Below are positions 1-36,168 of a DNA stretch of 36,168 nt, piece by piece. Positions within the stretch are counted from its first letter, which is position 1, and each line of letters begins with the position of its first letter. The notes below the pieces were generated by a model. That model was not told the DNA's origin and searched no databases. It was given only the letters and a program-made list of their open reading frames with translations. The stretch covers positions 1 through 36,168 of the forward strand of contig CAIUEN010000157.1 of assembly GCA_903898185.1 (NCBI GenBank), read 5' to 3'. Source of the DNA: an uncultured Verrucomicrobiales bacterium (GTDB taxonomy: Bacteria; Verrucomicrobiota; Verrucomicrobiia; Limisphaerales; Palsa-1400). Position numbers and translations under genes: made by a program.

Positions 1-1
1 C

Positions 2-100
2 GTTCCTGGATTCGAGAGTATGTGGAGAGGCTACGCCCGATTTTACGACATGGTGGAAATCATAATCCTTGAGCGAGCGGCCAAATCAAAAGATCCGTAA
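2..100 (+). CDS. possible 3' end of a gene cut by the window edge
   Basis: A reading frame is open from the left edge and stops at TAA 98-100, giving 32 residues that end in ERAAKSKDP. It contains an amphipathic stretch (YARFYDMVEIIILERAAKSK). It may be the C-terminus of a protein whose body lies outside the window. It is too short to assign and could be chance. Confidence 0.22.
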   Translation, partial: VPGFESMWRGYARFYDMVEIIILERAAKSKDP

Positions 101-436
101 CTATGCGCTGTGACGTTTTTCTGGGGCAAGCGTAGCGCTAGACTATCACCACTAATTTGAAATGCGTATTAACGCATAGTAAATCGACACATGAACAAAT
201 GACTAAAGGAACAAATAAGCCAACATGAATTGGGGCAATATACTCGAAAATGAGTCGTAAGGGAGTTGGAACTTCAAAAAATAGCGCTGGCACCGTCTGG
301 AAAAAATGGGCAATTGCATCTGAAGGCCGGAAGATTTGAGCTTTCTTACGTCGGCACCTGCCTGAGTTGCGAAGCTTCTTTGTGCCATCGCAGATAACAG
401 CTTTGCTGGCGGGGCAATCTGAGCCATAGTGTCAGC
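101..436. other. intergenic region before the uvrA-like gene
   Basis: No convincing gene is seen. The one open frame here (203-427, minus strand) has the composition of non-coding sequence. A short dyad, ATGCGT-atta-ACGCAT at 162-177, could be an operator, but there is no independent support. No clear LexA box was recognised in front of the uvrA-like gene. Confidence 0.4.
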
Positions 437-3127
437 GTGATTGATTCAGAAGCCATGCGGATTGAAGCCGAGGAAGTCATCGAGATTCAGGGCGCCCGTG
501 AACATAATCTCAAGGACATCTCGATGACCATCCCGCGCAACCAGTTTGTTGTCATCACCGGAGTTAGCGGCTCGGGAAAAAGCACCATTGCGTTTGATAT
601 TCTTTTCTCCGAGGGCCAACGGCGGTTTCTTGATTCGATGAATGTTTACGCGCGCCAGTTTGTCGAGCAGCTATCGCGCCCGGATGTTGATTTGGTGGCG
701 GGGATTCCTCCAACGGTGAGCATCGAGCAGCGCAATTCGCGCGGCGGCGGCAAGAGCACGGTGGCCACAGTCACTGAAATCTACCATTTCCTGCGGCTTC
801 TGTTTGCGCGGTTGGGGACGCAGTTTTGTCCGGATTGCCAGCTTCCGGTGGAATCGCAAACACGCGACCGGGTTGGGCAGCGGCTTGAGGCCGAGGCCAA
901 ACGCCGGGGCAACCTCCAATTGCTGGCGCCGGTTGTCAGGAACCGCAAAGGCTTCCACACCGAGGTCGCCGAATGGGCCGCCAAGCACGGTCATGAGTCT
1001 GTCCGCGCTGATGGGAAGATCGTTTCCTCCCATGAGCGGTTGCGATTGGACCGGTTCCGGGAGCACGACGTGGAAATTGTGGTGGGCACCTTGGATGCCA
1101 AAGCGCGGCGCACTCCCTCGCACAAGGATGCTGTCCGGAAGTTGATTGACCAAACGCTTGAGCTGGGACATGGCGTTCTTTACGCGCTCGGCATGGACGG
1201 CAAAACCACGATTTATTCGACCGAACGCTCCTGCCCGGGATGCGGACGTTCCTTTGGCGAGATTAATCCCAAGATGCTCAGTTACAATTCACCGCAGGGG
1301 TGGTGCCCCAAGTGCCGTGGTTTTGGTGAGATTTTCTTCCTGCCTGAGGTCGAGCGAGGGGCTCGCGCCGAGGCGATCGAGGAATCGTGGTTCGATTGGC
1401 AGGAGGGGAAACGGGAAGTTTGCCAGGAATGCCAAGGCACCCGGCTGAACCCGGTTGCCCGTTCGGTTCGTTTGAGTCACTTCAGCTCCAAAGTCGCCAA
1501 TATCCCTCCTTCGCCCACGGTGGTTGATTTTGCCAACGCCTCCGTGGACGATACGTTGGCGCATGTGAAAACGTGGAATTTGAAAGGGCGCGAAGCGGAG
1601 ATCGCGCGGGATATCATTCCCGAGATTCGCGAGCGTCTGAAGTTTCTGCGCGAGGTTGGCCTGGGCTATCTGCAGTTGGGACGGGGCGCAACAACGCTTT
1701 CCGGCGGAGAAGGACAGCGCATCCGGTTGGCGGCCCAACTGGGATCAAACCTCAGCGGCGTGCTCTATGTTCTGGATGAGCCTACCATTGGTCTGCATGC
1801 TCGAGACAATGAGAAGCTTCTATCGGCGCTCGCCCTCCTGAAATCCCGTGGGAATTCACTGGTGGTGGTTGAACACGACGAGGAGACCATGCGTCAGGCT
1901 GATTATGTCATTGATTTGGGGCCTGGGGCGGGGACTGAAGGAGGGCGCATTGTGGCGGCTGGGACGCTGGCTGAAATCCTGGAGCATTCCGACTCGGTCA
2001 CGGCAAGATGTCTGCGGACGCCTCCGGTCTATCCGTCTCGTGGAACACGTCGCCCGGTGGTCATTGGCGGGCGTTCGCGTGGCAAGACTCCGTTGCTCGT
2101 GCTGGAAAAGGCCCGCCTGCACAATCTGAAGAATCTCACCATTGAAATTCCCCTTGGGCGATTTGTTTGCGTCACGGGAGTCAGCGGTTCAGGCAAGAGC
2201 ACGCTCATTCGCGAATGCCTCCTGCCCGCCCTTCGCGAAAAACTCAAGAATGCGGGCCGCAGCCGGGCTGATGGAACGGTAATCACCGCCGGCCACGAAC
2301 TGATTCGTGCGGTTTACGAAGTCGATCAGTTGCCAATTGGAAGAACTCCGCGTTCGGTTCCAGCGACCTATGTCGGGTTTCTGGACGATATCCGGCGGCT
2401 TTTCGCGGAGACACCCGAGGCGAGGATGCGCGGTTATTCGGCCAGCCGGTTTTCATTCAACAGCGCTCAGGGCCGGTGTCCGGAATGCTTGGGAGCGGGG
2501 ACCATCAAACTGGAAATGAGTTTCATGCCGCCGGCCTATGTTCGTTGCGAAACGTGCGGTGGAACCCGCTTCAATCGCGAGACCTTGGATGTGCAATTCC
2601 GGGGACGCAATGTTGCCCAAGTGCTGGCTTTGACGGTTGCCCAAGCGCTTGAGTTCTTTTCGGCGTTTCAGAAAATTGCGCGTCCGTTGCAGGCTTTATG
2701 CGATACAGGCCTTGGCTACATCAGTCTTGGCCAGACAAGCCCAACGCTCAGCGGCGGAGAAGCGCAACGTCTCAAACTGGTGACGCACCTATTGGCTGGA
2801 TTTCCACGTCGCGCGGGTGAAAGCGAACTGCTTCGCCCCTCGCAACCCAACGCCAGTGTGTTCATTCTCGAAGAACCGACCATCGGATTGCACATTGTGG
2901 ATGTGCGCAAATTGGTTGATGTCTTGCAGCGATTGGTGGACGCCGGGCATACGGTGGTGGTAATCGAACATAACCTCGACTTAATCGCGGAGGCCGATTG
3001 GGTCATTGATCTTGGGCCGGAAGGCGGCGAGGGCGGAGGACAAGTGGTTGCTCAGGGAACACCGGAAGAGGTCGCAAAAGAAAAAAAATCACACACAGGA
3101 GCGTATCTGCGAAAAATGGTAACATAA
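437..3127 (+). CDS. uvrA: UvrA-family excinuclease ATPase, shortened insertion region
   Basis: This is the DNA-damage recognition subunit of nucleotide excision repair, acting with UvrB in the cytoplasm. The protein has 896 residues and two ABC modules. Walker A motifs GVSGSGKST lie at 42-50 and 581-589; signatures LSGGEGQ and LSGGEAQ at 421 and 771; Walker B segments at 442-450 (VLDEPT) and about 807-814 (ILEEPT). Two zinc modules are present: C266/C269/C290/C293, and C681/C684/C704/C707. The UvrB-binding region (about 150-250, with LAPVVRNRKG) is kept. Only about 36 residues separate C293 from the CQECQGTRL segment at 329, where canonical UvrA proteins of about 940 residues have on the order of 100 more; the insertion domain therefore looks largely deleted. 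The start is GTG at 437; ATG at 455 is an alternative. It could be a second, divergent UvrA rather than the housekeeping copy. A repeat begins directly after its stop codon. Confidence 0.9.
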   Translation: MIDSEAMRIEAEEVIEIQGAREHNLKDISMTIPRNQFVVITGVSGSGKSTIAFDILFSEGQRRFLDSMNVYARQFVEQLSRPDVDLVAGIPPTVSIEQRNSRGGGKSTVATVTEIYHFLRLLFARLGTQFCPDCQLPVESQTRDRVGQRLEAEAKRRGNLQLLAPVVRNRKGFHTEVAEWAAKHGHESVRADGKIVSSHERLRLDRFREHDVEIVVGTLDAKARRTPSHKDAVRKLIDQTLELGHGVLYALGMDGKTTIYSTERSCPGCGRSFGEINPKMLSYNSPQGWCPKCRGFGEIFFLPEVERGARAEAIEESWFDWQEGKREVCQECQGTRLNPVARSVRLSHFSSKVANIPPSPTVVDFANASVDDTLAHVKTWNLKGREAEIARDIIPEIRERLKFLREVGLGYLQLGRGATTLSGGEGQRIRLAAQLGSNLSGVLYVLDEPTIGLHARDNEKLLSALALLKSRGNSLVVVEHDEETMRQADYVIDLGPGAGTEGGRIVAAGTLAEILEHSDSVTARCLRTPPVYPSRGTRRPVVIGGRSRGKTPLLVLEKARLHNLKNLTIEIPLGRFVCVTGVSGSGKSTLIRECLLPALREKLKNAGRSRADGTVITAGHELIRAVYEVDQLPIGRTPRSVPATYVGFLDDIRRLFAETPEARMRGYSASRFSFNSAQGRCPECLGAGTIKLEMSFMPPAYVRCETCGGTRFNRETLDVQFRGRNVAQVLALTVAQALEFFSAFQKIARPLQALCDTGLGYISLGQTSPTLSGGEAQRLKLVTHLLAGFPRRAGESELLRPSQPNASVFILEEPTIGLHIVDVRKLVDVLQRLVDAGHTVVVIEHNLDLIAEADWVIDLGPEGGEGGGQVVAQGTPEEVAKEKKSHTGAYLRKMVT

Positions 3128-3211
3128 GCGTGACAGGAAGCTAACCCTGTGGGGCAGGTCTCCAACCTCTTGACACATCTTCCTCCAGCAAGTCAGCAAT
3201 TCTCATTTTGA
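3128..3211 (+). repeat. hybrid copy of the dispersed repeat family
   Basis: The copy begins at the base after the uvrA-like stop codon. Its left part (GCGTGACaGGAAgcTAACCC, TGTGGGGC, then ATCTTCCTCCAG) matches the left part of the element at 24942-25103. Its right part, 3192-3211, is a 20-bp GTCAGCAATTCTCATTTTGA identical to 33165-33184 and equal to the terminal repeat of the copies at 9441 and 20977. It therefore looks like a composite or decayed element lying between two co-directional genes. Confidence 0.75.
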
Positions 3212-3222
3212 ATTTCATCCCG

Positions 3223-6045
3223 ATGATCAACTCATCTCAACGGGCCGCGCTCAAGAAGGTCGATTGCCAAGTCGCTTTTGACGATTTGACGCGCCAGCTT
3301 TATGCAACGGACGCCTCAATGCACCAGGTCGAGCCATCAGGTGTGGCGTTTCCGCGTGGGGCGCGGCAGACCGTCGCCATTATCAAGGCATCTGCGGAGT
3401 TGGGGATTCCCATCGCGCCGCGTGGAGCTGGCACCGGGCTGGTCGGCGGGGCGCTCGGAGATGGGCTGGTGATTGAATTTGCGCGATTCAATCGCACTAT
3501 TTTGGCTCTCGATTTGGAAAAGCGAATGGCGCGCATCGGCGCCGGCGTGGTGCTTGATCAGCTCAACGCATTTCTCAAACCACGCGGGTTTTGTTTCGGT
3601 CCGGACGTTGCCACCAGTTCGCGCGCGACGTTCGGCGGCATGATTGCCAATAATTCGTCCGGCTCGAATGTTTCCGTCTATGGCTGTGTGGCCGACCACC
3701 TGCGCTCGGTTGAAGTCGTTTGCGCCGACGGAAGCATCCAAACCCTTGCGCCGGGGATGCCTGGCATGATCGAACAGCGGCGGGCGATTCGAGCACTGGT
3801 GGAGGAATCCGCTAACGAAATCCGCTTGCGGATGCCGTCGGGACTGCTCAAGCGGTGGCCGGGCTACGCGCTGGACCGTCTATTGCGCCAGCCGGATTCG
3901 TTTCATCAGTTGATTTCAGGAAGCGAAGGAACCTTGGCTGCGATTGTTTCGGCTGAAGTCGCCATAGTGCCGCTGCCAAAGCGCAAGACGGTCGGCCTGA
4001 TCTTCTTTGCGTCAGTCACCGAGGCCCTGCGGGCGACTGTCGAACTTCTGGACCTCAAACCCGCCGCCATCGAACACCTCGACCGTTTTCTCTTGGATCC
4101 GACGCGCGGACAGCTCGCATTCCGAGAGGCTCGGGCGTTGTTGGAACTCGATGAAAAACCGTGCGAATCGATTTTATTGGTCGAGTTCTATGATGATGCG
4201 CGGGATCAGCTCAATGAGATGTCAAAGCGACGACTTGGAATACGAACTCTCCTGTTGGAGGATCCGTCACAGGTCAACCTGGTCTGGCAATTGCGAAAAG
4301 CGGGCCTGTCATTGCTTAGCGGACGCAAAGGAGAATCCAAACCGGTGACCGTTGTGGAAGATACCGCCGTCCGGCCCGAGCAATTGCCCGATTACGTCGC
4401 TGGAATGCAAGCGATTTTGAAAAACCGTGGGATCGAGGCTTGCCTTTATGGTCATGCGGCTGCGGGCTTGTTGCATGTTCGCCCTGTTCTGAACATGCGC
4501 CGCGCCGAGGACGTCCGCAAATTCCGGGAAATAGCCGATGACGTTGCGGCCTTGGTGCGGCGCTTCAAAGGCACGCTTGCCGGCGAACACGGGGTTGGAA
4601 TGGCGCGAACCGAATACATGCCTGGGCAGGTCGGCGAGAAGTTGGTTGAAGTCATGCGCGAGATCAAGCGGGTATTCGATCCCAATGGCATTCTCAACCC
4701 TGGCAAGATCATCCCAGACGGCCGCTATAAAGTGGACAATCATCTGCGTGTCAATGTTGGCCCCAAGCCGCGTCTGCCGTTTGCGCCCGTGCTCGCCTTT
4801 TCCGGGCGAGACGAATCGTTTTTTGCCAATCTGGACCAATGCAATGGCTGCGGCGGATGCCGCAAGGAGACTCCTTCGATGTGCCCGACTTTTATAGTTA
4901 CTGGCGAAGAGGTGATGTCCACACGCGGCCGGGCCAACGCCATTCGCGCCGCGCTGGATGGACGAGGGACTGAGGGCGCTGATCCATTGTCGTGGAGTGG
5001 ACTTCAAACCGCTTTAGGGAGTTGTCTGTCGTGCAAAGCGTGCGCGACCGAATGCCCGTCAAACGTCAACCTGCCCTTGCTCAAGGCCGAATTGGCGCAC
5101 GCGCGTCAAAAGCGCGATGGAATTCCTCTGTCAGCGCGCGTCTTTAGCCGGGTGGATTCATTGGGCAGGGCTGGAACGGCATTTCCTGCGCTGGCTAACG
5201 CCTTCCTTGGATTGTCGTTGGTGAGGAAGGGGATGGAAAGCGTTCTCGGTATTTCGGCGCTCCGTAACATTGCGCCTTACGCCACTGAACGATTCGATCA
5301 GTGGTTTAACCGTCGCTCTCACGGAAAGCCTGTGGTGCGAGGACGTGTATGGCTCTGGGACGACACATTTGTGCGTTACCACGAACCGCACGTCGGTCAA
5401 GCGGCGGTGGCTCTCCTTGAAGCGGCGGGTTTTGAGGTGATGTTGGTCAAGGGGCGGAAGTGCTGCGGACGCCCGGCATTCAGCCAGGGCTGCTTGGATG
5501 AAGCCGCCAGCCTCGGCAGGCACAATTTGCAATTGCTCGCCAATGCGGAGATGGATCCCATCCTTTTTCTGGAGCCCTCCTGCTACTCGATGTTTGTCGA
5601 TGAGTATGTCGAACTCGGTCTTGCTGGCGCGCGGGAAATCAGGAAACGGTGTTTCCTTTTGGAGCGATTTCTGGATGTGCTGTTGACCCGCGAGCCGGGC
5701 GCGATTGCCTTCAAGCCCAAGCCGGGCCGGGTTGCCATTCACGTCCATTGCCATGCCAAATCGCTGATGAATCCCGCATTCATGAAACGGCTGATTGAGC
5801 GCGTCCCCGGACGCGAAGCAGTGCTGCTGGACACCGGCTGCTGCGGGATGGCCGGGGCGTTTGGGATGATGAAATCGAACTACGAGCTGTCAAAGCAAGT
5901 GGCCGGGCCGTTGCTCAGGCAACTAGCCTCGCAGCCTGCCGGGACGTTGGTGGTCGCCTCCGGAACCAGTTGTCGCCATCAAATCGCCGATCTGTCGGAA
6001 CTCCGGGCAATGCACTTGATCGAGGTTCTGGCCGAAGCGCTGTAA
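3223..6045 (+). CDS. FAD-linked oxidase with Fe-S and CCG domains (D-lactate dehydrogenase/YdiJ type)
   Basis: The protein is a fusion of a flavoprotein and an electron-transfer subunit that oxidises a 2-hydroxy acid (lactate or glycolate type) and passes electrons onward; the substrate is inferred from the family. Numbered from TTG 3208, the FAD-binding PCMH part is at about 40-260 (GAGTGLVGG at 73-81, FGGMIANNSSG at 142-152). The cap domain follows, with LAGEHGVGMARTEY near 465. Two Fe-S motifs follow: CNGCGGCRKETPSMCP near 545 (CX2CX2CX6CP) and CLSCKACATECP near 606. Two CCG-type motifs lie near 752 (CCGRPAFSQG) and 877 (TGCCGMAGAFG). Its length, about 940, suits the fused family. The ATG at 3223 is preferred; TTG 3208 lies inside a repeat terminus. 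No good ribosome-binding site is seen for either. Confidence 0.9.
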   Translation: MINSSQRAALKKVDCQVAFDDLTRQLYATDASMHQVEPSGVAFPRGARQTVAIIKASAELGIPIAPRGAGTGLVGGALGDGLVIEFARFNRTILALDLEKRMARIGAGVVLDQLNAFLKPRGFCFGPDVATSSRATFGGMIANNSSGSNVSVYGCVADHLRSVEVVCADGSIQTLAPGMPGMIEQRRAIRALVEESANEIRLRMPSGLLKRWPGYALDRLLRQPDSFHQLISGSEGTLAAIVSAEVAIVPLPKRKTVGLIFFASVTEALRATVELLDLKPAAIEHLDRFLLDPTRGQLAFREARALLELDEKPCESILLVEFYDDARDQLNEMSKRRLGIRTLLLEDPSQVNLVWQLRKAGLSLLSGRKGESKPVTVVEDTAVRPEQLPDYVAGMQAILKNRGIEACLYGHAAAGLLHVRPVLNMRRAEDVRKFREIADDVAALVRRFKGTLAGEHGVGMARTEYMPGQVGEKLVEVMREIKRVFDPNGILNPGKIIPDGRYKVDNHLRVNVGPKPRLPFAPVLAFSGRDESFFANLDQCNGCGGCRKETPSMCPTFIVTGEEVMSTRGRANAIRAALDGRGTEGADPLSWSGLQTALGSCLSCKACATECPSNVNLPLLKAELAHARQKRDGIPLSARVFSRVDSLGRAGTAFPALANAFLGLSLVRKGMESVLGISALRNIAPYATERFDQWFNRRSHGKPVVRGRVWLWDDTFVRYHEPHVGQAAVALLEAAGFEVMLVKGRKCCGRPAFSQGCLDEAASLGRHNLQLLANAEMDPILFLEPSCYSMFVDEYVELGLAGAREIRKRCFLLERFLDVLLTREPGAIAFKPKPGRVAIHVHCHAKSLMNPAFMKRLIERVPGREAVLLDTGCCGMAGAFGMMKSNYELSKQVAGPLLRQLASQPAGTLVVASGTSCRHQIADLSELRAMHLIEVLAEAL

Positions 6046-6048
6046 TCA

Positions 6049-6156
6049 ACGTAGAACAGGCGTCCTCGCCTGTTCCCCTCTTTCCGGCGAGCGTCAGCGA
6101 GGCGCTAATTTCTTTTTGTGAACCGTTACGTAGAACAGGCGTCATCGCCTGTTCCC
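6049..6156. repeat. two near-identical hairpin repeats between converging genes
   Basis: Copies at 6049-6077 and 6128-6156 read ACGTAGAACAGGCGTC followed by a variable base and TCGCCTGTTCCC. They differ at one position. Each can fold into a 9-bp stem (GAACAGGCG/CGCCTGTTC) with a 4-nt loop. The pair lies 3 bp beyond the oxidoreductase stop and 14 bp before the stop of the converging lipoprotein gene, so a role as a two-way transcription terminator is plausible, although no T-run follows. The spacing is 79 bp. Confidence 0.8.
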
Positions 6157-6170
6157 GCTAAATCCCCACC

Positions 6171-6494
6171 TTATCCCTTTCGTTGGTAACCAACAGCCAC
6201 CATCCCGCTATCCAACTCGATCACCGAATAGCCCCAGGGCAAGTATCGATTGGGCCCCTTGGCTTCTGGATGCTCAATTCGCCAGGCGATAACCTTCCAG
6301 CCATTGCCAGATTTCAAGACCTCCCATTCGGCCCGGTCGGCCCATTGCTCCTGTTGCTCCAACAAGCGCTTGGCGGCCGCAATCTGCTCGCGGTAGCGGC
6401 CTTGCGGATTCTCAGCTTGCTCCATGCGAACGGCATTTCCGCCGCATCCGGTGAGCAACGAGAAGAATAGAACGATCATCCAGCATCTGGTCAT
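6171..6494 (-). CDS. small lipoprotein of unknown function
   Basis: The 107-residue product starts MTRCWMIVLFFSLLTGC, a signal peptide with lipobox LTGC, so it should be lipidated on Cys17 and anchored on the periplasmic side of a membrane. The mature part has a charged helical stretch (YREQIAAAKRLLEQQEQW) and a Trp/Tyr-rich end (WRIEHPEAKGPNRYLPWGYS, then VIELDSGMVAVGY). No known domain is recognised. It converges on the oxidoreductase gene, separated by the hairpin pair. Confidence 0.75.
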   Translation of the reverse strand: MTRCWMIVLFFSLLTGCGGNAVRMEQAENPQGRYREQIAAAKRLLEQQEQWADRAEWEVLKSGNGWKVIAWRIEHPEAKGPNRYLPWGYSVIELDSGMVAVGYQRKG

Positions 6495-7057
6495 TTCCTT
6501 TATATCGGCGCAGTACCGTCCTGCTTAAATTCAGACTTCCTGATCTCGACGACCGAATGCCGGGAGATGCGAGATTGCGCAACTGATTGAAAACAAATAG
6601 GACTAACGGCGGTGCGCCGGGCATGACCCGCCCCGTTCTGCCTGACGATTCTTGAATGAGTGTCTTCATGGTTGCCTCAAATGGTTTGCCGCTTTCATTG
6701 GATGTTCATCAAAACCCCGTTGGTGTAATAAAACGTATGCCCGCTAATAACAATGTTGGTGGTGAATCCACCCGTGATGCCATGGCCGGCTGAAACACCA
6801 TTTACGATGAAGGCTGGCGTGATGATTAACGGACCAATGACCAGCCCACGATAAGCCGAACTCCGGGTGCCAAAGCGGTCACTCCAAGAACCAGGATTTG
6901 CCACAAATCCATCCCAGTGCGCCCGGTGGCGGCGGCTTTGCCACACGGTTGGCAGTCTTTATCTGATTGAGAATTGTCTTCCCCCTGCCGTTTCATCATG
7001 GCAGGATTTAGTGAGTGCGGCGCGTTCAAGACCGTGTGACAGGGGCAAATTTTTGCA
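6495..7057. other. gene-poor stretch upstream of the restriction-modification genes
   Basis: Open frames here are short and mutually inconsistent (minus strand 6412-6669, 6695-6946 and 6826-7149). Only the segment 6695-6999 looks partly protein-like and is listed separately as a possible broken gene. The promoter of the methyltransferase must lie near 6990-7040, but no clear -35/-10 pair was identified. Confidence 0.4.
6695..6999 (-). pseudogene. possible frameshifted small gene
   Basis: Two overlapping minus-strand frames each look protein-like over only part of their length. The upstream frame from ATG 6999 (MMKRQGEDNSQSDKDCQPCG, then GMDLWQILVLGVTALAPGVR) stops at 6826. A different frame then carries IITPAFIVNGVSAG, TTNIVISGHTFYYTNGVLMN and a stop at 6695. 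A single frameshift between about 6830 and 6900 would join them. The family is not recognised; the ending YYTNGVL resembles tail-like or secreted proteins, but this is only an impression. Confidence 0.3.
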
Positions 7058-8365
7058 GTGAGTAACTCAACAGCCAAACCTAAACATGGGATTACACCGA
7101 CAGCGATAAGCCTGTTTGCTGGGGTGGGTGGGTGTTCGCTAGGTTTCATACAAGCGGGTTATGACATTCGGTTTGCCACTGATATTGATGCCAAAGCGGT
7201 AGAAACATACCGCAAGAATTTCCCGAAGACTCCATCCGAGAGGGCTGATATCTGTGATATCAACGGGCTCGAATTGCTTGAACGCACTGGGTTGAAAGTT
7301 GGCGAGCTTGATATTCTTCTGGGAGGTCCGCCCTGCCAAGGGTTCAGCAGTGCAGGAATGAAGGCTGGCGATGATCCTCGTAATTCACTATTGTCCCACT
7401 ACGTGCGCATTCTTGACTGCATTCAGCCAAAGTGGTTTGTAATGGAGAACGTGGAAGGATTGCTTACCAACGCGGGTGGTGTTCACGTTAGGGACACGGT
7501 TCAAGCGTTCCTCGACGCGGGGTATTCGGTTAATCTGGAGAAGCTTTATGCGCAGGGTTTCGGCGTGCCTCAGAGACGCAAGCGTGTGCTGATAGTCGGG
7601 AATCGGCTTGGACATGATTATGTTTTTCCAAAGCCAATCAGTTTCTATTCAGGACATATCTTTCGAAAGGGGGAGGTGACTTTTGAGTCGGCTGTCGGCG
7701 ACTTACCTCCAGCCGCCCAAAGCCCTGACGAAACGCTTGCATTTCGGGGGCCGCCAGGAAATGACCTGCAAGCGTATCTTCGTGGCGACGCTCTGACCGT
7801 TACGGATCACTATTCTTTGCCGCTTTCAAGTATCCAACTTGAACGTGTTTGTAGCTTGGAGCCAGGCCAAACAATGAAACATTTGCCCGAGCATCTTCAA
7901 CATGAGTCCTTTCGACGCCGTGCTTTCCGTCGCGTGATGGATGGAACATCTGTTGAAAAACGAGGCGGTGCGCCTTCTGGGCTGAAACGGTTATTTGCCG
8001 AGGAGCCGAGTTTGACCATCACTAGTGCCGCAACTCGCGAGTTCATTCATCCAAGCCAAGATAGGCCAATTACCCTCCGAGAGTGTGCGCGATTGCAGAC
8101 GTTTCCAGATTCTTTTGATTTCGTTGGTGATGCTTCAGACCGCATCCAACAAATCGGCAATGCCATTCCTCCGTTACTGGCCCGTCGAGTTGGTGAACAT
8201 ATAGCGGAGAACTTTGGTTTTTCCATACAAAGTTACCAAAACAGTCGCCCCATATTGAGATTTTTCCTTACTCAAGCCGACGGGAAAAGTCCCGCTCTCG
8301 CCAAGACTGAGACGCTACTGACTCATCTGGCAAACGGAAAACAGGAGCAGTTAGCGTTAACTTGA
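7058..8365 (+). CDS. DNA cytosine-5 methyltransferase of a type II restriction-modification system
   Basis: The enzyme transfers a methyl group from S-adenosylmethionine to C5 of cytosine within a specific DNA site. The 435-residue protein has the family motifs in canonical order: motif I SLFAGVGGCSLGF at 18-30; the catalytic Cys in GGPPCQGFSSAG near 89; ENV in MENVEG near 129; QRRKRV near 172; a variable target-recognition region at about 200-320; and the C-terminal RECARLQTFPDSF and QIGNAIPPLLA motifs. The start is GTG 7058, preceded by AGGGGC; no ATG lies between it and motif I. The nuclease gene follows 19 bp downstream on the same strand, so this is the protective half of the pair. The target sequence cannot be read from the DNA. 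Confidence 0.95.
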   Translation: MSNSTAKPKHGITPTAISLFAGVGGCSLGFIQAGYDIRFATDIDAKAVETYRKNFPKTPSERADICDINGLELLERTGLKVGELDILLGGPPCQGFSSAGMKAGDDPRNSLLSHYVRILDCIQPKWFVMENVEGLLTNAGGVHVRDTVQAFLDAGYSVNLEKLYAQGFGVPQRRKRVLIVGNRLGHDYVFPKPISFYSGHIFRKGEVTFESAVGDLPPAAQSPDETLAFRGPPGNDLQAYLRGDALTVTDHYSLPLSSIQLERVCSLEPGQTMKHLPEHLQHESFRRRAFRRVMDGTSVEKRGGAPSGLKRLFAEEPSLTITSAATREFIHPSQDRPITLRECARLQTFPDSFDFVGDASDRIQQIGNAIPPLLARRVGEHIAENFGFSIQSYQNSRPILRFFLTQADGKSPALAKTETLLTHLANGKQEQLALT

Positions 8366-8384
8366 ATCACACTGACTTACAGCT

Positions 8385-9437
8385 ATGTCCATTTCGGCAG
8401 AAATCAAGAAATCATTCAGCAATGCTCGGATTCTCGGCAATGGCGATGATCGCGTTACCCTCACAGAATGCGAGTTGTATTGCCTTATGTCTCAGTGCTG
8501 GATCGATCTTGGAATCGTAGAGTCGGTATCGAGACTTCCGTCGCTTCCAAATATGCCTCCAAGCACCGATTATTACCGCATTCCTTTGGCTTGGTTCCAG
8601 ACGCCGCAACCCAATTGTCCGTCAGCTTCTTTGCTTCTGGATTCGCTGGCATACTGTGTGAAACACCAACCCGACTTCCGCTTGTATTTCGAGAACTTGG
8701 CTACACTCCACAAACGGAGGCTCAAGTATCAGCGTATCCTCTCCACTCAACCACGACCAACGATGAATCAAATTGGCCCAAGGAGCTTGCTTGAATTTGG
8801 AGGTGTCGATGACGAGCTGCTCGCGTCATGGCTTATATGGCGGAAGTGGATTTTTGACGTGGACAATCGTGCGGCTCAAGAAACGGGCTACCTTTTCGAA
8901 CCTGTTTTGGCAAGCTGTCTCGGTGGCGAAGCGGTAGGTTCGCGACATTCTCCAGTAAAACGACTTAATGATGGAGTTGCTCGCACTGATGAAGGGCGGC
9001 AGATTGACTGCTACGATGGGGAAAACCAACTCGCTTACGAATTCAAACTTCGAGTAACGATTGCGGCAAGCGGGCAAGGGCGGTTCGCAGAAGAACTCTC
9101 ATTTCCGGTTGAATGTCGGGCATCTGGACTTACCCCCGTTCTAATTGTTTTGGACCCTACCCCCTCTGCTCGGTTGACCGATTTAATTCGCGCATTCGAA
9201 GCAAATGGTGGGAAACATTACGTTGGTTCAGACGCTTGGGCACACATGGAAGCAAAAGCGGGTGAAATAATGGCGGTTTTTTTGGAGAAGTACATTAAGC
9301 CGCCGCTGGTTGAGATGGCTAAGTATGAGGATACTTTACCGCAAACACTCGAAATCGCTTGTACCAGCGAAGCTATGACTATTAAAGGAGCAAAGGCAAT
9401 TCTCCGAATTCCTCGACGTCAACCCCATCTCGGGTAG
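8385..9437 (+). CDS. type II restriction endonuclease (PD-(D/E)XK type, possibly ApaLI-like)
   Basis: This is the nuclease partner of the upstream cytosine methyltransferase. The 350-residue protein has a candidate catalytic core in its C-terminal half: D in RQIDCYDGENQ (about 208), followed after about 11 residues by E-F-K in YEFKLRVT. This fits the D...ExK pattern of PD-(D/E)XK nucleases. The following text, TIAASGQGRFAEELSFP and PVLIVLDPTPSARLTDL, resembles from memory the ApaLI-like family (GTGCAC), but this needs a profile search. The gene is 19 bp from the methyltransferase and ends just before a repeat element. Base composition is a little more AT-rich than in neighbouring housekeeping genes, as expected for a transferable cassette. 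Confidence 0.85.
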   Translation: MSISAEIKKSFSNARILGNGDDRVTLTECELYCLMSQCWIDLGIVESVSRLPSLPNMPPSTDYYRIPLAWFQTPQPNCPSASLLLDSLAYCVKHQPDFRLYFENLATLHKRRLKYQRILSTQPRPTMNQIGPRSLLEFGGVDDELLASWLIWRKWIFDVDNRAAQETGYLFEPVLASCLGGEAVGSRHSPVKRLNDGVARTDEGRQIDCYDGENQLAYEFKLRVTIAASGQGRFAEELSFPVECRASGLTPVLIVLDPTPSARLTDLIRAFEANGGKHYVGSDAWAHMEAKAGEIMAVFLEKYIKPPLVEMAKYEDTLPQTLEIACTSEAMTIKGAKAILRIPRRQPHLG

Positions 9438-9440
9438 TCG

Positions 9441-9611
9441 CAGCAATTCTCATTTTGAGCAAGGAATGGGAAAAATGCTGATCTGCCTGCGCAGAAAGTT
9501 TTCGACTCCCTGCGGAGTCAGAGGCACCGCAACAGTCAGCACAATAATCACTGCGCTTCGATAACGAGGTGCTGTCAGACCAGAGGTCTGCCTCGCATAA
9601 TGAGAATGCTG
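9441..9611 (-). repeat. inverted, enlarged copy of the dispersed repeat
   Basis: This is a full-length copy in reverse orientation with terminal inverted repeats CAGCAATTCTCATTTTG (9441-9457) and CATAATGAGAATGCTG (9596-9611). Compared with 20977-21107 it carries an extra segment of about 45 bp. That segment includes a 22-bp block (9532-9553, beginning ACAGTCAGCAC) that recurs exactly at 30187-30208. The copy starts 3 bp after the nuclease stop codon and ends 18 bp before the stop of the converging E2 gene. Confidence 0.85.
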
Positions 9612-9629
9612 ATTGGCACCGCAACGTGG

Positions 9630-10835
9630 TCATAACTTTTCCGGCGTCTGCAAAAGCGTTGCGACTCGCGCCAAGACTCGGGCGGCGCCGCCACCGTCCA
9701 TGACGCGGTGATCAAAGCTTAACGTCAAATCTGCCTGCATGATTGGCACAAACTGGCCTTTTTCGACGCTCCAATGAGGCACGCGACGACTCGATCCCAT
9801 GCCGACCACCAGCGTCTGTTCAGGTAACGGAATAGGGGTGGCCCAAGTCAGACCGAAATTGCCAAAATAGCTTACGGTGGCAATCGACCCGCCTGTGGCA
9901 TCGTTGGGCAGTCGGCGTTCACGGGCCAGTTCCACTAATTCGTCGTAAGGGCCAATCAACTCGCTTAAGGCGCGTTTGTCAGCATTGCGCAAGACGGGCA
10001 CCAACACGCCTTCTTCGGCTTCAACGGCGAAACCGAGATCAATTGCAGGGGGCAAAACAATTTTATTGCCCACCAAGCGTCCAGCGGGGGCGCTGTTTTC
10101 GGCCAATGTGAGGGCCAAAGCTCGCAAGACATAGAGAGACGGCCCCGCCTTGGGCCGACTGACTTTGCGATGCGCAATCATGGCATCGACGTTCACGGGC
10201 CGTCCCACTGTGGCCAGAGGACGCGTCCAACTGCGGCGCATCGCGTCGGCTACTGCGACGCGCATTGTGGAAGCGTCGTGCAACTCATGTTTTTCGAGGT
10301 TCGCAATGAATTTTTCGAAATCCTGGATGGTAACTCTTCCGGCAGCGCCGCTTCCGGCAATGCCAGCCAGATCGGCGGCGTGCAGTCCCAGTTCATGCAT
10401 TCGCGCCTTCATGCGCGGAGACATATAGCTTGCGCCTGCCGCGTAAGCCGGCACCGGCAGTCCGCGAACGGTCGGTTCGACCGACGGCTGACGCTCGGTT
10501 TCCATGAACTTCGCGCCGTTTTCAGCAGCCTGATCGGAATTGAGTTCAGCGCTCGGAGGCTGCTGACCAAGCCCCAATCGTTCCGCCTCTTCGGCGCTGA
10601 CTTCGATGTACGCCAAGATGGCCCCAACGGGATAACTCTCGTTGAGTTTGGCAATCAGTTTCGTGACCCGTCCAGGCCCCGGCGACGAGACATTCATCGT
10701 CGCCTTGTTGGTCTCTACCTCAATGACATCCTGGTCCATGGCCACCTCGTCGCCAATCTTGATCAAGAAATTGACGATCCTGGCCTCGGCGATCGACTCG
10801 CCCAGTTGCGGCATAATGATGGGAACTTGCTGCAT
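9630..10835 (-). CDS. dihydrolipoamide acyltransferase (E2) of a 2-oxo acid dehydrogenase complex
   Basis: E2 moves the acyl group from lipoamide to CoA and forms the core of the complex. The 401-residue product has an N-terminal lipoyl domain (lipoylated Lys44 in EVETNKATMNV), a linker, a peripheral-subunit-binding domain (MSPRMKARMHELGL...GRVTIQDFEKF, about 140-180) and a catalytic domain ending in SFDHRVMDGG (His376, Asp380). ATG 10835 is chosen because it gives the standard MQQVPIIMPQLGESIAEA lipoyl start, has GAGG about 10 bp upstream and begins 5 bp after the E1-beta stop. A longer frame to 10907 would add an implausible Cys/His-rich extension. It is the last gene of the four-gene minus-strand operon; no E3 gene follows. 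Confidence 0.93.
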   Translation of the reverse strand: MQQVPIIMPQLGESIAEARIVNFLIKIGDEVAMDQDVIEVETNKATMNVSSPGPGRVTKLIAKLNESYPVGAILAYIEVSAEEAERLGLGQQPPSAELNSDQAAENGAKFMETERQPSVEPTVRGLPVPAYAAGASYMSPRMKARMHELGLHAADLAGIAGSGAAGRVTIQDFEKFIANLEKHELHDASTMRVAVADAMRRSWTRPLATVGRPVNVDAMIAHRKVSRPKAGPSLYVLRALALTLAENSAPAGRLVGNKIVLPPAIDLGFAVEAEEGVLVPVLRNADKRALSELIGPYDELVELARERRLPNDATGGSIATVSYFGNFGLTWATPIPLPEQTLVVGMGSSRRVPHWSVEKGQFVPIMQADLTLSFDHRVMDGGGAARVLARVATLLQTPEKL

Positions 10836-10840
10836 AGTAG

Positions 10841-11806
10841 CTAAAGCCTCAAAAGATTTCGGACTGCCATGGCAATGCTGCGGGCAGTGGGCCTGTGCAT
10901 CAGCCAAAGATTGGGATGGAATGGAATGGGCGTATCCTTGGCGTTGAGCCGCTGTGGCGGCGCGTCCAGCAGATTAAACCCTTCGGTCGCAACCCGCGCG
11001 ATCACCTCCGCCGTCACGCCTCCCCACGGCCACGATTCGCCAACGCACAGCAAACGGCCAGTCCGGGCGACCGAAGCCATGATTGTGTCGGTGTCCAACG
11101 GCTTGATGGTGCGCAGATCGACCACTTCGATCTCAATTCCTTCCGTGGACAATTCCTCCGCAACGGCAAGGGCTTCGTGTACCATTGCGCTGTAAGCGAC
11201 AATCGTCACGTCGCGTCCGGCTCGCGAGATGCGCGCCTTGCCCGCTGGCATGGCTTCAGTGGGCAATTTCTCCGCCTTGAGATGGTAATAGAGATACTTG
11301 TGCTCGCAGAAAATCACCGGGTCGTCGATGGCCACCGCCTCAAGAAGCATGCTGTAGGCGTCTTCGACCGTTGCGGGCGTCATCACCACCAAGCCTGGGT
11401 AGTGCGCGTAAATCGCTTCCATGCTCTGACTGTGAAATGCGCCGCTGCCAGAGGTGCCGCCTGAAGGAAGGCGGATGGTGATCGGGCATGGCAACTGGGT
11501 TCGCCAAAAAAGTGTCGCAGCGTGATTGACGATCTGGTTGAAGCCGGGGGTCGAAAAATCAGCAAACTGCATCTCGATGATCGGCCTCATGCCTTCAAGA
11601 GCGCTGCCGATAGCCGAGCCAATGATGGCGTCCTCGCTGATAGGCGCGTCAATGACGCGATCGGGGAACTCCAGCGCCAGATTCTTGGTCGCCTTGAATG
11701 CGCCGCCAAACGCGCCGACGTCCTGCCCGTATATGAAGACTCGAGGATCGTCGGCCAAGGCTTTGGCTTGCGCCTCGCGAATTGCTTCAAGGTAAGTGAT
11801 GCTCAT
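10841..11806 (-). CDS. 2-oxo acid dehydrogenase E1 component, beta subunit
   Basis: With the alpha subunit it decarboxylates a 2-oxo acid using thiamine diphosphate. The 321-residue sequence is a transketolase-like beta chain: the start MSITYLEAIREAQAKALADD, EDVG-equivalent YGQDVGAFGGAFKATK, SEDAIIGSAIGSALEGMRPI, the central LPSGGTSGSGAFHSQSMEAI and the C-terminal CVGESWPWGGVTAEV. Ten codon-level neighbours keep the usual order alpha-beta-E2, with 9 bp to the alpha gene and 5 bp to E2. The sequence alone does not decide between pyruvate, acetoin and branched-chain acids; the lack of a local E3 gene and the adjacent PocR/AraC regulator make a catabolic, inducible role attractive. Confidence 0.92.
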   Translation of the reverse strand: MSITYLEAIREAQAKALADDPRVFIYGQDVGAFGGAFKATKNLALEFPDRVIDAPISEDAIIGSAIGSALEGMRPIIEMQFADFSTPGFNQIVNHAATLFWRTQLPCPITIRLPSGGTSGSGAFHSQSMEAIYAHYPGLVVMTPATVEDAYSMLLEAVAIDDPVIFCEHKYLYYHLKAEKLPTEAMPAGKARISRAGRDVTIVAYSAMVHEALAVAEELSTEGIEIEVVDLRTIKPLDTDTIMASVARTGRLLCVGESWPWGGVTAEVIARVATEGFNLLDAPPQRLNAKDTPIPFHPNLWLMHRPTARSIAMAVRNLLRL

Positions 11807-11815
11807 GCCAATGCG

Positions 11816-12850
11816 CTATAGACTCTGGGAACCCTCGCTGAGATGCCGCGTCGAAAGCGCGCTCCAATCTTCTTTGTAAGGATCGGGACCGGGTTCATGC
11901 TGAACGGCGGCAACGACTTCCTCAACCTTGCGCACCGCATCCTTGCGCCAACTCTTGATTATCTTGGCGTCCGCCCAGCCTTGCTCAGTGAGAAAACTCT
12001 CGGCCAACACTAGACAATCGCGGCCCAAGGCTGAATTCCTTAATTCGGGATCAATATAATGCGCGTCATCGTGTTCGCCATGACCACAAAGGCGCAGCAG
12101 CGTCGCAACGACCAATTGCGGTCCCTGCCCCTGCCGAGCCGCCGCCACCGCCGCGCTTATCGTTTCAAGGCATGCCTTCAGATCTGTGCCATCCATGGAA
12201 TGGCCGGCGACTCCGTAACCCACTGCCTTGTCCACCAAGTGGCGACAGGCAAACTGTCGGCTGTTTGGCGTTGAATAGGCAAATTGATTATTGGTCACGA
12301 CCAGCACCAGTGGGAGTTTCTCGACGGCCGCTTGATTCAGAGCTTCATGAAACGCGCCGGTGGAGGTCGCGCCATCGCCAAGACTTACGGCTCCGACGGT
12401 ATTTTGAATCTTCTTGAATCGCCGTCCGATCAACATGCCGTTGACCACCGAAATCATCGCTCCCAGATGGCTGATCATCGGCAGCAAACCTTCAGCAGGC
12501 CGCCCGCGATGAACATTGCCTTCGCGCCCGCGCATCGGTCCCAAGGCCGACCCCATATAGGTGCGCACAGCATCGATAATGGGTTCGCCAAACGCCAAAC
12601 GCCCCGCTCCATCGCGGATCAGGGGAGAAAAGATATCTCCTTTGAGCAAGGACATTCCTGTTGCGGCGCTGACAGCCTCCTGGCCTTTGCCAAGAAAGAC
12701 GCCGCCGTGGATCTTGCCACCGCGATACAAGCTTGCCATCTTCTCATCGAGAACACGCGACTGCAGCATGAAACGAAATGCTTTCATGCATTGCTCGCGA
12801 AAACTGGAAATGGCATCGGGTATAGCCCGTGTGTCCATTATTTGAATCAT
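11816..12850 (-). CDS. 2-oxo acid dehydrogenase E1 component, alpha subunit
   Basis: This is the thiamine diphosphate-binding half of E1. Of 344 residues, the TPP motif runs from GDG at 158-160 (LGDGATSTGAFHEA) to NN at 187-188 (VVTNNQFAYSTP). The substrate-side segment IRDGAGRLAFGEP and the phosphorylation-loop-like GPMRGREGNVHRG are present. ATG 12850 directly abuts the GGGGGAG Shine-Dalgarno-like run; ATG 12838 (MDTRAIPDA) would have 12 bp of spacing, so the start is uncertain by four codons. The regulator gene ends 10 bp upstream on the same strand, and E1-beta starts 9 bp downstream. Confidence 0.92.
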   Translation of the reverse strand: MIQIMDTRAIPDAISSFREQCMKAFRFMLQSRVLDEKMASLYRGGKIHGGVFLGKGQEAVSAATGMSLLKGDIFSPLIRDGAGRLAFGEPIIDAVRTYMGSALGPMRGREGNVHRGRPAEGLLPMISHLGAMISVVNGMLIGRRFKKIQNTVGAVSLGDGATSTGAFHEALNQAAVEKLPLVLVVTNNQFAYSTPNSRQFACRHLVDKAVGYGVAGHSMDGTDLKACLETISAAVAAARQGQGPQLVVATLLRLCGHGEHDDAHYIDPELRNSALGRDCLVLAESFLTEQGWADAKIIKSWRKDAVRKVEEVVAAVQHEPGPDPYKEDWSALSTRHLSEGSQSL

Positions 12851-12860
12851 CTCCCCCTAT

Positions 12861-13826
12861 TTATGAAGGGTTTGTGTTCTTCGCGCAAACCGTTTCTTTG
12901 CGCGTAAACAACTGCATGCGGTAATGGCTGGGCGATTGGCCGCTGACTTTTTTGAAGACTCGATTAAAGTGGGTCAGAGATTGGAATCCCACTTCGTAAG
13001 CGATTTCGCTGACGCGCAAATTGGGGTTCAACAGCAGGTTCTTCGCTTTCTCAATCCGCACCCGCGAAACGTAATCGGTGAAGGTTAGTCCAGTGGCTTT
13101 GCGGAATATCTTGCAGAAATGAAAAGTGCTCGTATTCACGGCGTTGGCCACCTGCCCCAACGAAAGATCTTCCGTCTGACGTTCCTCGATGTACACCTTC
13201 GCGCGCTGTATGACTGGAGGTTCGGCATTCTGCTGCCGCACCAAGACCTGGTTGCAGACCATCGCAATATGGTCGGCAAAAACCGTCAAGAGCCCTACAA
13301 TCGCATCATACTGCCTGGGGGAGACCACCTTGGTCGCAAAAAAAAGATTTTTCAGTTGATCGACATTCAACCGAACGTCGAGTTGCGTCATTTTATTGAT
13401 AAACTGCTCAAACTCAAGTTCGCCCGGAGGTTTGCGCAGAACCTGTCCCATCTCAAGATAGCCGATCAGGCGTTCCCCCAATCGAACCGGCACCGCTGTT
13501 ACCGCAAGTCCCATGATACACTCCGCCGTGTATGGCTCAGAACGGGCATGTTCCGAAAGTTCCTGTTGCACTTCAAGACAACAGGCGCAGGTCCGGCTTT
13601 CCCCGGCTATGGCAGCGCAAAACGGATTTTCATTGCTCTTGCCATGAAGCGGCAGTTGCCACGACTCGACAGGACGCAGCGAAATGGGCAGACCTGTGGC
13701 TTCAGCGAACGACCGTTCGTAATCCTGGTAAATTTTGGAACTGGCAATTGAATCAATCAGATTCTTGCTGTCTTTGCGGCTGATGGCTGCCTTGTCAGGA
13801 GGTTGCTGCGCAAAATTTGTTCGCAT
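12861..13826 (-). CDS. AraC-family regulator with PocR sensory domain
   Basis: The 321-residue protein has an N-terminal PocR-like ligand-binding domain, about 25-190. It is recognisable from DSIASSKIYQDYERSFAEAT, the cysteine-containing segment FCAAIAGESRTCACCLEVQ and the VPVRLGERLIGYLEMGQVL strand. The C-terminal double helix-turn-helix follows, about 210-310 (VNTSTFHFCKIFRKATGLTF and VGFQSLTHFNRVFKKVSGQS). PocR-type domains are known to sense small metabolites such as diols or to bind through clustered cysteines. It is the first gene of the run regulator/E1-alpha/E1-beta/E2 and lies 10 bp before E1-alpha, so it probably controls that operon, including itself. No binding site was identified. 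Confidence 0.88.
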   Translation of the reverse strand: MRTNFAQQPPDKAAISRKDSKNLIDSIASSKIYQDYERSFAEATGLPISLRPVESWQLPLHGKSNENPFCAAIAGESRTCACCLEVQQELSEHARSEPYTAECIMGLAVTAVPVRLGERLIGYLEMGQVLRKPPGELEFEQFINKMTQLDVRLNVDQLKNLFFATKVVSPRQYDAIVGLLTVFADHIAMVCNQVLVRQQNAEPPVIQRAKVYIEERQTEDLSLGQVANAVNTSTFHFCKIFRKATGLTFTDYVSRVRIEKAKNLLLNPNLRVSEIAYEVGFQSLTHFNRVFKKVSGQSPSHYRMQLFTRKETVCAKNTNPS

Positions 13827-13841
13827 AAACGCAAATTACTG

Positions 13842-14051
13842 CTAATCGAAGAATACGACAAGAAAGATCGGCTTCTTTTTTGTATTTAGCTCACTGAACA
13901 CCTCGGCTTTAAGTCCGGTCGCCAATTCGATCTGCTGATAAATGCGGGAAAGGCTGTTGAGTGGCAGATATTCGCAACTGACATGGGTGTCGGGTGAACT
14001 GCTGAAAACCAGGCTCAAAGCCAGGTTCTGGGATTTCGGCGCAATGGTCAG
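13842..14051 (-). CDS. possible 69-residue protein or C-terminal remnant upstream of the regulator
   Basis: A minus-strand frame with protein-like composition ends at TAG 13842-13844. It reads SQNLALSLVFSSSPDTHVSC, then EYLPLNSLSRIYQQIELATG, then LKAEVFSELNTKKKPIFLVV and FFD. It has no ATG or GTG; CTG 14051 or a TTG further in would be needed, and a stop lies upstream at about 14073. It ends 15 bp before the regulator start. Either it is a short gene with a rare start, or the surviving tail of a gene whose 5' part was lost when the riboswitch region moved in. The family is not recognised. Confidence 0.3.
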   Translation of the reverse strand: MTIAPKSQNLALSLVFSSSPDTHVSCEYLPLNSLSRIYQQIELATGLKAEVFSELNTKKKPIFLVVFFD

Positions 14052-14169
14052 GGACGCTACCCGGCTCCCACATCACCCCCAAAAAATGGATTTTTCCTTG
14101 CCAGATAGAGCAAAATGTTTCTCACTTAGGGCGTTCTTTGAAAGTCGATGGATGGCTCTGCCATCCAAA

Positions 14170-14312
14170 ACATAGCCAGGTGCTGGAAACCTTGTGTGAA
14201 TCGAGGACGGATGCGCCACTGTTACGGGTTACAAGCTCCCGATGCCACTGGTCGTTTTAACGACTGGGAAGGTGGGAGTAAGGTTTGAAGCCCGAAGTCA
14301 GGATATCAGCCA
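14170..14312 (+). promoter_or_regulatory. cobalamin (B12) riboswitch aptamer
   Basis: The conserved parts appear in order: AGCCAGGTGC at 14174; GTGTGAATCgAGGACGGatG followed by CGCCACTGT (the B12-box-like core, about 14195-14222); GGG and a variable hairpin arm (CCAGTCGT-type pairing across CACTGGTCGTTTTAACGACTG); and GAAGCCCGAAGTCAGGATAT with CAGCC at the 3' side. This matches the consensus core and 3' B12 box of cobalamin riboswitches. It binds adenosyl- or another cobalamin in the nascent RNA. A terminator follows immediately, so ligand binding is expected to switch off the downstream plus-strand genes. Boundaries are approximate. Confidence 0.92.
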
Positions 14313-14345
14313 GGTTATGCTCGTCAGGCCGATAACCAGTTTTTT
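14313..14345 (+). terminator. intrinsic terminator of the cobalamin riboswitch
   Basis: GGTTAT (14313-14318) pairs with ATAACC (14332-14337), followed by AG and six T (14340-14345). It abuts the aptamer, as expected for a transcription-attenuating expression platform. Between it and the next gene (14346-14540) lie further small hairpins (CTTCTC...GAGAAG, GGTGAA...TTCACC) without T-runs and no gene. Confidence 0.82.
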
Positions 14346-14540
14346 CTGATCCGGCCACTTCTCCGTTTATGAGAAGGATGAGGCCAGCCCCTCAAAACTG
14401 TTTTTTGTGGGAGTCTCTGAATGCCTTCATTCTCCGTCTTGCGGAGGTGAAGTCTTTTCTGATTTCACCCCCGCTCTGGTCTCTCAACATAAGATTCTGT
14501 TCTGCTGACGTGGGACAACTTTGAAAGATCAGTTTGAAAT

Positions 14541-15509
14541 ATGAGGACATTTGTATTGGGGCTGGCTGCGGCCAGTTTGTTTACGCTCTCGACTCTCGGT
14601 GCCACACCTTCGGTTGAGATTTCGAATTCGTTTGCCATCGATCCAGCCCAACAAGGCTGGAAAACCTTCGGTAACAGCAATCTCTTCAATTGGAATTCGA
14701 CCAATAGTTGCTTGGATGTAACTTGGGATTCGTCCAAGTCGAATAGCTATTTTTATCTTCCCATAGGCACGGTTTTGACCCGGAAAGATGATTTTGCGAT
14801 GGAGTTTGATCTGACGATCAATGATCTGGTCGGCAGTTTTGAACTGGCGTTCGGTTTCTTGAACCTAGGCGATGCTACTGTACCTGGATTTCTTCGTGGA
14901 ACGGGTTCAGGTCCAATAAACCTGGTAGAAGTCGATTATTTTCCTCCAAGCGATTCATGGCCTGGCGGCATAGCGCCGACGCTTGCGGCGACTAATCTTT
15001 GGCGTACAGACTTCATTTCGTCGATGACGAACGGATGGCAAGATTACACGTTGCCTCTGGGTTCTCCGCTTCATGTGGTTCTGAGCTACACCGGCGCGAC
15101 ATCGACTGCTGTCACCACCGTTTTTGTCAACAGCAACCCGGTTGTTTCAATACCACCATTAACCATTGACACAAAATTTACGGATTTCCGATGCGATGCT
15201 TTTGCAATCGAATGCTACAATGACAGCCCGTATGGCGGCAGCTTGCTGGCCCACGGTTCGGTCCGCAATGTGAAACTGACCGTGCCCGTTCGTTTAGACA
15301 TCAAAGGCCAGTTGCAACCCGCTGGTTGGACGGTTACATTTGATAGCTTGGTTGATTGGAATTATGTGCTGCAGCGCAGTTCTGATCTGGTGACTTGGAT
15401 CGATGTTCCTACTACCATTGAAAGGACGGGAGCTACTTGCACGCTCCAAGATCACGATGCTCCGACCAGTGCTCGGTTTTACCGGGTGCGTGCTCAACGG
15501 CCCAACTGA
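14541..15509 (+). CDS. secreted protein of unknown function under the B12 riboswitch
   Basis: The 322-residue protein starts with a signal peptide ([20 protein letters not shown], cleavage near ATPS), so it is exported. The middle (about 30-240) alternates short beta strands and looks like a concanavalin/LamG-type sandwich ([20 protein letters not shown]). The end (about 255-320) is a separate domain, [20 protein letters not shown] then TWIDVP...FYRVRAQ, a motif common at the C-terminus of secreted verrucomicrobial proteins. It is the first gene after the riboswitch, 195 bp from the terminator. A role in cobalamin or corrinoid capture is suggested by the regulation only; nothing in the protein shows it. 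Confidence 0.8.
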
Positions 15510-15528
15510 AAGGCGCTTTAGAGTCGCT

Positions 15529-16323
15529 TTGAAATCTTCTACTGAATATTGGACGGTTTCGCCTACCTCCAAAAACGAGAATTGCTGGCGGAAGACGTTG
15601 CGGAATTCGTCGGATGGTCTTGGCTTTACCCTGATCGAATTGCTGGTGGTGATTGCGATTATCGCAATCCTGGCTGCGATGCTGCTGCCGAGCCTGGCGA
15701 AGGCAAAATCGACCGCGCAATCGGCCAAGTGCATCAATAACCTCCGTCAACTTGGCATTGCGACGCAATTGTATTGGGATGACAACCGGGGTATTGCATT
15801 CCCTTGGGTGACCACGTCGGACGCAAACGGTGCCACCTACTGGTTTGGCTGGATTGCGAGCGGAACTGAAGGTTCGCGTGATTTCGATGTGAAGGCTGGC
15901 GCGCTTTATCCCTACCTGATGGGACGCGGGGTGGAGCTTTGCCCTGCATTTGATTACGGCAATTCCAAGCTCAAGCTTAAAGCCAAAGGAACCACCTATG
16001 GCTATGGTTACAACCGCTACCTCTCGGGGATCAATTTAAACTGTATTCTGCGCCCGGTTAACACGGCGCTTTTTGCGGACGCCGCGCAGGTGAACACGTT
16101 CCAAGCGCCTGCGTCGCCGAGCAACCCTATGCTGGAAGAATGGTATTACGTGGATGTCAGCCCAGGGATTCCCAACGGCCATTTCCGTCATCGTCAAAAG
16201 GCCAACGTCATCTTTTGCGACAGCCACGTTGGTTTTGAAAAAATGGTGACTAACAGCCTTGATCAGCATCTCCCCAGCCAAATGGTCGGACAACTGCGAC
16301 CAGAGATACTGAGGATACAGTAG
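15529..16323 (+). CDS. prepilin-type (type II secretion/pilin-like) secreted protein
   Basis: The class III signal is clear: a leader ending in Gly, then [18 protein letters not shown] with Glu5, the target of the prepilin peptidase, followed by [20 protein letters not shown]. The rest is a pseudopilin-like globular domain ending with [14 protein letters not shown], typical of the large verrucomicrobial/planctomycete family (DUF1559-like relatives). The start is uncertain. ATG 15403 would overlap the upstream gene by 107 bp; TTG 15529 gives a 33-residue leader; TTG 15598 gives a short leader (MRNSSDGLG) with GGCGGAAG in front. It starts about 20 bp after the upstream gene, so both probably answer to the riboswitch. 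Confidence 0.82.
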
Positions 16324-16324
16324 G

Positions 16325-16433
16325 GGGCAGAGTTTGCTAGTTTTCAGTTTTCAGCAAGAAAATCGAATGCCCTGCCAGGGGCTTATTCCCCGGAGCCTCC
16401 GAGCTGAAAACTGAAAACTAGCAAACTCTGCCC
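16325..16433. repeat. long perfect inverted repeat between converging genes
   Basis: Arms of 31 bp at 16325-16355 and 16403-16433 are perfectly complementary: GGGCAGAGTTTGCTAG... and ...CTAGCAAACTCTGCCC. They contain a 7-bp tandem unit (GAAAACT). The 47-bp centre has its own GC-rich dyad. It fills the space between the prepilin gene and the converging kinase gene, so it probably ends transcription from both sides. A third copy of one arm lies at 31721-31753. Confidence 0.9.
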
Positions 16434-16437
16434 TCCC

Positions 16438-17538
16438 TCACCTCCGCCACCAACTTCGGGCGGCAGGCGAATTCGGGGGCTCAGCGCTACGAGTGTCGTC
16501 CTGCATTTTCTCTACGAGGTAGAAGCTTCGGGCTTGCTCAAGCGCCATTCGAAAATCGTCGTAGCTCTGGTAGCGATCTGCGGGACGCTTGGACATGGCG
16601 ATAAGAAGGGCTGTGCTTGTGAGGTCGGTGATTTCAGTGACGACTTGGTTGGGAGGGGTCAGCGGAGTATAAACGTGAGCTTCAACCAGTTCGTTGACAG
16701 TCGGCGCTTCAAACGGCACATGTCCGGTCAAGGCGTGATAGAGTGTGCCGCCAAGGCTGTACATGTCCGAAAGGAAATCTTCGCCTTTGCTCTCGATTTT
16801 TTCGGGGGCGACGTAGTAAGGCGTGCCCCAAACGTGTTCCGCATGGCCTACGGCATGGCCGACATTGGCAGTATTGGCATTGGCATCGGCGTTGACATCA
16901 ACTTTGGCGGCGCGGGCCAGTCCGAAGTCAATCAACTTGGGTTCGCCTTCCGAATTAAACAGGATATTGGATGGCTTGATATCGCGGTGGAGCAAATTGT
17001 GCTTGAGCGCGCTGGCCAGAGCTGATGCGATTTTTATCCCGATATCCAGGACATCCAGTTCGGGCAGCCGATGCTCGCTTTCGATGCGAGCGTCCACGCT
17101 GCCGTTATTGGCCAGTTCCATCACCAGATAGGGCTGGCCTTGAAATTCATTGAAGCTGTAAATGTGAATGATGTTCGTGTGGTTAAGGGCGGCGCCAGCC
17201 CGCGCTTCATGGTAAAAGGCACTCATCACTTCTGGATCTTTAGCCATTTCCCGTTTCATCATTTTCACGGCCACATTACGTTCCAGCCGGGTGTCCCAAG
17301 CCGAATAAACAGTTCCCATTCCGCCCGAAGCGACAATCGTACGAATCTCGAAATTGTGCAACAGCACGGGGTGCATCGTTGGGTGTTCGCACTTGCTGCA
17401 AGGGATAGTGCTGAACGGCTCCAAGTCATCTTCAATAAAAGTCTTTGACGCACACCGCCCGCAGGTCGCCATTTTGAGTGGCTTGTCTGGCTGCATAGTA
17501 CCGTAATTCGTAAGTTCGTGAGTCGGATTGACGCTCAT
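16438..17538 (-). CDS. Ser/Thr protein kinase with N-terminal zinc-ribbon-like segment
   Basis: This is a Hanks-type kinase of 366 residues. The N-terminus has two CXXC pairs (C26/C29 and C47/C50), suggesting a small zinc ribbon. Kinase motifs: glycine loop ASGGMGTVY at 70-78 (first Gly replaced by Ala), VAVK with Lys92, HRDIKPSN at 184-191, DFG at 204-206, and APE at 244-246. Between DFG and APE the activation loop carries a low-complexity insertion (KVDVNADANANTANVGHAVG) encoded by short GGCATTGGCAT-like repeats. No transmembrane segment or extracellular sensor is seen, so it should be cytoplasmic. Its targets are unknown. It is transcribed in the same direction as ispG, 136 bp downstream of it. 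Confidence 0.9.
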   Translation of the reverse strand: MSVNPTHELTNYGTMQPDKPLKMATCGRCASKTFIEDDLEPFSTIPCSKCEHPTMHPVLLHNFEIRTIVASGGMGTVYSAWDTRLERNVAVKMMKREMAKDPEVMSAFYHEARAGAALNHTNIIHIYSFNEFQGQPYLVMELANNGSVDARIESEHRLPELDVLDIGIKIASALASALKHNLLHRDIKPSNILFNSEGEPKLIDFGLARAAKVDVNADANANTANVGHAVGHAEHVWGTPYYVAPEKIESKGEDFLSDMYSLGGTLYHALTGHVPFEAPTVNELVEAHVYTPLTPPNQVVTEITDLTSTALLIAMSKRPADRYQSYDDFRMALEQARSFYLVEKMQDDTRSAEPPNSPAARSWWRR

Positions 17539-17674
17539 TTTACCCAGTAAAATCGACCAATTCCTTGCTCACGAACTTGCGCCTTGCTGTAATAGTTCCA
17601 TTGCTCACGGTTTGAGAATAGCATGATGGCACTTGCCGACAAGACTTCGATTTGGCCTGTTTTGATGGGACGAT

Positions 17675-19501
17675 TCAACCAGCCAACTCAGGTTCAACCC
17701 ATTTGCCGTGCTCGCAAATAAGGTCGATCAGGCGATCAACGGCTTCGGCTTCTGGGACATTAAACTTGACGGGCGTTTTCCCAACGTAAAGATTAACTTT
17801 TCCGGGAGCGCCGCCGACGTAGCCGAAATGCGCGTCCGCCATTTCACCGGGGCCGTTTACAATGCATCCCATGATGGCAATCTTGACGCCTTTCAAATGA
17901 AGTGTTCGGCTCTTGATTCGTGCGGTCACGGCTTGCAGGTCGAACAAGGTGCGTCCACACGACGGGCAGGCTACGTAATCGGTCTTGAACGAGCGGCAGC
18001 CAGACGCCTGCAAAATATTGAAAGCCAGTCGGATGTTCAGCATGGCATTGGATTCGCCGCGAACCAAAATGGCGTCCCCGATTCCGTCGGCCAAAAGCGA
18101 CCCGATAACCACGGACGCCCGCAGCAGGGCGATATTCGAGTCGAGCGGCGCTACCTCCACCGCAAGCGTATCCTTGAGCAGGATCGGATTGCTCCGTCCC
18201 ATGCGGGCAAGTTTGGTGGCAAGGAGGCGAAACGCGCTGATCGCAGGCAGGGCGATTCCGTCCTTGACCGTGACCAGCACGGCATCCGTATCAATGGCGA
18301 AATTCTGGGCTGGATCAACTTCAATTACATTGATGGATTCGTAAACAGCCTCGGGCCGAACGTCGTCTCTTGGGCGCAGCCTTGGTGTCAGAGCTTCGGC
18401 CACAGTCCGCGCGCAAACCACGCGCACAGTTTGTTCGCCGCCGCACTTGACGCTTTCAGTCAAAGAAATCTCAGCGCTAACGCGGCGCTTGAACACATAA
18501 GGATTGCAGGCCGCCTCCACCCCATTAAAGAGTTCCACCGTTTCCGGAGAAGCCACTGGATGAATGCTGTTGAGCTTCGACTCCTCATCCGCAGCCAGCG
18601 TCAATTTCGGTATCTGAGCCTGCAGATCGCGGCAGACTGGCAATTCGCGCGGCGAATCTTCGGTCAACGACACTCGAATGGTATCGCCCAAGCCGTCGCA
18701 CATCAGCGAACCGATTCCAATGGCACTCTTGATCCGACCGTCTTCGCCCTCTCCGGCCTCGGTCACGCCCAAGTGAATCGGGTAATTCCAATCCGGCCCA
18801 AGCTCCTCTAATCGTGCCACGAGCAGCCGGTAGCAGGCGATCATCACCTTCGGATTGCTCGATTTCATCGAGAATTTGAAATTATGAAAGTTGTGCTTCC
18901 GGGCAATCCGGGCAAACTCCAGCGCACTCTCGATCATGCCCATCGGCGAATCGCCGTAACGGTTCATGATGCGGTCGCTCAACGAGCCATGATTGGTGCC
19001 AATTCGTATCGCTCGGCCCAGTTCCTTGCACCGTAGGACCAACGGGGTGAATTCCTCCTCGATCCTGGCCAACTCGTCCACGTATTCCGCGTCCGTATAT
19101 TCCAGAATCGCAAATTTCTTTTTGTCAGCATAATTGCCGGGGTTAACCCGAACCATCTGGACCCACTTGGCGGCTTCCATGGCGGCATCGGGTTTGAAAT
19201 GGATGTCGGCTACGATCGGGACATTGCAATTGCGGTCGGTCAATTCGGCGACAATGTTCTTGAGATTCGCCGCGTCTTTGACGGTGGGTGCTGTGATGCG
19301 GACAATCTGGCAGCCTACTGCCACCAGATCGAGCGTCTGTTGCACGCATAATGAGGTGTACATGGTGTCGCACGTCAACATGGACTGGTTTACGATTGGA
19401 TGGTCGCCTCCAATAATCACGCCACCTTTGCCAGGATCGCCGACAACGACTGTGCGGGTTTTGCGACGGCGAAACAGAAACGGAGAGAAACAATAGCCCA
19501 T
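17675..19501 (-). CDS. ispG: 4-hydroxy-3-methylbut-2-enyl diphosphate synthase, long form
   Basis: IspG (GcpE) reduces 2-C-methyl-D-erythritol 2,4-cyclodiphosphate to HMBPP in the non-mevalonate isoprenoid pathway, in the cytoplasm. The 608-residue sequence is the long version, as in Chlamydiae, Bacteroidetes and plants, with an extra domain between the TIM barrel and the Fe-S domain; the short form has about 370-400. The barrel starts at VNQSMLTCDTMYT and VGCQIVRITAPTVKDAANL. The [4Fe-4S] ligands are C512 and C515 (ACPSCGRT) and C546 (GCIVNGPGE), with the catalytic Glu553. Only 2 bp separate it from the rseP stop, so the two are one transcription unit. Confidence 0.95.
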   Translation of the reverse strand: MGYCFSPFLFRRRKTRTVVVGDPGKGGVIIGGDHPIVNQSMLTCDTMYTSLCVQQTLDLVAVGCQIVRITAPTVKDAANLKNIVAELTDRNCNVPIVADIHFKPDAAMEAAKWVQMVRVNPGNYADKKKFAILEYTDAEYVDELARIEEEFTPLVLRCKELGRAIRIGTNHGSLSDRIMNRYGDSPMGMIESALEFARIARKHNFHNFKFSMKSSNPKVMIACYRLLVARLEELGPDWNYPIHLGVTEAGEGEDGRIKSAIGIGSLMCDGLGDTIRVSLTEDSPRELPVCRDLQAQIPKLTLAADEESKLNSIHPVASPETVELFNGVEAACNPYVFKRRVSAEISLTESVKCGGEQTVRVVCARTVAEALTPRLRPRDDVRPEAVYESINVIEVDPAQNFAIDTDAVLVTVKDGIALPAISAFRLLATKLARMGRSNPILLKDTLAVEVAPLDSNIALLRASVVIGSLLADGIGDAILVRGESNAMLNIRLAFNILQASGCRSFKTDYVACPSCGRTLFDLQAVTARIKSRTLHLKGVKIAIMGCIVNGPGEMADAHFGYVGGAPGKVNLYVGKTPVKFNVPEAEAVDRLIDLICEHGKWVEPELAG

Positions 19502-19503
19502 AG

Positions 19504-20898
19504 CTACTTTTGCGAGGCCGGTTCGACTGTGTCGTTGGATTTTATCGACTGCTCAATCTTGGTGCTGTGCTGGAACATCGACCTAAACATGGGCCGATGC
19601 CGGGTCAAATCGTTGAACGAGACGAAGAGAATAAACGAAATCAACAAGACCGCAAATGCCGTCGTCATATATTCGACGAACTTCACATTCAACGTCCGAC
19701 GGCTGATCTTTTCGATGATGGCTATCATGATATGGCCGCCATCAAGCACGGGGATTGGCAGCAGGTTGAGAATTGCCAGGTTGATGTTCAGCAATACGAG
19801 GAAATTGAGCGCCAACCGGTAATCGGCATTCACCTGGGCCGCCATCATTGCAAGAATGCCGGGGGGACCGCTCAAGTCCTTGATGCCCACGCCGGTTTGA
19901 TTGGAGTGAAATAGCGCTTTGAGAGTGTCGATGGTGCGATTCCAAACACTGGCCAACTGATCCCACGGCAGGGGATGCTGCAATTCGTATCGCATGGTTG
20001 CGCTGCCCGACAGCATCACTCCGATGCGACCTTCATCTTTGCCGGGCGTGCCACTCGGTGTCACCGAGAGTTGAATTTTTTTGTCGCCTCGTTTCACGAG
20101 AACAGTCGTGGCTTCGCCCGCTCTCTTGTGGATCAGGGTCACCAATTGGTCTTGACTGATAACCGGAACGCCGCCAAATGAAATAAACTCATCTCCGACT
20201 TTGAGCCCCGCGCGCGCCGCCGGTTCACCTTCGTTAACGATGTTAACGACCGGATGTTCCACTGGGTCGAGATTCAAGAGCTTAAGACCGAGTTCGTTCG
20301 TCTTGGAGGTGAGGTAATACGTATTTTCTTTGCCATCGCGACCAATCACGACCGGAATGGTGTTGGTGCGTGCGAAAATCGAGTTCATCTGCACGTCTTC
20401 CCAAGACTTCACGGCCTTGCCGTTCACAGAAATAACGCGGTCGCCACCCCGAATGCCGAGCGTCGCCTCTTCTGATCCATTTTCTACCATGCCGACAATT
20501 GGAGGATTCACCAGCACGGGCAATCCGATGACATAGAGCAGCACCGCAATGAAAAACGCAAACACGACGTTCATTGCGGGACCGGCAAATGCCACCAGGA
20601 TTTTTGAAAATGGAGAAACGGGCGGAAGTTTTTCTTCGGTCGATCCTTCGATAATTTCGGAGGTTACCATTTGCGGCAGCTTGACATAGCCTCCAGCCGG
20701 TATCCACCGGACCGTGTATTCAATGCCGCTCTTGGTCCAACCGAAAATCTTCGGTCCGAACCCAATGGCAAATTCCAAGACTTTCAAACCACGCAGCCGC
20801 GCCAGCCAGTAATGGCCGAACTCATGCACGAAAATGGCAGCGCCAAACAAAAGAACGACCGCAGAGGCCACATACAGATAATTAAAAATTTGAGCCAT
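19504..20898 (-). CDS. rseP: site-2 (M50) membrane metalloprotease, RseP/RasP type
   Basis: This zinc protease cuts membrane-embedded anti-sigma factors or leftover signal peptides. The 464-residue protein has the zinc motif HEFGH at 25-29 in the first membrane helix and the third ligand in PVLDGGHI (LDGG 385-388). Two PDZ-like domains lie between (around IRGGDRVISVNGKAVKSWED and GLKVGDEFISFGGVPVISQD). At least four hydrophobic segments are visible (about 10-30, 105-125, 365-390 and 410-430). It starts at ATG 20898 and its stop is 2 bp before ispG, a common pairing with isoprenoid genes. A dispersed repeat lies just upstream (20977-21107). Confidence 0.93.
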   Translation of the reverse strand: MAQIFNYLYVASAVVLLFGAAIFVHEFGHYWLARLRGLKVLEFAIGFGPKIFGWTKSGIEYTVRWIPAGGYVKLPQMVTSEIIEGSTEEKLPPVSPFSKILVAFAGPAMNVVFAFFIAVLLYVIGLPVLVNPPIVGMVENGSEEATLGIRGGDRVISVNGKAVKSWEDVQMNSIFARTNTIPVVIGRDGKENTYYLTSKTNELGLKLLNLDPVEHPVVNIVNEGEPAARAGLKVGDEFISFGGVPVISQDQLVTLIHKRAGEATTVLVKRGDKKIQLSVTPSGTPGKDEGRIGVMLSGSATMRYELQHPLPWDQLASVWNRTIDTLKALFHSNQTGVGIKDLSGPPGILAMMAAQVNADYRLALNFLVLLNINLAILNLLPIPVLDGGHIMIAIIEKISRRTLNVKFVEYMTTAFAVLLISFILFVSFNDLTRHRPMFRSMFQHSTKIEQSIKSNDTVEPASQK

Positions 20899-20976
20899 TA
20901 AGTTTTTGTCGATAATACTTACGACACTATCAATCTACAGGGCTATTGGAACTCTGGCAATGCCGCATTAATAACG

Positions 20977-21107
20977 CGGCATTCATTATGTGGGGCAGAC
21001 CTCTGGTCTGCCGGTTGCGGTGCCTCTGGCTCCGCAGGGAGTTGAAGGCTTCGTGCGCAGGCAGATCAGCGTTTTTCCCCCTTCCTTGCTCAAAATGAGA
21101 ATTGCTG
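20977..21107 (+). repeat. full-length copy of the dispersed repeat
   Basis: About 130 bp. The left end GGCATTCATTATG is degenerate relative to CAGCAATTCTCATTATG; the right end is CAAAATGAGAATTGCTG. The inside carries the palindromic block GGCAGACCTCTGGTCTGCC, then GGTTGCGGTGCCTCTGGCTC, a CTCCGCAGGGAG hairpin and GCGCAGGCAGATCAGCG. It is closely alike to 32737-32860 over its full length. It lies between the GldG-like gene and rseP, and a minus-strand frame stays open through it (LPAHEAFNSLRSQRHRNRQT), as in the 32737 copy. Confidence 0.88.
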
Positions 21108-21131
21108 AAAGTAACGCGCATCCTTCATAAA

Positions 21132-22037
21132 TCACTTCTCCGCATCTCGCTTGATCTGTTCCAGAGCCGCTGTCTGTGCCTGGGATTTGGCGGCAATTTC
21201 GCTCAGTGCTTCCATTTGTTCAGCTTGGACGGCTCGGATCTGTTTTACCGCAGCTTGCTTGTCGGCTTCGTTTTGCGCTTGGAGAACGTTTTGCTGGGCT
21301 TTCTTTAGCTTGGCATCCAACTCAATTTTCAGTTTCTTGAACTCGGCCAGGTTGGCTTCGCGAATAATTTGCTTGCCGACCTCAAGAGAGACGGATTCCG
21401 GGTTTGAAATTGTCTTTTTGACCGCTTCCATGGCTGCTTGCGCGGACGCCCTGGCCTCCGGCGCCACAGTTGATGGAGCTCGCGGAGCGGGTTGAAGCAG
21501 GCGGGCAATGGCGCGGGCGATGTCCGATTCCAGCGCCGGTTCCCACTCGGGGGCAAGGCGAGGGATGATTTCCTTCTGAGATTTGTGAATCAGCGCAATG
21601 CCCAGATAACAGGCTTCGCCTTGGCTGAGGTTGAACGGCTTGATGCCATCTGCTGAGGCCGTGTTGGCGTTGAAATTGGTTTGGGTGTTGAACAGTTCCA
21701 GTTTGATTTTGCCGCCGCCCTCGCGCTCATACGCGGCGAGTAGCGCGGGGACTCGTCCAGAAAATGCCTGTACGGAGACCGGCACGCTCGAAGTATCGAG
21801 CTGCGAGTAGAATCGGATTTCCACCGGCGCATCAAGTTGCCGCAAAACGGATTTAGCGCCCGCAGACAGGGTGATCTCATTCGGCGCGGTTTTCTGGCTT
21901 TGGTAAAGAATGGAAAAAACGACGGCTGCGATGCTGGCCACGACAACAGCAATGAGCAGAGCGATTCTGGCCTGGCCTTGTTGGCATTTGCGCTTCGAGG
22001 TCGGTGTGTTGAAATGGCTTGGCGACATTGGATTCAT
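21132..22037 (-). CDS. GldG-like membrane-anchored periplasmic protein
   Basis: The 301-residue protein has a basic N-terminus, one membrane helix (ARIALLIAVVVASIAAVVFS, about 24-45) and a periplasmic domain of the GldG/ABC-auxiliary type: LDAPVEIRFYSQLDTS, PALLAAYEREGGGKIKLELF and LGIALIHKSQKEIIP. The C-terminal third (about 200-301) is an Ala/Lys/Gln-rich predicted coiled coil (KIELDAKLKKAQQNVLQAQN). GldG proteins work with an ABC ATPase and permease in gliding or export systems; those partners are not in the window, so the role is open. It is transcribed divergently from the cytochrome genes. Confidence 0.7.
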   Translation of the reverse strand: MNPMSPSHFNTPTSKRKCQQGQARIALLIAVVVASIAAVVFSILYQSQKTAPNEITLSAGAKSVLRQLDAPVEIRFYSQLDTSSVPVSVQAFSGRVPALLAAYEREGGGKIKLELFNTQTNFNANTASADGIKPFNLSQGEACYLGIALIHKSQKEIIPRLAPEWEPALESDIARAIARLLQPAPRAPSTVAPEARASAQAAMEAVKKTISNPESVSLEVGKQIIREANLAEFKKLKIELDAKLKKAQQNVLQAQNEADKQAAVKQIRAVQAEQMEALSEIAAKSQAQTAALEQIKRDAEK

Positions 22038-22050
22038 CGTAGTTCTATGT

Positions 22051-22142
22051 AAAAGCAGAAAGCAGAAAGCAGAAAGCAGAAAATAGACATCCCGTTGGAT
22101 CAGTCGGATACATCGAATTCCTATTTCTGCTTTCTGCTTTTT
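22051..22142. repeat. GCAGAAA tandem repeat forming an inverted repeat
   Basis: At 22054-22082 the 7-bp unit GCAGAAA is repeated four times. At 22121-22142 the reverse complement (CTATTTCTGCTTTCTGCTTT) occurs, so a stem of about 20 bp with one bulge can form around a 35-nt loop. It lies between the divergent GldG-like and cytochrome genes, 14 bp from the former's start. The rest of the gap (22143-22354) shows no gene; the promoter of the cytochrome genes should be there. Confidence 0.85.
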
Positions 22143-22354
22143 CTTTGCTTCCGCTCAACTAATGGTAAGTATTCGACAATATCGGGATAGTCTGCAAACA
22201 GCGGCTTTGGTTAGCGTTGCGGCAAGTCATGTTTCTGTGCGCATCTTTCATTTTTCCGACGTCTCTAACGGTAGGATTGGAGCACTCTGATACGATGACG
22301 GCGTTGGGTGTCATTAAGCCGACACTGAAATCAGGTTTGCTGGTTACAAACACT

Positions 22355-23971
22355 ATGAACAGCATGAAAACTTTTCTACTGAAACTGGAGCCAGTGCGGT
22401 TGCTGACGGCGGTGATTGTCTTCGCTGGTGCTTTGATGGCCAATGCGCAGAATGTGCAGCACTTGAGCGTTACAGTGCCAGGTGGAATGCCTGGAATTCC
22501 AACGTTAACGAGCATCCAACGCTCGACCAATGGCGTGTCCCTGACATGGGACGGCCCTACGGGATATTATCAGGTTTTTGAAAAAATCACGCTTGCCGGC
22601 AAATGGCAGGCATTGGGACCTGCCGCCAACCTGAGCAGGCAAGCTACCGTGACAACGCGTTATGCCAGCGATTTCTTTAAAGTCGCTGGACCAAAGCCTA
22701 ATTATGCTGGATCGCAGGTCTGCGCGGAATGCCATGCGAACATCGTGACATCTATATCTCACACGCGCCATGCGGATGCGTTCACAAGCGCCAAGTTTAA
22801 GGAACAAGGCGGTCAGACCAATTCATCCTGTTTCTCATGCCACACAGTTGGCTACGGTTTGCAGACTGGTTTCATAGATTATTCCAAAACTCCCAAGCTT
22901 GCTGGTGTTCAATGCGAAAGCTGCCACGGGCCTGCTGCCAATCATGCGGTCAACCCGGACGATTTCGTCGCGCGACCGCGCATCGAATTGGCGGCCACCG
23001 TTTGCGGCGGATGCCATACCGGCGCACATCAACCGACCTATGACGAATGGGCCACCAGCGAGCATGTGCAGGTGACCGAGGAAATAACAGGCATGCTGAC
23101 TTCCACCAATTATCTCAATCAATGCGGGCGCTGTCACTCGGGCTCAGCCCGGTTGAGCCTATTGAAAGGCAAGGCGTTGCCTGTGGGTGACGCGCTCGTT
23201 GGAGTGGTTTGCATCACATGCCACGACCCCCACCAAACCAATGGCTACCTTGCCCAGCTTCGCAACCCGATTGCTTCAACCAACGACTACACTTTGGCAA
23301 CCAACGATGTTTTCAAGACCAAGTACAACGTCAAAATCAACGTCTGCGCCCAGTGTCACAACAGCCGAGCTGCCTCATGGACCAATAATTCGCCTCCCCA
23401 CATGTCTCTACAGTACAATATGTTGCTTGGCACGGTTGGCGACCTGAGTTCGAAGCTGCCGCATTACAGTCCGGCGTCTCATGCGATCCTGATTACAAAT
23501 CAGTGCGTCGGCTGCCACATGCAGACGACCACACATCCAGACGGCATCCATCCGGCAACCACTGGTCACTCTTTGAAGATCCAACATTACGATCTCTGCA
23601 TCAACTGTCATCCTCTTCCCGAGTTGCTGGTGGACTTTGTGCAAGACGCGATGACTAACAATATCAAAGTGGTTGTTTCCGCATTGAACTACTGGGCCAC
23701 GAACAAGGCACCGATTGCCTTGCGGACGAAGTACCAGGAGCGGGCGTGGGAATATCCGACTAATGAGTTGTATTCTCTGTTGTCAGTCTCCGGCCCGACT
23801 CCCACCGCAGCCGAGCAGACGCAAATTCCCGAGAACATTCGGAGAGCCCGCTTCAACGTTTACACGGTCAGAAACGATGGCAGTTTTGGTGTTCATAATG
23901 GAACTTACTCCGTGACGCTCTTGGAGACAGCTATGGATTGGATTCAGGAGGAGTTGAAGTTGAACAAGTAG
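22355..23971 (+). CDS. secreted nine-haem c-type cytochrome
   Basis: The exported electron carrier has 538 residues from ATG 22355 (or ATG 22364). The signal peptide is KLEPVRLLTAVIVFAGALMA with cleavage after ANAQ. A small beta-sandwich (about 30-105, NGVSLTWDGPTGYYQ...FFKVA) precedes the cytochrome part, 123-419, which has nine CXXCH motifs: CAECH, CFSCH, CESCH, CGGCH, CGRCH, CITCH, CAQCH, CVGCH and CINCH. The tail (about 420-538) is haem-free and helical (cytochrome c554-like arrangement). A longer frame from 22217 lacks a good export signal. It is the first of three genes with the DmsE-like cytochrome and the porin, 40 bp apart from the next. Confidence 0.92.
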   Translation: MNSMKTFLLKLEPVRLLTAVIVFAGALMANAQNVQHLSVTVPGGMPGIPTLTSIQRSTNGVSLTWDGPTGYYQVFEKITLAGKWQALGPAANLSRQATVTTRYASDFFKVAGPKPNYAGSQVCAECHANIVTSISHTRHADAFTSAKFKEQGGQTNSSCFSCHTVGYGLQTGFIDYSKTPKLAGVQCESCHGPAANHAVNPDDFVARPRIELAATVCGGCHTGAHQPTYDEWATSEHVQVTEEITGMLTSTNYLNQCGRCHSGSARLSLLKGKALPVGDALVGVVCITCHDPHQTNGYLAQLRNPIASTNDYTLATNDVFKTKYNVKINVCAQCHNSRAASWTNNSPPHMSLQYNMLLGTVGDLSSKLPHYSPASHAILITNQCVGCHMQTTTHPDGIHPATTGHSLKIQHYDLCINCHPLPELLVDFVQDAMTNNIKVVVSALNYWATNKAPIALRTKYQERAWEYPTNELYSLLSVSGPTPTAAEQTQIPENIRRARFNVYTVRNDGSFGVHNGTYSVTLLETAMDWIQEELKLNK

Positions 23972-24011
23972 CGGACCGGATAGCGCATGACCGTGAACAA
24001 GCTGACAGATC

Positions 24012-24872
24012 ATGATGAACCAAGATTTCCAAAATGATAAAAAGAGCGCCTCACGCTTGGTACGCGGATTGGCGCTGACCTTGGGCGCGATGGCTTTGGC
24101 GCTGGTGGTGATTTCCTGCGCAAACCCAGGACGCACCGCCGTGCTGCTCCCGAATGTTCCTGGCGCGAAATACATCGGATCGAAGGAATGCGAGCAGTGC
24201 CACGATGCGTTGTATCGGGACTTTGCCACCGCAGATCACGCGAGGCTGATCGCCGAAGGTACCAATGCCATCAACGCAGGATGCGAGTCCTGCCACGGTC
24301 CGTGCAGCCTGCACTCGGATTCTGGTGGCGAAGTAAAACCTCCTTACAGCTTCACCTCGGGCCGTCCGCAGCCCAACAGCTTCGGCGCGCGTGTGATGGC
24401 TCCAGCCTCCCGTGCCCGCGAGACAGTCTGTTTCCAATGCCATTCTAATGTGCGCGGTCAGTTCAATCTGCCCAGCCATCATCCAGTGCCCGAGGGCAGG
24501 CTTGCCTGCATTGATTGTCATCCGCCTCACAAAGGCTCAGCCCACCGTGGTGGCGGGACTCTATTGATGTCGGCAAACGAAGCCTGCATCCGCTGTCATC
24601 CCGCCCAGCGCGGGCCGTTTGTTTTCGAGCATGAAGCCGTGCGCGAAGGCTGCGTCATGTGTCACAATCCTCACGGCTCGGTGAACGCCAAGATGTTGAC
24701 CGTTCGTGACGCGAACCTCTGCTTGAAATGCCACTTCCAGCAGGTCAGTGGCGGGAGACTGCTCATCGGAGGGGCCGATCACACTGTGCGCCTTCAACAG
24801 GGCACTTGCTGGTCGGCCGGTTGCCACGAGTCTATTCACGGATCACGGGTCAGTCCCTCCTTGCGGTTCTAA
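24012..24872 (+). CDS. multihaem cytochrome lipoprotein of the DmsE/MtrA type
   Basis: The 286-residue protein has a membrane-targeting N-terminus with lipobox VISC (Cys36). It carries seven CXXCH motifs (C60, C91, C140, C166, C192, C214 and C237) and a last site C266-WSAG-C-H272, which is CX4CH. The text matches the DmsE/MtrA doubled-CXXCH family: ACIDCHPPHKG, ACIRCHPAQRGPF, GCVMCHNPHGS and LCLKCHFQ. That family normally binds ten haems, so this one is short by about two. MtrA-type proteins thread through an outer-membrane barrel to conduct electrons; the barrel gene follows 18 bp downstream. Confidence 0.92.
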   Translation: MMNQDFQNDKKSASRLVRGLALTLGAMALALVVISCANPGRTAVLLPNVPGAKYIGSKECEQCHDALYRDFATADHARLIAEGTNAINAGCESCHGPCSLHSDSGGEVKPPYSFTSGRPQPNSFGARVMAPASRARETVCFQCHSNVRGQFNLPSHHPVPEGRLACIDCHPPHKGSAHRGGGTLLMSANEACIRCHPAQRGPFVFEHEAVREGCVMCHNPHGSVNAKMLTVRDANLCLKCHFQQVSGGRLLIGGADHTVRLQQGTCWSAGCHESIHGSRVSPSLRF

Positions 24873-24890
24873 TCAACAACTCGAATACCG

Positions 24891-27221
24891 ATGAAATCAC
24901 GAAGATCAATCGCAAAAGGACAGTTTCGCTGGTGTTGGATGCGTGACTGGAAAGTAACCCTGTGGGGCTGGCCTCCGGCCTGCCAGTTTGAGGGGGCTCC
25001 GACCCCGCGACCCCATCTTCCTCCAGAGCAGATCCACGGAGTTAGAAACTCCGGGAACCGGCAGACCAGAGGTCTGCCCCACAAAACTTTCCGGTCACGC
25101 ACCCGCTGGTGTTGGATGTCCCTCCCAGGTCTATTTTTGGCGGTCTCGACGCTCTCTGCCGCAGATGCCAAGGTGCCCGACGCTTCAGGATCAAACACCA
25201 ATTTTCCGGCGGCAGCCGCTCCCGAGTTGACCCCCGAGCAAATGCACGAGGGCGGCACCAACACGTATGCCGGGTGGATTGAATTCGGCGGTGGCGGTGT
25301 GATCACCAGCGGCAACAAGGCCGAGTTCCGGAAGCGGCGACCAACCTCCGGAAGCGTGTTTGGCGGCATTGAAGATTTTCATTACCAGGGGGAAGTATCG
25401 AAAGACACCACACTGGCCATCGACGGACACTCGATTTTTGACGACAAGAATTACAAGCTCAGCTTCGACTTGCAACGCGAGAAACTCGGTTACATAAAAC
25501 TCAATGTCAGTGAATTTCGCACTTGGTCCGATGGCGACGGCGGTTTTGATCCGGGTTCCGGAGCCTATTATTCGTTGTCGAAAAACGCATTGGGAATGGA
25601 TCGGGGTGAAATTTCATTTGAAGGCGGGCTGACTCTTGAAAAAGCGCCCAAGGTCACTTTCAAATACACCCACGCATTTCGCGACGGCGAAAAAGATTCG
25701 ACGAGCTGGGGAATTGTTCACCCCGCAGGAAACACGGTTTTGCTTTCGCCTTCATTTTACGACATCAAGGAAAACAGCGATGCATTCCAATTGGACGTTG
25801 CTGGCAAGATTATGAAAACCGATGTCGGCGGCGGAGTGCGCTACGAGATTGGAAAACTGGACGACACCCGCAAGATCGGTCAATCCCTCGGAGAGCCTTC
25901 CGAACGAAAAATCACCGACCAGCAGAGCTCCAGCTACGACATGTTCAGCGCCCACGCTTTTACCGAAACGTGGATCAAGAAGAACCTGCTTTTTTCGTCC
26001 GGCTATCTCTATTCGACGCTTGATAACGACTTTTCCGGGAGCCGCATTTATGGGGCGGATTTCGAAGTCGGCTATCAACCCAACCGTACGAATAATCTGG
26101 GTTACATCGGTCTGAACGGTGGTTCGCGCTTGCATGAATATGTGATGGATCTCAACCTTCTTTACAAACCGACGGATCACTTCTCGATAATTCCGTCGGT
26201 TCGTGTTCAAAAAGAGGTTTCAGATGCAAACTCGGACGGTTTGGGAACGCTTGCAGACTATTCCCCGTCCGCATTCACCGCCGACAGCGACCGTCACCTG
26301 ATCGACGTGCGCGAGCGGCTTGATCTGCGCTACAACGGCATCACCAACTGGGTGTTCTGGGGCCGCGGCGAATTGACTGAAGGCTCCGGGAATCTGAGGG
26401 AATTGGGAGGCGTAGGCCAAGTCAACGGCATTGGCATTCCGTCCATAGATCGGCGGACCGAAGATGACCGCCTTTTTCAGAAATACAGCCTGGGCGCGCG
26501 CTGGTATCCTTTACGCATTGTAACTGTTGATGGCGGCGGTTATTATAAACACAACGACTTTGATTATAGTCGCGTTTTTGACAGCACTTCCAACGACCCC
26601 GCCAGTTTCAATCGCTATCCGGCATACTTGGTCACTCAGGATTTTGACACCTACGATGGCAATTTCCGGCTGACGATCCGGCCCAGGCCGGATTTAACGC
26701 TCGTCAGCCGCTACGAATACCAACTGTCAACGATTCATACCCGTCCTGACTCGATCTCCACGCTGCCGGAAATGGAGACTTCGACCATGACCAGCCACAT
26801 CATCGCGCAGGACGTCAGTTGGTCGCCATGGTCGCGGCTTTACTTGCAGGCGGGAGTCAATTACGTTTTAAGCGACGTCAAAACCCCGGCGTCAGACATC
26901 GTAAGCGCCATCCTCAAGGCTCAGAACAACTACTGGACCCTGAACTTTTCCTCAGGGCTGGTGCTGGACAAAAAGACCGACCTGAACCTCGCCTATTTCT
27001 ATTATCTGGCTGACAACTACGTGAACAACTCAAGCTACGGCGTCCCCTACGGATCGGGTGCTGAGGAACACGGCGTGACGGCAACCATCGTCCGTCGGAT
27101 CACCAGCAACATTCGCCTGAAATTGCGGTATGGATTCTTCCATTACACCGACAACACTTTCGGTGGCTACCGTGACTATGACGCACACACGATCATGTCA
27201 AGCTTGCAATACCGATTCTGA
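24891..27221 (+). CDS. MtrB/PioB-type outer-membrane beta-barrel, signal peptide interrupted by a repeat
   Basis: The 776-residue protein is predicted to be the porin sheath of a porin-cytochrome conduit. From about residue 120 to the end it is a run of amphipathic strands with aromatic girdles (YKLSFDLQREKLGYIKLNVS, KVTFKYTHAFRDGEKDSTSW) and it ends in LQYRF, the C-terminal Phe being the barrel-insertion signal. It follows the DmsE-like gene by 18 bp, as MtrB follows MtrA. Residues 13-76 are odd: the codons for RWCWM occur twice, flanking 54 residues encoded by a mobile repeat. Without the insert the N-terminus would be MKSRRSIAKGQFRWCWM plus SLPGLFLAVSTLSAADA, a normal signal peptide. The frame remains open through the insert (177 bp, 59 codons). 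Translation could also restart nearer the hydrophobic core (ATG 25116). No CXXC pair of Shewanella MtrB type is seen. Confidence 0.85.
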   Translation: MKSRRSIAKGQFRWCWMRDWKVTLWGWPPACQFEGAPTPRPHLPPEQIHGVRNSGNRQTRGLPHKTFRSRTRWCWMSLPGLFLAVSTLSAADAKVPDASGSNTNFPAAAAPELTPEQMHEGGTNTYAGWIEFGGGGVITSGNKAEFRKRRPTSGSVFGGIEDFHYQGEVSKDTTLAIDGHSIFDDKNYKLSFDLQREKLGYIKLNVSEFRTWSDGDGGFDPGSGAYYSLSKNALGMDRGEISFEGGLTLEKAPKVTFKYTHAFRDGEKDSTSWGIVHPAGNTVLLSPSFYDIKENSDAFQLDVAGKIMKTDVGGGVRYEIGKLDDTRKIGQSLGEPSERKITDQQSSSYDMFSAHAFTETWIKKNLLFSSGYLYSTLDNDFSGSRIYGADFEVGYQPNRTNNLGYIGLNGGSRLHEYVMDLNLLYKPTDHFSIIPSVRVQKEVSDANSDGLGTLADYSPSAFTADSDRHLIDVRERLDLRYNGITNWVFWGRGELTEGSGNLRELGGVGQVNGIGIPSIDRRTEDDRLFQKYSLGARWYPLRIVTVDGGGYYKHNDFDYSRVFDSTSNDPASFNRYPAYLVTQDFDTYDGNFRLTIRPRPDLTLVSRYEYQLSTIHTRPDSISTLPEMETSTMTSHIIAQDVSWSPWSRLYLQAGVNYVLSDVKTPASDIVSAILKAQNNYWTLNFSSGLVLDKKTDLNLAYFYYLADNYVNNSSYGVPYGSGAEEHGVTATIVRRITSNIRLKLRYGFFHYTDNTFGGYRDYDAHTIMSSLQYRF
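24927..25118 (+). mobile_element. repeat element with 15-bp target duplication inside the porin gene
   Basis: The 15-bp sequence CGCTGGTGTTGGATG occurs exactly at 24927-24941 and 25104-25118. Between them are 162 bp whose ends are inverted repeats: CGTGACTGGAAAGT (from 24942) and ACTTTCCGGTCACG (to about 25099). Further in, CTGTGGGGC-TGG-CCTCCGGCCTGCC faces GGCAGACCAGAGGTCTGCCC. An inner hairpin GGAGTTAGAAACTCC is present. No protein is encoded, so it is a non-autonomous (MITE-like) element. The inner block TGTGGGGCAGACCTCTGG is shared with the copies at 20977, 30124 and 32737; the left end with 3128. Total added length, with one duplication, is 177 bp, which preserves the reading frame. Confidence 0.85.
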
Positions 27222-27228
27222 CGCCGCG

Positions 27229-27576
27229 CTACGGGTGCCTGTCCACTTTGACTGCGACATGCCGCGCTTCGGGGATGATGAACTTTTTGACTTCCACGCT
27301 CACATGCGCCGGCTTGAATTCGCGCAAAACAAGCTCGGCGATTTCCACAGCCAGTGTCTCGATCAGTTTCCATTGACGGCTCTTGCCAAGACCGAGCAGT
27401 CGCTGCGAAACGGCGTAGTAATCGATCGTCTGTTTCAGCGCATCATCCGCTGCGGCGAGGGCGAAATTGTGATCCATCACCAAGGTCAACAAGAGCCGTT
27501 GGGGGCGCAAGCGTTCTTCGTCCAACACCCCCACGCAATATTCCACAGCCAGATCTTCAATAATGATTTGGTCCAT
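27229..27576 (-). CDS. folB: dihydroneopterin aldolase
   Basis: FolB splits 7,8-dihydroneopterin into 6-hydroxymethyldihydropterin and glycolaldehyde in folate synthesis. The 115-residue length is standard. Family features: the N-terminal MDQIIIEDLAVEYCVGVLDEERLRPQ (canonical GIxxxER-type strand), TIDYYAVSQRLL, and the active-site helix WKLIETLAVEIAELVLREF with the conserved LIE(T)LA; the C-terminal catalytic Lys region is VSVEVKKFIIPEARHVAV. Tyr13-Cys replaces the usual H-x-G pattern slightly, but the fold signature is clear. It converges on the porin gene with 7 bp between the stops and lies 60 bp downstream of the HAD gene, with which it may be co-transcribed. Confidence 0.88.
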   Translation of the reverse strand: MDQIIIEDLAVEYCVGVLDEERLRPQRLLLTLVMDHNFALAAADDALKQTIDYYAVSQRLLGLGKSRQWKLIETLAVEIAELVLREFKPAHVSVEVKKFIIPEARHVAVKVDRHP

Positions 27577-27636
27577 AAGGATTCTCGGTTGAGGCGAGCG
27601 CTATTTCAAGCAGCGCGCGCGTCGGAACATTGAATT

Positions 27637-28302
27637 TCATTTTGACACGAAGTCCGGCGAGATCGCAGGAAGTTCGAAGCCATTGCTGACAAGGATTCGA
27701 CGCAATGCATCCAAGTCTTCGACAATGATATGCGGGTTGCTGGCGCGCAGTTGTTCGATTCGATTGTAGCCGGTCAGCACCGCGCAGGAGAGAATTCCTC
27801 CGTGCCGAGCCGTGTCAATATCGTGCTGCATGTCGCCGATAAAGAGCGTTTCATCCGCCACGAGATTGTTTTCCACGAGCACTTCGGCAATCTTGGCTCG
27901 CTTGTCGCGGATCGCCAGGTAGGCGCGCTCGAAGAAGCCGCCGAAGCCATTGAGATTCGTATGGATGACAAAATACTCTTCATGAATCGTGCTGAGCACA
28001 AACATGCGAATGCCTTGGTCACGGCAAAAGGAGAGAAATTCGTGCGCGTGAGGCAAATCAGTGACCAAGTGTTGGGTCTGCCTGAAATATTGATGAAACC
28101 AATCCTCAAGGATCGGTAGCGGCAGATGCGGGGTATGCTTGTCGTAAAAATGAGTGAACGGCAGGCAAAACTCGGCCCGAAATTCATCAAGGCCCATCGG
28201 CGCGCGCCCTGACTTGGCGAAAACATGATTGGTTGCCGCCAAGACCGCAGGAAGATCGTCCACCAGCGTTCCCGACCAATCAAAAATGATATTGCGAATC
28301 AC
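27637..28302 (-). CDS. HAD-superfamily hydrolase (Gph-like) with DWSGT motif
   Basis: This is a 221-residue haloacid dehalogenase-type hydrolase, probably acting on a small phosphate ester. Motif I is FDWSGTLVDD with nucleophile Asp8; the usual second Asp is Ser10. Motif II is VLST near 98; the Lys of motif III lies around RDKRAKIAEVL; motif IV is FIGDMQHDIDTA, and an alpha-helical cap lies between motifs I and II. Loss of the D+2 acid occurs in phosphonatase-type and ATPase-type members, so it may not be a plain phosphatase. The start is GTG 28302, which overlaps the TGA of a minus-strand frame (28299-28694) by 4 bp. Confidence 0.85.
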   Translation of the reverse strand: MIRNIIFDWSGTLVDDLPAVLAATNHVFAKSGRAPMGLDEFRAEFCLPFTHFYDKHTPHLPLPILEDWFHQYFRQTQHLVTDLPHAHEFLSFCRDQGIRMFVLSTIHEEYFVIHTNLNGFGGFFERAYLAIRDKRAKIAEVLVENNLVADETLFIGDMQHDIDTARHGGILSCAVLTGYNRIEQLRASNPHIIVEDLDALRRILVSNGFELPAISPDFVSK

Positions 28303-28508
28303 GTCATTACATTAGCCACAAACCAGAGCCATTGAACACCCCGAAATCGTTGGCGATGACATCGCGATTGAAGCGAAGTGGCTTGAAAGTGATCTTCCGC
28401 CCATGAATAAAAAAGCTCGCAGTCGGGGTCGTATTTCACTATTGTAACGTCGGAAGTTATGAATGAACAACTCACTGCCTTTGGCGCAGGAATGTAAAGG
28501 TAGGCCGT

Positions 28509-28745
28509 ATGGAAATCCAAATCCTTCGAGTCAAAGGAGAGCCTTACTTGGTAATCGGGGATCGTGACCCAAACGCCAACCCTATGACGGTTGGCGAGTG
28601 GAGTTTGATGATTGGCGATCGCGTGCGCTACGAAGAGTTGGAAAGTAGTCTCTCTGCTGAAGATGTTCTTCATATCCTTAACGGCAACTGCCATGTCATT
28701 GTCGATGGAGAAGACAAGGGACTGCTGTCAAGCGTGAAAGCGTAG
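28509..28745 (+). CDS. small hypothetical protein
   Basis: The 78-residue product MEIQILRVKGEPYLVIGDRD... has alternating strands and an acidic helix (ESSLSAEDVLHIL), and ends VIVDGEDKGLLSSVKA. The ATG is preceded by AAAGGTAGG at good spacing, which favours this strand. A 131-residue frame on the opposite strand (28299-28694) overlaps it and shares a GTGA junction with the HAD gene; it is the competing interpretation and only one is likely to be real. The family is not recognised. The remaining gap 28303-28508 shows no other gene. Confidence 0.5.
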   Translation: MEIQILRVKGEPYLVIGDRDPNANPMTVGEWSLMIGDRVRYEELESSLSAEDVLHILNGNCHVIVDGEDKGLLSSVKA

Positions 28746-28763
28746 GCATAAGGGACATGCCAG

Positions 28764-30242
28764 TTATCGATGGAGCATTTGAAAACGGGTCACGGCGGCG
28801 GCATCTATCTGGATTTTCCCCAAGTTTGCGTTAATGCCATGAACGGTTTTGCAATCGTATTGGTCGAGTTGAATGGTCAGCCGACCGCTTTGGCCGAAAA
28901 AGACCCGCACAGTGGCTGGAGCCATGCCATTTCGGGCGGGCTGGAGCCTGGCAAAATCGAGCTGTTTCAGGCGGGCCAGCGGGATTTCGGCGATGCCTTG
29001 GGCATTGGACACGGTGATCTTTCCATTCTCGATGGCCATCAAATCACCCAAGACCAGGGAATCGTCATTGAGTCGGAGGGCATCCTGCTTTCCATCAGGA
29101 TTGACCGGCGGCTTCTCATCCAGCACCCCATCCCATTGAGAAATTCGTATGTTGGAGATTTTCACTGCTCCCATGCCCTGGCTGACAAATCGGACCATCG
29201 TTCCCTGGCCGATGAACCCTGTCGGATCAATCCACTCCTTGACCAACGCTCCATCAAGCAACAGCGAAACTGAAGCGCTGGGTTTATTGACACGCAAATC
29301 GACACGCGCCAGGTTGGTACGGCTGAGCATTTGAACCATCGCCGGCTCGAAGGCGCGCTGCGGGTCGCCCTGCCGGACGGCCAGCAAATTCGCCACTGTG
29401 TTGTTCAGTTGAAAACTGTAAAACGCGCCAAACGGCGGTTCGTTGTCTTTGGCGGCCAGGCTGACGGGCTGCGGCGAATCGGCGTAAAGAGCGACCGCGA
29501 GCTGGAACATAGTCTGCCAGCGGAGATCGAACTGAATGCTTGCCACCGGCGGAAGATTCAAATCACGCGCGATTGATGCCGATTTGCTGGTGTAAAACGC
29601 CCCGTTGCGGTAACTCCACTGGCTTCCGCCCATCGGCGCCAGCGCCGAGATTCCCTGTGTCCATCCATCGAGTCCGGTCGGACCGTCATAAACTGCGGAC
29701 TGTGGCGGAGGGACGATGGTAATCGAGATGACGGCGTTTCGCGGCGCGGTGAGAAGACCGGCAACCGGGGTTAGGATACGGACGGAGTTGCTGTCGCACG
29801 ATTCGAGAATGCCTTCGACAACATCTTCGCCGCGCAACCGCGCGCGGCAAGCGGTGGTGGGCCAGGGCGCAGGCGCTGGAACAGCGCCCAAGTCAATGCC
29901 GATGATGTTGGTGGGGTGAAAACGAATCTCGGATGCGTCAGAGCGAGCCCATTGGATGCCGTTTTGCAGGTCGAACGAGAGCAGTCTCCCTGTCAGGGAG
30001 TCACCGTTGCGAAAAAACAGCTTATCGACTGCTGGCGCGTTGGTTTCGGCCCGCACGGACGCAACCAAGAACAGGAATACAACAGAAAGAAGCGAAGCCA
30101 AGACCGTTCTGGAAAGGTTAAAGCAGCAATTCTCATTATGTGGGGTAGGCCTCTGGCCTGCCGGTTGCGGTGCCTCTGGCTCCGCGACAGTCAGCACAAT
30201 AATCACTGAAGCATCCCCGTAGTTGTGACGAATGTTTCGCAT
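28764..30242 (-). CDS. secreted LamG-like protein, second of two paralogues
   Basis: From ATG 30242 the product has 492 residues. The mature part begins after NLSRTVLASLLSVVFLFLVA with cleavage at SVRA. The first half has small-barrel strands (FFRNGDSLTGRLLSFDLQNG). The central part is a concanavalin/LamG-type sandwich (YDGPTGLDGWTQG...YRNGAFYTSKS...ARDLNLP...ISNIRISQWDG). The end repeats the barrel-like text (FFGQSGRLTIQLDQYDCK). It shares this layout with the gene directly upstream, whose stop is 13 bp away. Codons 13-38 come from a dispersed repeat (30124-30208) lying between the basic start MRNIRHNYGDAS and the hydrophobic core. A longer frame from 30311 overlaps the upstream gene and is not preferred. 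The ligand is unknown. Confidence 0.75.
   Translation of the reverse strand: MRNIRHNYGDASVIIVLTVAEPEAPQPAGQRPTPHNENCCFNLSRTVLASLLSVVFLFLVASVRAETNAPAVDKLFFRNGDSLTGRLLSFDLQNGIQWARSDASEIRFHPTNIIGIDLGAVPAPAPWPTTACRARLRGEDVVEGILESCDSNSVRILTPVAGLLTAPRNAVISITIVPPPQSAVYDGPTGLDGWTQGISALAPMGGSQWSYRNGAFYTSKSASIARDLNLPPVASIQFDLRWQTMFQLAVALYADSPQPVSLAAKDNEPPFGAFYSFQLNNTVANLLAVRQGDPQRAFEPAMVQMLSRTNLARVDLRVNKPSASVSLLLDGALVKEWIDPTGFIGQGTMVRFVSQGMGAVKISNIRISQWDGVLDEKPPVNPDGKQDALRLNDDSLVLGDLMAIENGKITVSNAQGIAEIPLARLKQLDFARLQPARNGMAPATVRVFFGQSGRLTIQLDQYDCKTVHGINANLGKIQIDAAAVTRFQMLHR
30124..30208 (+). repeat. truncated copy of the dispersed repeat in a signal-peptide region
   Basis: The left end is complete (CAGCAATTCTCATTATGTGG, then the palindromic block in its GGTAGGCCTCTGGCCTGCC form and GGTTGCGGTGCCTCTGGCTC). 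The right half is missing and replaced by the 22-bp block at 30187-30208 that also occurs at 9532-9553, in the opposite orientation relative to the element. It lies in the N-terminal codons of the minus-strand LamG-like gene, which stays open through it. Confidence 0.85.
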
Positions 30243-30255
30243 ATTGAACCCAAAA

Positions 30256-31713
30256 TCAGTCATCCATGCCTCCAAACTCATCGCCAACGGGCGCGGCGGA
30301 ATCAGTTTCAATTTGGCTTGGATGAAAATCGAGTTCGCGAATCATCCACGGTTTCAGAACGATTGGGCCAAGAAAGGCGCTCCGGGCAGAAATCTCGTTG
30401 GCGCCCCAATGGCTCAACTCAAGCGAGATACGGGCTCCTCCCGACAGGGTGGCGCGCACTTCGTGGGCTTGAGAGGCAGTTGGCGTGGGCGCGGCAAACT
30501 CGATCTTAGTAATCCGCTCCAGCGGAATCTCGATCTGATGGCCGCTGAGCATGAATGTGACTTTGCCGCCGCCAAGGCCGGAGATTTTTCCAAAGGCCCT
30601 GTCGTGATTGACAAGCCAGATGGCGTCGGAGTTGGTCTGTGAGGTGGAGATGATGTCTGGTTCGCGCCCCTCCCATCGACTGACCCGGAAATCGCTCAGG
30701 CAGACGCCGGGTAATCCTGATAATTCGTTGAACGAGATGCGAGTGCCTTTGCCGACAAACCCGGTTTCATCCTTCCAGCGCCGCACTAATTGGTTGTCAG
30801 CCAGAATCGTGAGCGTTTTTTCCGTCAGGTTGCATTGGATGGCCAGCCGCACCCGGTTTTTCTGGGGGGGCGCGGGCAGAGTTGCCGATCCCAAGTCCAC
30901 CGATCCGCCGGTGGGGTTGTTGCGACGGACCCTTACAGTGCCCGAAGTCAACTCGATCACATACGAATTGTTTCCATACTCAATCTGGTCTTTTTCGAGA
31001 TAAAGTCCCATCGTCAGATGGCAACGGTTGACTCCGGAGAGATCGAACTCGACGGCGCATGAGCCGGAAAGCTGCAAATCGCGTCCGAGCGCGCCATATC
31101 CCCGGCTGATGAAAACGCCGTCCCGATACCTCCACCCATCTGGCGGCGTGATGCTCCAGCCTTGCATGTCAATCGGACCTTCGTATTCAGACGAATACGC
31201 CTTGGGCAGGAAGGTGATGGATTGGATTGCTGTTCGTGGAATGACTGCCGCGCCACTGAACCAGGTGGTTGCGCTGATCCGATCCCAGTCCATCGACGTA
31301 ATATCCGCCGAAATTTCGTCTCCATTGACAAGCCGGATGTGGCACTTGGAAGTTACCGGAACCGACTTTGCGTTGGCCAAACGTATATGGTCGAGACGGT
31401 CGCCTCTGAACTCAATGGGCTGGGATGCTTCCGGGTGTGACCAGATGACGACCGGCCCAGGTTCAATCGATTTGAGAGCCCCATGAAGCTCAGAGCCGTC
31501 ATCGAATCGCAGCAGGTCGCCCGTGGGCGCAATCGCCAAATCAGTCGTTGGAACCGGGGAAGAATTAACAAAACCGCGATTCAGGACAAATGCTCTGCCA
31601 TTGATATTCACAACCCCCTGCTGCTGAGCCTGGGCGAACTCGCCCGCCAGCAATGCCATCAATAGCAGAAAAAATTTGCCACTCCTGATATCAAACGCAA
31701 TCTGTGCATGCAA
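30256..31713 (-). CDS. secreted LamG-like protein, first of two paralogues
   Basis: The protein has about 485 residues from TTG 31713. The signal peptide is RSGKFFLLLMALLAGEFAQA then QQQ. Domains in order: barrel-like strands (LLRFDDGSELHGALKSIEPG, HIRLVNGDEISADITSMDWD), a LamG/concanavalin-type sandwich (YEGPIDMQGWSITPPDGWRY...GALGRDLQLSGSCAVEFDLS...LSDFRVSRWEG) and a C-terminal strand set (VRATLSGGARISLELSHWGA). It is a paralogue of the following gene. ATG 31770 is an alternative start overlapping the upstream stop, but its first codons fall in a tandem repeat (31721-31753), so they are probably not original. A membrane- or matrix-associated periplasmic role is possible; no function is recognised. 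Confidence 0.75.
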   Translation of the reverse strand: MHAQIAFDIRSGKFFLLLMALLAGEFAQAQQQGVVNINGRAFVLNRGFVNSSPVPTTDLAIAPTGDLLRFDDGSELHGALKSIEPGPVVIWSHPEASQPIEFRGDRLDHIRLANAKSVPVTSKCHIRLVNGDEISADITSMDWDRISATTWFSGAAVIPRTAIQSITFLPKAYSSEYEGPIDMQGWSITPPDGWRYRDGVFISRGYGALGRDLQLSGSCAVEFDLSGVNRCHLTMGLYLEKDQIEYGNNSYVIELTSGTVRVRRNNPTGGSVDLGSATLPAPPQKNRVRLAIQCNLTEKTLTILADNQLVRRWKDETGFVGKGTRISFNELSGLPGVCLSDFRVSRWEGREPDIISTSQTNSDAIWLVNHDRAFGKISGLGGGKVTFMLSGHQIEIPLERITKIEFAAPTPTASQAHEVRATLSGGARISLELSHWGANEISARSAFLGPIVLKPWMIRELDFHPSQIETDSAAPVGDEFGGMDD

Positions 31714-31720
31714 TTTCCTT

Positions 31721-31753
31721 GCTGAAAACTGAAAACTGAAAACTAGCAAACTC
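31721..31753. repeat. third copy of the GAAAACT-repeat arm
   Basis: GCTGAAAACT followed by two more GAAAACT units and AGCAAACTC. It matches the arm at 16403-16433 except for one additional 7-bp unit and the lack of the terminal TGCCC. Here there is no opposing arm. It lies between the stop of the toroid gene and the likely start of the LamG-like gene. Confidence 0.85.
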
Positions 31754-31759
31754 CTTCTC

Positions 31760-32743
31760 TCACCGTTCATAAATGGGCAGATAGCGGTAGTTCAACGCCA
31801 GCGAAAGCAGCGACGCCGATGTTCCAAAGGTGCGCCCGAACTGGCCTTCCCAATAACCCTCCGCAGCCTGAGACATCCGGAGCATTTTGATGTTTTCACG
31901 ATTCCACGTTTGCCATGCCTCGGGCGAACTGTGGAAATATGCCTGCGATGCGTAATAGAGATAATATTGGGCGTATTGGGCTTCGATTGGAGCCTGTTTT
32001 ATGAACTCGAACGCGGATTTGAAAACCGGCGATGTCTTGTCCTTGGCAAGGGCATACACGGTGCAGGCGATGGCAGATCGTGTGCCGTTTGGCGCTGTTG
32101 GGCTTGTATAACCAATGCCGCCGTCGGAGGTCTGGCAGGTCTTGTAAAAGAGCAGCCCATTTTGGATTGCCGTTTCCGGGACGGCGATGCCCGCGTTGCG
32201 GGCCGCGAGCAGGGCGACCATTTGCGCCCCGCTAACCGTGGTGTCGGCATCCTTGCTTTCGGGACTGTATCGCCAAGCGTGAAAGGAATTGTTCTCCTGC
32301 GAATGCACGATCAGTTGAACCGACTTTTGAAGCGCCGGTCCCAGGTGCGGTTCGTCCACGGCCCCGTAGGCTTCGGCAAGCGCAAGAGTGCCGAAACCGT
32401 GGTTATACATTGATGTGCCAATGTAACCGGTTTTGGCGTCAGCTCGTTTGAGAATGAAATCAAGCCCGCGATGGATGGCGGTTGAGTAAGGGCCGGAATT
32501 GGGGTCGTCGCCATGAGCCAACATGCTGATCACCGCCAAACCGACCACGGCAGGTTCGCTGCCGTAAAGCGGATCATCGGGCCAGTTGCCGGCTGGGTTT
32601 TGAGTCTTTACCAGCGCCTGCAAGCCGCGAACGTAAATGCGATCCACCTCGGCGGGCATGACAGCGGAAGAGGTGGTGAAGGTTTCCTGAGCTTGGAGGA
32701 TGGCAGGAGCGCAGGCCATGAGCAATGCAAGAGCCTCTCTCAT
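31760..32743 (-). CDS. secreted alpha/alpha-toroid protein (prenyltransferase/squalene-cyclase-like repeats)
   Basis: From ATG 32743 the product has 327 residues, with signal peptide MREALALLMACAPAILQAQ. The body is a run of helical-hairpin repeats of the terpenoid cyclase/prenyltransferase fold: GLQALVKTQNPAGNWPDDPL, AIHRGLDFILKRADAKTGYI, NGLLFYKTCQTSDGGIGYTS and MLRMSQAAEGYWEGQFG. The cyclase DXDD acid motif is absent (nearest is DADTT), so catalysis as a squalene cyclase is unlikely; it is more like the secreted binding or scaffold proteins of this fold. The start ATG lies in the end of a repeat (32737-32860); an upstream extension to 33034 is repeat-derived. It is the first gene of a run of three secreted proteins. 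Confidence 0.8.
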   Translation of the reverse strand: MREALALLMACAPAILQAQETFTTSSAVMPAEVDRIYVRGLQALVKTQNPAGNWPDDPLYGSEPAVVGLAVISMLAHGDDPNSGPYSTAIHRGLDFILKRADAKTGYIGTSMYNHGFGTLALAEAYGAVDEPHLGPALQKSVQLIVHSQENNSFHAWRYSPESKDADTTVSGAQMVALLAARNAGIAVPETAIQNGLLFYKTCQTSDGGIGYTSPTAPNGTRSAIACTVYALAKDKTSPVFKSAFEFIKQAPIEAQYAQYYLYYASQAYFHSSPEAWQTWNRENIKMLRMSQAAEGYWEGQFGRTFGTSASLLSLALNYRYLPIYER

Positions 32744-32860
32744 TATGTGGGGTAGGCCTCTGGCCTGCCGGTTGCGGTGCCTCTGGCTCCGCAGGAAGTC
32801 GAAAACTTCGTGCGCAGGCAGATCAGCGTTTTCCCCTGCCTTGCTCAAAATGAGAATTGC
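32737..32860 (+). repeat. full-length copy of the dispersed repeat at the start of the toroid gene
   Basis: This copy is nearly identical to 20977-21107. Left end TCTCATTATGTGGGGTAGGC, palindromic block GGCCTCTGGCCTGCC, then the shared GGTTGCGGTGCCTCTGGC, GCGCAGGCAGATCAGCG and right end CAAAATGAGAATTGC. On the minus strand its left end reads CATAATGAGA, and this ATG is the first codon of the toroid protein. Confidence 0.88.
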
Positions 32861-33077
32861 GGCAAGAGCTTGGGGAAAATGGAAATTATGGAAAGAATCA
32901 TAGTGTATAAGATTTATTCTTATGTTACGCATCAATTTCATAATTCTCATGCGAGAAAACACTGTTTTCCGCCAGCACATGCCATTCATTCGCCACTGAA
33001 ATCGAGCATAGCAAGTAATGGCCAAGGTCATCAACTGTTGCCATGCTAAGCTCGTAGTTCCATGTACAAAACCTTTA

Positions 33078-33179
33078 CTATCTTAACAATCCCAATGCCA
33101 CAAACAGTGTTGCGCCCACAGTTATGCCCATCTGTGGTTCAAAGTCAATTCCGGCTTCGACAAGGTCAGCAATTCTCAT
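33078..33179 (-). CDS. possible 33-residue membrane peptide or gene remnant
   Basis: A minus-strand frame of 33 codons starts at the ATG inside the solo repeat end (33165-33184) and reads MRIADLVEAGIDFEPQMGIT and VGATLFVALGLLR. The second half is hydrophobic like a membrane helix, so it could be the last helix of a lost membrane protein or a small peptide. No homologue is recognised. Confidence 0.25.
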   Translation of the reverse strand: MRIADLVEAGIDFEPQMGITVGATLFVALGLLR

Positions 33180-33184
33180 TTTGA
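33165..33184. repeat. solitary repeat terminus
   Basis: GTCAGCAATTCTCATTTTGA is identical over 20 bp to 3192-3211, with no body of the element on either side. It may be left over after excision or deletion. It lies between two gene remnants pointing away from each other. Confidence 0.85.
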
Positions 33185-33311
33185 CTTTTCATGTGCCATT
33201 TCCTGCGCCAAAGGTCCACACTGGCCCGAATTTGCAAGAAAACCAGTCGGAAATGCCAAGAATGAGCCAAGGCGTTTTATTGACTTTGAGTTGCTTAACT
33301 CTCTACCATAA
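33183..33311 (+). pseudogene. C-terminal remnant of an unidentified protein
   Basis: A frame without start codon ends at TAA 33309-33311. Its last 32 residues (GPHWPEFARKPVGNAKNEPR, then RFIDFELLNSLP) look like genuine protein. It begins at the solitary repeat end, which suggests that the 5' part was removed there. The family is not recognised. Confidence 0.3.
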
Positions 33312-33324
33312 GCACTTCCGTATT

Positions 33325-33438
33325 CTTCAATTCATCGAGACAGGTGTTCTTGATACATCTAAACTTGACCAGATTCTAATCCGACATGATCTACTTGCAA
33401 AATGGGAACAATTCGGCGATAAATTCCTAAGAAAATGA
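33325..33438 (+). pseudogene. 3' remnant of a gene coupled to the next small gene
   Basis: The frame ends ILQFIETGVLDTSKLDQILI then RHDLLAKWEQFGDKFLRK, helical and protein-like. Upstream in the same frame (from 33124) the composition is poor, so only the tail seems to be preserved. Its TGA overlaps the ATG of the following gene (ATGA at 33435-33438), a sign of former translational coupling. Confidence 0.35.
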
Positions 33439-33623
33439 GCGATTGGATGAACAAGGTTTTAGAAAGCAAACGCGAGAATCGCAAGAAGCTCGCCGCGCTG
33501 CCCTTTTCTGCCAAGATCGAATTGCTCGAAAAATTGCGAGATCGCAGTTTGCTAATTTCCTCGAGCCATCTCAGAAAAATCCACAAATCTGTTCCCGCGC
33601 ACAGCGAACACGCTCACGCTTGA
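33435..33623 (+). CDS. small helical protein, coupled to a truncated upstream gene
   Basis: The 62-residue product MSDWMNKVLESKRENRKKLA ... ALPFSAKIELLEKLRDRSL is basic and predicted helical. It resembles short proteins found as the second member of two-gene cassettes (often with a toxin or nucleotidyltransferase-like partner), but this is an impression from pattern only. The ATG overlaps the stop of the upstream remnant by 4 bp. With its partner broken it may no longer be functional. Downstream, 33624-33809 has no gene; a perfect 12-bp palindrome CAAAACGTTTTG lies at 33695-33706 and could be an operator for the next operon. Confidence 0.55.
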   Translation: MSDWMNKVLESKRENRKKLAALPFSAKIELLEKLRDRSLLISSSHLRKIHKSVPAHSEHAHA

Positions 33624-33809
33624 ACCATTTTTGGGCTGTGGCGACGTAAGACCTGTTGGATGCCTTAAGAAAAAAGTGGTTCGTTAATGGATTGCAAAAC
33701 GTTTTGTAAGATGAACGGATGTTTGCCCCCACATTCGGTGAATTAAAATCAGCACAACTCGGCCTCAAATCTCTTGCCAACGAAGCAGAATCCGGCTGCA
33801 ATCTTTTCC

Positions 33810-35153
33810 ATGCGCAAATCAGAGAAACACGATCCATTGGTTGCTGAAATTGAACGCGAATTGGTGCCGGGGCGATTTATCCGCTACGATGAAATGTCGG
33901 ATTTCGTTGATGGGTTGGAGCGGGTGAGCAAAGAGCTTTCGTCGTTGACCGATAAGGATGCTGAAAAAGCCGTGCGGCTCTATGAACTGTTTCTTTCCGG
34001 CTGTTATGAAAAAATCGAGGAGTGTGACGATTCTGGCGGTTACTTCTCCATGTTCTTCCATGATGTATTCTGTGGCTGGATCAAGGCGCGGCAAGCTGCC
34101 GGATGTCAGGCCGCAGAGACCATACGCCAGATTCTCAAATGGGCAGAGCACGATGATTATGGGTTGTGTGACCAGATTGAGCGGGTTTTGGCAAAAGCGC
34201 TCAACCGGGAAGAGTATCAGTTGTTTGTGGCTCATTTGGAGGCGCTCATTGAGAAAGCCATGCCGCCAACGAATGACAGTTCCAACAAAGCCATCTTCGA
34301 TTATGGGAACGATGTTCGATTGCCAGCGTTGTCCCTCAAAGACCTTTTTACAGCCAAAGGTTCTGCGGCGGCGTACTCCCGCCTCTGCGAGCGTTTGGGA
34401 TTCAGCCCCAAAGATTGCGAACATCTCGCTGAGATGGAAATGGCTCATCACCATTGGGACAAGGCTCTGACATGGGTCGAAAAAGGCATGGCGCTTGAAC
34501 CGGTGCGGAACTGGCAAAACGAGTGCGCCTATTCCCTGGCCCAACTCAAGCCGAAGATTTTGACAAAGCTTGGCCGGAAAGAGGATGCGCTGTCGCTGGC
34601 TTGGGTTGAGTTTCAAAAGAACCCTTGTGACATGGCATACAAGGCATTGATGGAACATATTCCCAAGGGCGACAGGGCGGAATGGCACGAACGCGCCATG
34701 CAAGCAGCGGCTCAGGGAGCTCTCGATGACTTTATTTCTCTGTGTGTTGCCGCCAAAGACTGGGAACGGCTGGCTGCCCGGATTCACACCGCGAACCACT
34801 CTGAGCTTGAAGCAGTCAGTCACTACCAATCCGAACCGGCAGCGCTGGGGTTGGCCAAGCGGGATGGGCTCGCTGCGGCAAAGCTTTACCGAGCTCTGGG
34901 GCTGCGAATCCTGGTCAGCAAGAAGAGTAAATACTACAGACATGCGTTGAAGCATTTTCAACAAGCGCGCACTCTCTATCGCGCGTCGCAAAAACCAATG
35001 GAATGGGAGGAGATCGTAAAGAAAGTTCATGGAGAGCACTCCCGCAAGAAGGGTTTTTTGTCAGGATTTCATCGGATCGAGTCCGGTGAGCCTGAAGCAC
35101 AGCCATCCTTTTCAGAGCGAGCTCAAGAACGTTGGAATCAGCAAATGCAATGA
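33810..35153 (+). CDS. DUF6880-like helical-repeat protein
   Basis: The protein has 447 residues from ATG 33810 (459 from TTG 33774). The first part, FIRYDEMSDFVDGLERVSKE, AVRLYELFLSGCYEKIEECD and DSGGYFSMFFHDVFCGWIKA, matches in pattern the family known as DUF6880, often seen near SWIM zinc-finger proteins. The rest is all-helical with TPR-like pairs (AEMEMAHHHWDKALTWVEKG, KPKILTKLGRKEDALSLAWV, and HALKHFQQARTLYRASQKPM at the end). No catalytic motif and no export signal are seen. It probably works as a protein-interaction scaffold; its function is unknown. The stop TGA overlaps the ATG of the next gene. Confidence 0.75.
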   Translation: MRKSEKHDPLVAEIERELVPGRFIRYDEMSDFVDGLERVSKELSSLTDKDAEKAVRLYELFLSGCYEKIEECDDSGGYFSMFFHDVFCGWIKARQAAGCQAAETIRQILKWAEHDDYGLCDQIERVLAKALNREEYQLFVAHLEALIEKAMPPTNDSSNKAIFDYGNDVRLPALSLKDLFTAKGSAAAYSRLCERLGFSPKDCEHLAEMEMAHHHWDKALTWVEKGMALEPVRNWQNECAYSLAQLKPKILTKLGRKEDALSLAWVEFQKNPCDMAYKALMEHIPKGDRAEWHERAMQAAAQGALDDFISLCVAAKDWERLAARIHTANHSELEAVSHYQSEPAALGLAKRDGLAAAKLYRALGLRILVSKKSKYYRHALKHFQQARTLYRASQKPMEWEEIVKKVHGEHSRKKGFLSGFHRIESGEPEAQPSFSERAQERWNQQMQ

Positions 35154-36049
35154 ACGAAACATCCCAAGACTGGGGCAAAAAACTCTTCGAGGTGCTCACA
35201 ATCGAGCAAATCCAACGGCTGCTGGATGTCGTTGCCAGCAGCGGTATTCTCGCGCAGCTTGACCAAACGCTTCGCGCAACAGACGCAGACCTGGCCAGCA
35301 CGGTGCGCAAGCTTTTTGCGGAACAGGACAAGATCGAGATGTCTGGTGCCGAGTTAGGCGTCTCGGATCAAAAGACGTTGGAAACTTGGGATGAACTTTG
35401 GAATGAATGGAGCAACCATGTCGGGGAGTTGGGGGATGAAGAGGGGGAATATGTTATTCGCGAGCATCACTGGGAGACGCCTTACTTCGATGGTTCAGCT
35501 TTCGCGGATGATCTCGAAAAGGTCGCCGAAAAAATGTTCCTATGGATAGATCGTGTTGTTGCTATCAGGCATGATGTCGGCTTGTTTGCCGAAGAACTGA
35601 AAGAGATGAGCGACCATATTAGCGATTATCCCGAATGGATGTACGGTGGCGAACGTTGCCACATGGGGCCGCGCGTTACGGAATGCGTTTTGAAATGGAC
35701 TTGGCTCGTGTTGGAAGATTCGTCGGCCAGAGGGGAGACGTTTCTGAATCAAGTTCATGCGTTGGAGCAGGACTGTGATGGGATTGTTTTGGATAATACT
35801 CAATGCTTTAACTTTTTCATCCAGTTGCCCGAAGATGTCCGGCGCGCCATCCACTCCTGCTTAAGAACGGATCGCTACGCTGACACCATCGACAATCCCC
35901 GATCCCTTTGGCACAAAATCCATCATCACTTTAATCAAGAATTTGACCACCCTGCCTACCTGCAATCCTGCGAAACGCATCTGTGCCAGGATTGGCGCTA
36001 CGGCGTACCTCTCATCGCAGAGGCCATCGTGCGCATCTCAGATTTTTAA
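35150..36049 (+). CDS. unknown cytoplasmic protein coupled to the DUF6880-like gene
   Basis: The protein has 299 residues from ATG 35150, chosen because ATGA overlaps the upstream stop; a frame from 35132 adds six codons. It is acidic and mostly helical: N-terminal LFEVLTIEQIQRLLDVVASS, an acidic middle (ELGDEEGEYVIREHHWETPY), then a Trp/Cys/His-rich section (YPEWMYGGERCHMGPRVTEC) and an end with CETHLCQDWRYGVPL. Several Cys/His could bind metal, but no classical finger spacing is seen. No known family is recognised. Tight coupling suggests it forms a unit with the upstream protein. Confidence 0.75.
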   Translation: MNETSQDWGKKLFEVLTIEQIQRLLDVVASSGILAQLDQTLRATDADLASTVRKLFAEQDKIEMSGAELGVSDQKTLETWDELWNEWSNHVGELGDEEGEYVIREHHWETPYFDGSAFADDLEKVAEKMFLWIDRVVAIRHDVGLFAEELKEMSDHISDYPEWMYGGERCHMGPRVTECVLKWTWLVLEDSSARGETFLNQVHALEQDCDGIVLDNTQCFNFFIQLPEDVRRAIHSCLRTDRYADTIDNPRSLWHKIHHHFNQEFDHPAYLQSCETHLCQDWRYGVPLIAEAIVRISDF

Positions 36050-36069
36050 TGGCGGCTAGCCGCCATTAA
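36046..36069. terminator. 24-bp perfect palindrome at the stop codon
   Basis: TTAATGGCGG-CTAG-CCGCCATTAA is a perfect palindrome that includes the stop codon of the upstream gene. As RNA it forms a 10-bp stem with a 4-nt loop. The next T-rich run (TTTCATTTTTTT) is about 20 bp further on, so it is an imperfect terminator. From there to the window end (36070-36168) no gene is seen. Confidence 0.65.
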
Positions 36070-36168
36070 TCTGCGAGGGCAAAAATAGTTTCATTTTTTT
36101 CGGGACTCCAAACCTGCCTCCTGTCACACTGCCTCTCGTGATGGAAGCAACTATTGTCCAAGGACGGC

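Follow-up and report, generated by a model that had tools for sequence, protein, structure and literature searches.

Three neighbouring genes in the genome of an uncultured Verrucomicrobiales bacterium (order Limisphaerales in GTDB) very probably encode a protein wire for electrons across the outer membrane. The best explanation of the locus, to which we assign a probability of about 78%, is a conduit of the kind proposed for Verrucomicrobia in 2017, in which electrons pass to a surface cytochrome (cyt1) and on to an extracellular substrate. A sequence-only reading of the same DNA had called a porin-cytochrome conduit here, and that call is well supported by the relation of the second cytochrome (cyt2) to MtrA and by the MtrB fold predicted for the barrel. 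The observation holds and has good support, yet most of it had been reported before. Because He et al. described the arrangement in 2017 (PMC5615132), the locus is an example of a known system and not a new kind, and the earlier suggestion of a variant conduit little described in the phylum falls away, eight haems being normal there. New here are the homology between cyt2 and MtrA, the MtrB-like fold, the relation of cyt1 to OcwA, and the co-occurrence with a CbcL-like cytochrome, as well as the eight conserved distal histidines of cyt2, the frequency of the system in the order, and a repeat insertion in the barrel gene.

The window, 36,168 nucleotides long, is one contig (C157) of a 4.48-Mb MAG that is 95.6% complete. 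Between positions 22355 and 27221, the three open reading frames lie where they had first been placed, all in the same direction and separated by gaps of 40 and 18 bp:

22355 to 23971, plus strand: cyt1, a nine-haem c-type cytochrome of the OcwA / octahaem-reductase superfamily, secreted (Sec-type signal peptide) and with a beta domain at its N-terminus; a candidate for the terminal oxidoreductase at the surface.
24012 to 24872, plus strand: cyt2, an eight-haem MtrA/DmsE-like lipoprotein; presumed electron wire within the barrel.
24891 to 27221, plus strand: MtrB-like outer-membrane beta-barrel open reading frame, with its conserved part from about 25116.
24927 to 25118, no strand assigned: dispersed palindromic REP-like repeat with a 177-bp period and 15-bp direct repeats on either side, inserted without a frame change where the barrel gene encodes its signal peptide.

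The top named relatives of cyt2 belong to Limisphaerales / Verrucomicrobia subdivision 3, so the verrucomicrobial label is correct, as the look of the sequence had suggested. Genes for c-type cytochrome maturation were found in the same genome, and a scan for promoters and terminators returned counts near those of shuffled sequences, which we set aside. A chance origin of the haem motifs is excluded, since shuffled cyt1 and cyt2 contained on average 0.025 and 0.06 CXXCH motifs, respectively, and never more than two.

The eight-haem lipoprotein cyt2 provides the clearest tie to a known conduit. It contains seven CXXCH motifs and one CX4CH motif (CWSAGCH), giving eight haem sites and not ten, as had been read from the sequence. 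Its best solved relative is chain A of 6R2Q (E 2.7e-27 with a single sequence and 4.6e-38 with a profile), in line with the DmsE/MtrA-type assignment. Although the match table labels this chain otherwise, it is MtrA in the structure of the Mtr complex. The alignment with MtrA spans the entire haem region of cyt2 in two overlapping pieces, which we read as the absence from cyt2 of one internal two-haem stretch of MtrA; by sequence, cyt2 is thus a shortened MtrA relative. A hydrophobic stretch precedes Cys36, which does not vary among 25 sequences, and for this reason cyt2 is consistent with a lipoprotein. Among 124 relatives, the eight motif histidines are at least 98% conserved, as are eight histidines outside the motifs (76, 101, 157, 173, 207, 221, 257, and 276), which would give one partner per haem, as bis-histidine ligation of every haem requires. 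The combination of seven CXXCH and one CX4CH occurs in 118 of these 124 relatives, and ten haems are found in two relatives that are not clearly Verrucomicrobia, one of them labelled Gemmatimonadota. Eight haems are the rule for the phylum's version of the periplasmic cytochrome.

Scores to the DmsE profile (TIGR03508) raise the question of whether the pair of cyt2 and barrel is instead a conduit of the DmsE/DmsF kind that serves a molybdoenzyme outside the cell, for instance a DMSO reductase. Cyt2 matches the profile with E 3.5e-47 and 161 bits against a curated cut-off of 192.2, a shortfall that weighs against the MtrA-type conduit, whereas the match of all 25 aligned relatives of cyt2 to the family speaks for it; the GSU2203 decahaem model also matches (E 4.6e-51), likewise under its cut-off. 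However, there is no molybdoenzyme among the scanned neighbours, and DMSO reductase genes are largely absent from the Verrucomicrobia genomes of He et al. (PMC5615132), and we consider this explanation very improbable.

For the barrel, family searches and structure prediction give different pictures. The Pfam MtrB/PioB model (PF11854) scores 12.3 bits, below its gathering cut-off of 23, which counts against a conduit, and no match above this cut-off exists anywhere in the genome. Across the order, the cut-off is reached in only 11 of 320 genomes, and we rejected the model as proof of the barrel, as it fails here and in most genomes of the order. Searches against PDB chains with the single sequence and with a profile found nothing significant for the barrel, MtrB included, which again counts against a conduit. 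Its open reading frame has no CXXCH. The AlphaFold2 model (25116 to 27218, from 46 sequences), on the other hand, is confident, with a pLDDT of 87.4, a pTM of 0.81, and 26 long strands (nine or more residues). With this model as query, MtrB (6R2Q_B) comes first both in Foldseek (6.9e-15) and in VIA-align (Z 22.1, with 571 of 649 residues at 3.7 A), where the runner-up chain reaches Z 17.4 at 6.6 A. By prediction, the barrel thus has the MtrB fold without membership of the Pfam family. The MtrB/PioB-type barrel of the sequence-only reading stands as to its predicted fold and fails as to its family score.

The N-terminus of the barrel had been taken at face value, and this part of the reading has to be given up. 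Residues of about 18 to 76 are a dispersed repeat with about 40 matches elsewhere or here in the genome; it is palindromic and absent from the barrel's relatives; the short signal peptides of those relatives correspond to the two halves that flank the repeat here. Two exact copies of a 15-bp sequence, CGCTGGTGTTGGATG, at 24927 and 25104, bound the 177-bp period. Because the repeat lies in frame within the first 75 codons, the length of 776 amino acids is unreliable. The genome has 14 matches to the Y1_Tnp transposase family, and the repeat looks like a REP-type insertion, although it may also be an assembly error. It could impair this genome's copy of the barrel, and one explanation is that the copy is decaying, with correct export blocked by the repeat in the signal region while the system works in relatives. 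The repeat with its flanking duplication, and an in-frame TAA in a NapC/NrfH-like gene on another contig (C438), would fit such decay. Yet the insertion is in frame, an ATG at 25116 stands directly before the hydrophobic stretch, and the part beyond the repeat is intact and well conserved, the barrel being 66% identical to its nearest relative, so that decay seems unlikely.

The nine haems first read in cyt1 are borne out by nine CXXCH motifs. Pfam places it with Cytochrome_C554 and Cytochrome_C7, and on the MtrC side it gives a local match to the MtrC/MtrF domain II/IV model only. Its best solved relative is OcwA (6I5B; E 9e-13 with a single sequence and 6.1e-24 with a profile), followed by 6QVM and cytochrome c554. 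Cyt1 and OcwA have a common DGS-GVHN region near the C-terminus. OcwA, from Thermincola, is a terminal reductase of the cell surface, and two of its nine haems have open sites (PMC6703420). Profile searches, which had been suggested as a check, bear out the MtrA/DmsE relation of cyt2, though under the DmsE cut-off, leave the barrel below that of MtrB/PioB, and put cyt1 nearest OcwA. Eight histidines outside the motifs are conserved in cyt1 in all 31 orthologues, compared with nine haems, so that by sequence one haem may have a different distal ligand or none. The structure model of cyt1 is poor (pLDDT 47.6). Its place would be on the cell surface; no lipobox or other surface anchor is visible in the sequence, which speaks against the conduit reading.

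These properties could also suit a periplasmic reductase or detoxifying enzyme acting on a small molecule such as nitrite, hydroxylamine, or sulfite, with the pair of cyt2 and barrel having a separate role. Cyt1 belongs to the superfamily of c554, NrfA, MccA, and the octahaem enzymes, nitrite and hydroxylamine are both reduced by OcwA (PMC6703420), and with eight conserved distal histidines to nine haems, one haem could be open. However, in PDB chain searches cyt1 resembles OcwA more than it does nitrite or sulfite reductases, and its linkage to the conduit genes is tight. Barrel and cyt1 share a contig in 60 of the genomes compared, and in 55 of these they lie within 2.5 kb of each other. A barrel homologue occurs in 184 of the 320 genomes of the order and an orthologue in about 103, the line between the two being our own cut-off. 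In raw counts that ignore relatedness, 73 of the 320 genomes have both the barrel orthologue and cyt1, 30 have the barrel alone, and eight have a cyt1 match without the barrel orthologue; the last group is what a separate enzyme would lead one to expect. On balance, a small-molecule enzyme is improbable, and a conduit ending in cyt1 is the reading that we prefer. Gene order points the same way: cyt1, cyt2, and barrel keep their order, with few exceptions, across 20 orthologous loci, and cyt2 and barrel stay paired in most of 79 named loci. The pair recurs across Verrucomicrobiota, and cyt1 joins it mainly in Limisphaerales.

A candidate for the inner-membrane end of the conduit is a CbcL-like protein with 11 haems and a cytochrome b membrane domain, assigned by architecture. 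In counts ignoring relatedness, it co-occurs with the barrel orthologue in 54 of 320 genomes, and in 21 of these the two genes are 2–16 kb apart. CbcL-type homologues have earlier been reported in Verrucomicrobia (PMC6295460). In this genome, the gene is on contig C438, beside the NapC/NrfH-type gene, whose in-frame TAA also weighs against the conduit; the CbcL-like protein is likely the inner-membrane partner.

Computed here are the homology of cyt2 with MtrA, the predicted fold of the barrel, the relation of cyt1 to OcwA, and the conserved linkage, and from these we infer assembly of the complex, the surface location of cyt1, the CbcL-like partner, electron transfer, its direction, and its substrate. 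Cyt2 would sit in the lumen of the 26-stranded MtrB-like barrel and pass electrons between periplasmic or inner-membrane cytochromes, with the 11-haem CbcL-like protein as partner, and cyt1 at the surface. There, cyt1 would exchange the electrons with a substrate outside the cell, such as humic substances or Fe(III). The conduit could also run inward, like MtoAB or PioAB, drawing electrons from a donor outside the cell, such as Fe(II), and delivering them to the quinone pool. Iron oxidation by Mto and Pio uses homologues of MtrA and MtrB (PMC6344600), and homologues of CbcL, MtoC, and MtrH are found in oxidisers and reducers alike, with no separating feature (PMC6295460). Mto and Pio, however, have no extracellular multihaem component (PMC6344600), whereas a cytochrome related to a terminal reductase is present here, and the clusters of He et al. 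come from humic, anoxic settings (PMC5615132). Inward flow is thus unlikely. If the conduit works as proposed, many of the uncultured Verrucomicrobiota that live in soils, bogs, and lake sediments could respire to extracellular humic substances or minerals, and the split of carbon between respiration and methane would be affected. The constant count of eight haems also makes the minimum haem number for spanning such a barrel testable.

Among known systems, the Verrucomicrobia clusters of He et al. are the nearest, with an eight-haem periplasmic cytochrome beside a porin of 20 or more strands and, in several clusters, an extracellular multihaem cytochrome (PMC5615132). Compared by published description, the phylum, the eight haem sites, and the strand number (26 predicted) all agree, and we found no difference in kind. 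A MAG labelled Opitutus sp. GAS368, a taxon in their list, has the pair of cyt2 and barrel. Those authors judged their clusters non-homologous to known systems (PMC5615132), whereas we detect homology of cyt2 with MtrA and a predicted MtrB-like fold. This tie would put the system in the superfamily of the Shewanella conduit, to which earlier work called it unrelated. Verrucomicrobia are not named in the text of either the 2022 mtrCAB survey, which found three phyla, or the 2014 Pcc survey, and we found no statement of an OcwA link for such conduit cytochromes in the limited literature covered.

The OmbB-OmaB-OmcB (Pcc) complex of Geobacter sulfurreducens similarly combines a porin with a periplasmic cytochrome of eight haems (PMC4245776) and an extracellular cytochrome, but OmcB has twelve haems; its proteins are described as non-homologous to MtrABC (PMC6344600). 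Shewanella MtrCAB (6R2Q) shares with our locus the MtrA homologue and a barrel whose 26 predicted strands and fold are nearest MtrB. It differs in that MtrA has ten haems and cyt2 eight, with a two-haem stretch missing, in that the barrel here is under the Pfam cut-off and without CXXC, and in that the terminal cytochrome is nearest OcwA and not MtrC. OcwA of Thermincola potens (6I5B) has nine haems and is the closest solved relative of cyt1, yet it acts at the wall of a Gram-positive cell, which has no outer membrane, and cyt1 carries an N-terminal beta domain. OcwA-type surface reductases are so far known from Gram-positive bacteria. A hybrid wire in Limisphaerales, made of an MtrAB-type conduit short of two haems, an OcwA-type surface reductase in place of an MtrC-type one, and a CbcL-like feed, is a tentative proposal to which we give slightly less than even odds. 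The relation of the locus to the Shewanella conduit, and that to the Gram-positive surface reductase, look clearer here than in published work.

Two features of the window, one of them lying inside the gene for the MtrB-like outer-membrane barrel, are as follows:

7058-8365, DNA cytosine-5 methyltransferase (dcm), E 1.6e-60
24927-25118, dispersed palindromic repeat of 177 bp, flanked by a 15-bp duplication; it sits in the barrel gene's signal-peptide region and keeps the reading frame

Partial copies of the repeat recur in the window near 3128, 20986, 30139 and 32743. The dcm gene is followed by an unassigned 350-aa ORF (both within 7058-9437), and the two are possibly a restriction-modification pair. 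Two adjoining proteins of ~510 aa (28764-31770) appear similar in layout, and neither had a match in Pfam.

Elsewhere in this genome, two more nine-haem proteins are encoded (L197:2554-4845 and L198:3687-6227; 763 and 846 aa). On contig C438, a NapC/NrfH-like multihaem gene (L195:6106-7263) has an in-frame TAA between its haem domain and membrane anchor, where the gene is open in relatives; this is either a sequence error or a real nonsense codon.

At locus L063 (4447-7290), a single 947-aa ORF holds the barrel and five haem sites of the homologue of cyt2, the eight-haem lipoprotein, reflecting either a frameshift or a natural fusion. A second conduit type was seen at loci L080-L091, L149-L175 and others, where an eight-haem cyt2-like gene precedes a barrel with one CXXCH. 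This motif lies close to the barrel N-terminus (n=31 barrels; one further match, a merged ORF, was counted apart), and the two barrel ORFs tested matched the PSCyt1 monohaem domain (E 2.2e-18). The second type reads as an MtrB-like barrel with a fused haem domain.
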